Shown piece by piece: positions 1-64,000 of a stretch of DNA of 64,000 nt (its first letter is position 1; each line of letters opens with the position of its first letter). The notes under the pieces were generated by a model. The model was given only the letters and a program-made list of their open reading frames with translations. It was not told the origin of the DNA and did no database searches. Source of the stretch: Croceicoccus sp. Lineage in GTDB: Bacteria > Pseudomonadota > Alphaproteobacteria > Sphingomonadales > Sphingomonadaceae. Where the stretch lies: assembly GCA_002694745.1 (NCBI GenBank), contig NZMY01000027.1, positions 1 through 64,000 on the forward strand, written 5' to 3'. Both the position numbers and the translations under genes were made by a program.

Positions 1-71
1 CCCATTATCGCGTCCTCCTGAAGCAGGATGCTATTGAGTCAGACTTTCGTCGCCTCGGGAATCCCCAAAAT

Positions 72-190
72 GAGTCAGCCTCAGCGCAGGCTGGTATAAT
101 TGCATTTACCTGCATTTTTCAAATTTTAAATAGGGATTTTTTCACGGATTTATCTGAAGAATAGTTGTAATTTAATATATGATGCATAAT
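72..190 (+). promoter_or_regulatory. AT-rich promoter region of mucR
   Basis: A perfect TATAAT hexamer lies at 95-100, with only a weak -35 match (GAGTCA at 72-77). It is followed by a strongly AT-rich stretch (about 100-185) that carries two tandem TGCATTT copies. This contrasts sharply with the GC-rich surroundings. MucR/Ros proteins bind AT-rich DNA and commonly repress their own gene, so this is a plausible autoregulatory promoter. The transcription start and the binding are inferred. Confidence 0.45.
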
Positions 191-263
191 AGGTCGCCTG
201 CCGCCGGTGGCTTTCGGGGTGGCCCACCTGGCGAAGAAGAACCGTATTGAAAGGATAATATTC

Positions 264-692
264 ATGGATAATCCCGCCCCCGACGTGAACGAGACATTGA
301 TTACACTTACGTCGGATATCGTGGCCGCCCACGTCAGCAACAACAACGTGCAGGTTGGCGACGTTCCTTCGCTGATCAGCAATGTCTATGCCGCGCTGGC
401 CGGTCTTGGCGATGCACGCCAGGAACAGGAAGAGCCGCCGGAACCCGCCGTGTCGATCCGCGCTTCGGTCAAGCCCGACTACATCGTCTGCCTTGAAGAC
501 GGCAAGAAGCTGAAGATGCTCAAGCGTCACCTGATGACGCATTACAACATGACCCCCGAGGATTATCGCCAGCGCTGGAACCTTCCCGCCGATTATCCGA
601 TGGTCGCCCCCAACTATGCGGAAAAGCGCCGCGAACTGGCCAAGAAGATCGGTCTGGGACGCAAGCCCGGCGCACGCCGCAAAAAGGCCTGA
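264..692 (+). CDS. mucR: MucR/Ros family zinc-finger transcriptional regulator
   Basis: A 142-residue protein of the alphaproteobacterial MucR/Ros family, global regulators that bind AT-rich promoters and control surface polysaccharide, motility and cell-cycle genes. The N-terminal helical part carries VSNNNV, typical of the oligomerisation region. The C-terminal zinc finger starts at CLEDGKKLKMLKRHL and is followed by THYNMTPEDYR and LPADYPMVAPNYA, all family hallmarks. The ATG at 264 was chosen over an upstream in-frame start at 207 because AAGGA lies at 251-255 and family similarity begins there. It is monocistronic, behind an AT-rich leader. The target genes cannot be read from the sequence. 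Confidence 0.93.
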   Translation: MDNPAPDVNETLITLTSDIVAAHVSNNNVQVGDVPSLISNVYAALAGLGDARQEQEEPPEPAVSIRASVKPDYIVCLEDGKKLKMLKRHLMTHYNMTPEDYRQRWNLPADYPMVAPNYAEKRRELAKKIGLGRKPGARRKKA

Positions 693-731
693 ACTGGCCC
701 TGGGCCAACGGCCCGGCATCCCCTGCGAAAT

Positions 732-773
732 ATCCGGCCTGTCCATATCCCCCATCCCCGAAACAGGCCGGAT
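732..773. terminator. Perfect 11-bp inverted repeat between mucR and fur
   Basis: ATCCGGCCTGT at 732-742 and its exact complement at 763-773 flank a 20-base C-rich loop. It sits 40 bases after the mucR stop and 110 bases before fur. There is no T-run, so it is either a weak or factor-dependent terminator or an operator for fur. Confidence 0.4.
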
Positions 774-883
774 CGCACACACCGGTTCAGGGCGGTTGCG
801 TTGACGCTGACGCGGTCTATGATCGCGGCGAAGCGGCGCAGCCGCCCTTTCCGTTTCAACCTGTTATCCAAGGCTTCAACCCC

Positions 884-1303
884 GTGCCCAACCCGATCGA
901 CATCGAAGCGATCTGCGCCGAACGCGGACTTCGCATCACCGAACAGCGCCGCGTCATTGCCAAGGTGCTGTCCGAAAGCACCGACCATCCCGATGTCGAG
1001 AAACTGCACGAGCGCGCCTCTGCCGTCGATCCGGGCATTTCCATCGCCACGGTCTATCGCACCGTCCGCCTGTTCGAAGAGGCGGGCATCCTCGACCGAC
1101 ACGATTTCGGCGATGGCCGCGCCCGGTACGAAGCGTCTCCCGAAGCGCATCACGATCATCTGATCGATGTCGAAACCGGCAAGGTCGTCGAATTCGTCGA
1201 CCCCGAGCTGGAGGCGTTGCAGCGCCAGATCGCGGAAAAGCTGGGCTTTCGTCTCGTCGATCACCGCATGGAGCTTTACGGCGTCCGCCTCGACCGGGAC
1301 TGA
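884..1303 (+). CDS. fur: Ferric uptake regulator family protein (Fur/Mur)
   Basis: A metal-responsive repressor of 139 residues. It has a winged-helix DNA-binding half (residues 1-80, with the recognition segment ISIATVYRTVRLFEEAGIL) and a metal-sensing dimerisation half beginning at HHDHLI (89-94). Residues H89, H90, D91, H92 and later H127 are the expected ligands. The structural CxxC pairs of gamma-proteobacterial Fur are absent, as in alphaproteobacterial Fur/Mur proteins, which respond to iron or manganese. It starts with GTG at 884; no better ATG is in frame near the family start. It is followed 6 bases later by plsC, so they are probably co-transcribed. Confidence 0.92.
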   Translation: MPNPIDIEAICAERGLRITEQRRVIAKVLSESTDHPDVEKLHERASAVDPGISIATVYRTVRLFEEAGILDRHDFGDGRARYEASPEAHHDHLIDVETGKVVEFVDPELEALQRQIAEKLGFRLVDHRMELYGVRLDRD

Positions 1304-1309
1304 TCGCCG

Positions 1310-2059
1310 GTGACCAAAGACGGCTGGGGCTGGCGCGCGCCGGTCAGGCTGGCGGCCATGGCCATCTGGCTGGCCGCCTGCGTCACCGCCTATTACCTGC
1401 TGGCCCTGCTGCCGGGGCGCAATCCGGTGCCGCCGGTGTTCCTGGCGGGTCTGGCCTTCATCGCCGGGGTCGACATCCGCATCGAGGGAACCGCGCCCCG
1501 CCGCGCGATGCTGCTCGCCAATCATGTCAGCTGGATCGACATCCCGGCGCTGGCGGCGACCGCGCGTTCCGCCTTTGTCGCGCATGACGGGCTGCAGGGT
1601 CATCCCGTGCTGCGCAGATTGTGCGAGATGAACGACACCGTGTTCATCGCCCGTTCCCAAAGGCACACGGTATCGCGGCAGGTCGACCAGATCCGCGCCG
1701 CGATCGACGAATGCGACGTGCTGACCCTGTTTCCCGAAGGCACCACCGGACCCGGCACCGCCCTGCTGCCGATCAAGAGCAGCCTGCTGTCCGCCATCGA
1801 CCCGCCGCCGCCCGACGTGCCGGTGGTCCCCGTGCTGCTCCATTACGCGCAGGCCGCCGACATCGCATGGGTGGGCGACGAGCCGGGCGTGGACAATTTC
1901 CTGCAGATATTGCGCCGCGCCCGCCCCGTCGAACTGACGGTGCATTTCCTCCGCCCGCTGGAGGGCGAGGAACTGGCCGGACGCAAGGCGATGGCGGCCG
2001 CGGTGGAGCAGCGGCTGGCGGCAGCCTTGGGACTCGCAAACAAGGCGACAAAGGCGTAA
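1310..2059 (+). CDS. plsC: 1-acyl-sn-glycerol-3-phosphate acyltransferase (PlsC family)
   Basis: An inner-membrane acyltransferase that adds the second acyl chain to lysophosphatidate, making phosphatidate for phospholipid synthesis. The 249-residue protein has an N-terminal hydrophobic segment (about 10-50) and the acyltransferase motifs NHVSWID (HX4D catalytic box) and FPEGTT (substrate binding). It uses a GTG start at 1310, 6 bases after the fur stop, and ends 11 bases before miaB, so fur-plsC-miaB look like one transcript. An ornithine- or lyso-lipid acyltransferase of the same superfamily cannot be excluded. Confidence 0.9.
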   Translation: MTKDGWGWRAPVRLAAMAIWLAACVTAYYLLALLPGRNPVPPVFLAGLAFIAGVDIRIEGTAPRRAMLLANHVSWIDIPALAATARSAFVAHDGLQGHPVLRRLCEMNDTVFIARSQRHTVSRQVDQIRAAIDECDVLTLFPEGTTGPGTALLPIKSSLLSAIDPPPPDVPVVPVLLHYAQAADIAWVGDEPGVDNFLQILRRARPVELTVHFLRPLEGEELAGRKAMAAAVEQRLAAALGLANKATKA

Positions 2060-2070
2060 GGGCGCGCCCC

Positions 2071-3405
2071 ATGACTTCCCTTTCCGAACCCAAGACCTAT
2101 CGCATCAAAAGCTTTGGCTGCCAGATGAACGTCTATGATGGCGAGCGCATGGCCGAATTGCTGGGCGCGCAGGGCATGTCCGCTGCCCCCGAAGGCGGCG
2201 ATGCCGACCTTGTCGTGCTGAACACCTGCCACATTCGCGAAAAGGCGGCGGAGAAGGTCTATTCCGACATCGGCCGCTTGCGGCGCGAGGATGGCTCCGC
2301 CCCGCTGATCGCGGTCGCGGGCTGCGTCGCGCAGGCCGAGGGCGAGGAGATCATGGCGCGAAGCCCCGACGTGAAGATGGTCGTCGGCCCGCAGGCCTAT
2401 CACCGCCTGCCCGGCATGATCGAAAAGGCCCGCCGCGGCGAGCGCGTGACCGACACCGACATGCCCGCCAACGCCAAATTCGGCGCGCTGCCGGGCCGCA
2501 CAAAGCGCGCCCCTTCGGCGTTCCTGACCGTGCAGGAAGGCTGCGACAAGTTCTGCACCTATTGCGTGGTGCCCTATACGCGCGGCGCGGAGACCAGCCG
2601 GCCCTTTGTCGATCTGGTCGAGGAAGCAAAGCGGCTGGTGGATGCTGGCGCGCGCGAGATCACGCTGCTGGGCCAGAACGTCAATGCGTGGGACGGCGAG
2701 GACGACAAGGGCCGTGCTGTCGGGCTTGACGGGCTGATCCGCGCTTTGGCCGCGCTGCCGGATTTGCAGCGCATCCGCTATACCACCAGCCATCCGAACG
2801 ACATGAGCGACGCGCTGATCGCCGCGCATGGCGAGATCGACAAGCTGATGCCCTATCTCCATCTGCCGGTGCAGTCGGGCAGCAATCGCGTGCTGGCCGC
2901 CATGAACCGCAGCCACAGCGCGGAAAGCTATGTCGAACTGATCGAACGGTTCCGCAGCGCGCGGCCCGATATCGCGATCAGCGGCGATTTCATCGTCGGC
3001 TTTCCCGGCGAAACCGATGCGGAGTTCGAGGATACGCTGAAGATGGTCGATACCATCCGCTATGCCGCCGCGTTCAGCTTCAAATATTCGCCGCGCCCCG
3101 GCACCCCTGCCGCGACCATGGAAAACCAGATCGCCAAGGAAGTGATGGACGAGCGGCTACAGCGGCTTCAGGCAGCGCTGCAGCGCGACAGCCTGTCCTT
3201 CAACCAGAGTTCGGTCGGCAAGACTTGCGAGGTTCTGGTCGAGCGCAAGGGCCGCAAGCCGGGCCAGTGGCTGGGCAAGACCCCGTGGCTGCAATCGGCA
3301 TGGTTCGCATCCGATCCGGACAGGGCCAATGCCGCGATCGGCGATCTGGTAAAGGTCGAACTGCTGGCCGCCGGACCCAATTCGCTGGAAGCGCGGGTCC
3401 TCTAG
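2071..3405 (+). CDS. miaB: tRNA-2-methylthio-N6-dimethylallyladenosine synthase MiaB
   Basis: A radical-SAM methylthiotransferase that converts i6A37 to ms2i6A37 in tRNAs reading UNN codons. The 444 residues comprise an N-terminal UPF0004 domain with cluster cysteines C17, C53 and C85, a radical-SAM core with C158-x3-C162-x2-C165, and a C-terminal TRAM domain (about 380-440). The motif FGCQMN and the domain order fit MiaB better than RimO. The ATG at 2071 was chosen over the long in-frame upstream extension because family similarity begins at KTYRIKSFGCQMN. The 3' end overlaps the convergent lipoprotein gene by 4 bases. Confidence 0.96.
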   Translation: MTSLSEPKTYRIKSFGCQMNVYDGERMAELLGAQGMSAAPEGGDADLVVLNTCHIREKAAEKVYSDIGRLRREDGSAPLIAVAGCVAQAEGEEIMARSPDVKMVVGPQAYHRLPGMIEKARRGERVTDTDMPANAKFGALPGRTKRAPSAFLTVQEGCDKFCTYCVVPYTRGAETSRPFVDLVEEAKRLVDAGAREITLLGQNVNAWDGEDDKGRAVGLDGLIRALAALPDLQRIRYTTSHPNDMSDALIAAHGEIDKLMPYLHLPVQSGSNRVLAAMNRSHSAESYVELIERFRSARPDIAISGDFIVGFPGETDAEFEDTLKMVDTIRYAAAFSFKYSPRPGTPAATMENQIAKEVMDERLQRLQAALQRDSLSFNQSSVGKTCEVLVERKGRKPGQWLGKTPWLQSAWFASDPDRANAAIGDLVKVELLAAGPNSLEARVL

Positions 3406-3989
3406 TCGCCGCCGGTGTCGAGGGGGCGCATGGAATCCCATGCGTCCTCGGCAATCAGGATCTCGCCCATCGGGCCCTGCGCCACCTCGTCCTCTATCGT
3501 CGCGGGCGGCACGGTGGGGTTCGACGGATAGGCGTTTCCGTCGAAGCGCATTACGGCATGGCCGCTCTCACCCCCGCCGCCGCCGATGCGGACACCGATG
3601 TCGCGCCAGCCCTCGCTGCTGCTATCGAGCACGGTGACCGGCAGGTTCGAGACGCTGGCATCCATGCGCACCGCAAAACCGTCGCCTTCGGGCTGCAGCA
3701 CCAGCGTGTTGCATCCGCCCGTTCCGCACAGCATCGGCCCGCTGACATAGGCGACGATCTCGTCCACGCCGTCGCCGTTCAGATCGACCGGCGCGGTGGC
3801 GACCGAAACCTCGCCGTCTCCGGCAAAGCGCTGCGCGAGAAAGGCATCGACCTGTGCGGTGTCCGGCGCTGCAGCTTCGGCCACATCCGCCGTATCCGCA
3901 GGCGCGGCGCTATCGTCGGCGGGCGGCGATCCGCAAGCGGCTACGCCCAGCAGCAGAAGGGCGGCGAAGGGGGCAGTGTTCATACGCAT
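3402..3989 (-). CDS. Putative lipoprotein with FG-GAP-like segment
   Basis: About 195 residues with a lipoprotein signal peptide ending in the lipobox GVAAC. A low-complexity Ala/Asp linker follows, then a compact domain containing DLNGDGVDEIVAYVSG, resembling a calcium-binding FG-GAP/EF-type loop, and a CGTGGC motif that probably forms a disulfide. The start is ambiguous, with four in-frame ATGs between 4001 and 3983. I prefer 3989 because GGAG lies 6 bases upstream. It is divergent from the META-domain lipoprotein gene and convergent with miaB. The function is unknown; it is predicted to sit in the periplasm, anchored to a membrane. Confidence 0.75.
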   Translation of the reverse strand: MRMNTAPFAALLLLGVAACGSPPADDSAAPADTADVAEAAAPDTAQVDAFLAQRFAGDGEVSVATAPVDLNGDGVDEIVAYVSGPMLCGTGGCNTLVLQPEGDGFAVRMDASVSNLPVTVLDSSSEGWRDIGVRIGGGGGESGHAVMRFDGNAYPSNPTVPPATIEDEVAQGPMGEILIAEDAWDSMRPLDTGGD

Positions 3990-4084
3990 GAGCATCTCCA
4001 TGGCGCTTGCGGCGCGAAAGCCGACATGCGAACGAGCATGCCGAAGGAGTAACCGCCCTGCAACGCCGACGTCATTTCCGCCGC

Positions 4085-5041
4085 ATGGTGCTGAATAGAG
4101 CCGCTTTCGCCGTGCCGGTCATGCTGCTGGCAAGCGGCTGCGATGCCGCGCCCGAACGCGATCCCGCCGCCGAACCGCTTCCCCTGACCGCGCCCGCCGA
4201 CGCAGAGGAGATGTCCGATACGCCGCCCAACCCTGACGGGTTGCAGCTTGCCCCCGGCTTTGCGCCCCTGCCATTCGGCCTGGCGGGCACGGGCTGGCTG
4301 GTTACCGCGGTCGACGGCGTGCCGACCGCCGATCTGCAGGACGACGTGGCCACCGTGCATTTCGGCCAGTCCTATCTGCGCTGGCTGGGCTGCGACCAGA
4401 TGGAGGCGCTTTACATCCCTCTCACCCGCAGCTTTGCGCTGGGACAGGTGGAGCGCAAGACCAGCACTTGCGGCGACAGCAAGGTGGATGCGGCGCTCGC
4501 CTCTGTGCTGGCGGACAAGCCGCTGATCGGACGTAACCGCGAGGGCAAGATCATGCTGGCGGGCCGGGACCACAATCTCACGCTCAGCCAGATCGACAGC
4601 GGGCCAAAGGACCCCAAGGCCCCGCCGCTCGACGCAGCGCCGTTCGAGATCATGTCGCCCGGCGCGCCCGATGGCCGCCCGGTCCTGTCGCTGCATGATG
4701 GGCGCTTCGCCATCTGGATGGATTGCCCCGCCGCGATCTCGGGCAGCCTGCGTCTGGTCGAGGGACGGCTGCGCACCGGCAATGTGCAGGTGAAGGAATG
4801 CGAGACGTTCCGCTCTGCCGCACGTCAGGAACTGGCCGATTTCTTCCGCGCCTCACCCGCGGTGGCGCGCGGACGCAGCGGCGAATTGCTGATGAGCGAC
4901 GGCGAAACCGTGATCGCGGCGCGGCAATGCGGGCCGCAGTCCTCTGCCTGCCGCCGTACCGCCGCCGCCATTCACGCGGATGAGGCGGTAGAGAACTCTC
5001 CGGGCGGCGAACAGGGATCGGTGGATATCCCCTTGCGCTGA
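4085..5041 (+). CDS. META-domain (HslJ-like) lipoprotein
   Basis: A 318-residue predicted lipoprotein (lipobox LASGC near residue 19). It carries a META/HslJ-like domain at about 70-180, recognisable from LAGTGWLVTAVDG, a YLRWLGCDQMEA strand, and the tail GKIMLAGRDHNLTLSQ. HslJ-type domains occur in outer-membrane-associated heat-shock and stress proteins. A second, unrecognised domain (about 200-318) has conserved-looking Cys residues. The ATG at 4085 has no clear ribosome binding site. An in-frame CTG at 4058 sits 8 bases after a strong AAGGAG and would give an Arg-rich n-region, so the start is uncertain. It is divergently transcribed from the neighbouring lipoprotein. Confidence 0.78.
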   Translation: MVLNRAAFAVPVMLLASGCDAAPERDPAAEPLPLTAPADAEEMSDTPPNPDGLQLAPGFAPLPFGLAGTGWLVTAVDGVPTADLQDDVATVHFGQSYLRWLGCDQMEALYIPLTRSFALGQVERKTSTCGDSKVDAALASVLADKPLIGRNREGKIMLAGRDHNLTLSQIDSGPKDPKAPPLDAAPFEIMSPGAPDGRPVLSLHDGRFAIWMDCPAAISGSLRLVEGRLRTGNVQVKECETFRSAARQELADFFRASPAVARGRSGELLMSDGETVIAARQCGPQSSACRRTAAAIHADEAVENSPGGEQGSVDIPLR

Positions 5042-5153
5042 TCGCGGCGCGGCTTGCCTAAGGGCGCGGCGATCCTATCTTGAACCTTGCAACAGGCCGG
5101 TTTTCGTCGCAGTCCGAGTCGGGCCCGGCCTCCGGTCGTGACAAGGAGCACGA

Positions 5154-6254
5154 GTGAGCCGCAAGAACGCGCGCGTTGCCGCACCCACGGCACCCACGGG
5201 CAACTGGCCCGACCGCACCGGACCGACTGGCGACCGAACGGCGAATGCCGCGACCCGCGCCCGGACCGAGATGGAATTCCCCGATGCCGAGATGCTTGGC
5301 GCCTTGTTCGGGCAATTCGATCGCAATCTCGTACAGATAGAGGACCGCCTCGGCGTCTATATCTCGGCGCGCGGCAATCGCGTGCAGATCGAGGGGAGCG
5401 AGGAAGCCGTCGCCCGCACCCGCGACGTGCTGGCGGGCATGCAGCAGCAGCTTTTGTCAGGCTTCGAACTCGATGCGGGCGCAGTCGATGCGCTGATCGC
5501 GATGAGCAGCGAGCCTACGCTGGACGGAATCGTCACCGGCAAGGACGATAACGGGCTTGGCGGCGGGCTGAACCGCAATGGCCGCCCGCAGATCATGATC
5601 CGCACCCGCAAGAAGACCATCGCCCCGCGTTCCAAGGCGCAGGAAGCCTATATGCAGGCGCTGGTCAGCAACGATGTCATCTTTGCGCTGGGTCCGGCGG
5701 GGACGGGCAAGACCTATCTGGCGGTGGCGCAGGCGGTCGCGCAGTTGATAACCGGCAGCGTGCAGCGCCTGATCCTCTCGCGCCCCGCGGTCGAGGCGGG
5801 CGAGAAGCTGGGCTTTCTGCCCGGCGACATGAAGGACAAGGTCGATCCCTATCTGCGCCCGCTGTATGACGCATTGTTCGACTGCATGCCGCCCGAACAG
5901 GTCGAACGCCGGCTGGCGAGCGGCGAGATCGAGATCGCGCCCATCGCCTTCATGCGCGGCCGCACCCTGGCCGACGCCTTCGTCATTCTGGACGAGGCGC
6001 AGAACACCACGCGCGAGCAGATGAAGATGTTCCTCACCCGGTTCGGCCAGAACAGCCGGATGGTGGTGTGCGGCGACCCCAAGCAGGTCGATATTCCGGG
6101 CGGCGACCGCCATTCGGGGCTGGCCGACGCGGTCGACCGGCTGGAAGGCGTGGACGGTATCGCGGTCAGCCGCTTCACCTCTGCCGATGTCGTGCGGCAT
6201 CCGATCGTGGGGCGTATCGTCGATGCCTATGAGGGATCGGGCGTTGCGGGCTGA
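5154..6254 (+). CDS. phoH: PhoH-like ATPase
   Basis: A 366-residue cytoplasmic P-loop ATPase of the PhoH family, linked to RNA metabolism. An N-terminal KH-like segment (about 40-120) is followed by the PhoH domain with Walker A GPAGTGKT (180-187), Walker B FVILDEAQ (277-284) and the motif GDPKQVDI. The GTG start at 5154 is supported by AAGGAG at 5143-5148. The first 38 residues are a low-complexity Thr/Ala/Arg stretch without family similarity. It is followed 24 bases later by ybeY and then corC, a gene order conserved in many alphaproteobacteria that ties the protein to ribosome and RNA quality control. Confidence 0.95.
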
Positions 6255-6278
6255 CCGCTGCCGCGCCTGGGGATTCGC

Positions 6279-6782
6279 ATGACCGCACCGACGCTGGAAC
6301 TCGACGTATCGCCCGAATGGGGCGACGATGTGGACTGGGACAAGCTGACCCACCGCGCCGCCGAGGCCATCGGGGCCGAGGCGGCGGAGCTGGCCAATCC
6401 CGACATGCTGGTCAGCGTGGTCTTTGCCGACGATGCCGAGGTTCAGGTGCTCAACCGCCAGTGGCGGGCCAAGGACAAGCCCACGAATGTGCTGAGTTTT
6501 CCGATGCTCTCGCGCGAGGAAGTGCTGCGCGCGAGCGAGATGAAGAACGGCGGCGCGCCCGCCATGCTGGGCGATATCGTGCTGGCGCGCGAGACCTGCA
6601 TGCGCGAGGCGGCGGAAAAATCAGTTGCACTTGCAGTTCATGCAACGCATCTGGTGATTCACGGATTGCTCCATCTCGCCGGTTACGACCACGAGACCGG
6701 GGCAGCCGAGGCCGAGGAGATGGAGGCACTCGAGGTTCGGGCACTCGCCCGGCTCGGGATTGCCGATCCCTATCTTTCGTGA
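6279..6782 (+). CDS. ybeY: Endoribonuclease YbeY
   Basis: A 167-residue single-strand-specific metallo-endoribonuclease involved in 16S rRNA 3'-end maturation and ribosome quality control. The zinc site is the H3 motif HGLLHLAGYDH (H128, H132, H138), preceded by TNVLSFP, both diagnostic. It is cytoplasmic. It lies between phoH and corC with short spacings (24 and 60 bases), indicating one transcript. The length is normal for alphaproteobacterial YbeY. Confidence 0.96.
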   Translation: MTAPTLELDVSPEWGDDVDWDKLTHRAAEAIGAEAAELANPDMLVSVVFADDAEVQVLNRQWRAKDKPTNVLSFPMLSREEVLRASEMKNGGAPAMLGDIVLARETCMREAAEKSVALAVHATHLVIHGLLHLAGYDHETGAAEAEEMEALEVRALARLGIADPYLS

Positions 6783-6842
6783 AACTGGCCGCGCCCGGTC
6801 CCCCACCGGCCGGACATTGGTAAAGGGTTCGAAAGGCCGGTC

Positions 6843-7781
6843 ATGGCCGAAAGCAGTCACAGTACCGACACCGGCTCTGCGGAGCCGGACAGGCGCCTTT
6901 TATGGCACCGAATCCGCGCTTTCTTCGATAGCGGCGACGGCGAGCAATCGCTGCGCGCGCAGATCGAGGAGGCCATCGACGAGCACGAGGAAGAGGAAGG
7001 CCGCGAAGGCCCCGCGCATGAGAACGGCGATCTGTCGCAGATCGAGCGGCAGATGCTGCGCAACCTGCTCCATTTCTCGGAAAAGGACGCCGACGACGTG
7101 TCGATCCCGCGCGGCGAGATCATCGCGATCGACCGCGCGGCAAGCTGGGACACGCTGGTCGCGACCTTTGCCGAGCACGGCCATTCGCGCCTGCCGGTCT
7201 ATTCCGAAACGCTGGACCATGTGATCGGCATGATGCTGATCAAGGACGTGTTCCCCTTTCTGGCCGAAAACCGGGCGCCGCCCAAGGACTGGACGACTTT
7301 GATGCGCCAGCCGCTGTATGTGCCGCAGGCGCGCGGGGCGCTGGACGTGCTGGCCGACATGCGCTCGCGCCGGGTGCATCTGGCCATCGTGGTCGACGAA
7401 TATTCGGGCACCGACGGCGTCATCACCATCGAGGATCTGGTCGAGGAAATCGTCGGCGACATCGAGGACGAGCACGACGACGCGCCGGTCGAACTGCTGG
7501 TGCCGATAGACGAAGGCATGTGGGACGCCGATGCGCGCGTTCAGCTGATCGACGTGGCGCGCCGCGTCGATCCGCAGCTTGCGGTGGTCGAGGAACAGGT
7601 CGACACGCTGGGCGGGCTTGCCTTCGTACTGGCGGAACGCGTGCCCGAAGTGGGCGAGGTGCTGGAACATGCCAGCGGATGGAAGCTGGAAGTGATCGCG
7701 GGCGACGAACGCCATGTCGAACGCATTCGTCTGCATCCGCCGGCGGACGAACCCGCCGCAGACGACGAAAGTGCCGATTGA
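6843..7781 (+). CDS. corC: CBS-domain protein of the CorC/HlyC family
   Basis: A 312-residue cytoplasmic protein with an acidic N-terminal region (40-60), two CBS domains (about 88-140 and 152-208) and a C-terminal CorC_HlyC transporter-associated domain (about 220-305). Family members are linked to magnesium/cobalt efflux and ion homeostasis. It carries no transmembrane segments, so it is the soluble CorC form rather than a full CNNM transporter. Its stop overlaps the LysR start by one base. An apolipoprotein N-acyltransferase gene (lnt) often follows in this block; here a LysR gene occupies that place. Confidence 0.92.
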   Translation: MAESSHSTDTGSAEPDRRLLWHRIRAFFDSGDGEQSLRAQIEEAIDEHEEEEGREGPAHENGDLSQIERQMLRNLLHFSEKDADDVSIPRGEIIAIDRAASWDTLVATFAEHGHSRLPVYSETLDHVIGMMLIKDVFPFLAENRAPPKDWTTLMRQPLYVPQARGALDVLADMRSRRVHLAIVVDEYSGTDGVITIEDLVEEIVGDIEDEHDDAPVELLVPIDEGMWDADARVQLIDVARRVDPQLAVVEEQVDTLGGLAFVLAERVPEVGEVLEHASGWKLEVIAGDERHVERIRLHPPADEPAADDESAD

Positions 7782-8668
7782 TGGCGACACGCCGCCTTCC
7801 CCCCCTCCGCTCGCTGGAGGCGTTCGTCCGTATCGTGCGGCTGGGTTCCGCCAAGGCGGCCGCCGCCGAACTGGCGCTCAGCCCGTCGGCCTTGTCGCGC
7901 CGCGTCACCGCGCTTGAGGATTATACGGGCCGCAAATTGTTCAATCGCGGCCACCAGACCATGAAGCTGACCGAAGAAGGGCAGGCCCTGTTCGACGCGG
8001 TCGCCCCCGCACTGGACGAGCTGGCCGAGCAGGTCGGGCGGCAGATGGCCGACAACAAGATCATGCGCCTGCGGCTCAACGTGCTGCCCCTGTTCGGCGA
8101 ACAGCGGCTGATGCCGCGCCTGCCCGAGTTGCGGCAGCTGTATCCGGCGCTGCACATCGACATCGACAGCTCGCCCAATCCGATGGCACGGCTGGGGGAA
8201 TCGATCGACGCGGCGATCGTGATCGCGGACCAGATCGATCCCAGGCTGCACGCAGTGCGGCTGGACCAGAACAAGGTGCACGCCATCGCCTCGCGCAAGA
8301 CGGTGGACGAGCTGGGCACGGTGCCCGATCCAGCGCGGCTGGAGAAGATGAACTACCTTGTCCATTCGGACATGGATCTCAGTTTCAACGCATGGCGCGC
8401 GGCGGTCGGCATCGACACGCGCAAGGAGCCGCTGGTCGACCATTTCGATTCCGGCGCGCTGATCCTGGAAGGCGCGGCGCAGGGGCTGGGCATCGCGATC
8501 ATGCACGGCGACCACCTTGCCCGCGCGCGCGACGAACGGCTGGCAAGGCTTTTTCCCGAGCTCGAGATCGAGAGCCCCTACAGCTTCTGGTTCGTCTGCC
8601 GCCCCAAGGCGCTGGAAACCCGCCCCGTGCGGATTTTCCATGACTGGCTGCAGAGTGCAAAACTGTAG
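7781..8668 (+). CDS. LysR-type transcriptional regulator (GcvA-like)
   Basis: A 295-residue LysR family regulator. The N-terminal winged helix-turn-helix (about 7-65) contains PPLRSLEAFVRIVRLGSAKAA and LSPSALSRRVTALE, and the periplasmic-binding-like effector domain spans about 95-290. The opening PLRSLEAF resembles the GcvA subgroup. It is translationally coupled to corC through a TGATG overlap, which is unusual because LysR regulators are normally divergent from their target. The effector and targets are unknown. It is followed directly by a cluster of stem-loops. Confidence 0.92.
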   Translation: MATRRLPPLRSLEAFVRIVRLGSAKAAAAELALSPSALSRRVTALEDYTGRKLFNRGHQTMKLTEEGQALFDAVAPALDELAEQVGRQMADNKIMRLRLNVLPLFGEQRLMPRLPELRQLYPALHIDIDSSPNPMARLGESIDAAIVIADQIDPRLHAVRLDQNKVHAIASRKTVDELGTVPDPARLEKMNYLVHSDMDLSFNAWRAAVGIDTRKEPLVDHFDSGALILEGAAQGLGIAIMHGDHLARARDERLARLFPELEIESPYSFWFVCRPKALETRPVRIFHDWLQSAKL

Positions 8669-8671
8669 CCC

Positions 8672-8804
8672 GCGAATTAGGGCGAGCATCGCGAAGCGAG
8701 CGGAGACCTAATTCGCCAGTGGCGAAAGTGCGGCCGGCGGCCGCGCGGGCCATCGGGCCCGCAGCGAGCCGTTCGACGTCACAGCCGCGGCTTTGCCGTG
8801 GCTG
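8672..8804. repeat. Cluster of four stem-loops downstream of the LysR gene
   Basis: Four inverted repeats lie in 133 bases: GCGAATTAGG/CCTAATTCGC (8672-8681 with 8707-8716), GCGGCC/GGCCGC (8730-8735 with 8739-8744), GCGGGCC/GGCCCGC (8745-8751 with 8756-8762) and CAGCCGCGGC/GCCGTGGCTG (8782-8791 with 8795-8804, one wobble). None is followed by a T-run. It could be a REP-like element, a processed 3' end or a structured RNA. Confidence 0.5.
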
Positions 8805-8917
8805 GGGCCAGCGCATCAATAACGAACAGAATTAATGAAGGTCGGCTATCGAGATCGTCGCGAGTTGCCTCGAACGGCGGGAATGGGGTGGGAAGCGGAC
8901 ATCGCGCAGGGGCTAGT

Positions 8918-9199
8918 CTATGCGAGCCGTCGTGAAACAACGAGCGCAGATATGAACGTGACCGGCAGGCTTAGCAAGCCCAGCAACATAAATGCGATCA
9001 GAGCAATTCCGTGCGGATCGTAGTTCCAGAGAGCAACGTAAATAGTCATCAAGAGCAATGGGAAGGTGAATGTTCCAACAAGCATTGCAAGAATGCTACT
9101 GGCTCCGAGCTTTCTAGCTGCAAGCAGCGCGAAGGCAGCCACAAGTGCAGCGAGCGCCAGTGCACATGCGATGAGGGGTATGTCGCCAGTGGTCATCAT
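8918..9199 (-). CDS. Small hypothetical membrane protein
   Basis: A predicted 93-residue protein consisting almost entirely of three hydrophobic helices (about 5-28, 33-57 and 64-88), so it is an inner-membrane protein if real. I recognise no family. It lies in a stretch of visibly lower GC content than the flanks, which suggests acquired DNA. The ATG at 9199 (or the next ATG at 9196) has no clear ribosome binding site. It reads convergently to the LysR gene and in the same direction as the upstream cyclophilin gene, from which it is separated by that gene's terminator, so it would need its own promoter. Confidence 0.5.
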   Translation of the reverse strand: MMTTGDIPLIACALALAALVAAFALLAARKLGASSILAMLVGTFTFPLLLMTIYVALWNYDPHGIALIAFMLLGLLSLPVTFISALVVSRRLA

Positions 9200-9255
9200 C
9201 GAGCGAAGTTACTGCCGCGCCAATTAGTTCGCAATCGGTCGTATCCGGAAAGCAC

Positions 9256-9282
9256 AAAAAAGGGGCACCCAAAGGCGCCCCT
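9256..9282 (-). terminator. Rho-independent terminator of the cyclophilin gene
   Basis: Read on the minus strand, AGGGGCGCC and GGTGCCCCT form a 9-bp stem (one G-T pair) around a 4-base loop, followed immediately by six T residues. It lies 26 bases after the stop of the peptidyl-prolyl isomerase gene. Confidence 0.85.
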
Positions 9283-9308
9283 CTTTCATACACTACTGAC
9301 GGCTCGAA

Positions 9309-9773
9309 TTACGAAACGGTAGCCTTGACGATCTTGCCCGGATTGGCCGGCGGCTCGCCCTTGGGCAGTGCGTCGACGTGGTCCATGCCTTCCTCGACCT
9401 CGCCCCAGACGGTGTACTGGCGGTCGAGGAAGCGGGCATCGTCAAAGCAGATGAAAAACTGCGAATTGGCGCTGTGCGGCGCGGAGGTGCGCGCCATCGA
9501 GCAGACGCCGCGCGTGTGCGGGTGGTCGTTGAACTCGGCCTTCAGGTCGGGCTTGTCCGAACCGCCCATGCCGGTGCCGTTGGGGCAGCCGCCCTGCGCC
9601 ATGAAGCCGGGGATGACGCGGTGAAACTTCACGCCGTCGTAGAAGCCTTCATTGGCCAGTTCCTTGATGCGCTCGACATGGCCGGGGGCAAGGTCGGGGC
9701 GCAGCTTGATCACGACGTCGCCGGTTTCGCCATTGCCGGTGTCGAGCGTGAGGGTGAGTTTATCCTCGGACAT
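9309..9773 (-). CDS. ppiB: Cyclophilin-type peptidyl-prolyl cis-trans isomerase
   Basis: A single-domain cyclophilin of 154 residues that catalyses cis-trans isomerisation of Xaa-Pro bonds. Hallmarks are FHRVIPGFMAQGG (catalytic Arg and Phe), the MARTSAPHSANSQFFI core and a C-terminal TVWGEV strand. There is no signal peptide, so it is the cytoplasmic form. The ATG at 9773 was chosen over the longer in-frame extension because AAAGGAG lies 5 bases upstream and the domain begins there. It is monocistronic with its own terminator. Confidence 0.95.
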   Translation of the reverse strand: MSEDKLTLTLDTGNGETGDVVIKLRPDLAPGHVERIKELANEGFYDGVKFHRVIPGFMAQGGCPNGTGMGGSDKPDLKAEFNDHPHTRGVCSMARTSAPHSANSQFFICFDDARFLDRQYTVWGEVEEGMDHVDALPKGEPPANPGKIVKATVS

Positions 9774-9876
9774 GGAATCTCCTTTGTCGCTCCTGTCGGC
9801 GGAGCGTTTCTGCGGGGTCGCAACCGCATATAGGGTATCGGCGGCATATGTCACGCCTGCGACTGTCCACCTCTGC

Positions 9877-9960
9877 CCACAGCCTATGCCGCCCTGCCCA
9901 CAGGCTTATGCCGCGCTTTCCCACAGCGTGATCCACAGACTCTTCCACAAGCCGTCCACA
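9877..9960. promoter_or_regulatory. Array of six CCACA (DnaA-box-like) motifs upstream of mgtE
   Basis: CCACA occurs in the same orientation at 9877, 9898, 9921, 9933, 9945 and 9956, spaced 21, 23, 12, 12 and 11 bases, roughly whole helical turns. The fourth reads TGATCCACA, one mismatch from the DnaA consensus TTATCCACA. The rest of the 247-base gap between the divergent ppiB and mgtE genes shows no other feature. Binding by DnaA is inferred; see findings. Confidence 0.4.
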
Positions 9961-10020
9961 ATGGGGAAACCCAAGTTTCCCGGTTGATTTCGCGGTGCAG
10001 CATCCTAGACACCGGCACTG

Positions 10021-11496
10021 ATGGACCGCGACGATCTCCACCCCTCCAGAGAGCATGACGCCGAACAGGCGACGCTGGAGGATATCATCGCCGCGGAAGA
10101 GGCCGAGCGGGTCAGCGACGCCGAGGAAGCCCGCGCCGAACGGCTGGACGAGGACGACCGGCTGAAGCCCGAATTCGTCGAGGCGGTGCGCGAGGCGTTG
10201 CAGGACGACGCCGAGACCGACGTCCGCGACCTTGTCGAGCCGCTCCATCCCGCCGACATCGCCGATCTTTTCGAAATCCTGCCGCGCGAGGACCGCCCCG
10301 CCCTCGCCCGCGGCATCGCCGATCTGATGAGCGGCGAAGTCATTTCGGAAATGAACGATTACGTTCGCGACGATCTGCTGGAATCGCTGCCGCCCGACGC
10401 GGTCGCGGGCATTGCCGAACAGCTGGAAACCGACGACGCCGTCGCGCTGATCGAGGATCTGGACGCCAGCGACCAGGCCGCCGTCCTTGCCGAGATGGAG
10501 CCCGAGGACCGCGCCGCCATCGAAAGCGCGCTGTCCTTTCCCGAGGAATCCGCGGGCCGCCTGATGCAGCGCGATCTGGTCGCGGTGCCCGAACATATCA
10601 CCATCGGCGACCTGATCGACTACATGCGCGAGAACGCGGACCTTACCACCGAGTTCTGGGAGGTCTTTGTCGTCGATCCCGCGCATCGGCCGCTGGGCAC
10701 CTGCCAGCTGTCGTGGATCCTGCGCACCCCGCGCAGCGTGCCCATCGCCGACGTGATGAAGCGCGACCAGACGCTGATCCCCGCCGATCTGGATCAGGAA
10801 GAGGTTGCGCTGCGCTTTCAGAAATACGCGCTGATCTCCGCCGCCGTGGTGGACAAGAGCGGCCGCCTGATCGGCCAGATCACCGCCGACGACGTCGCGC
10901 ATATCATTCAGGAAGAGGCGGGCGAGGATACGCTGCTGCTGTCGGGCGCGGGCGAAGGCGACATCAACGAGCCGATCCGCACCTCCTATTCGCAGCGCGT
11001 GCGCTGGCTGATCGCCAATCTGGGCACGGCGCTGGTCGCCTCGCTGATTATCGCGGCGTTCGGCGCGGCGATCGAGCAATTGGTGGCGCTGGCGATCCTG
11101 ATGCCCGTCGTCGCCAGCATCGGCGGCAATGCGGGCACGCAGACCATGGCGGTGTCGGTGCGCGCGCTGGCGATGAACCAGCTGACGCGGTCGAACACCA
11201 GCCGCGTGATCTGGCGCGAGATGCGCGTCGCCCTGCTCAACGGCATCACCGTGGCGGCGCTGATCGGCGCGGCGACGGCGGTGATCTTCACTCCGATGCT
11301 GGGCGGGGTGATCGCGGCGGCGGTGGTGGTCAATATCATCACGGCGGGCATGGCGGGCGTGCTGGTGCCGGTGATCTTCGACCGGCTGGATCAGGACCCT
11401 GCGGTCGCGTCATCGGTGTTCGTGACGATGATCACCGATTCGATGGGGTTTTTCGCCTTCCTCGGCCTTGCCGTCGCGTCGGGTCTGGTCGGCTGA
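10021..11496 (+). CDS. mgtE: Magnesium transporter MgtE
   Basis: An inner-membrane Mg2+ channel/transporter of 491 residues. It has a long acidic N-terminal tail (1-55), the MgtE N domain (about 60-170), a pair of CBS domains (about 175-300) that gate the pore by sensing cytosolic Mg2+, and five transmembrane helices in the last 170 residues. The first pore helix region contains MPVVASIGGNAGTQTM, the conserved ion-conducting motif. The ATG at 10021 follows a gap with DnaA-box-like repeats. DUF1489 follows 39 bases downstream in the same direction. Confidence 0.95.
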   Translation: MDRDDLHPSREHDAEQATLEDIIAAEEAERVSDAEEARAERLDEDDRLKPEFVEAVREALQDDAETDVRDLVEPLHPADIADLFEILPREDRPALARGIADLMSGEVISEMNDYVRDDLLESLPPDAVAGIAEQLETDDAVALIEDLDASDQAAVLAEMEPEDRAAIESALSFPEESAGRLMQRDLVAVPEHITIGDLIDYMRENADLTTEFWEVFVVDPAHRPLGTCQLSWILRTPRSVPIADVMKRDQTLIPADLDQEEVALRFQKYALISAAVVDKSGRLIGQITADDVAHIIQEEAGEDTLLLSGAGEGDINEPIRTSYSQRVRWLIANLGTALVASLIIAAFGAAIEQLVALAILMPVVASIGGNAGTQTMAVSVRALAMNQLTRSNTSRVIWREMRVALLNGITVAALIGAATAVIFTPMLGGVIAAAVVVNIITAGMAGVLVPVIFDRLDQDPAVASSVFVTMITDSMGFFAFLGLAVASGLVG

Positions 11497-11535
11497 ATTC
11501 TTGAGTAGCCGCGCCGGCCCCCTATCTTGGGTTTG

Positions 11536-11928
11536 ATGCCCCTTCACCTGACCAAGATCGCTTTCGGCGCGCAAAGCTATGACGATATCGAGCGCTGGTT
11601 CGCCAATCGCCCGCGCCTGTCGCTGAACACGCGTTATTGCCCGAAGCGGGTGGACGAGCTGGAGGGCGGCTCGCTCTACTGGATCCACGAACATGCGCTG
11701 GTGGCGCGCAGCCCGATCACCGGGTTCGAGCAGCAGGACAATGGCCGCTGGTGGATCCACCTCGCGCCCGAACTGATCCGCGTCCAGACCCGCCCCCGCC
11801 GCGCGCATCAGGGCTGGCGATACCTGAAGGACGAGGACGCGCCCGCCGATCTGGCCGAGGGCGAGGAGCCGGGCGACGTGCTGCCCGGCAGGCTGCTGGG
11901 GCAGTTGACCAAGCTGGGATTAGTGTGA
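11536..11928 (+). CDS. DUF1489 family protein
   Basis: A 130-residue cytoplasmic protein of the alphaproteobacterial family DUF1489, recognised from the start MPLHLTKIAFGA, the motif NTRYCPKR, GGSLYWI and HQGWRYL. The function is unknown. The ATG at 11536 is preferred over an in-frame TTG at 11527 because family members begin MPLHL. It may be co-transcribed with mgtE. Confidence 0.9.
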   Translation: MPLHLTKIAFGAQSYDDIERWFANRPRLSLNTRYCPKRVDELEGGSLYWIHEHALVARSPITGFEQQDNGRWWIHLAPELIRVQTRPRRAHQGWRYLKDEDAPADLAEGEEPGDVLPGRLLGQLTKLGLV

Positions 11929-12022
11929 GGCGGAGGGATTAGGCTGAAGGACGGGAATGTCGTGGTAAGCAGACACGCCGGTTTTCATTACGTGCGACAC
12001 TAGGCCGGTCTTTGCACAATCA

Positions 12023-12259
12023 TCATACTTTAATCCATGCATCTGGTGCTCTGCACAGCAATTGTTTCTCAGCGAGGTCGGCAGTTGCGAATATCCCGCT
12101 CACCACCCGATCCTCCATCCAATAAGGCTGTGAACCGTCGGGGAGCCGGCTGCCATCGTGAACGATCTGAAAAAACCCGTCCTCACGCTTGCGGATAGAA
12201 TATCGTATCTCCCCTTTCGAGGAGACGAATTTCCGGACTGGGTCACCTGCGTAGCTCAC
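12023..12259 (-). CDS. Small hypothetical protein
   Basis: A 78-residue reading frame of mixed, soluble composition that starts with GTG at 12259 (SYAGDPVRKF). It resembles no family I recognise. Its base composition is lower in GC than the neighbours and it stands alone between DUF1489 and nudC on the opposite strand from the former. It may be a real orphan or a remnant of acquired DNA. No good ribosome binding site is visible. Confidence 0.45.
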   Translation of the reverse strand: MSYAGDPVRKFVSSKGEIRYSIRKREDGFFQIVHDGSRLPDGSQPYWMEDRVVSGIFATADLAEKQLLCRAPDAWIKV

Positions 12260-12417
12260 TGAAGATTCATACGATGTAGTCGGCGCGTCCGCTATCCGGA
12301 TTTTCAGTCTGGCAGTCTGACTGGTGGAAAGTGGGCCTTCTCGCGAAGGACTGGTTTCAAAAATCGCGACAGAAGGCTACCGTTTCTCAGCCCATTTCAC
12401 CGCCCCGACGGCCTATC

Positions 12418-12491
12418 CCAGCCAGTCGCACAGCAAGCGCCTGCCAAACCCGCTCTACGCCGCCAGCCGGTCCAGCCAGTCGCGCAGCAAG
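12418..12491 (-). repeat. Duplicated 20-bp segment at the nudC 3' end
   Basis: A 20-base segment encoding part of the NudC C-terminus (12472-12491) recurs with one mismatch at 12418-12437. The offset of 54 bases is a multiple of three, and the second copy lies just beyond the stop codon. This suggests a small tandem duplication with the stop between copies. Confidence 0.55.
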
Positions 12492-13384
12492 TTATAAGCG
12501 ATGGCGTGGCGCGGCGGTGGTTCGAATGTCTTGCCGGGCAGGTTCTCCATCGCAGCGAACACTTCGGCGCGCGTCGCCCAGAATGCATCGGCCAGTTCGG
12601 TGCGGTCGATGGCCAGCGCCGGGTGATCGGTCATGGCATGACATCCGATCATCAGCTGCGAGGGAAACGGCCATGCCTGGCTGAAGCGATAGCGGACCGA
12701 GTGGACCTTCAGCCCCGCTTCTTCCAGCACTTCGCGCTGCACCGCCTGTTCGATGGTCTCCCCCGGCTCGATGAAGCCGGCCAGCGCCGAATACATCCCC
12801 TCCGGCCAGCCCAGCCCGCGGCCCAGCAGGACCAGCCGCTCGCCATCCTTTGTGACATGTTCGACCGTCATGATCGCCACCGGATCGGTGCGCGGAAAAT
12901 GCGAGGCGCGGCACGCGCTGTCGGTGCAGTCGCGCTGCCAGCCGCCCTTGCCCTGCACCGTCATCGACCCGCAGCGCGAGCAGTAACGATGCGTCGCATG
13001 CCAGTTGGCAAGGCTGCGCGCGGCGGAAAATGTCGCGAAATCCTGCGGATTCAGCAGGCCCGCCCTTTGCCACGCCTTGCCGCGCAGTTCGTCGGCGGTA
13101 TGGCTGCGCGGAACCGCGGCGAAACAGGCGCGGTCGCTGTCGAGGCCGAGGAACAGCAGCTCGGCCCCCGACGATGCGTCGTCCAGCATGTCCCACAGGA
13201 GCAATCCCTCGTCCGTGACCACGGGATCGCAGCCTTCCATGCGCAGCACCAGCGCGCGGTCGCCCATCAGCGCCGACAGCGCATCGGGATCGGCGCGTAT
13301 ATGGTCGGCCCGGTCGATCCTCCGCGAACGCCGCCGGTCGCCGTTTCCATCCGTTTCAACCGCGCCCGTCGCACCGTCGATCAT
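12455..13384 (-). CDS. nudC: NAD(+) diphosphatase / NAD-capped RNA hydrolase NudC
   Basis: A Nudix hydrolase of 309 residues that cleaves NAD(H) and removes NAD caps from RNA. It has an N-terminal domain (about 28-125), a zinc ribbon with C135, C138, C153 and C158, and a Nudix domain whose box spans 203-225 (G203, R217, E218, E221, E222). The subfamily signature SQPWPFPxS appears as SQAWPFPSQ (235-243), with Pro replaced by Ala. The ATG at 13384 follows an AAGGGGAA ribosome binding site. The first 27 residues are Arg/Asp-rich and poorly conserved. Confidence 0.94.
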   Translation of the reverse strand: MIDGATGAVETDGNGDRRRSRRIDRADHIRADPDALSALMGDRALVLRMEGCDPVVTDEGLLLWDMLDDASSGAELLFLGLDSDRACFAAVPRSHTADELRGKAWQRAGLLNPQDFATFSAARSLANWHATHRYCSRCGSMTVQGKGGWQRDCTDSACRASHFPRTDPVAIMTVEHVTKDGERLVLLGRGLGWPEGMYSALAGFIEPGETIEQAVQREVLEEAGLKVHSVRYRFSQAWPFPSQLMIGCHAMTDHPALAIDRTELADAFWATRAEVFAAMENLPGKTFEPPPRHAIAYNLLRDWLDRLAA

Positions 13385-13507
13385 GCACGTTCCCCTTGGG
13401 TGAAATCCCTTTGTCGCAAGGGCCTAGACTGCCCGGTGCGTGTTTTGCAAACCCTGCCTGCAAAGACGGCCTGCAAAGCCAGCCCGCAAATGCTGCGCCA
13501 GCTTTCC

Positions 13508-14584
13508 CTACCAATCGGTTTCCTGCATCGCCCTGACTGCATTGGCAAACAATGTCGGCAGCCCCGCCTCGCCCAGCTGCCCGACCGGCCACCATTCGCC
13601 GCCAAGCCCGTCGGCAGCGGAACCCGGTTCATCGCGCAGGGCCAGGACGGTCATGGTCAGCGCCGCATGCGTGAACACATGGCGCACGCACACGCCGGTA
13701 TCGCGCCACTCGCCCCCAAACGGCGGAGACCCGTCACCGTCGCGCCGCGCGGTCCAGCCATCTGCGGGCAATCCGCGCATGCCCGCCAGCATGCCCTTGT
13801 CCGGACGCTGGACCAGCAGCACATGCCCGTCACGCTCGATCCAGAAGGCGGTGCCGGTCCTTTCGGGTCTGGGCTTTTTCGCGGGTTTCACCGGCAGGCT
13901 TGCGGCGATGCCTTCGGCCTGTGCCCGGCAATCGGCGCGCAAGGGGCAGATCAGGCATTTCGGATCGCGCGAGGTGCAGATCGAGGAGCCGAGATCCATC
14001 ATCGCCTGCGCGAAATCGCCTGCCCGTGCGTCGGGGGTTATCGTGCCCGCCGCCGCGCGAATAGCCGGGCGCGACGCGGGCAGCGGCTGGGTTATGGCGA
14101 AGAGGCGGGACATCACCCGCTCGACATTGGCGTCGACCGCCACGGCGCGCTGGCCAAAGGCGATGGCCGCGATGGCCGCTGCCGTATAGGCCCCCACCCC
14201 CGGCAGCGCGCGGAGGCCCTCCTCGCTGTCGGGAAAGCGCCCGCCTGCCGCCGCCACGGCCCGCGCACAGGCGATCAGATTGCGCGCCCGTGCATAGTAA
14301 CCAAGCCCGGCCCATGCGGCGAGAACGTCCGCCTCGGGCGCGGCGGCCAGCGCCTCGACATCGGGCCAGCGCGTGGTGAACGCCTCGAAATAGGGTTTCA
14401 CCGCCGCGACCGTCGTTTGCTGCAGCATGATCTCGGACAGCCAGACGCGATAGGGGTCGGCGGGCCGGTTGCTGCCAGGCGGCACACGCCATGGCAGGCT
14501 GCGCGCATTCGCATCGTACCAACGCAGCAGATCCTGCGCGATCCGCGTTTGGTCAGCCGGTTTATTCTGCGGGGAACTGGTCAC
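13508..14584 (-). CDS. mutY: A/G-specific adenine DNA glycosylase MutY
   Basis: A base-excision repair glycosylase of 358 residues that removes adenine mispaired with 8-oxoguanine. It has the catalytic E51 (SEIMLQQTTV), a helix-hairpin-helix LPGVGAYTAAA leading to D151 (VDANVERV), a 4Fe-4S cluster C203-x6-C210-x2-C213-x5-C219 and a C-terminal Nudix-like 8-oxoG recognition domain (about 240-355). The start is GTG at 14584; the longer in-frame extension runs into the divergent dciA gene and has no family similarity. Confidence 0.95.
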   Translation of the reverse strand: MTSSPQNKPADQTRIAQDLLRWYDANARSLPWRVPPGSNRPADPYRVWLSEIMLQQTTVAAVKPYFEAFTTRWPDVEALAAAPEADVLAAWAGLGYYARARNLIACARAVAAAGGRFPDSEEGLRALPGVGAYTAAAIAAIAFGQRAVAVDANVERVMSRLFAITQPLPASRPAIRAAAGTITPDARAGDFAQAMMDLGSSICTSRDPKCLICPLRADCRAQAEGIAASLPVKPAKKPRPERTGTAFWIERDGHVLLVQRPDKGMLAGMRGLPADGWTARRDGDGSPPFGGEWRDTGVCVRHVFTHAALTMTVLALRDEPGSAADGLGGEWWPVGQLGEAGLPTLFANAVRAMQETDW

Positions 14585-14601
14585 GACAGGGGGCCTATGG
14601 C

Positions 14602-15174
14602 ATGGGCTGGCCGGTAATGGAAAGCGACTCCGACAAGCCTGCGAAGACCCGCGCCAAAAAGCCTGCGAAAGGGCCCAAGGCCTATGAACGCCCGCGCGGC
14701 GGGGCGGCGAAGCCGATCGGTGACCTGATGCCCCAGATCGGCCGCACCGCGTTCCGCCGCTTCGGCTTCGTGCAATCGAGCGTGGTGTCGCGCTGGGCCG
14801 AGATCGTGGGGCCGCACCATGCCCGCGTGTCCGCACCCGAATCGATCCGCTTCCCCCCCGGCGAGAAGGCAGGCGGGACGCTGCATCTGGTGGTGCTCCC
14901 CGCCCACGCACCGCTGATCCAGCATGTCATCCCAGAGGTGATCGAGCGGGTGAACCGCTTCTTCGGCTATAGCGCCGTGTCCAAGGTGAAGATCCGGCAG
15001 GGACAGGTTCAGCCCGCCGCAAGCATCGCGCAGGAAGGAAAGGCCAAGGCGCCGCCCTCGCTCAAGCCGATTCCGATGGAACTTGGCGATTCCCTGCGCG
15101 ATATCGGCGATCCGGAACTGCGCACCGTGCTGGAATCGCTGGCGCGGTCGCTGGGCGGCAAGGGTGAGGCGTGA
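14602..15174 (+). CDS. dciA: DUF721/DciA-type replicative helicase loader
   Basis: A 190-residue protein with a basic, disordered N-terminus (1-35), a DUF721 domain (about 40-145) and a variable C-terminal tail. DciA proteins load or regulate the DnaB helicase in bacteria lacking DnaC, which includes alphaproteobacteria. It is divergent from mutY with only 17 bases between the starts. Its TGA overlaps the ATG of the following DsbA-like gene. ATG 14617 is an alternative start. Assignment rests on the domain and lineage. Confidence 0.85.
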   Translation: MGWPVMESDSDKPAKTRAKKPAKGPKAYERPRGGAAKPIGDLMPQIGRTAFRRFGFVQSSVVSRWAEIVGPHHARVSAPESIRFPPGEKAGGTLHLVVLPAHAPLIQHVIPEVIERVNRFFGYSAVSKVKIRQGQVQPAASIAQEGKAKAPPSLKPIPMELGDSLRDIGDPELRTVLESLARSLGGKGEA

Positions 15175-15908
15175 TGACGAAAGAAGGTTTGGGGATGGCT
15201 TCGAGGATGATCGGGATGCGCGGCAAGTCAGGCTTTCGCATGATGGCGACCGCGCTGGCGGCGGCATGCGCGATGGCCGCGCTGCCCGGCAATGCCGCGG
15301 GACCGCAGGGCGTCACGCGCATCGACACGGGCGTCCACCGCATCGGCAAGGCCGAGGCACCGCTGACCCTGACCGAATATGTCAGCTATACCTGCCCGCA
15401 TTGCGCGCATTTCGAACATGAGGCGGGCAAGGAGCTAATCGTCGCCTATGCCGCCACCGGCAAGGCGTCGGTGGTGGTGCGCAACATGGTGCGCGATCCG
15501 GCGGATCTGGCCGCCGCTCTGCTCACCAATTGCGGCGGGGACGACCGCTTCATCGCCAACCATGGCGCGGTGATGGGCGCGCAGGACGAGTGGCTGGGCA
15601 GACTGCGCGCGGCGACGCCGGCGCAGCGCGCCCGTTATGAAACCGGCAGTTTCGGATCGCGCATGCAGGCGCTGGCACGCGATGCGGGGCTGTACGACAT
15701 CATGGTAAGGCGCGGCTATGAAAAGGCGCAGCTCGACCGCTGCCTTGCCGACGAGGCGAAGGCGCGGCAGCTGTCTGCCAATGCCGCTTCCTACCGCGCA
15801 CAGGGGGTTTCGGGCACGCCCAGCTTTGCCATCGGCGATGTGCTGCTGGCAGGGACGCATGACTGGGCATCGCTGAAACCGCAGTTGGATGCGCGCATCG
15901 ACCGCTGA
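15174..15908 (+). CDS. Periplasmic DsbA-like thiol:disulfide oxidoreductase
   Basis: A 244-residue thioredoxin-fold protein (Thioredoxin_4/DsbA type). It has a positively charged N-terminus, a signal-peptide-like hydrophobic segment (about 22-42), the redox motif C74-P-H-C77 and a cis-Pro loop GTPSF near the C-terminus. It is predicted to act in the periplasm as a disulfide oxidoreductase. The ATG at 15174 overlaps the dciA stop (TGATG). It is followed by a second DsbA-like lipoprotein gene. No DsbB or ScsB partner is encoded in the window, so its electron acceptor is unknown. Confidence 0.88.
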   Translation: MTKEGLGMASRMIGMRGKSGFRMMATALAAACAMAALPGNAAGPQGVTRIDTGVHRIGKAEAPLTLTEYVSYTCPHCAHFEHEAGKELIVAYAATGKASVVVRNMVRDPADLAAALLTNCGGDDRFIANHGAVMGAQDEWLGRLRAATPAQRARYETGSFGSRMQALARDAGLYDIMVRRGYEKAQLDRCLADEAKARQLSANAASYRAQGVSGTPSFAIGDVLLAGTHDWASLKPQLDARIDR

Positions 15909-16083
15909 TTCGCGGCCTCTGACAGGCATTCGGCGGCGTTTCGATCCCTCTTTGCGCGTGAAAACCGTGCGAAACGCTTGGATCGGGTGCGGTGCTTGTG
16001 CAAAACCCGGCTGGCAAGCCGTACCCCTGCTTTCACTTGGCGCATGGCCTGCGCTAGATTTTCTTCAGATTGGAAAGACCCCG

Positions 16084-16830
16084 ATGACGACAGCCTTTTC
16101 CCGACCGCTTCTGGCCCTGGCGCTGGCACCGCTTGCCGCGCTGGCCGCGTGCAATTCCGCCGATGAAGCGGCGACCGGATCTGTCGAAAGCGAACCGGTC
16201 GAGGCCGTCGCCGCACCCGAAGGGCAGAGCTGGTCGCAGATCGTGACGCAGACCGAGCAGGGCGGTTATCTGATGGGCAACCCGGACGCCCCAATCAAGC
16301 TGGTCGAATATGGCGCGCTGTCCTGTTCGCATTGCGCGGATTTCGCGGAAAACGCGGGTCCGGAACTACGCAGCGAGTATATCGACAGCGGGCGCGTCAG
16401 CTTTGAAACGCGCCTGGTGGTGCTGAACGCGATGGACGTTCCCGCTGGGCTGCTGGTGCAATGCTCCGCGCCCGAGGCGACGGTGGCGCTGGCCGACCAG
16501 TTCTGGGCCAACCAGGCTTCGTTCTTCGAGAACGCGCAGCAAGCGGGCGACGGCGCGTTCCAGCAGGCGTCGAGCCTGCCGCCCGAACAGCGTCTTGTCG
16601 CGATGGCCGAATTGTTCGGCATGGTCGATTTCTTCGCCTCGCGAGGCATTTCGCGCGATCAGGCGAACGCCTGCCTGACCGATCTGGATGCGGCGCAGGA
16701 ATTCGTCGATAATTCGAACTCCTACGAAGTGACCTCCACCCCGACGCTGGAAATCAACGGCACGCGTCTGACCAGCGCGCCCACGTGGGAAGAGCTGGAG
16801 CCCGCCCTGCAGCGCGCGGGCGCCCGGTAA
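16084..16830 (+). CDS. DsbA-like lipoprotein (thioredoxin domain)
   Basis: A 248-residue protein related to the preceding gene but with a lipoprotein signal (lipobox LAAC, C23), an acidic Ala/Glu linker and a thioredoxin fold with redox motif C81-S-H-C84. STPTLEING supplies the cis-Pro. Two further Cys residues lie in VQCSAP and NACLTD. It is predicted to be membrane-anchored in the periplasm, with thiol-disulfide exchange activity. A ribosome binding site GGAAAG precedes the ATG at 16084. The 175-base gap before it holds no other gene. smc follows after 28 bases. Confidence 0.88.
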   Translation: MTTAFSRPLLALALAPLAALAACNSADEAATGSVESEPVEAVAAPEGQSWSQIVTQTEQGGYLMGNPDAPIKLVEYGALSCSHCADFAENAGPELRSEYIDSGRVSFETRLVVLNAMDVPAGLLVQCSAPEATVALADQFWANQASFFENAQQAGDGAFQQASSLPPEQRLVAMAELFGMVDFFASRGISRDQANACLTDLDAAQEFVDNSNSYEVTSTPTLEINGTRLTSAPTWEELEPALQRAGAR

Positions 16831-16858
16831 TGGCGCCCGGCGGCGTCACTGTCTGCTG

Positions 16859-19800
16859 ATGCAGTTTCGCCGCCTGCGCCTTTCCGGGTTCAAAAGCTTC
16901 GTCGAACCGGCGGAGCTGAGGATCGAGCCGGGGCTGACGGGCGTCGTCGGCCCCAACGGGTGCGGCAAGTCCAACCTTCTCGAAGCGATCCGCTGGGTCA
17001 TGGGCGAAAGCTCGGCCAAGTCGATGCGCGGGTCGGGGATGGAGGACGTGATCTTCGCGGGCACCGCCAGCCGCCCGCCGCGCAGCTTTGCCGAAGTCTC
17101 GCTGCTGATCGACACCGCCGATGGCGACGAGATGGATGTCACCCGCCGGATCGAGCGGGGCGCGGGCAGCGCCTATCGCCTGAACGGCAGCGATGTGCGC
17201 GCCAAGGATATCGCGCTGATGTTCGCCGATGCCGCGACCGGCGCGCATAGCCCAGCGCTGGTGTCGCAAGGCAAGATCGCCGCCGTCATCGCCGCCAAGC
17301 CCGCAGAACGCCGCCAGATGCTGGAGGAGGCGGCGGGCATCTCGGGCCTGCACGTTCGGCGCAAGGATGCCGAGCAGAAATTGCGCGCGACCGAGGCGAA
17401 CCTGGCGCGGCTGGAGGATCTGCTGGCGCAGCTCGACAGCCGGATGGGTGCGCTGCGGCGGCAGGCGAAAGCGGCGGAGAAATATCGCGAGCTGTCCGAC
17501 CAGATCCGCGTGGCCGAGGCGCAAGTTTTGTTCGCCCGCTGGCGCGAGGCCGCTGCCGCCGCCGATGCGGCGCGCACGTTGGCAAAGGAGAGCGAGGCCG
17601 CGGTGACTGCGGCGCAGGCCGCGACCAGTGCCGCTGCCGAGGCGCAGCGCGAGAACGCGGTCCGTCTGGCGCAGACGCGCGAGGACATGGCCGACCGGCG
17701 CGACGATGTTTCGGCGCAGGCGAACCTCCTCACCATGCTGACCGGCAGGCTGGAAGCGGCGGAGGAAAAACTTGCCGATCTGGACCGGCAATATGCGCGG
17801 CTGAACAAGGATGAAGGCGACGCGGAGGAAAGCACCCGCAACGCTGCCGAGGCGATGGGGCGGCTGACCAAGGATATCGCGGCGGCCCAGAAGGCGCTGG
17901 CCGAGGACGAGGCTCGCCGCCCCCGGCTCGCCGCCGCACAGGACGATGCCGAACGCGCGGGCCGCGCCGCCGAACTGGCGCTGGCGCAGGCGACCGCCGA
18001 TCAGGCAAGGGTCGAGGCCGACTGGCGCGTGGCCGAGGCCGCCGTGCAGCAGGCCGAAAACACGCTATCGCGCGCCGAGCGCGAGCTGGAGCGCAGCGAA
18101 GCCGAACGCGACGCTCTGGGCAGCGAGGACGAGGCCCGCGACGCCCTGCGCGCCGCCGAGACCCGCTGCGAACGGGCCAGTGCGGCGCGAAGCGAGGCGC
18201 GTACCACCATAGACGAGGCGCGGATCGCGCGTGATGCCGCCAGCGCCCGCCGCGATTCCAGCGCCAGCGCACTATCCTCTGCGCGTGCGGAACTGGCGGG
18301 CGTGGAGCGCGAGCACGACGCCTTGCTGCGCGACCGCACCGCGCGGGAAAAGGCCGACAAGGGCGCCAAGGGCCGCAGGCGCGCGATCGATGCGGTCAAG
18401 GCCGCGCCCGGTTACGAACGCGCGCTCGCCGCAGCCTTGGGGCGCGACGGGGCGGCACTGCTCGCCGCGCCTGCCGATGGCGAGGAAGGGCGGTTCTGGA
18501 CGGGTTCGGCGGTGCCCAAGCCGCATACCGAGAGCCTTGCCGCCCATGTCACCGATGCGCCGGAGGAATTGCGGGCGCGTCTCGCGCTGGTGCGCGTGGC
18601 CGACGCGGATAGCGGACAGGCCCTTGCCCCGGGCGAGTGGCTGGTGACGCGGGCGGGTTCGCTGCGGCGCTGGGACGGCTTCGTGGTGCGCGGCGAGGGT
18701 GCGGCGGAAGCGGCGATGCTGGAGGCGGCGAACCGGCTGGATGCGCTGGCGGCACGGCTGCCCGAATTGCGCGATGCCTTGACGAAAGCGGAGCAGGAGC
18801 AGGCCGAAGCCAGCGCCGCCTTCGAACGCGCGCGCGAAGCCAATGCCGAGGCCGAACGCGCGATGACGGCGGCAGCGGACGAGGAACGATCGGCCCTGAT
18901 GGCGCGGGGACAGGCCGAATCCGCGCTCGACCGCCTGCTGCGCGCCCGCGCCGAACTGGCCGAGCGCGTGAAAGAGCTGGCGGGCCGCGTCGCCGCCGCG
19001 AAGGACGAACTGGCCGACGCCGCCGCGCAGCGCGAAGCTCTCCCCGATCCGACCGCCCAGCGGCAGGCCAGCGAAGCGGCGCGCACCCGCAACGATGCGG
19101 CGCGCACAAGGCTGCAGCAGGCGATGGCCGAACATGCCGCGCTGGAACAGGCCCTGGCCGTCGGGCAGGAGCGCATCAATGCCATGCGCACCGACATGCG
19201 CGGCTGGGAAGGACGATCGGGCGATGCGGCGAGGCGGCTGGCCGAAACCGCCCGGCGGCGCGAGGAGATCGAGGAAGAGCGCGCCGTCACCGCCGCCCGG
19301 CCCGAGGCTTTGCAACGCGAGATCGAGCAGGCCAGCGCCGCGCGTGACCGGCTGACCGCCGAGTTGGACAAGGCGCAGGCCGCGCATGGCGAAGCTGAAG
19401 CCGCCGCGCGTGAGGCTGATGCCGCCTTCGCCGCCGCCAACGAAACGCTGGCCGCAGCGCGTGAGGCCCGCGCCGGGGCCGCCGCCCGCGCCGAGAACGA
19501 GGAAGCGCGCCGCGGCGAATTCGCGCGCGCCAGCGGCGAACGCTTCCACTGCCCGCCCCCTCTGCTGCCCGAACGGATCGGTTTCGACGGCGCCGAAGCC
19601 GCCAGCCTCTCCGCCGAACGCCATGCGCAGCAATTGGAGAGCCTGAGCGCGTCGCGCGAACGGCTAGGCCCGGTCAATCTGGTCGCTGCCGACGAGCTGG
19701 CCGAAGCCGAGGCCGAGCATGGATCGAGCGCCGCCGAGCAGGCCGAACTCGCCGAGGCGGTGCACCGGCTGCGCGGCTCCATCGGCAGCCTCAACCGCGA

Positions 19801-20290
19801 GGGGCGCGAACGGCTGCGCGCAGCCTTCGACGCGGTGGACGAGCATTTCCGCTCGCTGTTCGCCACGCTGTTCGGCGGCGGACAGGCGCATCTGGCACTG
19901 GTCGACAGCGACGATCCGCTGGAGGCGGGGCTGGAGATCTATGCCCAGCCGCCGGGCAAGAAGCTGCAATCGCTGACGCTGCTGTCGGGCGGCGAACAGG
20001 CGCTGACCGCGGTGGCGCTGATCTTCGCGCTGTTCCTGACCAATCCGGCGCCGATCTGCGTTCTGGACGAGGTCGATGCGCCGCTCGACGATGCCAATAT
20101 CGAACGCTTCTGCGACCTGCTTGAGGTGATGGTCCAGCAGACGCAGACGCGTTACCTGATCGTGACGCATAACGCCGTCACGATGAGCCGGATGCACCGG
20201 CTGTTCGGTGTCACCATGGTCGAACAAGGCGTCTCGCGCCTCGTCAGCGTGGATCTTGGGGGAGCAGAGGAATTGCTGGCAGCGGAATGA
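16859..20290 (+). CDS. smc: Chromosome segregation ATPase SMC
   Basis: A 1143-residue SMC protein that compacts and segregates chromosomes with ScpA/ScpB. The N-terminal head carries GPNGCGKSN (Walker A). Two long coiled-coil arms flank a short hinge (about 510-620). The C-terminal head carries LLSGGEQAL (signature) and ICVLDEVDAPLDD (Walker B and D-loop). The coiled-coil arms are extremely Ala/Glu/Arg-rich. The start is ATG 16859. Its stop overlaps the ATG of the next gene by 4 bases (ATGA). scpA and scpB are not in the window. Confidence 0.97.
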   Translation: MQFRRLRLSGFKSFVEPAELRIEPGLTGVVGPNGCGKSNLLEAIRWVMGESSAKSMRGSGMEDVIFAGTASRPPRSFAEVSLLIDTADGDEMDVTRRIERGAGSAYRLNGSDVRAKDIALMFADAATGAHSPALVSQGKIAAVIAAKPAERRQMLEEAAGISGLHVRRKDAEQKLRATEANLARLEDLLAQLDSRMGALRRQAKAAEKYRELSDQIRVAEAQVLFARWREAAAAADAARTLAKESEAAVTAAQAATSAAAEAQRENAVRLAQTREDMADRRDDVSAQANLLTMLTGRLEAAEEKLADLDRQYARLNKDEGDAEESTRNAAEAMGRLTKDIAAAQKALAEDEARRPRLAAAQDDAERAGRAAELALAQATADQARVEADWRVAEAAVQQAENTLSRAERELERSEAERDALGSEDEARDALRAAETRCERASAARSEARTTIDEARIARDAASARRDSSASALSSARAELAGVEREHDALLRDRTAREKADKGAKGRRRAIDAVKAAPGYERALAAALGRDGAALLAAPADGEEGRFWTGSAVPKPHTESLAAHVTDAPEELRARLALVRVADADSGQALAPGEWLVTRAGSLRRWDGFVVRGEGAAEAAMLEAANRLDALAARLPELRDALTKAEQEQAEASAAFERAREANAEAERAMTAAADEERSALMARGQAESALDRLLRARAELAERVKELAGRVAAAKDELADAAAQREALPDPTAQRQASEAARTRNDAARTRLQQAMAEHAALEQALAVGQERINAMRTDMRGWEGRSGDAARRLAETARRREEIEEERAVTAARPEALQREIEQASAARDRLTAELDKAQAAHGEAEAAAREADAAFAAANETLAAAREARAGAAARAENEEARRGEFARASGERFHCPPPLLPERIGFDGAEAASLSAERHAQQLESLSASRERLGPVNLVAADELAEAEAEHGSSAAEQAELAEAVHRLRGSIGSLNREGRERLRAAFDAVDEHFRSLFATLFGGGQAHLALVDSDDPLEAGLEIYAQPPGKKLQSLTLLSGGEQALTAVALIFALFLTNPAPICVLDEVDAPLDDANIERFCDLLEVMVQQTQTRYLIVTHNAVTMSRMHRLFGVTMVEQGVSRLVSVDLGGAEELLAAE

Positions 20291-20757
20291 TGACCGACGA
20301 ACTGACACAACTTCACCCGTCGCACCGCACGGCGATGATGATCGAGGGCGCTTTCGTCGCGGTGCCGCTGCTGGTCGCGGGCATCGTGCTTGAAATCGTC
20401 GGCCTGCTGCCGACCGGCGTCGTCATCGTGCCCGCCGCGCTGGTGGCGCTATGGTGCCTTGGCTGGGCGCCGATGCGCCGCTATCGGCACAAGGGTTTTG
20501 CTCTGGCGGAGGACCGGCTGCGCGTGGTCAAGGGCTGGCTGTTCCACCGCGATACGGTGGTGCCGTTCGGGCGGGTTCAGCATATCGACGTGATTCGCGG
20601 TCCGGTCGAACGCATGCTGGGCCTGTCGACGCTGGTGCTGCATACCGCCGGTTCGCACAACAGCTCGGTCGCGCTGCCCGGCCTGCTGGACAGCGATGCG
20701 CAGTCGATGCGCGAAGTCATCCGCAGCCATATCACCCGCGAGACGGAAGGTGTCTGA
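20287..20757 (+). CDS. PH-domain membrane protein, YdbS-like
   Basis: A 156-residue inner-membrane protein. It has two N-terminal hydrophobic helices (about 20-40 and 42-62) followed by a bacterial PH domain (bPH2/YdbS-like, about 68-150) containing VVPFGRVQHIDV and GPVERMLGLSTLVL, both typical. In Bacillus, YdbS and YdbT act as a pair in resistance to certain bacteriocins. Here too the gene is followed immediately by a larger paired PH protein, with overlapping ends. It is coupled to smc through ATGA. Confidence 0.87.
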   Translation: MMTDELTQLHPSHRTAMMIEGAFVAVPLLVAGIVLEIVGLLPTGVVIVPAALVALWCLGWAPMRRYRHKGFALAEDRLRVVKGWLFHRDTVVPFGRVQHIDVIRGPVERMLGLSTLVLHTAGSHNSSVALPGLLDSDAQSMREVIRSHITRETEGV

Positions 20758-22273
20758 TCCGCGCGGCGAAGCACCGCGCCGGACCGAATTGCTGGGCCTT
20801 GTGCCGTCGGTGACCAAGGGTCTGGCGCAGGCAGTATTCGCGGTGATCGCGGTTGCGGTCGGCGCGCGGGAAATCAGCTCCAACGCGTTCCTCATGGTCA
20901 CGATCGCCGTGCTGATCGTCGGCAGCGCGCTGGCGGCCGCTTTTGTGCGGTGGTGGCGCACCGAATATCGCGTCGGCGCCGATGACATCAGGCTGGAAAC
21001 CGGCCTTCTGTCGCGTGAAGCGCGTTCGGTGCCCTATGAGCGGATACAGGATGTCAGCATCGCCGAACCGCTGCTGGCGCGCCTGCTGGGGCTGGTGTCG
21101 GTGACTTTCGAGACGGGCGCGGGCGGCAAGGACGAGATCGAACTTGCCTATGTCACTCGTGCGGAAGGCGAGCGGCTGCGCGCTGTCGTGCGCCGCCAGC
21201 GCGAGACGCCGGTCGAGACAGGGGCCGCTGGGGCCGTAGCGCCCGCCGACGCCGCCGAAGAACCGTCCGAGACATTATTCGCGATGGATCTGGGGCGGGT
21301 CGTGCATTTCGGCCTGTTCGAATTCTCGCTGGTGGTGCTGGGCGTGATCGGGGCGGCGCTGCAGCAACTCGATTTCCTGCTGCCCTTCGACATATGGAGC
21401 GCGGATTTCTGGACCGATTTATTCGCCGTCCAGACCGACACGCTGCGGCACTGGGGTTTTGCCGCGCAAATATTCGGTGCGGTTCTCGCGGCGGTTTCGC
21501 TGCTGGTGCTGGGAGTGGTGACCGGAGTCGTGCGCACGGTTTTGCGCGATTACGATTTCCGGCTGGAACGGACCGAGCGCGGATTTCGCCGCCGCCGCGG
21601 TCTGCTCAATCGCACCGATGTGGTGATGCCGGTTCACCGCGTCCAGGCGGGCGTGCTGGCGACCGGGCTGGTGCGCCGCCGGTTTGGCTGGCACTCGCTG
21701 AAATTCGTCAGCCTTGCCAATGATGCGAAATCGGCCAGTCACGATGTCGTCCCCTTCGCCCAACCGGACGAGATCGCGCCCGTCGCGCGCGCCGCAAGCA
21801 TCGCCCTGCCGGGTCCGGACACGCGCTGGCATCGGCCCAGCAGGCGGCCCTGGACCGACAGCTTCGTGTTTTTCGCCGCCGCGCTGACCGCGGCGGGCAT
21901 GGTCATGGCCATCGCGGATGTGCCGTGGTGGCCCGCTCCGTTGGTGGCGATTCCGGTGGCGGGCGTGCTTCACGCGCTGCACTGGCTCCGCCATGGCTGG
22001 GCGATGGACGACGGGCAATTGTTCGTCCGCACCGGGCTGCTGGCACCGGTCGTGACCTCCGCCCCCGCGATCAAGCTTCAGAGCGTGGAAATCGCGCGCG
22101 GCCCGCTGGGCAGGCTGCGCGGTTACGTCGCGCTGAAATGCGGGCTGGCCGGCGGCAGGCTGGAAATCGACGGATTGATGCACGACACGGCAGAGGCGCT
22201 GCGCCAGTCCATCCTGGCCGAGATCGCGCGCGTGGACTTCTCGCGCCTCAACACCCCTGCGGTAAAGCGCTGA
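20750..22273 (+). CDS. PH-domain membrane protein, YdbT-like
   Basis: A 507-residue membrane protein with three bacterial PH domains, each following a pair of transmembrane helices. The domains centre near residues 70-130 (VPYERIQDVSIAEPLLARLLGL), 270-340 (VMPVHRVQAGVL) and 430-490 (KLQSVEIARGPLGRLRGY). The GTG at 20750 overlaps the preceding gene by 8 bases, indicating a two-protein complex with it. It ends only 4 bases from the convergent ftsA stop. The substrate is unknown; the pair is often annotated as envelope stress or lipid-related. Confidence 0.87.
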   Translation: MSDPRGEAPRRTELLGLVPSVTKGLAQAVFAVIAVAVGAREISSNAFLMVTIAVLIVGSALAAAFVRWWRTEYRVGADDIRLETGLLSREARSVPYERIQDVSIAEPLLARLLGLVSVTFETGAGGKDEIELAYVTRAEGERLRAVVRRQRETPVETGAAGAVAPADAAEEPSETLFAMDLGRVVHFGLFEFSLVVLGVIGAALQQLDFLLPFDIWSADFWTDLFAVQTDTLRHWGFAAQIFGAVLAAVSLLVLGVVTGVVRTVLRDYDFRLERTERGFRRRRGLLNRTDVVMPVHRVQAGVLATGLVRRRFGWHSLKFVSLANDAKSASHDVVPFAQPDEIAPVARAASIALPGPDTRWHRPSRRPWTDSFVFFAAALTAAGMVMAIADVPWWPAPLVAIPVAGVLHALHWLRHGWAMDDGQLFVRTGLLAPVVTSAPAIKLQSVEIARGPLGRLRGYVALKCGLAGGRLEIDGLMHDTAEALRQSILAEIARVDFSRLNTPAVKR

Positions 22274-22277
22274 TCCG

Positions 22278-23543
22278 TCAGAAATATTCGCGAATGGCGC
22301 GCATCAGCCGCGCGGGCATGGTCATGCGCGCGAACCGGCTGGCGCTCTGCCATCCGCCCGCGCTGGTGCGAATATCCAGCGGGTCGGCGGCGGCATAGAG
22401 GATCAGGCCGGACAGGCTGGCGAAGCCGGGGGTCGCATGCGCTTCGGGCAGGCCGCTCATCTTCGGGGCCGCGCCGGTGCGGACGGGTTTCGCCAGCGAT
22501 TGCTGCATGTAATCGGCTAGCCCCGCCAGTTCGCCGCCGCCGCCGGTCAGCACGATCTGCCGCCCGTTGCCGCCGCGCCCGGTGACGAAGCCCAGCGACT
22601 TCAGCGTCGCCGCCACGTCCTGCGTCCAGCGCGCCAGCTGGCTGTTGATGACCGCCACCAGATCGGCACGCAAAATTGTCTCCGCGCTTTCCGCGCCATT
22701 GCCTAGGGGAATACGCTCGCGGTGGTCGGTCGGGCTGGCGATGGCCGAGCCATAGACGCATTTCAGCCGCTCGGCCTGCGTGCGGCGCACTCCGAAGGCG
22801 CTCGCAATGGCATCGGTGATGTCGCCCGAGCCATAGGGCAGCACCGACATGCCGACCAGAATGCCGCCGACATGGACCGAGACATGCGTCACCTCCGCCC
22901 CGAAATCGACCATGGCGACGCCCAGCTCGCGCTCTTCGTCCGACAAGCAGGCGTGACCGGTGGCGATGCCGGCTCCAACGACGCCCTCGACGTTCAGATG
23001 CGCGTTCTGGACCGCTTCCATCAGATTGCGCAAAGGCCCGGTCTCGGCCTCCATGACATGGACTGCGACCGCCAGCCTCTCGGCATGAAGCCCGCGCGGA
23101 TTGCCCACGCCATGCGCGCCATCCAGGATGTAATGCGCGGGCTGCGCATGCAGCACCACGCGCGGCGCGCCGGCGGGCGGAATGATCTGTTCGCGCGCGT
23201 CGGACATCAGATATTCGATGTCGTCCTGATCGATGCGGCGGCCGCCAACCTCAAGGTCGATCTCGCGGATTTCGGACATCAGGCCCGCATTGCCGCAGCC
23301 GATCCATACCGATTCCACCTGCGTATCGGCGGCGCGTTCGGCGCGTTCGATGGCGTCGCGGATGGCATGGGTCGCCGCGTCCATGTCGGTGACATATCCG
23401 CGCCGGATGCCGTCGGCGGCGCGGTGCCCGCTGCCCAGCACGACCAGCTCGCCATCCGCGGTCAGCCCCGCGATCATCGCGGCGATGCGGAACGATCCGA
23501 TGTCGACCGCCCCGATGATCTTTTCAATACGCGTTGCAGCCAT
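22278..23543 (-). CDS. ftsA: Cell division protein FtsA
   Basis: An actin-like ATPase of 421 residues that tethers FtsZ to the membrane and recruits late divisome proteins. It shows the N-terminal phosphate-1 motif AVDIGSFRIAA, the connect/1C domain (about 85-165), a phosphate-2 motif VDFGAEVTHVSV, and the adenosine-binding VLTGGGGELAGL. A C-terminal amphipathic helix (MPARLMRAIREYF) is the membrane-targeting sequence. It is the last gene of the dcw cluster. ftsZ, which normally follows, is absent, and a convergent PH-protein gene ends 4 bases away. Confidence 0.96.
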   Translation of the reverse strand: MAATRIEKIIGAVDIGSFRIAAMIAGLTADGELVVLGSGHRAADGIRRGYVTDMDAATHAIRDAIERAERAADTQVESVWIGCGNAGLMSEIREIDLEVGGRRIDQDDIEYLMSDAREQIIPPAGAPRVVLHAQPAHYILDGAHGVGNPRGLHAERLAVAVHVMEAETGPLRNLMEAVQNAHLNVEGVVGAGIATGHACLSDEERELGVAMVDFGAEVTHVSVHVGGILVGMSVLPYGSGDITDAIASAFGVRRTQAERLKCVYGSAIASPTDHRERIPLGNGAESAETILRADLVAVINSQLARWTQDVAATLKSLGFVTGRGGNGRQIVLTGGGGELAGLADYMQQSLAKPVRTGAAPKMSGLPEAHATPGFASLSGLILYAAADPLDIRTSAGGWQSASRFARMTMPARLMRAIREYF

Positions 23544-23548
23544 CCGAC

Positions 23549-24526
23549 CTACCCCCCGATTTCCTCGCCCGATTCCTGGGCAGCCGCGGCCTGCGCGGCC
23601 TCGCGCTCAAGCCGCTTGCGCTGTGCTTCCATCTCGGCTTCCTCTGCCGCGCGGCCGGGCACGCGCATATAGATGCGGTCGTCGGCGCGCATGTCGAACA
23701 CCGACACCTTGCCGCCCAGCAGGCGGTTCATTCCGTCGAGCCGTGCGAAAGAGACCAGCGCATCGGACGATTCCTCGTCCCCCTCGGGCAAGGCCACGAC
23801 CTGCCCGGTCTTGAACGTCAGGTTCCAGCGGCGATTGCCGACCCACTCGGCGGCGCGCACCTGCGGCTTGAGCGCGGGGGCGGCATCGAGCAGTTCGGAC
23901 AGTTCGACCGCCCGGTCCGCCGCGCCGTCGCCTGACAGCACCAGCATCTTTTCCGCCTCCCCGCGCTTGACGGGTTCGAGGCGGTGGCCCGACGGGTCGA
24001 TCAGCACATATTCCTCGCCCTCGCGCAGGACGGCGTGGGGGCGGCGTTCGACGATGTCGATCACCAGCGTATCGGGAAGCTGCCGAGAGACGCGCGCATC
24101 GGACACCCACGGCAATTGCAGCAGATCCTCGCGCAGCACGTCGACATCCATCAGCGGCATGGGCACCTGCTGAACGGCCACGGCGCGTTCGTAGATCGCC
24201 TGCCGGTCCATCCGGTCGACGCCGCGCACCTCGACCTTGCGCACGGTGAAGCCCGCATCGTCCGCCATGCCGCCGACGCGGTCGCGCACGGCCTCGGGCA
24301 GGCCGGCATAGATCGCCAGCGCCACCAGCGAGACCGCAGCGAGCGCGATGAAGACGCCGATGAAGAATTTCTGCAGCCCGGTCTCGGAAATCGGCACCTT
24401 GTTCCATGCCGCGCCGACCGCGCCGCCGGTCTTCTGCTTCGCACCGCGAACCGCGCGCGCCTTGCCCTTGGCAGCGGTGGCGCGGCGCACGCCCTTGCCG
24501 CCGCGCTTGATGGTGGTCGCGCTCAT
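23549..24526 (-). CDS. ftsQ: Cell division protein FtsQ
   Basis: A bitopic divisome protein of 325 residues that bridges early and late division proteins. It has a very basic cytoplasmic tail (1-50), one transmembrane helix (about 53-75), a POTRA domain (about 90-160) with FTVRKVEVRGVDRM, and a periplasmic beta domain containing the motif ERRPHAVLREG. A charged Ala/Glu tail of about 30 residues ends the protein. The start overlaps the murB stop by 4 bases; no ddl gene intervenes. ftsA starts 5 bases downstream. Confidence 0.95.
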   Translation of the reverse strand: MSATTIKRGGKGVRRATAAKGKARAVRGAKQKTGGAVGAAWNKVPISETGLQKFFIGVFIALAAVSLVALAIYAGLPEAVRDRVGGMADDAGFTVRKVEVRGVDRMDRQAIYERAVAVQQVPMPLMDVDVLREDLLQLPWVSDARVSRQLPDTLVIDIVERRPHAVLREGEEYVLIDPSGHRLEPVKRGEAEKMLVLSGDGAADRAVELSELLDAAPALKPQVRAAEWVGNRRWNLTFKTGQVVALPEGDEESSDALVSFARLDGMNRLLGGKVSVFDMRADDRIYMRVPGRAAEEAEMEAQRKRLEREAAQAAAAQESGEEIGG

Positions 24527-25479
24527 TGTCCGGCCTCTTCAGCGGTCAGGCCGACGCGGCGAATTTCCCATTCGAGTTCGATGCCGCTGTTCTCGCGCAC
24601 GCGGCGGCGTACCTCTTCGCCCAGCGCCTCGATATCGGCGCTGGCGGCGTTGCCGTTGTTGATGAGGAAATTGGTGTGCTTCTCGCTCACCTGCGCGTCG
24701 CCGATGGCAAGGCCGCGGCAGCCTGCGCGGTCGACCAGCTCCCACGCGCTGTGCCCCGGCGGGTTCTTGAAGGTCGAGCCGCCCGTCTTCGTGCGCAGCG
24801 GCTGAGAGGCTTCGCGCGCGGCGGGGATGCGGTCCATCTCGGCCTGGATCGCGGCGGGATCGCCCTTGCTGCCGCGCATGGTGGCGCTGGTGACGATCGC
24901 GCCGCCGGGCAGAGCCGAGTGGCGATAGCTGTATTGCAGATCGTCCAGCGTGAATACGCGCCGTTCGCCGCTGCGCAGCACGACTTCGGCCTCGACCAAT
25001 ATGTCCTTCACCTCACGCCCATAGGCGCCGCCGTTCATGCGCACGAAGCCGCCGACCGAACCGGGGATCGACTTCAGGAACTCAAGCCCCGCGATGCCGT
25101 GATCGCGCGCGCTGGAACTGGCGAGCACGCCCGATGTGCCGCCGCCCAGCTTCAGCGTCAGATCATCCAGCCGTTCGACATCGGCAAAACCCTTGCCCAG
25201 CCGGACGACGACGCCGTTCACGCCGCCGTCGCGAATGATCAGGTTGGACCCCAGCCCCAGCCCCATCACCGGCACCCAATCGGGCAGCGCGGACAGGAAC
25301 ACGGCGAGATCATCGGCATCGGCGGGTTCGAACAGCAGTTCGGCGGGGCCGCCGGTCTTGAACCATGTCAGCTTGGCCAGCGGCGCATGCGCGGTCAGCC
25401 GCCCGCGCGGTTCGGGCACGCTGATCGAGCCGCCGCGCAGCGCGAATTGCAGTTCGCCGGTGTGGGGCTTGCTGGCCAT
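24523..25479 (-). CDS. murB: UDP-N-acetylenolpyruvoylglucosamine reductase MurB
   Basis: An FAD/NADPH-dependent reductase of 318 residues that completes UDP-MurNAc synthesis in the cytoplasm. The FAD-binding part shows LAKLTWFKTGGPAELLF and LGLGSNLIIRDGG. The substrate domain contains IPGSVGGFVRMNGGAYGREV and GSTFKNPPG, and ISEKHTNF appears as VSEKHTNF. This is the type lacking the Tyr loop (type IIa), as usual in alphaproteobacteria. The ATG at 25479 overlaps the murC stop by one base. The stop overlaps ftsQ. Confidence 0.96.
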   Translation of the reverse strand: MASKPHTGELQFALRGGSISVPEPRGRLTAHAPLAKLTWFKTGGPAELLFEPADADDLAVFLSALPDWVPVMGLGLGSNLIIRDGGVNGVVVRLGKGFADVERLDDLTLKLGGGTSGVLASSSARDHGIAGLEFLKSIPGSVGGFVRMNGGAYGREVKDILVEAEVVLRSGERRVFTLDDLQYSYRHSALPGGAIVTSATMRGSKGDPAAIQAEMDRIPAAREASQPLRTKTGGSTFKNPPGHSAWELVDRAGCRGLAIGDAQVSEKHTNFLINNGNAASADIEALGEEVRRRVRENSGIELEWEIRRVGLTAEEAGQ

Positions 25480-26921
25480 CACGGGGTGCGGCTCCGCCTT
25501 TGCGACACCTCGTTCGCGAGATCGGCGGCCCAGCGCGTGATGTCGCCCGCGCCAAGGCACACGACGATGTCGCCCGGCTCGACCACTGGGGCGAGCGTGT
25601 CGGCGAGCGCGTCGGCATCCTCGACGATGCCGGTGTGGCGGTGGCCGCGCTCTTTCAGGCCTGCGACCAGCGCCTCGGCGCTTGCCCCTTCGATCGGCTG
25701 TTCGCCCGCGGGATAGACCGGGGTGACGAACACGATATCGGCGTCGTTGAACGCGCTCTGGAAATCTTCCATGTGATCGCGCAGGCGCGAATAGCGGTGC
25801 GGCTGCGCGACGGCGATGACGCGGTGGCGCGCGCCTTCGCGGGCAGCAGACAGCACGGCGCGGATCTCGACCGGGTGGTGGCCGTAATCGTCGATGACGA
25901 TGGCGGGGTCCCCGCCCTCGAACGCGATCTCGCCCACTTTGGTAAAACGCCGCCGCACGCCGCCGAACCGCGCGAACCCTTCGCGGACGGTGTCGGACGG
26001 GCACTGCATCTCAACCGCGACGGCGACGGCGGCCAATGCGTTCAGCACGTTGTGGCGGCCCGGCATGGGCAGTTCGATCCCGTCGATCCGCACCAGCGAT
26101 CCGTCACGCTGGCGCAGTACCGCGTCAAAGCGGTTGCCGCCCAGGATCGGCGTTACGTTCTCCGCCCGCACATCGGCCTGCGCCGAAAAACCGTAGGTCA
26201 CGGTACGGCGGTCGCGGATCTTGGGCAGGATCGCCTGCACCTCAGGGTGGTCAAGGCACAGCACCGCCGCGCCGTAGAAGGGCACGTTCTCGACGAATTC
26301 GACGAAGGCGTCCTTCACCGCGTCGAAACTGCCGTAATGGTCGAGATGTTCGGGATCGATATTGGTCACGACCGCGATCGTGCCGTCGAGCCGCAGGAAG
26401 CTGCCGTCGCTCTCGTCGGCCTCGACCACCATCCAGTCGCTTTCGCCCACGCGCGCGTTTGAGCCATAGCTTTCGATGATCCCGCCATTGATCACGGTCG
26501 GATCGACGCCGCCCGCATCCAGCAGCGCCGCGATCATCGAGGTGGTGGTGGTCTTGCCATGCGTTCCCGCGACCGCGACCGTGCGCTTCAGGCGCATCAG
26601 CTCGGCCAGCATCTCGGCGCGGCGGACGACGGGGATGCGCGCCTCGAGCGCGGCGACCACTTCGGGATTGTCGCGGCGCACGGCGGTCGAGATGACCAGC
26701 ACGGCGACGCCTTCGACATTCTCCGCCTTTTGCCCGATGGTCACCGGGATGCCGCGCGCGCGCAGGTTCTCCACCACCGGGCTTTCGCGCAGATCGCTGC
26801 CCTGCACGCGGTAGCCGAGATTGTGCATCACCTCGGCAATGCCCGACATGCCAATGCCGCCGATGCCCGCGAAATGGATGACGCCGATGTCCAGCAGCGG
26901 ATCGGAGATGAGCGCCTTCAT
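25479..26921 (-). CDS. murC: UDP-N-acetylmuramate--L-alanine ligase MurC
   Basis: A Mur ligase of 480 residues that adds L-Ala to UDP-MurNAc using ATP. The N-terminal UDP-binding domain shows [17 protein letters not shown] (15-31). The P-loop GTHGKTTT spans 119-126. The central motif [10 protein letters not shown] and the C-terminal domain motif [10 protein letters not shown] are diagnostic of MurC. The start overlaps the murG stop by 4 bases, and the stop overlaps the murB start, indicating tight translational coupling. Confidence 0.97.
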
Positions 26922-28138
26922 CGCCGCTCCTCCATCGACCTGGGCGCAACCTTGGTGGCGGCGGGTGCGGCGGATTTGGCCATTGCGGGCTGTGACTTCT
27001 CCATGCGGATCACGTCCATCATGGGCGTGCCGCCAAAGCTTTCGACCAGATCCGCAAGATCGCGCGCCGCATCCGGGCGGCCGCAGATCCACGAACGATG
27101 CGCCGCATTGGCCAGCGTTTCGGGTTCCTCCGCCATCGCCGTCATCTGCGCGGCCAGCGCCTCTGGCGTGAAGTCGGGTTCGGGAATGGCGCGCGCGCCG
27201 CCCGCCTCGGCCATTTCGCGGGCGTTGGCGGTCTGGTGGTCGTCCATCGCGATGGCCAGCGGGATCAGGATCGCGGGTCGGCCCACCGCGGTCAGCTCGG
27301 CAATGGTCGAGGCGCCCGCGCGGCCCACGAACAGATGCGCATCGGCCAGACGCTCTGCCATGTCCTCGAAATAGGTGCCCAGTTCGGCGGGGATACCGCT
27401 GTCGGCATAGGCGGCGCGCACCTGCTCGATATCCTCGGGACGGCATTGCTGCGTCACCTGCAGGCGGTGGCGCAGATCCTCGGGCAATTGGGCAAAGCCT
27501 GCCGGGACCACGCGGCTGAGAATGCGCGCGCCCTGGCTGCCGCCGGTCACCAATACGCGCAGCAGGCCCTCCTTGAAGAACGGCGGGAAAGGCCGGTCGC
27601 GCAGCGCCAGCACTTCCTGCCGCACGGGATTGCCGATCAGATGGATCCGGTCCGCCGCCTTGGCGGGCATGCGGTCGATCTTTTCATAGGCGGTCGCGAT
27701 GGCCGCCGCGCTGCCGGCGAAAAAGCGGTTCACCCGGCCCAGCACCGCGTTCTGTTCGTGGATCACGAAGGGCACGCCCGCCGCCTTTGCCGCCAGCATG
27801 GTGGGCATCGCGGGATAGCCGCCGAAACCGACGACGCAGGCGGGCTCCATCTCGCGCATGATGCGCAGCGCCATGCGGCGGCCCTTGCGGATCGCGTTGA
27901 GGCCGCGGATCTTGCCGACAATGCCGCCGTCCATGCGTCCGGCGGGCAGGACGAAGGCCTCCATGCCCGCTGGCTTGCCGGGAATCGCCTCGCCCCGCGT
28001 GTCGGTGACCAGCGCAACCTTGTGACCGCGCGCGATCAGCTCGATCGCCAGCGCGAAGGCGGGGATCATGTGGCCGCCGGTGCCCCCGGCTGCCAGAATA
28101 TAGTGGCGGGTCGCGCGCGGCGCGGCCTGCTTCGTCAT
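26918..28138 (-). CDS. murG: UDP-GlcNAc:lipid I N-acetylglucosaminyltransferase MurG
   Basis: A peripheral inner-membrane glycosyltransferase of 406 residues that converts lipid I to lipid II. It shows the N-terminal [10 protein letters not shown] loop (18-27), [15 protein letters not shown], the [12 protein letters not shown] acceptor loop, and the C-terminal donor site with TGGSQGA and [11 protein letters not shown]. It carries an unusual tail of about 35 residues (Ala/Lys/Pro-rich) beyond the family end. Starts and stops overlap ftsW and murC by 4 bases each. Confidence 0.96.
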
Positions 28139-29355
28139 CGTCTCATACCTCCATGGCCGACGGGCAGGCCGTCGCGCGTCAGGAACGGATTGCGCCGCGT
28201 CACCGCCAGCAGCAGGCCAACGGTCAGGCACAATGCGATCATGGACGAGCCGCCATAGCTGATCAGCGGAAGGGTCATGCCCTTGGAGGGGAACAGTTGC
28301 AGGTTCACCGCGATATTGATGAACGCTTGCCCGCCCAGCAAGGACGCAAGGCCGGTGCCCGCAAGGATCGTGAACAGGTCTTCCTCGTCCTTCAGGCGCC
28401 ACAGCACGCGCACGACCAATGCGCAATAGAGAAGCGCGATGGCGCTGACCGCCAGCAGGCCGAATTCCTCGCCGATCACGGAGAGGATATAGTCGGTATG
28501 CGCCTCGGGCAGCGAATTCTTGCGCGAGCCCATCCACAGGCCCTGCCCGAACCATCCGCCCGAAAGCATCGTGCGGCGGGCGAGATCGACCTGGCTATAG
28601 GCCTCGCTTCCGCCCAGAAACGCGTCGATGCGGTGGCGCGCATTGTCATAGAAGAAATAGGCCGCGATCACGATCGAGAAGATCAGCCCGACCGCGATGC
28701 CGATGCGCTGCACCGGCAGGCCCGCCGTGATGACGAGGACGAGGCACACGCCCGCCAGCAGCATCGCGGTGCCGAAATCAGGCTGGAGCATCAGCAGCCC
28801 GACCGAGGCGAGCAGTACGCCAAAGCAGATGCCGATCACCGGGATCTGCGGATCGCGTACCCGCCACGACAGGATCCACGCCAGCAGGATGGTATAGGCC
28901 GGCTTGTAGAATTCCGACGGCTGGAACGAAGCGCCCAGATTGATCCAGCGCCTTGCGCCATTGATTTCGTGCCCGACGAAAGGCGTCACGATCAGCAGCA
29001 GGAACATGCCGCCCGCCAGCAGGATCGCGCCGCGCCGCGCATTTTCGCGTGAGAGCATCGACGATCCGAACATCACCGACAGCCCCATCGTCAGCCATGC
29101 CAGGTGCTGCTTGAAGAACATCAGCTCGTCCAGCGTCTTGGCCGCGGTGGACAGGCGGTGCGCGCTGGCCGCCGAGCCTGCGGCGACGCCGACGATGCCG
29201 ATGCCCATCAGCGTGAGGACGAGGATCAGGATCACGCGGTCGATCTCGCGCCACCAGATCGTCAGATCGTGGATCCGGCCCTTGCGGCGGCGCGGCGTGC
29301 GCGCAACAATATGGACGCCGTCCGCGCCGCGTTCGAAATGGGGTGCAACGCTCAT
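28135..29355 (-). CDS. ftsW: Septal peptidoglycan glycosyltransferase FtsW
   Basis: A polytopic SEDS-family protein of 406 residues with about ten transmembrane helices. It polymerises lipid II at the division septum together with FtsI. Signature segments are GHEINGARRWINLG, FQPSEFYKPA, LLMLQPDFGTAML and PLISYGGSSM near the C-terminus. The cytoplasmic N-terminus (1-40) is basic. It lies between murD and murG with 4-base overlaps on both sides. Confidence 0.96.
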   Translation of the reverse strand: MSVAPHFERGADGVHIVARTPRRRKGRIHDLTIWWREIDRVILILVLTLMGIGIVGVAAGSAASAHRLSTAAKTLDELMFFKQHLAWLTMGLSVMFGSSMLSRENARRGAILLAGGMFLLLIVTPFVGHEINGARRWINLGASFQPSEFYKPAYTILLAWILSWRVRDPQIPVIGICFGVLLASVGLLMLQPDFGTAMLLAGVCLVLVITAGLPVQRIGIAVGLIFSIVIAAYFFYDNARHRIDAFLGGSEAYSQVDLARRTMLSGGWFGQGLWMGSRKNSLPEAHTDYILSVIGEEFGLLAVSAIALLYCALVVRVLWRLKDEEDLFTILAGTGLASLLGGQAFINIAVNLQLFPSKGMTLPLISYGGSSMIALCLTVGLLLAVTRRNPFLTRDGLPVGHGGMRR

Positions 29356-30749
29356 GGATTGGCCTCCCCGGGATCGCTGCCTTCGGCCAGCATGGCGACA
29401 AGGCTGGCAAAGGCCTCGCCCCGTTTCTCGTAATCGCGGAACTGGTCGAAACTGGCGCAGGCGGGCGACAGCAGCACCACGTCGCCGGGCCGGGCGGCGG
29501 CGGCGGCGGCACGCACGGCCTCGCCCATCATCTCGGACCGCTGTACGGGCACGCGGCCTTCCAGCAGGCGGGTGAACATGGGCCCTGCCTCGCCGATGGT
29601 ATAGGCGGCGGCGACATTGCCCAGCATCGCCTCGCACTCGGCCAGCGTGTCGCCCTTGGGCAGCCCGCCGACGATCCAGTGCACGCGCGGGCGGCCTTCA
29701 CGCGGCGGGAACGCGGCAAGCGCGGGCGCGGTGGAGGCGGGATTGGTCGCCTTGGAATCGTTGACGAAGGCGACACCGCCGACTTCGCCCACCTGTTCCA
29801 TGCGGTGCGGCAGGCCGCGAAAGCTCTTCAGCCCCTCGACGATCGCCGCTTCCTCGACCCCGAAGCGGCGCGCGATGGCCACGGCGGCGGCGGCATTGCC
29901 GCGATTATGCGGACCCTGCAGCGAGGGCCAGTCGGCGGGCGTGCCGGGCAGGGTCACATCCTCGATCACCACGGGCGAGCGATGCGACAGCGCCCGCGCG
30001 ACCGACGGGAGCGACAGGCTGGCGCGGTCGACCAGCGCCATGGCGCGCGCTTCCTGCATGCCGAACAAGCGTACCTTGCTCTCGGTATAGGCCTCGAAAC
30101 TGCCGTCATAGCGGTCGAGATGATCGGGCGAGACATTGAGGATGGCCGCAGCCTCGCACGACAGGCTGGCGGTGATGTCGATCTGATAGCTCGACAGTTC
30201 GAACACATAGATCGCGGGGCCCTTGTCATTGGGCTGCAGCGCGTCGGTCGACAGAACGGGAATGCCGATATTGCCGCCCAGCCGGGTCGAGAAACCGGCG
30301 GTCTTCAGCAGATGATGCAGCAGCGCGCAGGTCGTCGACTTGCCATTGGTGCCGGTGATGCCCGCCACCTTGTGCGGCGGCAAGGCGCTGCGGGCCTGCG
30401 CGAAGAGTTCGATATCGCCGATGATGGCGACGCCGGTCGCGCGCGCCACCTCTGTAATCGGATGACGGTTGAGCGGGACGCCTGGCGACACCACGATCCC
30501 GTCGAACCCGGCGACCGAGAAGCGGTCGATCTCGGCCACGCGCAGCAGGCCGCGGCAGTCCCCGGCGATCTGTTCGGCCAGGCGGCGGGCCTCAGGGTCG
30601 CGGTCCCAGGCGAGCACGCGCGCACCCGCGTCGCAAAGCGCGCGGATCGAGGCCATGCCGGTGCGCGCCAGCCCCAGAACGGCGTAGTTGCGCCCCGCGA
30701 ATATGCCGGGCGGCAATATGCCCGAAGGGGGAGAGGCGCCGCCGGTCAT
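29352..30749 (-). CDS. murD: UDP-N-acetylmuramoyl-L-alanine--D-glutamate ligase MurD
   Basis: A Mur ligase of 465 residues that adds D-Glu to UDP-MurNAc-L-Ala. Shown by the N-terminal Rossmann motif [10 protein letters not shown], the P-loop GTNGKSTT (133-140), the ELSSYQID segment, [11 protein letters not shown] and the C-terminal [13 protein letters not shown] motif typical of MurD. The start ATG at 30749 overlaps the mraY stop by 4 bases, and the stop overlaps ftsW by 4 bases. Confidence 0.97.
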
Positions 30750-31807
30750 CGCACCTTCAATGTCGCAAGGCCGATCACGGCAAGCACGATCGCCACGATC
30801 CAGAAGCGCACGACCACGGTGGATTCGGCCCAGCCCTTCTGCTCGAAATGGTGATGGATCGGGGCCATGCGGAACACGCGCTTGCCGGTCCGCTTGTACC
30901 AGAACACCTGCACGATGACCGACACCGCCTCCAGCACGAAGAGGCCGCCGACGATGGCCAGCACCACTTCGTGATGCGCGGCGACCGCGATGGTGCCGAG
31001 TGCGCCGCCCAGTGCCAGCGAACCGGTGTCGCCCATGAACACGGCGGCGGGCGGCGCGTTGAACCACAGGAACGCAAGCCCCGCCCCGATGATGGCGGCG
31101 CATAATATGGCAAGCTCGCCCGCTCCCTCGACATAAGGAATGCCGAGATATTCCGAATAATCGGCGCGGCCGACCAGATAGGCGATGATCGCGAACGTGC
31201 CGCTGGCGATGATGACCGGCATGATGGCCAGCCCGTCGAGCCCGTCGGTCAGGTTCACCGCATTGCCCGCGCCCACGATGACGAAGGCGGCGAAGATGTA
31301 ATAGAACGGCCCCAGCGGCACGCCAAAGCCGACGAAGGGCAGGTAAAGCGTCGTTTCGCGCACCACCAGCCAGGCGGCGAGGCCCGCGATCAGGAATTCG
31401 CCCGCCAGCCGGACCTTGCCCGACACGCCCTTGTGGCTGGCCTTGCGGACCTTGTCATAATCGTCGAGGAAACCGATCAGACCGAAACCCAGCGTGACCG
31501 CGATGCAGGCCCACACCGCCCAGTTGGTCAGGTCCATCCACAGGAACATCGAAACCGACACCGCCGCCATGATCAGCAGCCCGCCCATGGTGGGCGTGCC
31601 GCGCTTGGCCAGATGCGTCTGCGGGCCGTCCAGCCGGATCGGCTGACCCTTGCCCTGCCGCACGCGCAGCAGATCGATGAAACGCGGGCCGATCATCAGC
31701 CCGATCGCCAGCGCCGTCAGCAGGCAAGCGCCCGCGCGAAAGCTCTGGTATCGGACGAGATTGGCCAGCCCTTCGAATTCGAGCCACTGGGCGATCAGGT
31801 ACAGCAT
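30746..31807 (-). CDS. mraY: Phospho-N-acetylmuramoyl-pentapeptide-transferase MraY
   Basis: A ten-helix inner-membrane enzyme of 353 residues that transfers phospho-MurNAc-pentapeptide to undecaprenyl phosphate, forming lipid I. Conserved motifs: [17 protein letters not shown] (Asp pair), [21 protein letters not shown] and the histidine triad MAPIHHHFE near the C-terminus. A strong GAGGAG ribosome binding site lies 5 bases before the ATG at 31807. This is the only gene in the run with a sizeable upstream gap (141 bases), so it relies on its own initiation signal. Confidence 0.97.
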
Positions 31808-31948
31808 TCGCGCTCCTCAGGCACCGCGATATTGTTGCGGCTACGCAGCCATAGGCAATGGGCCATGCCAACGGCCATGTGAAGCGCCCCCCTCAGCATT
31901 TCCCCACCTGAACGAGAGCCGAACCGGCGACCCGCGCAGGCCGGACGA

Positions 31949-32986
31949 TCAGACCGCCACGGCGAGCGGCGCCTCTTCCTCTTCCACGTGGCCGCAAAGC
32001 GCCAGCGCAGCCGCGCCGAGCGACGCGCCGCACGCGCGCATCGCGCCCATGATCGCCAGCGAGTCGAGGACGTCGGCATCCTCGAACAGGCCTTCGGACA
32101 GCGACCAGCACATCGCACGGCCCATCATGTCGGCGGTGACGAGGGTGGTTCCATCCTCCATCGTCACCGTGTCGATCAGGCGAATATCGGCGCTGGGCTT
32201 CCGGCCATAGCCATAGACCTGCGCGCCCGCGTCCAGGGCGGCCGCGCGCCATGCGGCGAAGTCGCAGCTGTCGGCAGGCAGCACGGCGGCACCGCCCTGC
32301 TGCAGCGTGGCGGAAATCGCTTCGCCGACGGCGTGATCGAGATGGCTGCCCGACACGAACAGATGGGGGCGCAGCGCGCGCGCATCGTCGGCATTGTCGA
32401 GCGTGAACAGGGCATGGTTGCGGTCCGCCGCCAGCGTGCACAGCGACGCCGCCATGCCGAGATCCGCGTCGGCGATCCACGCCATGCCGCGGCTTGCGCG
32501 GTCGAGCGCGTCATGCAGCACGACATCGATCATCGAACCCGCGCCGAACCCGGCCAGCGCGGTCATCGTGGCGCGCGACCGATTGCGCGAGGCACGCGCG
32601 ATGCGTGCGAGCGCCATGTGCAGATCGTCGACCAGCACATGCGGTCCGCGCAGCTTGTGAACCGACAGGCAGCCCGCCGCGCCGTTCTGCAGCGCGGCCA
32701 TGGCATCGACCTCGCCCTGCGCGACATAGAGCGAGCCGCGCTGCACCTCGCCGGGCGCGAATGCGACGTGATTGGCCGCGAAATCGCCATGCACCGTGCC
32801 GTCCGCCGCCATCGCCAGCGTATGGGCGCGCCACAAGGGGCGCTCGCCGCCCGCATCGCTTTCCTCGATAATGGCCATGCGGGTCGCGTCCGGAACGGGC
32901 CGGATCGTTTTCAGAGCAGGGCTCTTCTGGACCGGACTTTTCAGGGCGGCGGTCTTGAGGACGGACTTCATCTGAGTTCCACTCAT
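31949..32986 (-). CDS. Degenerate MurF-like protein (P-loop and ligase domain lost)
   Basis: An intact 345-residue frame at the murF position of the dcw cluster, between murE and mraY. Residues about 50-135 match the MurF N-terminal domain (GTVHGDFAANHVAFAPGEVQ, GPHVLVDDLHMALARIARAS). The following segment aligns with the ATPase P-loop, but the expected GxxGKT is replaced by GFGAGS (146-151), losing the lysine. Residues 255-335 echo the end of the central domain (GYGRKPSADIRL, TLVTADMMGR, ALCG). The C-terminal ligase domain (about 110 residues) is missing. It is coupled to murE by ATGA. It cannot be an active ATP-dependent ligase by itself. It is inferred to be a pseudoenzyme or regulator; a true MurF must lie elsewhere. 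Confidence 0.8.
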   Translation of the reverse strand: MSGTQMKSVLKTAALKSPVQKSPALKTIRPVPDATRMAIIEESDAGGERPLWRAHTLAMAADGTVHGDFAANHVAFAPGEVQRGSLYVAQGEVDAMAALQNGAAGCLSVHKLRGPHVLVDDLHMALARIARASRNRSRATMTALAGFGAGSMIDVVLHDALDRASRGMAWIADADLGMAASLCTLAADRNHALFTLDNADDARALRPHLFVSGSHLDHAVGEAISATLQQGGAAVLPADSCDFAAWRAAALDAGAQVYGYGRKPSADIRLIDTVTMEDGTTLVTADMMGRAMCWSLSEGLFEDADVLDSLAIMGAMRACGASLGAAALALCGHVEEEEAPLAVAV

Positions 32987-34464
32987 GCTGCACACTCTCT
33001 TGCTACGGTGACGTCGTCGAAGGGGTGGACGCGGGTGGCTTCGCCGCGTCCATAAATCTGGCCCTGTTCGTGGCCCTTGCCGGCGATCAGGACGATATCG
33101 CCCTTGCCGGCCTGCTGCATCGCGGCGGCGATGGCTTCGCGCCGGCCTGCGATTTCGCTGATGTTGCTGGCGCCTTCCGCCCCGACCATGACGGCGGTGC
33201 GGATATGCGCAGGATCCTCGCCGCGCGGGTTGTCGTCGGTGACGATGGCGATATCGGCCTCGCGCGCGGCGATCGCGCCCATCGGTCCGCGCTTGCCGGT
33301 GTCGCGGTCGCCGCCCGCGCCGAACACGACGATCAGGCGGCCGTTCGCGCCGACGTGGGGGCGAAGCGCGGCGACGGCGGCCTGCAACGCTTCGGGCGTA
33401 TGGGCGTAATCGACATAGGCGGGCGCGCCCGCGCGGTTGATCGCGGCGCGTTCAAGCCGTCCGCGCACCGGCTGCAGCCGCGACATCGCGTCGAACACCT
33501 GCGCCGCGGCAGGCCCGGACGCATCGGCGGTGGCGAGGACGAGGCCCGCGGCGGTCAATGCATTGGCCGCCTGATAGGCACCGATCAGCGGCAGCCTGAC
33601 CTTGTAGTCCGCGCCGCCATAGGTAAGCGCCAGTTCCTGGCCCAGTTCGGTCGGATGGCGTCCATTCAGCCGGATACCCGCTTCGTCGGCACGATTGCCG
33701 ACCGTCAGAACGGAAAGGCCGCGCGCCTGCGCCCGCTCGATCGCCGCATCGCTGCGCGGATCGTCGGACCAGATCACCGCGTGGCCGCCGTCCGAGACGA
33801 CCTCGTCGAACAGCCGCATCTTGGCGGCGAAATAATCTTCCATGTCGGCGTGGTAGTCGAGGTGGTCGCGCGACAGATTGGTGAAGGCCCCCGCCGCGAC
33901 CCTCAGCCCCTCGTTCCGGAATTGCGAGAGGCCGTGGCTCGACGCTTCATAGGCGACATGGGTCACGCCTTCGCGCGCAAGCCCGGTCATGTTCGACAGG
34001 AAGGTCACGATGTCGGGCGTGGTGAGGCCGGTCGACACGCTCTCGTCCGGGGTGGTGACGCCCAGCGTGCCGATGCTGGCGGCCGAAAACCCGCACATGC
34101 GCCAGATCTGGCGCGTCATCTCCACGGTCGAGGTCTTGCCATTGGTGCCGGTGACCGCGACGATGGTGGCGGGCACGGGCACGAAGAACTGCGCCGCCAT
34201 GCGCGCAAAGGCGCGGCGGGGCATCGGGTCGGCTACATGGAGCGCGCCCTCGACCTTCGCATCGGGCCGGGCGACGACGGCGACCGCACCGCTTTCGACC
34301 GCGGCGGGAATGAAATCCTCGCCATTGACGCTGGCGCCCTGGAACGCGCCGAACACGGTACCGGGGGCGACCTTGCGGTGGTCGATGGCGAAACCGGTGA
34401 CGGGCGCGTCCGCCGCGCCGCCCGCATCCAGCCCCGCGCGTTCGAGAATGGCGGAGAGGCGCAT
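32983..34464 (-). CDS. murE: UDP-MurNAc-L-Ala-D-Glu--meso-diaminopimelate ligase MurE
   Basis: A Mur ligase of 493 residues that adds meso-diaminopimelate to the stem peptide. The N-terminal domain (1-100) has ITxDHR-like AIDHRKV. The P-loop GTNGKTST spans 106-113. The central part carries EASSHGLSQ and NLSRDHLDYH. The C-terminal domain has the DNPR motif (TDDNPRGEDP), which specifies diaminopimelate rather than lysine. The start overlaps the ftsI stop by one base; the stop overlaps the MurF-like gene by 4 bases. Confidence 0.97.
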   Translation of the reverse strand: MRLSAILERAGLDAGGAADAPVTGFAIDHRKVAPGTVFGAFQGASVNGEDFIPAAVESGAVAVVARPDAKVEGALHVADPMPRRAFARMAAQFFVPVPATIVAVTGTNGKTSTVEMTRQIWRMCGFSAASIGTLGVTTPDESVSTGLTTPDIVTFLSNMTGLAREGVTHVAYEASSHGLSQFRNEGLRVAAGAFTNLSRDHLDYHADMEDYFAAKMRLFDEVVSDGGHAVIWSDDPRSDAAIERAQARGLSVLTVGNRADEAGIRLNGRHPTELGQELALTYGGADYKVRLPLIGAYQAANALTAAGLVLATADASGPAAAQVFDAMSRLQPVRGRLERAAINRAGAPAYVDYAHTPEALQAAVAALRPHVGANGRLIVVFGAGGDRDTGKRGPMGAIAAREADIAIVTDDNPRGEDPAHIRTAVMVGAEGASNISEIAGRREAIAAAMQQAGKGDIVLIAGKGHEQGQIYGRGEATRVHPFDDVTVARECAA

Positions 34465-36272
34465 CAGTGCCCGCCCTTCCCGACCAGCGGACGCAGGTCC
34501 GTCAGGTCGATATCGCGGCTGTCGTCGGGAAAGACGCCCAGCATCGGGCCAATGCGCGGCACGACATTGCCGACGACCATCGCCGAATTCCACGCCGCGG
34601 TGCGCTGGTATGAGGTCGCGGCGGTGCCCTGAGGCTCGTCCATCATCGCGACGATCACATAGCGCGGATTGTCCATCGGGAACGCGCTGGCAAAGGTGGT
34701 GACGAGCGAGGTGCGCTTGTACCCGCCCGCGCCCGGCTTTTCCGCGCTGCCCGTCTTGCCGCCGATGCGAAAGCCCGGTGCGTCGGCCTTGCGGCCCGTG
34801 CCGTCGGTGACGATCATGCGCAGCATCTGGAGCATGCGCGCGCTGGTCGCCTCCTTGAACACGCGCCGGCCCTGCGGCACTTCGCCTGCGCCCAGCTTCT
34901 TCAGCGTGGCCGGACGCCAGATCCCGCCATTCACCATCGCGGCATAGGCGCTGGCGAGGTGCAGCGGCGTCACCGCGACACCGTGGCCATAGGACACGGT
35001 CATGGTGGTCAGGCGCGGCCATTCGCCCGAACGCCAGATCGGGAAACCGCGCGCGGGCAGTTCGATATAGGGCCGCTCGTTAAAGCCCAGATCTTCCATC
35101 TTGGCCTTCATGCGCGCCGACCCAAGCTCGTCCGCGATCTGCGCGGTGCCGATGTTGGACGAATGCATCAGGATCTCGGGCACGTTGAGCGATGCGCCGA
35201 GGCTGTGGCTGTCGCGGATCGAGAAGCGGCCTACGCGCAGCGGTGCGCCCGTCGGCCATCGGCGAGCCAGATTGCCGATGGTGCCCGCATCGATCGCAGC
35301 AGCGACGGTCAGCGGCTTGAACGTGGAACCGAGTTCGTAGACCTGGTTGGTCACGCGGTTGAACATCAGCTCCATGCCGCGTTCGTCGATATGGTTGGGA
35401 TCAAAGGTCGGCAGCGAGGCGAGCGCGACGACTTCGCCGGTGTCCACGTCCATGATGATCCCGCCCGCGCCCTTGGCCTGCGCCAGGCCCATCACGCGGT
35501 ACAGCTCGTCCTCAAGCGCAGCCTGCACCCGCGCATCGATGGCCAGCGCCACCGGCGCGCCGCGCGTGGCGGGGTCGGTCAGCGTCTTGTCGAACACTTC
35601 CTCCATGCCGACATGGCCGTTCCCGTCCGCGCCGACATAGCCCAGCACATGCGCCGCCAGCGTGCCTTCGGGGTAATAGCGGCTGGGTTCGGCGGGGGGA
35701 TTGAGCGCCGGTTCGCCGATGGCATGCACGCGATTGGCCTGTTCGGGCAGGATGCGGCGGCGCAAATACTGGCCCTTCCCGCTGGCGAGGCGGCGGGTCA
35801 GGTCCGCTTCGTCCATGTCGGGAAAGATCCTGACCAGCTCGGCCGCGATCTCGCTGGCCGGACGGGTCAGCGGTTCGCCGCCTTCCATCGCCTTGGGATT
35901 GAACCACAGCGCATAGCTCTTGAAATCGCGGGCGAGCGGGATGCCGTTGCGGTCGGTGATCTCGCCCCTGTCGGGCACCAGCAGGCTGGAACCGTTCGCA
36001 TGGGCGGTGTCGGCTTCGAACAGGCCCAGCATGCCGACGCGCAGCACCAGCACGGCGGTCGCGGCGGCGAAGATGAAGGCGATGGCGATGACGCGCATCC
36101 GCGCCATCTTCAGCGTTTCGGCGCGCAGGTTATAGCGGCGCGCGGGCGGCGGGGGCGCGAAGTCGTATTCGCCCGTACCAGCGGCAGGCGCAGCCGATCC
36201 GCCCAGCGCGCGAACGGCCGCGCCCCGCAGATCGGGCAGGTTGGCAGAGGGAAAGAGCGGCAGCGTGGCCAT
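34464..36272 (-). CDS. ftsI: Peptidoglycan D,D-transpeptidase FtsI (PBP3)
   Basis: A class B penicillin-binding protein of 602 residues that cross-links septal peptidoglycan. It has a cytoplasmic tail (1-58, Pro/Ala-rich), one transmembrane helix (about 60-82), a PBP dimerisation domain (about 95-250) and a transpeptidase domain with the active-site STFK (S316-K319), SSN (371-373) and KTGS (506-509). It pairs functionally with FtsW, encoded downstream. One-base overlaps join it to ftsL and murE. The 15-residue tail after VGNVVPRIG is acidic. Confidence 0.97.
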   Translation of the reverse strand: MATLPLFPSANLPDLRGAAVRALGGSAAPAAGTGEYDFAPPPPARRYNLRAETLKMARMRVIAIAFIFAAATAVLVLRVGMLGLFEADTAHANGSSLLVPDRGEITDRNGIPLARDFKSYALWFNPKAMEGGEPLTRPASEIAAELVRIFPDMDEADLTRRLASGKGQYLRRRILPEQANRVHAIGEPALNPPAEPSRYYPEGTLAAHVLGYVGADGNGHVGMEEVFDKTLTDPATRGAPVALAIDARVQAALEDELYRVMGLAQAKGAGGIIMDVDTGEVVALASLPTFDPNHIDERGMELMFNRVTNQVYELGSTFKPLTVAAAIDAGTIGNLARRWPTGAPLRVGRFSIRDSHSLGASLNVPEILMHSSNIGTAQIADELGSARMKAKMEDLGFNERPYIELPARGFPIWRSGEWPRLTTMTVSYGHGVAVTPLHLASAYAAMVNGGIWRPATLKKLGAGEVPQGRRVFKEATSARMLQMLRMIVTDGTGRKADAPGFRIGGKTGSAEKPGAGGYKRTSLVTTFASAFPMDNPRYVIVAMMDEPQGTAATSYQRTAAWNSAMVVGNVVPRIGPMLGVFPDDSRDIDLTDLRPLVGKGGH

Positions 36273-36970
36273 CAGTTGGACTGCGCTCCGGCCTGGGCGA
36301 CGACATTGTTGAAGTCGAAGCTTTCGGCGAACTGGCTGGCCGACCGCGGTGCGGGTTCGGGCGCGAGGCGGCGCGCGATCTCGGCGCGTTCGCCCGCGCT
36401 CAGCCGCGCAGGTGCGTCGGGGCGCGCGGCGGGAGACTTGGAGGCGCCGGGTGCGGCAGCGGCAAGGCGCACAGGTTCGTCGCGACCGGCCAGCGGCTTG
36501 GCGACGCGTTCGCTTGGGGGCGCGGCCTTCTCGTCGCGCGCGACCAGCTGGCGCATCATCTGCGGTGCGCTACGCTCTGCCGAAGCCAGCCTTGCGCCGT
36601 CGGATGAAGACGCCTGCGCGGCATCCGAGGCATCGGCCAGCAGCACCTCACCCGCACCCGATGGCGCGAGTTCGACGGGCTTGCCCAGCGCCGCCAGCTG
36701 TGTGCCGTCGGCGATGAACTGGCTGGCGTCGGGCGCGCGATATCCGAAGTCGACCTCGTTCCAGCGGGCGAGCTGTTGCTGCCGCGCGCGGGTCTGGAAT
36801 TCGGTTTCCAGGGTCGCGATCTCTTCCTGCACAAAAGTGATCTGCCGCTCGGTATCGGCGATGTCGCTCTTCACCGCGGTGACCTGCAGCATCAGCGCGA
36901 AACAGATGACGCCCGACACGCCCAGCACACCAGTCCAGAGGACGGAGTGGAAACGGTTGCGGTTGGTCAT
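36272..36970 (-). CDS. ftsL: FtsL-like cell division protein, C-terminally extended
   Basis: A bitopic protein of 232 residues in the ftsL position. It has a short basic N-terminus, a transmembrane helix (about 10-31), a short coiled coil (about 33-65, [20 protein letters not shown]), then a motif [16 protein letters not shown] and a long Ala/Pro/Arg-rich disordered tail (about 105-232). FtsL proteins of this family bind FtsB and activate FtsWI. Typical FtsL is about 100 residues, so the tail doubles its size. It overlaps rsmH by 4 bases and ftsI by 1. Confidence 0.85.
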
Positions 36971-37935
36971 GCGAAGACCCTTTCGGATTCGGGACGAGCG
37001 GGAGCGGCCGTGCGCACGGCAGCGCGCAGCACAGCGGAACGGGAGCGCGGGTTGCGCGCGATTTCGGATTCGGTGGCGCGCACGGCACGCATCGGCTTTT
37101 CGAAAGCGGCCTGTCCGGACGACCGCAGATCGGGCAGATGGCGCGACGGCGCAGCACCGCTATTAGACGCATCGCGCAGGAAACGCTTTACCATGCGGTC
37201 TTCAAGACTGTGGAAAGTCACGACCGCCAGCCGCCCGCCTTCGCGCAGCAGGTCTTCCGCCGCGCCGAGGCCGGCGGCCAGCTCGTCGAGCTCGCCGTTC
37301 ACATGGATGCGAATCGCCTGGAAGCTGCGGGTCGCGGGGTCCTTGGGCATATGCGGCTTGTGCCCCAGCGCCTTGCGCACGACCTGCGCCAGCTGGCCGG
37401 TCGTTTCCAGCGGGCGGGCCGCGACGATGGCGCGGGCGACGCGGCGCGACTGCCGCTCTTCACCATATTGGTAAAGCACGTCGGCGATGGTGCCTTCGTC
37501 GGCATTGTTGACGAAATCGGCGGCGCTCTCGCCCTCGCGGCTCATCCGCATGTCGAGCGGGCCGTCGAGCGAGAAGGCGAAACCGCGCTCTGCCCGGTCC
37601 AGCTGCATCGACGACACGCCGATGTCCATCACCACGCCATCGACTCGCGACACGCCCGCATCGGCCATCGCGGCGGTCATCTCGGAAAAGCGGCGCGGGT
37701 GGAGCACGAGGCGCGGATCCTCGCCCGCCAGTTCCGGCCATGCATCGGCATTGTCGCGAACGGCTTCGATCGCAGTGGGATCACGATCGAAGCCGTGCAC
37801 GGTCGCGCCCGCATCGAGCAGGGCGCGCGTGTAACCACCGGCGCCGAACGTGGCGTCGATGATGATATCGCCGGGCCGAGGGGAGAGCGCGGCGAGAACC
37901 TCTTCGAGAAGGACGGGAACATGCGGGGCGGTCAC
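36967..37935 (-). CDS. rsmH: 16S rRNA (cytosine(1402)-N4)-methyltransferase RsmH
   Basis: An S-adenosylmethionine-dependent methyltransferase of 322 residues (also called MraW) that modifies C1402 in the ribosomal P site. It shows [13 protein letters not shown], the SAM motif [29 protein letters not shown] and [12 protein letters not shown]. The start overlaps the mraZ stop by 4 bases; the stop overlaps ftsL by 4 bases. The C-terminal Arg/Ala tail after [15 protein letters not shown] is slightly longer than usual. Confidence 0.97.
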
Positions 37936-38453
37936 TTGCTGCCTCCGCTCTTGCCGCGGCCCTTAGCGGGCTTGGCGGCATCGGCCATCATGGCGCGGCA
38001 GGCGGCCTTGGCGGCTTCCCATTCGGGGCCCATGGCGAACAGCTTTTCCGGGTTCCAGATGGTGAAGAAGGCGCCGCCGCCCTGAAAGAACAGCTGGTCG
38101 TCCAGCCCGCCAAGCTCGACCATGAAATCGGGCAGGATGAAGCGGCCCGAATCGTCGAAGGGCACTTCCTGGAAACCGAACAGCTGGGCAGAGCGGGTGT
38201 CGCGGTCGAAGGGGCGGCCGGCCTGATAGGCACGATCTTCCTCGCGGTCGAGCTCTTCCTCAAGCCGGTCGAGGCGGGAGAGGCCGAAGCCGGTCAGGCA
38301 GTCGAAACGGTCATGCTTGGCGACGCAGAGCACGCGCTGGTCTTCGGAACTTTCGCGGATGACCTTGCGGAAGCTTGGCGGCAGGACGAACCGGCCTTTT
38401 TCGCCGCGAAGCGAAAAGCCCTGTCCCCTGTAAATGAATGGCCTTGAAGCCAC
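37932..38453 (-). CDS. mraZ: Transcriptional regulator MraZ
   Basis: An AbrB/SpoVT-fold DNA-binding protein of 173 residues, first gene of the dcw cluster and known in other bacteria to repress that cluster. Two MraZ repeats: residues about 7-55 ([18 protein letters not shown]) and about 85-135 ([11 protein letters not shown]). A GTG start at 38453 (ASRPFIYRG) is preferred over a TTG at 38480 because the fold begins there. The C-terminal tail (about 150-173) is Ala/Lys/Gly-rich. Boxes that may be its operator lie 160-350 bases upstream. Confidence 0.93.
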
Positions 38454-38821
38454 CGGCGTACCCCCGCGAAATCCCTGCAAGCCCCCGGAAGATCGCGAGA
38501 CACAGCCCTCCCTGCACCGGGGCGCACGTTACCGTGGCCCGGCGCACCCCCTAGGCGCGGCAAACGAAACATCCGATTGAATGACTCGGTCTTACCCCGG
38601 CTTGATCGGGGATGGAAGGGGAAATTACGGGAAATCGCGTTCAGAAGCGATCAAACGGTGGAAATCCGCCATGCCTCGTGCGCTGTGGGGAGCGCGCTTC
38701 ATGCGTCTCCAGCGGCTCATAAACCGCGGAATCAGGTGATTTCCATGGCTGTCCCGTCTTTTCCCCGGGGTTTGGGACGATCCGTCCCGTCATTTCCCCG
38801 GTTTGCACCGGATCGGACGGA
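38454..38821 (-). promoter_or_regulatory. mraZ leader with 10-bp-phased GGGA boxes
   Basis: A 368-base gap without a gene. GGG triplets followed by A recur at exact 10-base intervals in three arrays: plus strand at 38609, 38619 and 38629; minus strand with first G at 38765 and 38755, and a weaker TGG at 38745; minus strand at 38798 and 38788. E. coli MraZ binds TGGG repeats with 5-base spacers, giving the same period. A CCCCG/CGGGG hairpin sits at about 38595-38611. It probably holds the dcw promoter and a long 5' leader; I could not place the start site. Confidence 0.5.
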
Positions 38822-39598
38822 TCAAGACTGGCCGGAGGCGTCCGCGAATGCGGTGTCGAGTAAGCGGTCGAGCGCCTGCGGGCCGCCGTTCAGCGCATGA
38901 TCGACATCCTCGACCAGCGCCGCATCGGCGACGACGGTGACGCGGCCTTCGCCGATGTCGCACCGGGCGATCAGCGCATTTTCGCTGAGGGTGCAGGTGC
39001 TTTGATGGCCCTGACCGGTCAGGCGCAGCCCGCCCGTCATGCGCACGGGAAGCGCCAGATCGCCCTGCGACACGCGCATTTCCGGGGATTGCGCGGGATC
39101 GAAGGTCAGCTCCATGCCCCAGCGCGCGAGGATCGGCGACAACAGGGCGACCGGCTGCGGCGCGCGCGCATCGCCCAGCGCATAGTCGCTATGCGCGGTC
39201 AGCATCGGGTCGGCGAGCAGCAGGACATCGCCCCCTTCGCGCACCCAGTCATCCAGCGCAACATTCTCCTCGCCCGAGAGCGCGCGCGGCTGCGCCAATA
39301 GCAGGCGGGACCGGCCCGAAAGCTGCGTGAGGCGGTCGACCGGGACCAGGCGATATCGCTGCTCAAGCCGGTCCTTCACCCAGTTTCCCGCATTATCCCC
39401 GGACAGCATCGAACCGATGTCGCCTTCCGCCCACAGGATCGGCAGGCTGGTCATGACGGCCAGTTCGGGCTGCGCCTTTTCGACCGGATCGGCCACTTGC
39501 GCAGGCTGTCCCTTGCATCCCGCCAGCGCCATCGCGGCCGAGAGCAGCACGCCATGCACCAGTCGAGGCAAGAGCCTATTGATCGATCGCCTCGGCAT
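38822..39598 (-). CDS. Putative lipoprotein with GldG/DUF4350-like domain
   Basis: A predicted 258-residue lipoprotein (lipobox ALAGC, Cys 28). It has a domain containing MTSLPILWAEGDI, LVPVDRLTQLSG and VREGGDVLLLADPML, resembling the ThuA/GldG-like auxiliary fold of ABC-2 transporter systems. The start ATG at 39598 lies inside the preceding gene (23-base overlap), implying coupled translation. It ends just before the mraZ leader. The function is unknown. It is likely a periplasmic, membrane-anchored protein working with the single-pass protein encoded upstream. Confidence 0.72.
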   Translation of the reverse strand: MPRRSINRLLPRLVHGVLLSAAMALAGCKGQPAQVADPVEKAQPELAVMTSLPILWAEGDIGSMLSGDNAGNWVKDRLEQRYRLVPVDRLTQLSGRSRLLLAQPRALSGEENVALDDWVREGGDVLLLADPMLTAHSDYALGDARAPQPVALLSPILARWGMELTFDPAQSPEMRVSQGDLALPVRMTGGLRLTGQGHQSTCTLSENALIARCDIGEGRVTVVADAALVEDVDHALNGGPQALDRLLDTAFADASGQS

Positions 39599-39935
39599 CG
39601 GCGGGGCCCTTGGCGGGCGGGTTGTCGGAAACCATCTGTTCTGCGGGAAGATCGGGAACGACGACCTCTTCCTGCGGCAATTCGGGAACGACGCCGGCAT
39701 CGACCAGCGGATCGCCGGCCTTGCCCTCGGGCTCGGCCGCCGCGGTGGGCTTGGCCGGATCCTCGGCCTGCCGTGCCTGCTGCATGATCGTGCTGGCCAG
39801 CCCGACCACCAGCACCATGGCGGCAAGCCCACCCATGCCGACCTGAAGCCGCTGCACCGCCTGCGCCCGCGTGCCGCGCAGGTCGGGCGGCGGCGGTTCG
39901 GCGGCTTGCGAGGATTCGTAACCGAAGGTCGGCAT
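39576..39935 (-). CDS. Single-pass membrane protein of unknown function
   Basis: A 119-residue protein. The N-terminal cytoplasmic segment (1-33) is Pro/Glu/Arg-rich, one transmembrane helix covers about 35-53, and the periplasmic tail is acidic and Pro/Ala-rich (about 60-119). The ATG at 39935 lies 4 bases before the cysteine synthase stop boundary, and its 3' end overlaps the lipoprotein gene, so the three form a run. I recognise no family. A role as a membrane partner of the overlapping lipoprotein is inferred from coupling only. Confidence 0.7.
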   Translation of the reverse strand: MPTFGYESSQAAEPPPPDLRGTRAQAVQRLQVGMGGLAAMVLVVGLASTIMQQARQAEDPAKPTAAAEPEGKAGDPLVDAGVVPELPQEEVVVPDLPAEQMVSDNPPAKGPADAEAIDQ

Positions 39936-39939
39936 GGCC

Positions 39940-40941
39940 TTAGCGGTCCAGCCAGGGGAAGACGGGCAGGCCCTTTTCGCGCAGCCAGTCGGGATTGTAG
40001 AGCGTGGAGAGATAGCGAAATCCGGTGTCGCACAGGATCGTGGCAACCCGCGCGGGCCGGCCCAGTTTCGCCGTCAGCTCCTGCCCCAGCCGCACCGCGC
40101 CTGCCACGTTAATGCCCGAAGACAGGCCCAGCGCCAGCCCTTCCTCGGCCAGCAGGCGGCGCACCCATTCGAGGCCTTCCTCGTCCGAGATGCGATATTG
40201 CGTGTCGACCGGCGCATCTTCCAGATTGGCGGTGATGCGGCCCTGCCCGATACCCTCGGCGACCGAATTGCCTTCCGACTTCAACTCGCCGTGAGCGTAA
40301 TATTCATAAAGCGCCGCGCCGTAAGGGTCCGACAGCGCGATGGCGACATTCTCGTCAAAGGCCTTCAGCCCCATGCCCACGCCCGCCAGCGTACCGCCGG
40401 TGCCGACCGCGCAGGTAAAGCCATCGACGCGGCCGTCCATCTGGTCCCAGATCTCGGGCGCGGTGGTTTCGATGTGCGCGCGGCGATTGGCGATATTGTC
40501 GAACTGGTTGGCCCAGACGGCGCCCTCCGTCTCCTCGGCAATGCGGCGCGAGGTGTGGACGAAATGAGCCGGGCTGGCGAACTTGGTCGGCGGAACGGTG
40601 ACCAGTTCCGCGCCCAGCGCGCGCAGGGTCGCCATCTTTTCCTGCGACTGGTTGTCGGGCATGACGATGATCGTCTTGTACCCGCGTGCATTGGCGACCA
40701 GCGCGATGCCGATGCCGGTGTTGCCCGCGGTCCCCTCGACCACCGTGCCGCCGGGCTTCAGTTCGCCCCGTTCTTCCGCGTCGCGGATGATGCCCAGCGC
40801 CGCCCGGTCCTTGACCGAAGCGCCGGGGTTGGCGAACTCGCACTTGCCGAAGATATCGCAGCCGGCAGCCTCGCTCGGCCCCTTGAGGCGGACGAGCGGG
40901 GTGTTGCCGATCAGGGAGACGGTGTCAGGGATCGTTTTCAT
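39940..40941 (-). CDS. cysK: Cysteine synthase (PLP-dependent)
   Basis: A fold-type II PLP enzyme of 333 residues that makes cysteine from O-acetylserine and sulfide. Shown by SLIGNTPLVRLKG, the PLP lysine K44 (NPGASVKDR), the substrate loop EGTAGNTGIG (Ala in place of the usual Ser) and the phosphate-binding GTGGTLAG. The insertion-rich C-terminus (YLSTLYNPDWL) is typical of the longer alphaproteobacterial form. The exact sulfur donor and the O-acetylserine versus O-phosphoserine preference cannot be read from sequence. It is followed directly by the membrane-protein/lipoprotein pair. Confidence 0.92.
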   Translation of the reverse strand: MKTIPDTVSLIGNTPLVRLKGPSEAAGCDIFGKCEFANPGASVKDRAALGIIRDAEERGELKPGGTVVEGTAGNTGIGIALVANARGYKTIIVMPDNQSQEKMATLRALGAELVTVPPTKFASPAHFVHTSRRIAEETEGAVWANQFDNIANRRAHIETTAPEIWDQMDGRVDGFTCAVGTGGTLAGVGMGLKAFDENVAIALSDPYGAALYEYYAHGELKSEGNSVAEGIGQGRITANLEDAPVDTQYRISDEEGLEWVRRLLAEEGLALGLSSGINVAGAVRLGQELTAKLGRPARVATILCDTGFRYLSTLYNPDWLREKGLPVFPWLDR

Positions 40942-41021
40942 CGTGCGTATCCAGTTAGGGTCGCACCGGGCGAAGGGCAAACAAGAATTGCTTTGGCGGC
41001 ACTGCGATACGTGCTTTCGCC

Positions 41022-41675
41022 CTATTCCCGCGCCGCCCGGATCGCCGCGCCCGCGGCAAAAGGCGCGACCGCGACCAGCAGCAGGCTGACCGCGCCCGCC
41101 AGCGCGGTGCCGCCCTCTCCGTTCTGCTGCAATCCGCCCGCGCCGAAGATCAGGATCGGCACTGCCATGGGCAGCAGAAGCAGCCCGGCCAGCGCCGCGC
41201 CGCCGCGCAGGCCCGCGGTCAGCGCCGCGATCATCACCCCCAGCGCCGCCAGCCCCGGCGTTCCCGCCAGCAGGCCCAGCTCGATCCGCCAGAGCTGATC
41301 CGCCGACAAATCGAACAACGCCGCCGCGGGCAGCGCCGCCAGCATCAGCAAGGGCGCGAAGGTCAGCCAGTGCGCCGCGATGCGCGCGGCCATGATCCAC
41401 TCCTCGGCCATGCCGCGCAGCGCCCACTGGTCGAAAAAGCCCTGCTCAAGATCGGGCTCCCCCAGCCGGTCGAGCGGCAATATGCTGGCGAGCAGCGCTG
41501 CGACCCACACGATGCCGCCCCCGGTGCGCGCCAGCATGGAAGCGTCTGGCCCGATGGCGAAGGGCAGCAGGATCGCCACCGACAGGAAGAACAGCACCGG
41601 CAGCAGCGCGCCGCCGCGCCGTCCGCCGCCTGTCAGCAACATCGCAAGATCGCGCCGCAGGATCGCAAGCCACAT
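41022..41675 (-). CDS. ccmB: Haem exporter protein CcmB
   Basis: The permease subunit of the CcmABCDE system for cytochrome c maturation, 217 residues with six predicted transmembrane helices. Hallmarks: RRDLAM near the N-terminus, a long loop with DLEQGFFDQW after helix 2, and GTPGLAALGVMIAALT in the fourth helix. The ATG at 41675 lies 5 bases after the ccmA stop, so the ABC transporter halves are co-expressed. No ccmC, ccmD or ccmE follows, so the rest of the pathway is elsewhere. Confidence 0.9.
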   Translation of the reverse strand: MWLAILRRDLAMLLTGGGRRGGALLPVLFFLSVAILLPFAIGPDASMLARTGGGIVWVAALLASILPLDRLGEPDLEQGFFDQWALRGMAEEWIMAARIAAHWLTFAPLLMLAALPAAALFDLSADQLWRIELGLLAGTPGLAALGVMIAALTAGLRGGAALAGLLLLPMAVPILIFGAGGLQQNGEGGTALAGAVSLLLVAVAPFAAGAAIRAARE

Positions 41676-41680
41676 CGACG

Positions 41681-42271
41681 TCACGCCGCGAAATCCGTGA
41701 TGTCGAGCCTGTGCCCGCCGGGTAGCGCGATAGGCTGGTGCGAGGCGGCGATGCAGATCCCGCCCTGTTTGCAATGGCGCGCGGCCAGCCGTTCGACCAT
41801 GGCGACCGACGCGGAATCGAGCCCGTTCAGCGGCTCGTCCAGCAGCCAGATCGGGGCATGGCCCGCGATGGTGCGGGCGAGCGCGGCGCGCTTCCTCTGC
41901 CCGGTCGAGAGGTAGCGGACCGGGACGTCGAGCAGGTCTGCCACCCCTGTCGCGCGCGCCACCTCTGCCATGCGATCCGCCGGCACACGGTCGCAGCGCG
42001 CCCAGAAATCGAGAGCGCGGCCCAACGGCAGATGCGCTTCCAGTGCGTGACGCTCGTCCAGCAGGGCGGTCTGCCCCTCGCGCCGGATGTCGCCCGACAG
42101 CGGGCGCAGCAATCCGGCCAGTATGCGCATCAGGCTGGACTTGCCGACACCGTTCGGACCGGTCAGTTGCAGCGCCTCTCCGCCAGAAAGCCGCAGCGAC
42201 AGCCCCGCGAACAGCATCCGGTCGCCGCGCACGCAGGACAGGCGCTCGGCGATGATCGATGGCTGTGTCAT
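41681..42271 (-). CDS. ccmA: Haem exporter ATP-binding protein CcmA
   Basis: The ABC ATPase subunit, 196 residues, that powers release of holo-CcmE during cytochrome c maturation. Walker [10 protein letters not shown] (38-46), signature [13 protein letters not shown], Walker [13 protein letters not shown] and switch His (ASHQPI) are all present. The ATG at 42271 was chosen; an in-frame ATG at 42289 would add 6 residues. It is divergent from the pterin dehydratase gene across about 75 bases. Confidence 0.92.
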
Positions 42272-42346
42272 GGGCGCGGCGGGTTCCATCGCTTCGGCTC
42301 CTATGCGAGAGGACCGGTTTCGCCAAGCATGATGGAGCCGAACGCC

Positions 42347-42640
42347 ATGGTCGACCGACTGACCGACACCGAAATCAGCGCCGCCCTGAATGGACTGACC
42401 GACTGGCAATTGCGCGAGGACGGGCTGGCGATCACGCGCACCTTGAAGTTCGGCGATTTCGCCGAGGCCTTCGGTTTCATGAGCCGGATCGCGATCCTTG
42501 CCGAGAAGGCGGATCATCATCCCGAATGGTTCAACGTCTATAACAAGGTGGACATCACGCTGACCACGCATGACGCCAAGGGCCTGTCGCAGCGCGACGT
42601 CGATCTGGCGCGGCAAATCGACGCGGCCGCCGGGGCCTAG
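42347..42640 (+). CDS. phhB: 4a-hydroxytetrahydrobiopterin dehydratase
   Basis: Pterin-4a-carbinolamine dehydratase, about 97 residues. It recycles the pterin cofactor of phenylalanine hydroxylase. The active-site motif [16 protein letters not shown] contains the catalytic His pair, and [20 protein letters not shown] is the conserved C-terminal part. The start at 42347 is preferred because GGAG lies 9 bases upstream; in-frame ATGs at 42329 and 42332 would add 5-6 residues. The stop overlaps the convergent glycosylase gene by 4 bases. No phenylalanine hydroxylase gene is in the window. Confidence 0.93.
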
Positions 42641-43296
42641 AGCGTGGCGCTGTTATAGGTGTGCCACGCGAATATCGCCGCCGCGCCGCGATAGGGGCGC
42701 CACGGTTCGGCGATGGCGCGGGTTTCCTTTTCGCTCGGCCGTTCGGGCAGATCGGCCAGCCGCCCGACGGCGATCTGCACGGCAAGGTCACCCGCCGGCC
42801 AGATATCGGGACGGCCTTCGGCGAACAGCAGATAGATTTCCGCCGACCAGCGCCCGATCCCCTTGATGCGCGTCAGCTGCGCGATGGCGTCCTCGTCGTC
42901 CTGCGGCAGCGAATCGAGATCGAGCTCGCCGCTTTCGACCAGTTCGCACAATGATCGCACATAGCCCTGCTTTTGCCGCGACAGGCCGCAGGCCCGCAAT
43001 TCGTCGAAACCGGATGCCAGCAAGGCGGCGGGCGGAATGTCCTGGCCCAGATGGGCGGTGAGCTTGTTCCAGACCGAATCGGCAGAGGCGACCGACACCT
43101 GCTGCCCCAGTATGGTGCGCAGCAATGTGCGATAACCGGTCGGGCGGATGCGCTCTTCGGGATAGCCGTGGGTTTCGAGCGCCTGCGCCCAGCGCGGATT
43201 GCGGGCGGCGATCGCGTCGAGGCCCTCACGAATTTCGGCGATTTTCAGTCCCACGTTCTGTCCCGTTCCTTTTGCCGCGCATCGCACAATAGCCAT
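42637..43296 (-). CDS. DNA-3-methyladenine glycosylase II (AlkA-like)
   Basis: A helix-hairpin-helix glycosylase of the AlkA family, up to 219 residues, that excises alkylated purines. It shows [15 protein letters not shown], the Hh[18 protein letters not shown] and the catalytic Asp in PAGDLAVQ. The E. coli AlkA N-terminal domain is absent, as in the short form common in alphaproteobacteria. Two starts are possible: ATG 43296, or GTG 43254 with AAGGAA 10 bases upstream (205 residues). Confidence 0.92.
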
Positions 43297-43424
43297 GCTG
43301 CGCCTGCGCAGACTTGCGTTTTCATGCCGCAGCCTTTAGCGACGCGCGACGATAAGGTCGCCTGACCCTGTCCGACGCAAGAAAATTAGATCCATCACAG
43401 CCAATCAGGGAATTTCCGCTTCAT

Positions 43425-43742
43425 ATGCCCAGCATCATCGTAGTGAACCGCGAAGGTGAAGAACGCAGCGTGGAGGCGGATGTTGGCCTTAGCGTGATGG
43501 AAGTGATCCGCGACAACGGTTTCGATGAATTGCTGGCGCTGTGCGGCGGTTGCTGCTCGTGCGCGACCTGCCACGTCTTCGTCGACGACGGCTTCAAGGG
43601 CAAGCTGCCCGAGATGTCCGAGGATGAGGACGATCTTCTCGACAGTTCGGACCACCGCAAGGACAATTCGCGCCTTTCGTGCCAGATTCCCGTGACCGCG
43701 GATCTCGACGGCATGAAAGTCCAGATCGCTCCGGAAGATTGA
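43425..43742 (+). CDS. [2Fe-2S] ferredoxin, adrenodoxin type
   Basis: A 105-residue electron-transfer protein. The cluster ligands are C40-x5-C46-x2-C49 and C86 (RLSCQIPV); HVFVDDG and the acidic EDEDDLLD helix are typical of vertebrate-type ferredoxins that serve monooxygenases and P450s. The cluster loop [10 protein letters not shown] has two extra cysteines (43 and 44). There is no cognate reductase next to it. It is monocistronic with a strong terminator at 43802. Confidence 0.94.
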
Positions 43743-43801
43743 TCAGCTAACAGTTCGGCGCGTCCGCCAATCGCGGATGCAGCCCATCGGTTGGAGAGGA
43801 A

Positions 43802-43838
43802 GCCCCGGCACACGTAAGATGTGTCGGGGCGGATTTTT
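43802..43838 (+). terminator. Rho-independent terminator after the ferredoxin gene
   Basis: GCCCCGGCACA (43802-43812) pairs with TGTGTCGGGGC (43820-43830, one G-T pair) around a 7-base loop, followed by GGA and five T residues. It lies 59 bases after the ferredoxin stop and just before the convergent map gene. Confidence 0.85.
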
Positions 43839-43877
43839 ATGTGGGTCCGGCGCGCCGATGAGCCGCCATCGGACTCT

Positions 43878-44708
43878 TCAGTCGCGATAGGGCGGTGCGT
43901 TGAGGCCCTGCGGGCTGAGCGTGAAGATCTCGCACCCGTCATCGGTAATGCCGATCGAATGTTCGAACTGCGCCGACAGCGACCGGTCGCGCGTCACCGC
44001 CGTCCAGCCATCGTCCAGCAGCTTTACCGCCGGCTTGCCCAGATTGATCATCGGTTCGATCGTGAAGAACATGCCCGGTTTCAGTTCGGGCCCGGTGTTG
44101 GGACGGCCCGCGTGCACCACTTCCGGCGCATCGTGGAACAGGCGGCCAAGTCCGTGTCCGCAGAAATCGCGCACCACGCCGTAACGCTGCCGTTCGGCAT
44201 GCCGCTGGATCGCCGATCCGATATCGCCCAGCCTTACGCCGGGCCGCGCCAGATCGATCCCGATCTGCAGGCATTCATAGGTCACCTGCACCAGCTTCTT
44301 AGCCTTGAGCGGAACGTCGCCCGCCAGATACATCCGGCTGGTGTCGCCGTGCCAGCCGTCGAGCAGCGGGGTCACGTCGATGTTGAGGATGTCGCCGTCC
44401 TTGACCTGACGGTCGCCCGGAATGCCGTGGCACACGACATGATTGATCGAGATGCAGCAGCTATGCGTATAGCCGCGATAGCCCAGCGTCGCGGGTACCG
44501 CGCCCGCGTCCAGCGTCATTTCGCGCACCTTGCGGTCGATCTGTTCGGTGGTGACGCCGGGCTGCACCACGTCCACCATCTCGTCCAGGATCTGCGCGGC
44601 CAGTCGCCCGGCCTTGCGCATGCCTTCGAAGCCCGCCGCGCCATGCAGCTTGATCGTGCCGTCACGCGGCAGCATGTCGGATTCGTCTACGGTCATATAT
44701 TCGGTCAT
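43878..44708 (-). CDS. map: Type I methionine aminopeptidase
   Basis: A dinuclear metalloprotease of 276 residues that removes the initiator methionine. It has the motifs SINHVVCHGIP, NIDVTPLLDGWHGD (metal-binding Asp residues), CGHGLGRLFHDAP (His) and FTIEPMINLG/FEHSIGIT (Glu residues), all in the expected order. The 33-residue N-terminal extension (MTEYMTVDESDML) before the catalytic domain is common in sphingomonads. The ATG at 44708 has a poor ribosome binding site. A hairpin lies in the gap to the upstream lipoprotein gene (about 44731-44748). Confidence 0.96.
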   Translation of the reverse strand: MTEYMTVDESDMLPRDGTIKLHGAAGFEGMRKAGRLAAQILDEMVDVVQPGVTTEQIDRKVREMTLDAGAVPATLGYRGYTHSCCISINHVVCHGIPGDRQVKDGDILNIDVTPLLDGWHGDTSRMYLAGDVPLKAKKLVQVTYECLQIGIDLARPGVRLGDIGSAIQRHAERQRYGVVRDFCGHGLGRLFHDAPEVVHAGRPNTGPELKPGMFFTIEPMINLGKPAVKLLDDGWTAVTRDRSLSAQFEHSIGITDDGCEIFTLSPQGLNAPPYRD

Positions 44709-44769
44709 GACGACCCATGTAACGATTTCACCCCCGCTTTGCGAGGGGCTCCCACAAGTCGGGCCGAAA

Positions 44770-45597
44770 TCAAGTCGCGGGCGTGAAGAAGCGCTGGTAT
44801 TCGGGCCTGATCGCATCGATCAGCCCCGCATCGACGGGCAGCGTGACCTCATACGCACCCTCGGCATAAGGGCCCGCATTATAGGGCGGGACGAGGAAGC
44901 CGACCCGGTCGAACGATTCGCCCGAACTCGACCCGAATATCAGCGTGCTGTTGGCCGAGGGCGCGATGCAATCGCTGAAGCTGTCGTCGCTGCGCGTGAC
45001 GGGGCCGCCGCGTTTCTTGGCGCGCTGGCGGTCAAGCTCTTCGCAGAACCGGGCCTGCACCGCCCGGTCGAGCGCGCCTTCCGACTGGAGCATCGCGGTC
45101 GGTTTCAGGGCCTTGCCGTCCTGCCGGTCCCAGACCAGCGAATCCGACACGCTCATGCCATGGGCGCCGCCTGAGTAGGTATAGATATCGGCGGACAGGG
45201 ACAGGAAACGCGGCAGATCGGTGACGACCTGCCATTCCTTGTCATAGGCATTGGGGGGCGCGTCGAAACCCTGCGCCTCGCCTTCGCGCTGCCATGCCTC
45301 GGCCTCCTGCTTCAGCCGGGCCAGACTTTCGGCGCGTTCATTGGCAAGCCGCTCGGCCAGCGGCGGGATCGCGCTGACCTTGGCGGGCCAGGAATAGCCG
45401 AATTGATAGTCATCGGTCTTGTCTTCGAACGAAACGGCCTTTGCGGCAGTTTCCGCTTGTGGCGGCGCAGGCGGGGTCGATGCAGCGGAATCCGACTGCA
45501 CCGTTTCGGCCGGTTCGACGCCCTGGTTGCACCCTGCCGCCATGGCCAGCGGCGCGAGGCATAGAAGCAACATGGATCGTTTGCGCGTGACCATCAT
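44770..45597 (-). CDS. Lipoprotein with PdaC/RsiV-like (DUF4163-DUF3298) domains
   Basis: A predicted 275-residue lipoprotein (lipobox AMAAGC) with an Ala/Thr/Pro linker and two domains resembling DUF4163 (about 60-150, DYQFGYSWPAKV, SADIYTYSGGAHG) and DUF3298/RsiV (about 155-270, VDAGLIDAIRPEYQRFF at the end). Such domains occur in peptidoglycan deacetylase and anti-sigma proteins that bind lysozyme. No partner enzyme is adjacent. Start ATG 45597 has GGGGG upstream; a TTG at 45603 is also in frame. The gene diverges from leucyl aminopeptidase. Confidence 0.82.
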   Translation of the reverse strand: MMVTRKRSMLLLCLAPLAMAAGCNQGVEPAETVQSDSAASTPPAPPQAETAAKAVSFEDKTDDYQFGYSWPAKVSAIPPLAERLANERAESLARLKQEAEAWQREGEAQGFDAPPNAYDKEWQVVTDLPRFLSLSADIYTYSGGAHGMSVSDSLVWDRQDGKALKPTAMLQSEGALDRAVQARFCEELDRQRAKKRGGPVTRSDDSFSDCIAPSANSTLIFGSSSGESFDRVGFLVPPYNAGPYAEGAYEVTLPVDAGLIDAIRPEYQRFFTPAT

Positions 45598-45705
45598 CCC
45601 CAATTCCCCCCGATTTCCGGTTCAGATCATGTCCCCGAACGTCTTTTGCCAAATCCTGCGGATTTTGCTCGCTCTTCGGGGCAGCAGCGCGTTACAGGCA
45701 CAAGC

Positions 45706-47103
45706 ATGACCGAAAAGACTGCGCTGATCCAGCCCGATCGCGGACAGGACGCGATCCCCATCCATCTCGTGAACAAGGACGGTTTCGACGACTGGGCCAA
45801 GGGCCTGTCGGGCCCGCAGCGCGCCGCGCTGAAGGCGCAGGGCTTTACCGGCAAGGGGTACCAGACCGCCATCGTCCCCGACAGCGACGGGACCGGCCCC
45901 GGCTGGTTCGCGGTCGGCGGCGTCGCCAATCCCGATGAGCTGTCCAGCTGGTGCATGGCCAAGCTGGCCGAGAAGCTGCCTGCGGGCACCTATCGCCGCG
46001 CGGGTGGCGATCCCGGCCCCGCGCTGTTCGGCTGGCAGACCGCGCAATATCGCTTCACCCGCTACCGCGAGGACAAGGACGCCGAAGGGCCGCGCATCCT
46101 GCTGACGGGCGAGGTCGCGCTGATCGACGAAGCCATCGCCGAGGCCGAGGCGGCCAATCTGGTGCGCGACATGGTCAACACGCCTGCCGAGGACATGGGT
46201 CCGGAAGCGATCGAGGCGCAGGTGACGGCCATCGCCAAGGCTTTCGACGCCGAGGTCAGCGTGACCCGCGGCGATGCGCTGGAAAAAGAATTTCCGATGG
46301 TGCACGCGGTCGGCCGCGCGGCGGCGCGCGCCCATGCGCCGCGGCTGATCGAACTGCACTGGGGACCCAAGGACGCGCCGCGCATCGCCGTGGTCGGCAA
46401 GGGCGTGACCTTCGATTCGGGCGGACTCGACGTGAAGAGCAGCGCGGGCATGCTGCTGATGAAGAAGGACATGGGCGGATCGGCCCATGCGCTCGCACTG
46501 GCAAAGCTGATCATGGAGCGCGGGCTGAAGGTCCGGCTGCATCTTGTGATTCCGACGGTCGAGAATGCAATTTCGGGCAATGCGTTTCGCCCCGGCGACG
46601 TGCTCGATTCGCGCAAGGGCCTGTCGGTCGAGATCACCAATACCGACGCCGAGGGCCGGCTGATCCTGGGCGACGCGCTGACCCGCGCCAGCGAGGAGAA
46701 GCCGGAATTCATCATCGACTTCGCCACGCTCACCGGCGCGGCACGCGTGGCGCTCGGCCCCGATCTGCCTGCATTGTTCACGCGCCGCGACGAGACGTCT
46801 GACGAGCTGATCGCGGCGGGCAAGGCGCATGACGACAGCGTGTGGCGGCTCCCGCTTGAGGAGACCTATCGCGACATGCTGAAGAGCGACATCGCCGATA
46901 TCGCCAATTCGGCCAGCGGCGGCTTTGCCGGGGCGACGACGGCGGCGCTGTTCCTCGACCGCTTTGTCGGTGACGACATCGAATGGGCGCATTTCGACAC
47001 ATTCGCATGGCGTCCCGCCGCCAAGCCGGGCCGGCCCAAGGGCGGCGCATCGCTGGGCCTGCGGGCGGCATGGCATATGCTGAAGGCACGCTATTCGCGC
47101 TGA
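45706..47103 (+). CDS. Leucyl aminopeptidase family protein (M17)
   Basis: A cytosolic dinuclear metallo-aminopeptidase of 465 residues. The C-terminal catalytic domain carries GKGVTFDSGGLDVKSS, KKDMGGSAHALALA and the M17 signature NTDAEGRLILGDAL, which contain the metal ligands. The N-terminal domain (1-165) is divergent from PepA. It is followed 124 bases later by an SH3 protein, matching a common alphaproteobacterial pairing of M17 peptidase with an SH3-NlpC/P60 peptidase, although the catalytic half of the partner is missing here. Confidence 0.94.
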   Translation: MTEKTALIQPDRGQDAIPIHLVNKDGFDDWAKGLSGPQRAALKAQGFTGKGYQTAIVPDSDGTGPGWFAVGGVANPDELSSWCMAKLAEKLPAGTYRRAGGDPGPALFGWQTAQYRFTRYREDKDAEGPRILLTGEVALIDEAIAEAEAANLVRDMVNTPAEDMGPEAIEAQVTAIAKAFDAEVSVTRGDALEKEFPMVHAVGRAAARAHAPRLIELHWGPKDAPRIAVVGKGVTFDSGGLDVKSSAGMLLMKKDMGGSAHALALAKLIMERGLKVRLHLVIPTVENAISGNAFRPGDVLDSRKGLSVEITNTDAEGRLILGDALTRASEEKPEFIIDFATLTGAARVALGPDLPALFTRRDETSDELIAAGKAHDDSVWRLPLEETYRDMLKSDIADIANSASGGFAGATTAALFLDRFVGDDIEWAHFDTFAWRPAAKPGRPKGGASLGLRAAWHMLKARYSR

Positions 47104-47227
47104 CCGCAAGGCGAAGGGTCTGTCGGCGAGGATAGTGCGGAACTTGCCCTAAGGGCACCGCGCGTCTAAGCGCCCGTCATAGCGCCATGGCGCAATGACC
47201 CATCGCCACCATGACTGATCGACTGCC

Positions 47228-47593
47228 TTGACCGATAACGCCGCCACCGTTCCTGCCGGACAATCCTTCGCCCTATCCGGCGTCAGCACGCGCTTTGACC
47301 CGGTGCATATGCCGGTGCGCGGCGATCTTGCGCATGTGCGTCTGGCCGGCAAGGTGTTCGTGCCGCATTACGCGGTGCCGATGCCGCACCGCGCGACGCA
47401 GGCGACACCCGTATTTGCGCAGTCCGCGCAGCATGCCGATCCCGTCGGCGCACTGGTTGCGAACGGCGTGTTCGACGTGCTCGACATGGCGGGCGACTGG
47501 GCGTGGGGCGTGATCGCGGGCGAGCCCGGTGATGGGCTTGAGTTCGGGCCGGTCGGCTATGTCCCGCTCGCCCTGCTGAAGCCCTGCGCATGA
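47228..47593 (+). CDS. SH3-domain protein lacking the NlpC/P60 peptidase domain
   Basis: A 121-residue protein that matches the N-terminal SH3-like part of gamma-D-glutamyl peptidases (FDPVHMPVRGDLAHVRLAGKV, GDWAWGVI, VGYVPLALL). The C-terminal NlpC/P60 catalytic domain, with its Cys-His dyad, is absent. The frame ends cleanly with a stop overlapping argC by 4 bases. The start is probably TTG at 47228 with no clear ribosome binding site, so expression level is doubtful. It could bind cell-wall peptides without cleaving them, or be a relic. Confidence 0.72.
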   Translation: MTDNAATVPAGQSFALSGVSTRFDPVHMPVRGDLAHVRLAGKVFVPHYAVPMPHRATQATPVFAQSAQHADPVGALVANGVFDVLDMAGDWAWGVIAGEPGDGLEFGPVGYVPLALLKPCA

Positions 47594-48564
47594 CGCCCCC
47601 AGGAATGACGCACCCAAGCATGACAAACGTTTTCATCGACGGTGCCGCCGGCACCACCGGCCTTGAGATTGCCGAGCGGCTGTCTGGCCGTGAAGAGCTG
47701 TCGCTGATCATCCTGCCCGAGGACCGGCGCAAGGACGATGCCGCCCGCGCCGAGGCGCTGAACGATTGCGACATCGCGGTGCTGTGTCTGCCCGACGATG
47801 CGGCGCGCGCGGCGGTGGCGATGATCCGCAACGATCGCACGCGCGTGATCGATGCATCGACCGCGCACCGCGTCGCGCCGGGCTGGACCTATGGTTTCCC
47901 GGAACTGGTGGGCCATGACAAGGTGGCGCAGGCGCGCTTCGTCGCCAATCCCGGCTGCTATCCCACCGGTTTCCTCGCGCTGATCGCGCCGCTGGTGCGC
48001 GCGGGACTGCTGCCTGCCGACTGGCCCTACATGGTCAATGCGGTGTCGGGCTATTCGGGCGGCGGCAAGGCGCTGATCGAGCATTTCGAGGGCGCGAAGC
48101 AGGACGGCAAATCCATCGCCTTTCGCGCCTATGGCCTTTCCATGGGGCACAAGCATGTTGCCGAGATGAAGGCGCTGGCGGGGCTTGCCCACGAGCCGCT
48201 GTTCGCCCCCGCCGTGGTCGACGCCTATCGCGGCATGGTGGTCGAGGTGCCGCTTCCGATCGGTGCGATGCCGGGTGCGGTGGATCCCGATGCCTTGCGC
48301 AGCGCCTTGGCGGAATTCTATGCGGGCAGCTCGCTGGTGAACGTATCGCCGGATACGCCTGCAGAGCTTTTGCTGCACGCCGATACGCCTGCCAGCGATT
48401 GCCTCGACCTCTTCGTATTCGGATCGGCGGACGGATCGCAGGCGCGGCTGATCGCGCGGCTCGACAATCTGGGCAAGGGTGCGGGCGGTGCGGCGGTGCA
48501 GAACCTCAACCTGATGGCGGGCCTTCCCGAAACGCAGGGACTGCGGCTGAGTCCGCCGGGCTGA
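47590..48564 (+). CDS. argC: N-acetyl-gamma-glutamyl-phosphate reductase ArgC
   Basis: An NADPH-dependent reductase of arginine biosynthesis, type 2 form, up to 324 residues. It shows the N-terminal nucleotide motif VFIDGAAGTTGLEIA, the catalytic Cys in ANPGCYPTG (C123) and the conserved MGHKHVAEM with an active-site His. The start is uncertain: ATG 47590 overlaps the SH3 gene stop (ATGA), whereas ATG 47620 gives the usual family N-terminus. No other arg genes are adjacent. Confidence 0.94.
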   Translation: MTPPGMTHPSMTNVFIDGAAGTTGLEIAERLSGREELSLIILPEDRRKDDAARAEALNDCDIAVLCLPDDAARAAVAMIRNDRTRVIDASTAHRVAPGWTYGFPELVGHDKVAQARFVANPGCYPTGFLALIAPLVRAGLLPADWPYMVNAVSGYSGGGKALIEHFEGAKQDGKSIAFRAYGLSMGHKHVAEMKALAGLAHEPLFAPAVVDAYRGMVVEVPLPIGAMPGAVDPDALRSALAEFYAGSSLVNVSPDTPAELLLHADTPASDCLDLFVFGSADGSQARLIARLDNLGKGAGGAAVQNLNLMAGLPETQGLRLSPPG

Positions 48565-48640
48565 AAACGCGCCTATCGAATTGGCACTGCCCAAAAAACG
48601 GGCACGGCTTGCATAAGCGTTGAACAGCGGCGGGCACCCT

Positions 48641-49171
<531 letters not shown>

Positions 49172-49256
49172 TTTTCCCCGCTCCCGGCGACCGGGGGCAA
49201 ACATTACCGCAAATAGCCCGGCACTGGACGCCGGGTCTTCCATGAAAGGGATCAAA

Positions 49257-50666
49257 ATGGCCTCTGCAAAGGACATCCTGAAAAGGATCAAGGACGAGGA
49301 GATCGAATGGGTCGATCTGCGCTTCACCGACCCCAAGGGCAAGTGGCAGCACCTCCAGATGCTCGCCGCCCCGTTGGACGAGGACGCGCTTGAGCAGGGT
49401 CTGATGTTCGACGGTTCGTCGATCGAGGGCTGGAAGGCCATCAACGAATCGGACATGATCCTCAAGCCCGATCTCGACGCGTGCTATGTCGATCCGTTCT
49501 CGGCGACCCCGATGCTGGTGCTGTTCTGCGACATCGTCGAACCCTCCACCGGTGAGCTGTACATGCGAGACCCGCGCTCGACCGCCAAGCGCGCCGAGGC
49601 TTTCCTGAAGTCGAGCGGCATCGGCGACACCGTCTATGTCGGCCCCGAGCCCGAGTTCTTCATGTTCGACGACGTGCGTTTCTATGACGGCTACGACGGT
49701 TCGGGCTTCAAGATCGACGACATCGAGCTGCCCGGCAACACCAACAAGGAATACGAAGCCGGCAATCTGGGCCACCGCCCGCGCGCCAAGGGCGGCTATT
49801 TCCCCGTGCCGCCGGTCGACAGCTGCATGGACATCCGCGCCGAAATGGTCTCGACCATGGTGGAAATGGGCCTGCCCATGGACAAGCACCACCACGAGGT
49901 CGCCTCGGCCCAGCACGAGCTTGGCATCACCTTCGGCACGCTGACGCAGACCGCGGACCGCGTGCAGATCTACAAGTATGTCGTGCAGATGGTCGCGCAG
50001 GCCTATGGCAAGACTGCGACCTTCATGCCCAAGCCGATCAAGGCCGACAACGGCAGCGGCATGCACACCCACATGTCGATCTGGGACAATGGCAAGCCGA
50101 CCTTCGCGGGCAATGGCTATGCCGGCCTTTCGGACAACTGCCTGTATTACATCGGCGGCGTCATCAAGCATGCCAAGGCGCTGAATGCCTTCACCAACCC
50201 GACCACCAACAGCTACAAGCGTCTGGTGCCGGGCTTCGAGGCACCCGTGCTGCTCGCATATTCGGCGCGCAACCGGTCGGCTTCGTGCCGTATTCCTTAC
50301 GGTGCGGGTGAAAAGGCGAAGCGCGTCGAGTTCCGCTTCCCCGATCCGCTGGCGAACCCCTATCTGTCGTTCGCCGCGCTGCTGATGGCGGGCATCGACG
50401 GGATCAAGAACAAGATCCACCCGGGCGAGGCCATGGACAAGAACCTCTATGACCTGCCCCCGGCAGAGCTGGCCGAGGTTCCGACCGTCTGCGGTTCGCT
50501 GCGCGAAGCGCTGATGTCGCTGGAAGCCGATCACGAGTTCCTGCTGGAAGGCGGCGTCTTCTCGAAGGACCAGATCGACGCCTATTGCGAGCTGAAGTGG
50601 GAAGAAGTCCTGCGCTTTGAAACCACGCCCAGCCCGGTCGAATACGACATGTACTACAGCGCCTGA
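49257..50666 (+). CDS. glnA: Glutamine synthetase type I
   Basis: A dodecameric ATP-dependent enzyme of 469 residues that condenses ammonia and glutamate. Hallmarks are [51 protein letters not shown] (ATP site), [10 protein letters not shown] and the adenylylation tyrosine in [10 protein letters not shown] (near residue 398), so it is the GS-I-beta form controlled by GlnE and P-II. ATG 49257 is used; ATG 49242 would add 5 residues. A strong terminator ends the operon. Confidence 0.97.
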
Positions 50667-50704
50667 TACGCTGCATGACATAGCCGGGTGCGCCCGGCGG
50701 ATTG

Positions 50705-50737
50705 GGGCGCGGAAGATTCGATCTTCCGCGCCCTTTT
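50705..50737 (+). terminator. Rho-independent terminator of glnBA
   Basis: GGGCGCGGAAGAT (50705-50717) and its perfect 13-bp complement (50721-50733) flank a TCG loop and are followed by TTTT. A second, smaller stem GCCGGG/CCCGGC lies just before it (about 50683-50698). Confidence 0.92.
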
Positions 50738-50870
50738 CGTGTTCCGACGGGTCCGTGCATGAATGTGCCGTCTTGCAACACCATCCCGCGACCCCGCCCT
50801 GCCTGCCCGATCGAAAGGAACGGCTGCGAACCCAAAGCGTTGCTGTCAAAAGCAATTCGCAGGTAAACAT

Positions 50871-52007
50871 ATGATAAGCTCTATCTCGTCCCGGGTGCTT
50901 GCCCGCGGAGTCGCCGGCGGCATCGCCGCGCTGGCTCTGGCAGCGACTGGTGCGCTCGCGCAGCCCGAAGGAAAGGGCCAAGGCGGCGGCAACGGTAATG
51001 GCAATGGCGGTCCGCCGGCGCAGGCGCGCAGTCCTGACAAGGGACCCGGTGGCAATGGCAACGCCGGCAATGGAGCCGCACGGAAAGGTCCGGTCGAAAG
51101 GGACCAGCCAGGCAATGGCGCCCGAAACGGTAATGGCAATGGCAATGGCAATGGCAATGGTCAGGGTCAGGGCCAGCGCGGCAATGGCAATGGCAATGGC
51201 AATGGCAATGATGTCGCGCCCGGTCAGGCGAAGGCCGCAAATCTCGACATGCGTGGCAACGGCAATCGTGCGAATTCAGCCGGTCCGAAGGTCAATAACG
51301 GCAACGGCAACGGCGCGCAGGCGCAACGCTTCCCGGCCCAGCGGGGCAACAACGGCAACGGCAATCGCAACACCCGGATCCGCTATGGCGACGATCCCGC
51401 CACGCTGATCTTCGCACGCAACGACCGCCTTATCCGCGATCGCGGCATACTCGACGGGTGCCCGCCCGGCCTTGCCAAGAAACTTAATGGCTGCACCCCG
51501 CCCGGTCTGGACCGGCGCGATCCCTATCGCTTCGACGACAGCGGATGGTGGGGGCTGCCCGGCCTGTCGGACGGACGCTATCGCTATTACGGCGGCAATC
51601 TCGTCCGGCTGTCCGAGGCGGGGTCGATCCTCGGCTATTACCCGCTGCTGGGCGGGGCGCTTTCGGTCGGCAATGCATGGCCAAGCTGGTATGACGAGGA
51701 CCCCCTGCCCCGCTACACGCAGGATTATTACAGCCTTGGCCCCAGCTATCGCTATGCCGACAATGTGATCTATCGCACCGATCCGCAGACCGACGCGATC
51801 ACCTCGATCGCGGCGCTGCTGACCGGAAGCGATTTCCGGATCGGGCAGCCGATGCCCTCGGGCTATGAGGTCTATAATGTGCCCTATGGATATAGAGATC
51901 GCTATCGCGACGGGCCCGATGCACGCTATCGCTATAGCGACGGATACGTCTATCAGGTCGATCCAACCACTCAGCTTATCGTCGCGGCCATCGAGTTACT
52001 GGCCTGA
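50871..52007 (+). CDS. Secreted Gly/Asn-rich protein with RcnB/CigR-like C-terminus
   Basis: A 378-residue exported protein: a signal peptide (1-30, ending ALAQ), a low-complexity Gly-Asn/Gln-rich region (about 36-170) built from repeats of GN, then a segment with CPPGLAKKLNGCTPPGL, a motif found in RcnB/CigR-type periplasmic proteins, and a Tyr-rich domain (about 235-378) containing repeated DRYRY and YRTDP patterns. Two Cys residues probably form a disulfide. The function is unknown; the composition suggests an outer-surface or periplasmic protein. It is followed 13 bases later by the fasciclin lipoprotein gene. Confidence 0.82.
   Translation: MISSISSRVLARGVAGGIAALALAATGALAQPEGKGQGGGNGNGNGGPPAQARSPDKGPGGNGNAGNGAARKGPVERDQPGNGARNGNGNGNGNGNGQGQGQRGNGNGNGNGNDVAPGQAKAANLDMRGNGNRANSAGPKVNNGNGNGAQAQRFPAQRGNNGNGNRNTRIRYGDDPATLIFARNDRLIRDRGILDGCPPGLAKKLNGCTPPGLDRRDPYRFDDSGWWGLPGLSDGRYRYYGGNLVRLSEAGSILGYYPLLGGALSVGNAWPSWYDEDPLPRYTQDYYSLGPSYRYADNVIYRTDPQTDAITSIAALLTGSDFRIGQPMPSGYEVYNVPYGYRDRYRDGPDARYRYSDGYVYQVDPTTQLIVAAIELLA
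51126..51211 (+). repeat. Imperfect hexanucleotide tandem repeat (AATGGC)
   Basis: Two runs of AATGGC-type hexamers (five then five copies, separated by GGTCAG units) encode the Asn-Gly run of the secreted protein. Related units extend on both sides, from about 50985 to 51375. Because the unit is six bases, copy-number change would keep the frame and simply change repeat length. Confidence 0.85.
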
Positions 52008-52020
52008 GAGAGGAAGCATA

Positions 52021-52566
52021 ATGCATAACCGGACAGTTCAACGATGCGCCCTGCTGCTTGCGCTAGCCGTGCCGGCCGGGGCCTGTTCGGATTCAGGTCC
52101 CGACGAGGCCGAGGCATCGGTCGGCAATGAAACGCTGGCGGCCGCGCTGGCGGACGGCGACGATACCGGCGCGATGAGCGAGGCTTTGCAGGAGACCGGC
52201 CTTGCCCAGATCTTCGACGGCAGCGCGGCCTATACCGTTCTGGCGCCCAGCGATGCATCGATCGATGCGATTGCCGGCCTTGGCGACATGCCCGAAGTGG
52301 ATCGAAATGCCGTGCTTGCAGCCATATTGCGCGAACATGTGCTGCCCGGCGCACTGACGCCCGAGGATATCGAGAACGCGATCGAGGTGCAGGACGGGCA
52401 GGTGTCGATCCAGACCATGGGCGACGGCATGATGCGCTTTGCGATGCAGGGCGACCGCCTGACCGTCACCGACGACAATGGCCGCACGGCGACCGTGAGC
52501 GGCGCACCGGTACTGGCCAGCAATGGCGTGGTCATTCCCATCGACGCGGTGCTGAAACAGCCCTGA
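52021..52566 (+). CDS. Fasciclin (FAS1) domain lipoprotein
   Basis: A 181-residue predicted lipoprotein (lipobox PAGAC) carrying one FAS1 domain (about 36-180) with YTVLAPSDASIDAI, LREHVLPGALTPEDI and SNGVVIPIDAVLKQ, all conserved. FAS1 domains mediate adhesion or binding at the cell surface. The ATG at 52021 has a strong GAGAGGAAG ribosome binding site, and the gene starts 13 bases after the Gly/Asn-rich protein. It is convergent with tamB. Confidence 0.9.
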   Translation: MHNRTVQRCALLLALAVPAGACSDSGPDEAEASVGNETLAAALADGDDTGAMSEALQETGLAQIFDGSAAYTVLAPSDASIDAIAGLGDMPEVDRNAVLAAILREHVLPGALTPEDIENAIEVQDGQVSIQTMGDGMMRFAMQGDRLTVTDDNGRTATVSGAPVLASNGVVIPIDAVLKQP

Positions 52567-52610
52567 ACGAATTGGCCTGACGGAACCGGCCTGAGTGGGT
52601 ATCGGGCCCG

Positions 52611-55600
52611 TCAGTAATCCTTGCTGATCTCGGCCGTGACCGCGTTGTAATTCAGCGAGGACACGGTCGCCAGCAGGGACAGCCAGCTGGTGACGCGGAA
52701 CTCCAGTTCCGTCGCGCTGTAACCCTTGCCGTCGGTGACCAGCTCTACATAGAGATTGCGGCCGATATATTCGCCCACCGCGACGCTGGTGCCGCGTCCC
52801 AGCGCCTCGTCCGCGCCAATCACGCGCAGCCGGTCGACCCCGATCGCGCTGCGCAATTCGTTGATCGGGTCCAGACCGCCCCCGCCGCCGCTCTGGAACG
52901 CAGCCAGCGCCGCGCCCAGTTGCAGCGCTTCGGGCGCGGAGATGTTGGCGACCGAATCGCCGAACAGCAGGCGCGACAGCACCTCCTCTTCGGGTAGCGC
53001 GGGTACGGACGAGAAGCTGATTTCGGGCGAAAAAGCGGTGCCCTGGATCAGGATCGTCGCATTGATGTCGTTGACGTCGGCCTCCGCCTCGACATCGAGG
53101 CGCGGGTCGGGCGGGTTTTCGCCGGAAAAGCTGATGCGTCCGCGCGCAAGGTCGAAGCGCTTGCCCGCGAACTGGTATCCGCCGCGGACGAGGTCGGCCT
53201 GGCCGAACAGGATCGGCTCATTCGTATTGCCGCGCAGCCGCACATCGACGCCCCATTCACTGTCGAGGCCCATGCCCTTGACGGTAAAGCGATTTTTCGC
53301 CTGCACGTCGATCAGATAGCGCCACGGCGTGCCCGCCGCTTGGCGCGTCTGTCGGTCGGCCGGGAGGTTGATCTCGCGCCGCGGGATGCTGGGCAGACGT
53401 TCCACCTCGCTAGCGCGGCCCAGTCTCCACCGGCCCGAGATCATGTCGAGACGGCCTGCGACCGTCCCGACATTGTCACGCGCGACGATACGGAGCGGGC
53501 CGCTGACCACCGCGGCCATGTCGTCGCGGTTCAGCACGCGCGCATTGTTCGCCGCCAGCCTGATGTCCATGCCTACCCCGGTACTGAAGACGCGCGACAG
53601 ATCGACCGATCCGCTGCCCCTGACGGTGCCGCTGCCCGCCGTTCCGCTGAAACGCGGCAGGCGCAGCACCGAACCGTCGAACGTGCCCAGCACCGATATG
53701 TCGGTCACATCGGTGCCCGTCAGCGTGCTCTGCAGCCGCAATCCGTCGCCGCGCAGGGTGCCGCGGATCTGCGGATCGGCGAGCGTTCCGCGCATGTCGC
53801 CCGCGATGCGCACATCGCCCGTCACATCGAACAGCTCGACCGCCGTCAATCGCCAGAGTGCATCGGCGGGGCCGCCATAGCGCAATTGCGCGAACAGCGA
53901 TCCGGCGCGAAGCCGTTCGAGCAGCGTGCCTTCCGCCGGCAGGCCGGAAATGCGCGCCTGCAGCCGTCCGTGCCGGCTTGCGTCCTCGCGAATGACGGTT
54001 CGCATCTCGATATCGTCGGGCGTCAGCTGAGCGACCATGGCAAGGTCGACCGGGCGCGAGGTCAGGACCAGCCCGGATCGCGTCAGATCGTCGAACAGCA
54101 GCCGCGCGCGGCCGGTCGCGGGCGTGCCGGGTGCATCGCTGAAATCGACGATGCCCGACACCTTGCCGCCAATGTCGAGGTTCGAGACGAACAGATTCGC
54201 GACGTCGAGCGGCATGTCGACGACGCGGACATGCACCTCCGTGCCTCCGCCAAAGCGGCCCTCGGCCTGGATCTTGCCGCCGGCAAACTCGATCTGGCTA
54301 CGCTGCAGCGCCCAGCCGCTTTCGTCGCGCAGCACGACGAGGGCACGCGGCATGGAAATGCGCCGCCCGCCATAACGGCCACGTCCGGCCACCTCGATCC
54401 TGTCGTTCGAGACATCGCCCGCCAGCCGCATGAAGAACCGGCTCCCCCGCCGCCCGGCGACCAGCGCCCTGAAGGTGCCTTCGCCGTTCTCCAGCCTTCC
54501 CTCGGCAGCAAGGCGTCCGACGAACAACTGCCCGCGTCCGATACCCTGCGCGTTGATCCCGCCGTCGATGGTGACGCTCTCACCCAGCACGCCCTGCGCC
54601 TTGATATGCGCCAGCCGCACGGTAATCGGTTCCTCGCCCTCGAACCTTGCGTTGCGCAGCACGATATCGGCGTCGATCCCCTGCCCCGCCTGCTGCGGCG
54701 ACAAGGCGACCGTGCCGGTCACCCCGCCGCCCTCCAGCGCCAGATCGCCCGCTAGACCGCCTTCTTCGGCCAGCAGTTCGCCCGACATCACCGTATCGCT
54801 GAGCGTAAAGCGGTTGACCGAGATGCGCAGCGGCTCGTCCTCCGCGGCGACAAGGCCGAAATTGCCCGCGAACGGCCCCAGCATTGACTGGCCCTCGGTA
54901 TCGATCAGGAACCCGTCCTCGCTGGGCGCGATGGCGATGCGCATGTCGGTCACGCCGCCTGCCGGGAGGGGATCGGACAGAACGAGTTCCGCGCGCGGCC
55001 CCTCGCCATCCAGCGTTCCGTCGATGGTGAAGGGGCCGAAATTCTCATGCCGCCCCTCGCCCGCAAGCTGCACGGTGCCGTCGAGAGCGCGTTCGCCCGA
55101 AAGCGTCAGGTCCAGCAAGGGCGCGTCGATCCTTGCGCTGCGGATCAGCAGGGGTGCGGACGATGCCATCGACAGATCCGCGCTGAATGAGATCGGCGCG
55201 CCGATATAGGTCTCGACCGTGGCATTGGTGACGCGGGTCACGCGCCCGTCGACCTTTGCGGTCAGTTGCCAGCCCTGCCCGCTCGTCAGCAGCAGGTCGG
55301 CCTGCGCGCGCGCATTTGCGCTACCCAGCCCTTGCAGCATGACGCCATTGGCGATGAGCGGACCGCTCAGCCGATAGCGGCCCCGCCGGACATCGCCATC
55401 AAGCGCCAGCCGCGCGCCGAGCCCCGAGGAATCGAACACCATATCGGGCGCGACCAGCCTGCCGTTCGCATAGGTCAGCGTCGCCGCAAGCCGCGCGCCG
55501 CGCAGCCGCGGATCGACGAAGGCGCTGCCGCTGCTGATCTCGCGCGCGGTGGCGCGGACCGGCAGTTGCAGGCGCGAGCCGTTCCAGTTGCCATTGCCCG

Positions 55601-56798
55601 TCGCGTTCAGCCCAGCCACGCTGGCCGGGCCGGATGTCAGCCGCGCGGCATCGAGCGTATAGGCGATGGCCAGATCGTCGCGGAACTGCCCCTCAAGCCC
55701 CAGGCGCGCCTGCAGACCCTGCGTTCGCAGATCGCCGCCAAGGATCGCCGGATCGGTCGCGCGCACAAGCGCACCGAAATCCGTCAGGCGATTGGCGTTC
55801 AGGTCGATCGCACCTCTTGCCAGAACTTCCGCCCCCGCGCCGACCAGCACATAGCGCCCGTCGATCACGCTGTCCTGAAACGTGCCGCGCGCATTGACGT
55901 TCAGCACGTCGCCCACCGCCCTTTGCGCGATTCCTGACAGATAGCCGTCGGGCCGAACCTGCCCCAGCAGGCCATAGATCTCGCCCTGCTTGGTCAGCGT
56001 CATGGCGGCGAAATTATCCTCACCCTGACGGACGCGGCCATAACCCTTCCAGTCGCTCCACCGGCCCTTGCCGCCGATATGGACCTGCAGGTCCTCCTCT
56101 GCCCCCGTCATGCCCGCCAGCAATCCGCCCGCCGGCGCATTGTAATGGACGAGCAGATTGAGCCGGTCGTCGCTTTCGTCGGCATCCAGCGTTGCGATCA
56201 GGCGGTCCTCGCCCCCCAGCCTTCCGAACAGGTCGATCTTGGCGCGTCCGTCGGTGATGTCGGCGCGGCCGAGCAGGTCGATCTTGCGTTCGGTCCCCGC
56301 GATGCTTTCGTCGACGCGCAGATCCTCTATCTGCAGGCGGTCGATGCGGATGTCGAAATTCGGCAGGATCGGCGCATCGGGATCACCGGGATTGAGCTTT
56401 GGCATGCGCAACAGATGGCCGCGCCTTGCGATCAGCCTGCGTACGTCCAGCCCGCTGGTAAACCAGTGCAGCGGCCGCCAGTCGAGCTCGACCTCGGGCA
56501 CGCGCAGAAACTCGCCCTGCGGATCGGACAGGACGACATCGGTCAGCTCCGCCTCGCGAAGCAGAGAGCCCTCGATCCGGCCGATGCGGATGCGCAGCCC
56601 CGATGCGGGGGCATAGGAGGCAAGACTGTTGGCGATGAAGCGGTGCCCGATCGGGCTGTCGATCAGCACCGCGCCCAGCCCGAGCAGGCCTATCAATGCG
56701 ATCAGCCCCGCCGCGATGCGAATGCGCCAGTACCGGCCCCAGTCGCGTTTTGGCTTGGGCGGCGGCGTTTCGCCTTGCTGTTCGACGTCCTGCGCCAT
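52611..56798 (-). CDS. tamB: Translocation and assembly module subunit TamB
   Basis: A very large envelope protein of 1395 residues. It has an N-terminal cytoplasmic segment and one signal-anchor helix (about 25-50), then a long series of beta-strand repeats forming a hydrophobic-groove taco fold across the periplasm, ending in the DUF490 domain (about 1050-1395). It works with TamA in outer-membrane protein assembly and, by analogy with AsmA-like proteins, in phospholipid transport. The C-terminus NAVTAEISKDY is typical. It overlaps tamA by one base. Confidence 0.95.
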   Translation of the reverse strand: MAQDVEQQGETPPPKPKRDWGRYWRIRIAAGLIALIGLLGLGAVLIDSPIGHRFIANSLASYAPASGLRIRIGRIEGSLLREAELTDVVLSDPQGEFLRVPEVELDWRPLHWFTSGLDVRRLIARRGHLLRMPKLNPGDPDAPILPNFDIRIDRLQIEDLRVDESIAGTERKIDLLGRADITDGRAKIDLFGRLGGEDRLIATLDADESDDRLNLLVHYNAPAGGLLAGMTGAEEDLQVHIGGKGRWSDWKGYGRVRQGEDNFAAMTLTKQGEIYGLLGQVRPDGYLSGIAQRAVGDVLNVNARGTFQDSVIDGRYVLVGAGAEVLARGAIDLNANRLTDFGALVRATDPAILGGDLRTQGLQARLGLEGQFRDDLAIAYTLDAARLTSGPASVAGLNATGNGNWNGSRLQLPVRATAREISSGSAFVDPRLRGARLAATLTYANGRLVAPDMVFDSSGLGARLALDGDVRRGRYRLSGPLIANGVMLQGLGSANARAQADLLLTSGQGWQLTAKVDGRVTRVTNATVETYIGAPISFSADLSMASSAPLLIRSARIDAPLLDLTLSGERALDGTVQLAGEGRHENFGPFTIDGTLDGEGPRAELVLSDPLPAGGVTDMRIAIAPSEDGFLIDTEGQSMLGPFAGNFGLVAAEDEPLRISVNRFTLSDTVMSGELLAEEGGLAGDLALEGGGVTGTVALSPQQAGQGIDADIVLRNARFEGEEPITVRLAHIKAQGVLGESVTIDGGINAQGIGRGQLFVGRLAAEGRLENGEGTFRALVAGRRGSRFFMRLAGDVSNDRIEVAGRGRYGGRRISMPRALVVLRDESGWALQRSQIEFAGGKIQAEGRFGGGTEVHVRVVDMPLDVANLFVSNLDIGGKVSGIVDFSDAPGTPATGRARLLFDDLTRSGLVLTSRPVDLAMVAQLTPDDIEMRTVIREDASRHGRLQARISGLPAEGTLLERLRAGSLFAQLRYGGPADALWRLTAVELFDVTGDVRIAGDMRGTLADPQIRGTLRGDGLRLQSTLTGTDVTDISVLGTFDGSVLRLPRFSGTAGSGTVRGSGSVDLSRVFSTGVGMDIRLAANNARVLNRDDMAAVVSGPLRIVARDNVGTVAGRLDMISGRWRLGRASEVERLPSIPRREINLPADRQTRQAAGTPWRYLIDVQAKNRFTVKGMGLDSEWGVDVRLRGNTNEPILFGQADLVRGGYQFAGKRFDLARGRISFSGENPPDPRLDVEAEADVNDINATILIQGTAFSPEISFSSVPALPEEEVLSRLLFGDSVANISAPEALQLGAALAAFQSGGGGGLDPINELRSAIGVDRLRVIGADEALGRGTSVAVGEYIGRNLYVELVTDGKGYSATELEFRVTSWLSLLATVSSLNYNAVTAEISKDY

Positions 56799-58993
56799 CA
56801 GAACGCCTGCCCCAGCGAGATATAGACCGCGATCCGGTCATCGTCCGGCCGCGGATTGATCGGGGTCGCCAGATCGACGCGCAGCGGGCCAAAGCTGGTG
56901 TGATAGCGCACGCCGATGCCCGCGCCATATTGCATGTCCGACAGGCCGGGCGTGCTGTCGTTCGCAACCGTGCCCGCATCGATGAACGGCACGATCGAGA
57001 TCGCTCCGCCCAGCAGCCCGGTGCGATAACGCGCCTCCAGCGAGAATTCGCTGAGCGAGCGGCCGCCCGTCGGATCGCCCAGATCGTCCTGCGGGCCGAT
57101 CTGCTGATAGCCATAGCCGCGCACCGATCCGCCGCCGCCCGCATAGAGCCTGCGCGAGGGCGCGATATCGCTGATCCCGGTGCCGGTGATCGTGCCGAAT
57201 TTCGCGCGCCCCGCCACGACCAGCCTTTCGCTGACCGGCTGGTAATAGCGGCCCTCCAGCCAGCTGCGCAGATAGGTCGAGCGGTCGCCGCCGGTGTGCG
57301 AAATCTCGGGCGATGCGAACAGCGAGACGCGCCAGCCGCGCGTGGGGTCGAGCAGATCGTCGCTCTTGTCGTAGACGATCTCGCCCGGCAGCGCGGCCAC
57401 GAAATAGGTCTCGCGCGGGCCGGTCAGTCCGCCCAGCGTCCCTTCGCGTTCCTGCGTGGCGACCAGTTCCAGCCCGACCGACCATGCCAGCACTTTCTGG
57501 AACAGCAGGGTCGACACGCGCTCGATCTTGGCGACGCCCGAAATGGTGCGCGCTTCGAAGGCGTCGCGGTCGATGGTGTTGGCGAAGACATCCAGCGTCA
57601 GCATCCGGTCGCGCCCGCGCCAGTTGTTGCGCCGGAAAGTCGCGCCGACCAGCTGTTCCTGCGTGCCGGCGATGGCGTGCAATTGCAGCATCCCCTCGGG
57701 CGGGAACAGGTTGCGGTGCTCCCAGCTCACCTCGGTCCGGATGCCGCGGCCCGTGTCATAGCCGACCGCCCCCGCGATGGTGCGCAGCGGCGCCGGGGTG
57801 ATGCCGACGTCGATGTCGACGATGCCCGGCTCGCCAGCGACAGGTTCGCTCGCAACGCGCGGCGTCAGCGTGAGGGAAGAGACGAGCCCGGTGCCCAGGA
57901 TCGCGCGCCGCAGGTCCTCCACCCCGCTCTGGCGGTAGAGATCGCCGACGTCGAATTGCGCGATTTCCTGCAAATGCTTGCTCGACAGGAAGTCGGGATC
58001 GCTGCTGATGACGTCGCCGAACCGGTACTTGCCGCCCGGCGTGACCGAAAGCGACAGATCGCCCTCGTCGCGCGAATGGTCGATCAGCAGGTCGGGCCGG
58101 GCCGTTTCGGCAAAGGCATAGCCGGTTTCGCCCAAGGCGACCTCCAGGTCGATCCGCTCGCGCACGATGCGGTCTTCCTGGATGAAATCGCCCGTTTCGA
58201 TCTCGAACGACTGGCGCAGCGGTTCATAGTCTTCGCCCGTGTCCGCAATACCGGGAAGCGTGACCTCGCCATAGCGATAGCGCTGGCCGGGATCGATGGT
58301 GAAGATGAAACGCGCATCGCCTGGCACGATCGCCCCGTCCTCGCCCGAACCCTCGCCTTCGGGCGGGGTCTGGGTGCGCTGGCGCACATCGGCGTCGTAG
58401 AAACCATAGACCGCCAGCATGTCCGACAGCAGCGCGGCGTCTTCCTCGGCCCGGTTGGCAAGCTGTGCGAAATTGTCGTCGGAATCGCGCAAGGTCTCGA
58501 TATCCGATAGCCCTGCGAACCGGTCGGTAAACTCGCCGAACGCACCGAACTCGGCAAAGGATGCCGGATGGCTGAGCGTGATCCGTTTGGACAATTGCGT
58601 CTCGACCAGCGCATCCTCTTCGCCGTCGTCCTCGCCGCCGCCGCGCTGCGACATTTCGGGCAGCGCGAGCTCCTGCGCAGGGATGCCGTTCTCGCGGCTG
58701 AGCAATTGTTCGAGGCGGGGGTCGGGTTCGATATCGTCGATCTCGACGGTGAAATCGTCCTCCTCGGGCCAGTCGAGCGAGAAGCCGGTGTCGACCATCG
58801 GCGAATCGGGATCATCTTCCTCGGCAACGATGGCGGTCGCCGCTTCGGTATCCATGGCCCAGCCTTCGGGATCGGTCACCGCGGAATCGGGGATCAGTTC
58901 TTCAAGCTCCGCATCGGCGTCCATGCTCTGCGCGCGGGCCATCGGCGGCACAGCCGTCTGCGACACAAGGGCGACAGCGGCCATCGCCAGCAT
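56798..58993 (-). CDS. tamA: Outer membrane Omp85-family protein TamA
   Basis: An Omp85-superfamily outer-membrane barrel of 731 residues. It has a signal peptide (about 1-23, ending MARAQS), an acidic low-complexity region (about 25-150, rich in Asp/Glu), POTRA domains (about 150-400) and a C-terminal surface-antigen barrel (about 420-731), with GGSVRGYGYQQIGP in the conserved loop and a C-terminal Phe. The acidic insertion before the POTRA domains is unusual. The start at 58993 lacks a clear ribosome binding site; a longer in-frame extension overlaps bpt and is not conserved. Confidence 0.92.
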   Translation of the reverse strand: MLAMAAVALVSQTAVPPMARAQSMDADAELEELIPDSAVTDPEGWAMDTEAATAIVAEEDDPDSPMVDTGFSLDWPEEDDFTVEIDDIEPDPRLEQLLSRENGIPAQELALPEMSQRGGGEDDGEEDALVETQLSKRITLSHPASFAEFGAFGEFTDRFAGLSDIETLRDSDDNFAQLANRAEEDAALLSDMLAVYGFYDADVRQRTQTPPEGEGSGEDGAIVPGDARFIFTIDPGQRYRYGEVTLPGIADTGEDYEPLRQSFEIETGDFIQEDRIVRERIDLEVALGETGYAFAETARPDLLIDHSRDEGDLSLSVTPGGKYRFGDVISSDPDFLSSKHLQEIAQFDVGDLYRQSGVEDLRRAILGTGLVSSLTLTPRVASEPVAGEPGIVDIDVGITPAPLRTIAGAVGYDTGRGIRTEVSWEHRNLFPPEGMLQLHAIAGTQEQLVGATFRRNNWRGRDRMLTLDVFANTIDRDAFEARTISGVAKIERVSTLLFQKVLAWSVGLELVATQEREGTLGGLTGPRETYFVAALPGEIVYDKSDDLLDPTRGWRVSLFASPEISHTGGDRSTYLRSWLEGRYYQPVSERLVVAGRAKFGTITGTGISDIAPSRRLYAGGGGSVRGYGYQQIGPQDDLGDPTGGRSLSEFSLEARYRTGLLGGAISIVPFIDAGTVANDSTPGLSDMQYGAGIGVRYHTSFGPLRVDLATPINPRPDDDRIAVYISLGQAF

Positions 58994-59051
58994 GCTGGCG
59001 CGCCATGACGAAAATGGAGATGGAATAAGGCGAAAGCCCCCGGCGCCCGCC

Positions 59052-59912
59052 TCAGCCTTCGAGGATGCGATACCGATCCTGGGGACAGGGCATGCCGTCC
59101 TTGCTGCCGCCGGCCTGCGCCTTGTCGCTATCGGCGCGCGGCTGCGCAACCGTCGCGGCAATAAGCGCATCCTGCCTGCCCGCATCGAAACGTTCCCAGC
59201 CTTCGCGACCCAGCCGCTCGAGAGGCCGGTAACGGATCTTGTATTGCATGCGCGTCGACCCCTCGATCCAATAGCCCAGATAGACATAGGGCAATCCGGC
59301 CTTCGCGGCGCGGTCAATGTGGTCGAGTATGATGTAATTGCCAAGCCCCGATCGGTCGGGATGGTGGGGATCGTAGAACGAATAGATCATTGAAAGACCG
59401 TCGTTCTGGCGGTCCGTCAGGCAGGCCCCGACAAGCCGTCCGGGCCGTCCGTCGACGTCGGGTTCGCGATATTCCACGACATAGGAGGTGACGGGCGTCT
59501 GCTCGATCATGTCGGCATAATCCATCGAATCCATCGCCGACATGCCGCCGCCCGGATGGCGCGCCTTCAGATATTGCTGGAGAAGATCGTATTGCTCCAC
59601 CGTCGACCAGGGACGGCAGGCCGATGCGACCAGATCGGCGTTCTTTGCCATGGTCCGGCTCTGCGTGCGCGACGGCACGAATTCCTCCGCCACCACGCGT
59701 ACCGATACGCAGGCGTTGCAGCCGGCACAGCTGGGCCGATAGGCAACTGTCTGGCTGCGGCGAAAGCCGATCCGGCCAAGGGCATCGTTGAGAGCGTCAG
59801 AATCGGGTCCGGCGAGTTCCGTGAAGACCTTCCGCTCCTGACGACCCGGCAGATATGGGCACGGAGCCGGGGCGGTCACGTAAAAGCGGGGGAACCTCAC
59901 GGGTGCGGACAC
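59052..59912 (-). CDS. bpt: Aspartate/glutamate leucyltransferase Bpt
   Basis: An aminoacyl-tRNA-protein transferase of 286 residues that adds leucine to proteins with N-terminal Asp or Glu, marking them for ClpAP. The N-terminal part ([24 protein letters not shown]) belongs to the ATE_N domain. The C-terminal GNAT-like domain contains [13 protein letters not shown] and [15 protein letters not shown]. The start is uncertain: GTG 59912, or GTG 59897. It lies 58 bases upstream of tamA in the same direction and may be co-transcribed with it. Confidence 0.94.
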
Positions 59913-60232
59913 GAACTGAGCCTGTACCTCTCAACCGTCGATCCGGTGGTCGACTGATGTTCCGGAATACCCGGCCGGTGAAAGCCAGGGTGGGCACCGC
60001 GCGGCAGGCGGCGACCAGGAAAAGCCAGCCATGCCGCGCGTAAGCACTATATGCCTGTCGCGGCTCAAAGATTAAAGACCGTTAACTACGAATCATGCAA
60101 AAATGTCTTTTTCAGGCCCGTCAGAGACGCTCTTTCACCCTTTGAGGGTACGCGAAACCTGCAAGCGGCCTGCCGAAAAGGCACCTGCGGTCGACCAGCC
60201 GGGCGAATCGCCGGCAGGGCCATCAACCGGCG
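59913..60232. other. 320-base intergenic region upstream of bpt
   Basis: It lies between the ilvA stop and the bpt start, both on the minus strand. It contains an AT-rich patch (about 60055-60115) with a TATAGT-like hexamer on the minus strand that may be part of the bpt promoter, and a small TGCC-GAAAA-GGCA hairpin near 60173-60185. I see no convincing coding frame or RNA gene. Confidence 0.4.
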
Positions 60233-61489
60233 TCAGGCCAGTTCGACCGTGCTCACCTGATAGCCCTTGGACCTGAGATCGGCGATCAGCCCGTCGATCT
60301 GCGCCCCGTCGCGGGCCTCGCATTCGATGTCGGTGATCAGCCCCTTGGCAGGCAGCGTGGTGAAGATGCGCTGGTGATAGATCTCGATGATGTTGACGTT
60401 ATGCTCGTCGAACGCGTGCATCACGCGGTACAGCGCGCCCGGCCGGTCCTGCAGCGTTATGCGAAGCCGCGCCAGCCGGCCCGAACGGGCAAGATCGCGC
60501 AGCAGCACATTGGCGAGCAGACGCGTGTCGATATTGCCGCCGCACAGCACCAGACCGATTTTCTTGCCTGCGAACATCTCGGGATTCGACAGCACCGCAG
60601 CGAGGCCCGCGGAACCCGCGCCCTCGACCACCGTCTTCTCGATCTGCAGCAAGAGGGAAACCGCGTTTTCCAGCGCCCCCTCGTCCACCAGCAATATGTC
60701 GTCGACCAGCTCTGCGATCACGCGCGCGGTGATCTCGCCCGGCGCCTTCACCGCGATTCCCTCGGCCAGCGTATCGCCGCCGCAGACATGTTCCTCGCCC
60801 TTGATGCGCGCGAACATCGATGGATACAGCGCCGACTGCACGCCCACGATCTCGATATCGGGATTGAGGTCGCGCGCGATGGTGGCAATGCCCGAGATCA
60901 GGCCGCCGCCGCCGATCGGCACCACCAGCATGTCGAGGTCGGGCTGGTCCTGCAGCATCTCCAGACCCACGGTGCCCTGCCCTGCCGCGACGAAGGGATC
61001 GTCGAACGGATGCACGAAGGTCAGGCCAAGCTCTTTCTCAAGCTTGCGGGCATGGGCCGAGGCGTCGTCGAACGTCTCGCCCTCAAGCACGACCTTTCCG
61101 CCGACGCTTTCGGTCTGCATGATCTTCACCGTCGGCGTGGTGCGCGGCATCACGATGGTGACGGGCACGCCCAGCCGGGTGCCGTGATAGGACAGGCCCT
61201 GCGAATGGTTTCCGGCAGACGCCGCGATGACCCCGCGTTCGCGCTGCTCCTGCGTCAGTTGCAGCAAGGCGTTCAGCGCGCCGCGTTCCTTATAGGCGGC
61301 GGTGAACTGCTGGTTTTCGAACTTCAGCCAGATTTCCGCGCCCGAAATCTGCGACAGGGTCAGCGATTTCAGCATGGGCGTGCGCACGACCTGTCCCGCG
61401 ATACGCTGCGCGGCGGCGCGCACGTCATCGGCGTTGAAGGGCATGGCGGTTTCCGCGGATCGGGCGGTGCTGGTCTGAAGGTCGGACAT
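60233..61489 (-). CDS. ilvA: Threonine ammonia-lyase (threonine dehydratase) IlvA
   Basis: A PLP-dependent enzyme of 418 residues that deaminates threonine to 2-oxobutyrate, the first step toward isoleucine. It has K67 in TAAYKERGALN (PLP Schiff base), SAGNHSQGL, the phosphate-binding GGGGLISG and a single C-terminal ACT domain (about 335-418, RITLQDRPGALYRVM). This is the short, biodegradative-like form with ACT rather than the two-ACT IlvA of E. coli. It diverges from the amidohydrolase gene. Confidence 0.95.
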   Translation of the reverse strand: MSDLQTSTARSAETAMPFNADDVRAAAQRIAGQVVRTPMLKSLTLSQISGAEIWLKFENQQFTAAYKERGALNALLQLTQEQRERGVIAASAGNHSQGLSYHGTRLGVPVTIVMPRTTPTVKIMQTESVGGKVVLEGETFDDASAHARKLEKELGLTFVHPFDDPFVAAGQGTVGLEMLQDQPDLDMLVVPIGGGGLISGIATIARDLNPDIEIVGVQSALYPSMFARIKGEEHVCGGDTLAEGIAVKAPGEITARVIAELVDDILLVDEGALENAVSLLLQIEKTVVEGAGSAGLAAVLSNPEMFAGKKIGLVLCGGNIDTRLLANVLLRDLARSGRLARLRITLQDRPGALYRVMHAFDEHNVNIIEIYHQRIFTTLPAKGLITDIECEARDGAQIDGLIADLRSKGYQVSTVELA

Positions 61490-61548
61490 AGGGACAGCGC
61501 CCTATCGGATATGGCGCGGCTTGCAAATGCGGTTTAGACCCCCCTTCG

Positions 61549-63249
61549 ATGACTAGCCCCATGACCGCTTGCCCGACAGCATCCGTTTCGCGCGCCGCCC
61601 GCCTGCTGGCCGCCGCCTGTTCCGCCTCTCTGATGCTCTTTGTCCCGCCCGCTCTGGCCGACACGCTGATCGAGGATGTGAACGGCATACGTTTCGACCG
61701 CGACGGCAATGTCGAACGGTTCGAGGCAATGCTGATCGACGACGACGGCAAGGTTGCCCGGCTATACCGCAAACGCGACAAGCGCCCGAAGGAGGTCGAT
61801 TACAAGCTCGACGGAAACGGCCGCACGCTAATCCCCTCCTTCATCGATTCGCACCTGCACCTGATGGATACGGGACTCGCGGCGATGATCCTCGACCTGT
61901 CGGACACGACATCTTTGCAACAGGCGCAGGCCCGGATCGCCGAATATGCGGCGCGCTTTCCCAACCGCGCATGGATCGTCGGTCGCGGATGGAACCAGGA
62001 AAAATGGGGGCTGGGCCGCTTTCCCACCGCCGCCGACCTCGATGCAGCGGTCAGCGACCGGCCGGTCTGGCTGATGCGCGCGGACGGCCACGCAGGCTGG
62101 GCGAATAGCGCGGCGCTGACGGCGGCAGGCGTGACGGCAGAGACCGCCGATCCCGACGGCGGGCGGATCATTCGCGGCACCGGCAATGCGCCCGCGGGCG
62201 TGTTCGTCGACAATGCGATGGACAGCGTCGCCTCCCTCGTCCCCGAGCCCCGACCAGAGGAACGCGATCTTGCGCTGGAAAAGGCGCAGCAGATGCTGCT
62301 GGAGCATGGCATCACCGCCGTCGCCGATATGGGCACGACCATCGACGACTGGCAGGCCCTGCGCCGCGCGGGCGACCGGGGGCGGCTGCGCATTCGCGTG
62401 ATGGGCTATGCCGCCGGCATCGACGAGATGGTCACCATCGCGGGCGCGGAACCCACCATGTGGCTTTATGGCGACCGGCTGCATATGGGCGGTGTGAAGC
62501 TGTATCTCGACGGTGCGCTGGGTTCTCGCGGCGCATGGCTGCTGGAAGATTATGCCGACGCGCCAGGCGAGCGGGGCCTGCCGCTGAAGTCCGGCACCCA
62601 GCTTCGCAACATGATGAGCCGGGCCGCGATGGCGGGGTTCCAGCCCGCGGTGCATGCCATCGGCGATGCCGCCAATCGCGAGGTGCTGGATGCCATCGCC
62701 GAACTGCGCGAGACCTATGAGGGCGACCGCCGCTGGCGCGTCGAACATGCGCAGATCGTCGATCCGGCAGACCTGCCCCGATTCGCGCAGCTCGACGCGA
62801 TCGCGTCGGTCCAGCCAGTGCATCAGACGTCCGACCGTCTGATGGCCGAAGCGCGGCTGGGACCCGACCGGCTGCTGGGCGCCTATGCCTGGCACTCGCT
62901 GATCGAAAGCGGCACGCCGGTCGCGTTCGGCTCCGACTCGCCGGTCGAGCCGGTCGATGTCTGGTCGGGGATCGCCGCGGCGGTGACGCGGCAGGGCGCC
63001 GATGGGCAGCCCGCGGGCGGCTGGATGCCGCAAGAGCGTATCAGCCGCCAGCAGGCGTTTGCGGGATTTACCGCGGCGGGCGCCTATGCCGGCAAGGCCG
63101 AGGGCCGATTCGGCAGTCTGGCCGAAGGTGAATGGGCCGATTTCCTGTTCGTCAGCGCGGACCCGCTGGAAATCCCGGATTCTGAAATTCGTGACCTGCG
63201 GGTGGAACAGACCTGGATCGCAGGCGTTCGCGTCTATCAGCGCGATTAG
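61549..63249 (+). CDS. Secreted amidohydrolase (YtcJ-like, Amidohydrolase_3)
   Basis: A metal-dependent hydrolase of 566 residues with an N-terminal signal peptide (about 1-38, ending ALAD). It shows the metal-binding HLH (H102, H104 in SHLHLMD), VKLYLDGALGSRGAW, HAIGDAANREVLDA, and FGSDSPVEP (catalytic Asp). YtcJ-like members hydrolyse N-acyl or cyclic amide substrates; the real substrate is unknown. ATG 61549 or 61561 may be the start. Its divergent neighbour is ilvA. It is predicted to be periplasmic. Confidence 0.9.
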   Translation: MTSPMTACPTASVSRAARLLAAACSASLMLFVPPALADTLIEDVNGIRFDRDGNVERFEAMLIDDDGKVARLYRKRDKRPKEVDYKLDGNGRTLIPSFIDSHLHLMDTGLAAMILDLSDTTSLQQAQARIAEYAARFPNRAWIVGRGWNQEKWGLGRFPTAADLDAAVSDRPVWLMRADGHAGWANSAALTAAGVTAETADPDGGRIIRGTGNAPAGVFVDNAMDSVASLVPEPRPEERDLALEKAQQMLLEHGITAVADMGTTIDDWQALRRAGDRGRLRIRVMGYAAGIDEMVTIAGAEPTMWLYGDRLHMGGVKLYLDGALGSRGAWLLEDYADAPGERGLPLKSGTQLRNMMSRAAMAGFQPAVHAIGDAANREVLDAIAELRETYEGDRRWRVEHAQIVDPADLPRFAQLDAIASVQPVHQTSDRLMAEARLGPDRLLGAYAWHSLIESGTPVAFGSDSPVEPVDVWSGIAAAVTRQGADGQPAGGWMPQERISRQQAFAGFTAAGAYAGKAEGRFGSLAEGEWADFLFVSADPLEIPDSEIRDLRVEQTWIAGVRVYQRD

Positions 63250-63344
63250 TCAGGAATTATAAAAAGCTGTTGCGCAAATGCGGCAATCCCTTGCTGCAAG
63301 GCAAAAAAATGATGTCTGCCATGTGTTTGAAGGCATTAACGGCG

Positions 63345-63372
63345 TTGACACAAGACGATGAAAACGTATTTT
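63345..63372 (+). promoter_or_regulatory. Sigma-70-type promoter of the small exported protein
   Basis: A perfect TTGACA (63345-63350), a 16-base spacer and TATTTT (63367-63372). It lies 158 bases before the small-protein start, in an AT-richer gap of 281 bases that holds no other gene. Transcription from it would give a leader of about 150 bases. Confidence 0.45.
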
Positions 63373-63530
63373 CGTGCTGCAAATCCGGGTTGGCGCGTTG
63401 CGTCGCTTGGCCGGTGTCATGAATCCGCAGCTTGGGGGACATAGCTACGGACAAGTGACTGAGGTTCGGTTCGGGGCAGGGTTATCCCGCTCGAATTCGA
63501 AAAGAATTGAGCGAACAAGGAGATAAACTA

Positions 63531-63755
63531 ATGATCCTCCGCAAGATGGCCACTGCCGCTACTGCGCTGGCACTCGTTTCGGCGCCTGTCGCCGCCATTG
63601 CAGCCGAAGGCGACCAGCGCGCTGCTGCGCCTGCTGCCAAGACCAGCGAGATGGGCGGCGGTTCGCCGATTCTCGCCGTTCTCGCTGCCGTTCTCATCGG
63701 CGTCGGCATCTACATTGCCGTCGACGGCGACGACGACGATCCGATCAGCGTCTGA
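63531..63755 (+). CDS. Small exported membrane protein
   Basis: A 74-residue protein: a cleavable-looking signal peptide (about 1-24, AAIAAEG), a short polar segment, a C-terminal transmembrane helix (about 45-66, PILAVLAAVLIGVGIYIAV) and an acidic tail DGDDDD. I recognise no named family, but proteins of this design are frequent in sphingomonads. Expression signals are strong: AAGGAG 8 bases before ATG 63531, a good promoter at 63345 and a terminator right after the stop. Confidence 0.8.
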   Translation: MILRKMATAATALALVSAPVAAIAAEGDQRAAAPAAKTSEMGGGSPILAVLAAVLIGVGIYIAVDGDDDDPISV

Positions 63756-63780
63756 TCGTTTCTCGGATTCCGAGTTCAGA

Positions 63781-63812
63781 AAGGGCGGGGCCGATGGCTC
63801 CGCCCTTTTCTT
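63781..63812 (+). terminator. Rho-independent terminator after the small exported protein
   Basis: AAGGGCGGGGCC pairs with GGCTCCGCCCTT (one G-T pair) around a GAT loop, giving a G+C-rich stem followed by TTCTT. It begins 26 bases after the small-protein stop. Confidence 0.85.
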
Positions 63813-63919
63813 ATGCGCGTTCGGCTTGTTGGCGGGCGGTGTGGTGGCGGACGTAGCGCACAGGCCGATGCGCGGCCATTATCGGCATGGCATGGATGTC
63901 GCGGCGGCTCCGCTGCGGA

Positions 63920-64000
63920 TCAGGCCCCGGTGCCCTCGCCGGTAATGCTCTCGCGCTTGTCTTCTTCGACGGCCTCGTCCTCTTCCGGTTCGCTCTTCTT
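63920..64000 (-). CDS. C-terminal end of an unidentified gene (partial)
   Basis: On the minus strand the frame entering from the window edge reads KKSEPEEDEAVEEDKRES followed by ITGEGTGA and a TGA at 63920-63922. It is a strongly acidic tail of at least 26 residues, so it is the 3' end of a gene whose body lies beyond 64000. The composition alone does not identify the protein. It is convergent with the small exported protein. Confidence 0.65.
   Translation of the reverse strand, partial: KKSEPEEDEAVEEDKRESITGEGTGA

Follow-up and report, generated by a model that had tools for sequence, protein, structure and literature searches.

The window analysed here is a 64,000-nt stretch of a Croceicoccus sp. 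contig, and the murF slot of its dcw cluster, between murE and mraY, is occupied by an open reading frame that we call pseudo-murF (Table 1). The frame runs on the reverse strand from an ATG at 32986 to a stop at 31949 with no internal stop, and the letters ATGA are common to the murE stop and the pseudo-murF start, as they are in 14 of 14 Croceicoccus genomes. An initial annotation of this DNA had described such an uninterrupted frame of 345 codons coupled to murE, and it was found as described. A Pfam scan of pseudo-MurF returned no match, and its scores against MurF models lie below the cut-offs (NCBIfam PRK14093: residues 51-331, E 2.8e-13, 49.4 bits, cut-off 544; TIGR01143: 21.8 bits, cut-off 288.6). 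PDB sequences compared with a profile of the family gave only weak matches, a response regulator (E 0.14) and MurF entries (E 0.15-0.36). The spacer before mraY measures 141-191 nt in all 14 Croceicoccus genomes, compared with -4 to 21 nt in 10 canonical relatives, and possibly holds a new mraY promoter. Neither a sigma-70 promoter nor a terminator was detected in it, and RNA structure prediction gave no signal (z 0.56). A hidden C-terminal domain downstream of pseudo-murF was considered and rejected; with only 141 nt available, the C-terminal ligase domain cannot sit before mraY. Further along the cluster ddlB is gone, and murB directly adjoins ftsQ, a gene named by its position and by sequence reading.

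Table 1 Features of the pseudo-murF locus and its neighbours in the window
Feature	Position	Strand	Remarks
pseudo-MurF	31949..32986	-	345 aa; N-terminal and central MurF domains, catalytic residues and C-terminal domain lost
P-loop position, residues 146-151	32534..32551	-	GFGAGS (canonical GSxGKT)
Residues 237-271, candidate new interface	32174..32278	-	conservation 0.90-0.94 in pseudo-MurF, 0.65-0.70 in canonical MurF
Residues 126-140, second newly constrained stretch	32567..32611	-	conservation 0.90 in pseudo-MurF, 0.69 in canonical MurF
murE	32983..34464	-	493 aa; intact by Pfam domains
mraY	30746..31807	-	353 aa
Spacer, pseudo-murF to mraY	31808..31948	-	141 nt; conserved block including TGGGGAAA at 31899-31906
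ftsQ beside murB, no ddlB between	23549..25479	-	ftsQ 23549-24526; murB start 25479

The catalytic residues of MurF are largely lost from this protein and from its orthologues. The 14 Croceicoccus ORFs were aligned with 43 canonical MurF rows, of which 33 are loci from relatives (45 canonical MurF loci less identical C-termini) and 10 are from family f5, with G056 entering twice. In all 14 pseudo-MurFs another residue or a gap stands at Lys137 of the P-loop, Glu186, His216, Lys230, Trp312, and Asn315 (L020 numbering); Thr138 and Asn164 are kept in two each, and Asn165 is kept in none. Arg346, Asp363, Tyr366, Asn367, Asn369, Glu397, and His406 are missing along with the C-terminal ligase domain, which is lacking in 14/14. 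In the N-domain, Arg60 is replaced in all 14 and His79 in 12; both are presumably substrate-binding residues of MurF. The absence of the P-loop lysine and of the C-terminal domain, both reported in the initial annotation for the window protein, therefore hold throughout the 14 genomes. The loss goes further than was described there: the Asn loop is affected, as are the positions of Glu, His, and the carbamylated Lys and the Arg of the N-domain, all of them residues with chemical roles in MurF.

The initial annotation had also matched the frame to the N-terminal and central domains of MurF, and structure prediction bears this out. The AlphaFold model of the C. sediminis orthologue (pLDDT 81.0, pTM 0.74) aligns with P. 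aeruginosa MurF (4cvm) at Z 24.6 and rmsd 3.8 over 285 residues (chain 2-323). The model of the window protein has a pLDDT of 71.8, and its two-domain superposition on MurF is poor, with an rmsd of about 10 over about 273 residues. In both models the similarity to MurF structures is limited to the N-terminal and central domains, which are by prediction still folded. Pseudo-MurF thus resembles canonical MurF (TIGR01143; P. aeruginosa 4cvk/4cvm, E. coli 1gg4) in its locus, its predicted domain 1-2 fold, and its descent, and differs from it in the lost catalytic residues, the missing C-terminal domain, and the pattern of conservation. Its MurF descent is indicated by a phylogenetic tree (see below), by the fold of the C. 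sediminis model, and by the synteny murE-x-mraY. As a MurF ligase it falls short in score, catalytic residues, and C-terminal domain. As a pseudoenzyme it shows what would be expected, namely homology to an enzyme whose catalytic residues have been lost and selection at the protein level. The sequences argue strongly that pseudo-MurF is a MurF-derived pseudoenzyme, catalytically dead and maintained.

The ORF is fixed in the genus. It is open, free of internal stops, and located in the murF slot in 14/14 Croceicoccus genomes, the window's included, with murE and mraY beside it in the 14 loci, and the orthologues are 47-90% identical to the window protein. A scan of GTDB 220 contigs recovered nine loci with the ORF between murE and mraY, all from Croceicoccus (mobilis, gelatinilyticus, pelagius, bisphenolivorans, ponticola, sediminis, hydrothermalis, an uncultured isolate, and a MAG). 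At locus L086 the ORF was missed by the small gene caller, yet it was extracted at the right place. Since 14 genomes and nine loci from that separate collection share this architecture, the sequencing error that the initial annotation had allowed for is excluded in practice, and its description of a degenerate MurF kept in register can be extended to the genus.

A search for a second, complete murF had also been proposed in the initial annotation. The window's assembly (G000) contains a single MurF over the cut-off (373 bits), on contig C14, which has its own murE and mraY and a further Mur ligase (L156-L157). This gene could be the organism's own, perhaps acquired, copy, and the GC content of C14 with unread bases excluded (0.647 and 0.663) is similar to that of the rest of the assembly. 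However, the C14 mraY shares 59-61% identity with those of the 14 Croceicoccus genomes, whereas the window mraY is 85-96% identical to the other 13, and the C14 murE is 46% identical to the window murE, compared with 76-90% within the genus. No MurF over the cut-off was found in the 13 Croceicoccus relatives, and the window's assembly is listed at 4.77% contamination. The tetranucleotide correlation between the first 20 kb of C14 and the window (0.90) is the lowest among the sampled stretches of this assembly (others 0.92-0.97), which is weak evidence. C14 is probably contamination, apparently bringing in a murE-murF-mraY set from another alphaproteobacterium, for which we assume a Rhodobacterales-like origin. 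The C14 MurF was set aside as the organism's active copy because the accompanying murE and mraY are foreign to the genus. Taken with a dead ORF common to 14 genomes, these data make it very improbable that the locus is explained by sequencing error or by a complete murF of the organism's own.

The dN/dS check called for in the initial annotation was run and gave values well below 1, which makes neutral decay unlikely. For the 12 closest Croceicoccus pairs, dN/dS of pseudo-murF ranges from 0.05 to 0.29. Three clade pairs gave 0.112 (95% bootstrap interval 0.072-0.167), 0.093 (0.055-0.145), and 0.244 (0.166-0.339), compared with 0.124, 0.081, and 0.084 for murE and 0.077, 0.013, and 0.038 for mraY. 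When all 91 Croceicoccus pairs are taken, the median rises to 0.37 (maximum 0.63), a looser constraint than in murE (0.185) and mraY (0.128). As a frame control, the two shifted same-strand frames of pseudo-murF gave dN/dS of 1.9-10. One of the three reverse frames gave 0.11-0.36 and the others 1.5-6.1; the low reverse-frame value is expected if third positions coincide.

Conservation within the protein has moved from the active-site loops to residues 237-271, a stretch that is variable in canonical MurF. The P-loop now scores 0.67 compared with 0.90 in canonical MurF, and the Asn loop 0.68 compared with 0.89. Of the 102 positions that do not vary in 20 MurFs of Croceicoccus' own family, 33 have the family residue in 13 or more of the 14 pseudo-MurFs. 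A total of 100 positions are invariant across the 14 pseudo-MurFs, and 42 of these carry a residue unlike the family majority. In a tree of 68 MurF sequences (a quick search that left out G348 and G386), the 14 pseudo-MurFs fall into a single clade (SH-aLRT 100) whose stem is long (2.06) and which groups with the MurFs of Croceicoccus' family (SH-aLRT 99). The long stem suggests that rapid change gave way to slower change, the pattern expected of a change of role; the search was quick, and long-branch effects may contribute.

Two further explanations bear on these constraints. The ORF might matter only as a translated spacer that couples translation of murE to that of mraY, as the ATGA start in 14/14 genomes could suggest. 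However, with a gap of 141-191 nt mraY is not directly coupled to pseudo-murF, selection acts on the amino acids, and murE and mraY abut in G040 and other genomes, so a role of this kind is highly unlikely. Alternatively, the dead fold could act as a ligand sensor, regulating MurE, MraY, or the pathway in response to a bound precursor or nucleotide. Its retained and constrained predicted fold and its operon place between murE and mraY are consistent with such a function, but the P-loop and many active-site positions are lost or variable, and we consider a sensor improbable.

The Croceicoccus relatives that were scanned offer a single MurF candidate, a second protein that we name TM-MurF2. It is a MurF-like ligase with a hydrophobic N-terminus encoded beside a long D-Ala-D-Ala ligase (Ddl) and an alpha/beta hydrolase. 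In the window's genome it has 535 aa and scores 198.5 bits against the MurF cut-off of 288.6, matching positions 64-402 of 418. TM-MurF2 matches occur in 14/14 Croceicoccus genomes, in five of which the sequence was read; among the 13 relatives, 12 have scores of 195-204 bits and the fragmented G012 has one of 186, with match spans from 25-65 to 356-402 of 418. A PF08245 scan of six relatives found five Mur-ligase central domains in each, those of MurE, MurC, MurD, a FolC-like protein (named by position and score), and TM-MurF2. A simple hydropathy scan marks hydrophobic segments in the first ~150 residues of TM-MurF2, and Pfam recognised the central and C-terminal Mur domains in two of these proteins and did not recognise the N-terminal one. 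TM-MurF2 thus resembles canonical MurF in its central and C-terminal domains and in most catalytic residues, and differs in that a hydrophobic N-terminus replaces the N-terminal MurF domain, which binds UDP-MurNAc-tripeptide, and in scoring below the MurF cut-off.

The alignment of TM-MurF2 covered 13 loci, five from Croceicoccus and eight others (L066, L070, and L071 were left out). The P-loop Lys/Thr, Asn164, Glu186, His216, Lys230, Asn315, Arg346, Tyr366, Asn367, Asn369, Glu397, and His406 are kept in 13/13 loci and Asp363 in 12/13; deviations from canonical MurF at Asn165 (to Thr), Glu194 (to Ser), Trp312, and Lys476 are also common to all 13. Within Croceicoccus, dN/dS of TM-MurF2 is 0.08-0.24 (10 pairs from five genomes). 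The adjoining long Ddl (TIGR01205 211 bits, below the cut-off of 245.65), located with TM-MurF2 on contig C11, is the strongest Ddl match in the window's genome. In a set of 60 relatives, 28 genomes have a Ddl over the cut-off and 29 have a TM-MurF2-type match, with no overlap and three genomes with neither; TM-type status in this set was mostly assigned from the match range. Thirteen of the genomes with TM-MurF2-type matches keep canonical MurF, so the two proteins need not share a job there. From these sequence features, we infer that TM-MurF2 is membrane-anchored and makes the pentapeptide precursor. The expectation in the initial annotation that an active MurF is encoded elsewhere may thus hold in spirit, with TM-MurF2 as the best candidate, while the complete C14 murF looks foreign.

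The complementary architectures of the two proteins suggest that pseudo-MurF could lend TM-MurF2 its missing substrate-binding domain, so that together they would make a working MurF. TM-MurF2 lacks the N-terminal domain, and pseudo-MurF keeps just the N-terminal and central ones. However, the Arg60 and His79 replacements in pseudo-MurF argue against this, and in five genomes in which TM-MurF2 was seen there is no murF at all. A split enzyme therefore has a low probability.

Retirement of MurF is not confined to Croceicoccus. In a survey of the order, MurF was over the cut-off in 284 of 297 genomes, and the 248 genomes of Croceicoccus' family besides the window's all keep it. The 13 genomes lacking it are G040 (f6), G047 (f7), and 11 members of f5. 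The absence in G047 may be an assembly gap, because this genome is fragmented and no mraY was found in it, while G040 has TM-MurF2. Among the 25 genomes of f5, 11 have a canonical MurF, seven have murF deleted with murE abutting mraY, two have a truncated motif-less MurF (G093, G105), two have a full-length motif-less MurF (G072, G095), one has an altered MurF (G069), and two are too fragmented to class (G331, G332). Against TIGR01143 the four dead f5 MurFs score 36-83 bits and the altered one 259. The f5 genomes without canonical MurF have a best MurF-model match of E 1e-63 to 1e-69 (G333 was left out of this search for TM-MurF2). Since this is like the value in the verified, same-genus G039, and since dead MurFs score lower, these genomes probably carry TM-MurF2.

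A survey of 242 genomes of the class, including five of Croceicoccus' family besides the window's, found full-length TM-MurF2 in 11, the window's included. The window's genome was left out of the comparison because of its C14 murF. Among the other 241, no MurF over the cut-off was found in 8 of 10 genomes with TM-MurF2 compared with 9 of 231 without it (Fisher p 4e-9, in a test that ignores phylogeny). Nine genomes have neither; G541 and G546 have no MraY over the cut-off, G348, G386, G476, and G540 carry a divergent MurF in the slot, and the remaining three are 0.9 Mb genomes. Genomes in which TM-MurF2 was seen and murF is deleted are G040, G398, G461, G363, and G353. In the murF slot of G516 and G558 there is a motif-less protein (38 and 43 bits), while G468 retains only a remnant of 152 aa next to mraY. 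In G460, one of the eight genomes counted as lacking a MurF over the cut-off, the slot protein is a MurF of 203 bits that keeps the P-loop Lys and several catalytic positions; it is divergent, not dead, and may be active. In G516, G558, and G555 (L151, L153, and L154), where the dcw genes were named by reading, Ddl, the hydrolase, and TM-MurF2 lie in the dcw cluster between murB and ftsQ, with TM-MurF2 and the hydrolase on the opposite strand to Ddl. The dead f5 MurFs group with f5 MurFs in the tree (100), and those of f86 share a clade with f86, f71, and f107 sequences (99); both sets are separate from Croceicoccus. These separate positions indicate that MurF died at least three times. The initial annotation had called a retained non-catalytic Mur ligase unusual. 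Such a protein is indeed fixed in Croceicoccus, but other families of the class repeatedly show motif-less MurFs and murF deletions, and the genomes concerned have the same anchored ligase or match scores that point to it.

The graded series seen in these genomes, from full-length motif-less proteins (G072, G095) through truncated ones (G093, G105) and the 152-aa remnant to deletion in 12 genomes, is what would be expected if MurF became redundant once TM-MurF2 arrived and pseudo-MurF were a slowly decaying, functionless relic. For Croceicoccus, however, the dN/dS bootstrap intervals well below 1, a frame open in 14/14 genomes at 47-90% identity to the window protein, and 42 newly fixed residues make a relic unlikely. 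The full-length dead MurF of G072/G095 is also constrained (dN/dS 0.049 over 445 codons). For G093/G105 and G516/G558, dN/dS is 0.345 and 0.298, respectively, at high dS.

The evidence that MurF was displaced by a membrane-anchored ligase is circumstantial but strong. In an ancestor of Croceicoccus, a module of long Ddl, alpha/beta hydrolase, and TM-MurF2 would have taken over dipeptide synthesis and the MurF step. ddlB would have disappeared from the dcw cluster, and a phase of rapid change would have stripped MurF of its catalytic site and its C-terminal domain. What was left, the N-terminal and central domains, would still be translated from the start codon that overlaps murE and would have come under a new constraint at the protein level. 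Pseudo-MurF, for which the initial annotation had considered a scaffold or regulatory role, would now most likely serve as a non-catalytic partner, either filling MurF's old docking site in an assembly of MurE, MraY, MurG, and MreB or presenting UDP-MurNAc-tripeptide or MurE to the membrane. We give this reading, displacement by the anchored ligase with the MurF body kept in Croceicoccus as a non-catalytic partner, a probability of roughly 60%. Cases in which a related enzyme takes the place of a pseudoenzyme are known.

That pseudo-MurF is a protein partner is suggested by published contacts of MurF, by the newly constrained residues 237-271, and by the precedent of PAP11/MurE-like. MurF is reported to bind MreB and a MurF-MraY-MurG complex has been proposed (PMC4929429), and a MurE-MurF fusion is reported to bind MurG (PMC6420597); such contacts with MreB, MraY, and MurG offer a non-catalytic reason to keep MurF. 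In the MurE-MurF fusions and the Mur complex (8f5d, a fold match only), as at the Croceicoccus locus, the MurF body adjoins MurE in the pathway, but there MurF is active. PAP11/MurE-like is a subunit of the plastid-encoded RNA polymerase with a Mur ligase fold, its activity being listed as unknown (PMC9456514 and PMC4080259). It (8r6s_Q, 8xzv_J, 9epc_Q) resembles the proposed partner in that a Mur ligase fold is used as a subunit of another machine, and differs in being MurE-like, located in plant plastids, and involved in transcription. Among open-licence PMC papers, we found no report of a dead MurF fixed in a genus, nor of recurrent MurF retirement beside a ligase without the UDP-binding domain. 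Since the retired gene is often lost outside Croceicoccus, TM-MurF2 does not in general require a partner shaped like MurF, and since it is deleted outright elsewhere, any partner role is lineage-specific. A broader and rather doubtful extension is that in several alphaproteobacterial lineages the MurF step has shifted to the membrane, where TM-MurF2 would complete the pentapeptide on membrane-held or lipid-linked tripeptide, supplied by its own Ddl, and that retired MurFs recurrently become non-catalytic organisers of the Mur complex, of which that of Croceicoccus would be the best preserved.

MurF is regarded as an essential step of wall synthesis and as a drug target. In Croceicoccus the orthodox MurF is dead genus-wide, its task has apparently passed to a ligase that differs at the substrate-binding end, and selection still acts on the dead protein. 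The genus may thus offer a natural separation between catalysis by MurF and the architectural function that MurF is suspected to have in the Mur complex. The locus also illustrates that calls of "murF present" or "murF absent", as well as assembly contamination, can mislead metabolic reconstruction.

Two further slot proteins have unusual residues. The altered MurF of G069 (L088) is full-length with an intact P-loop and changes in the Asn loop and Glu, and is itself the best MurF-model match of that genome (7e-77); it may be at the beginning of retirement or act on a different substrate. G386 (L141) has a 1.1 Mb genome without TM-MurF2, and its slot MurF has Asn in place of the P-loop Lys and keeps many other catalytic residues.
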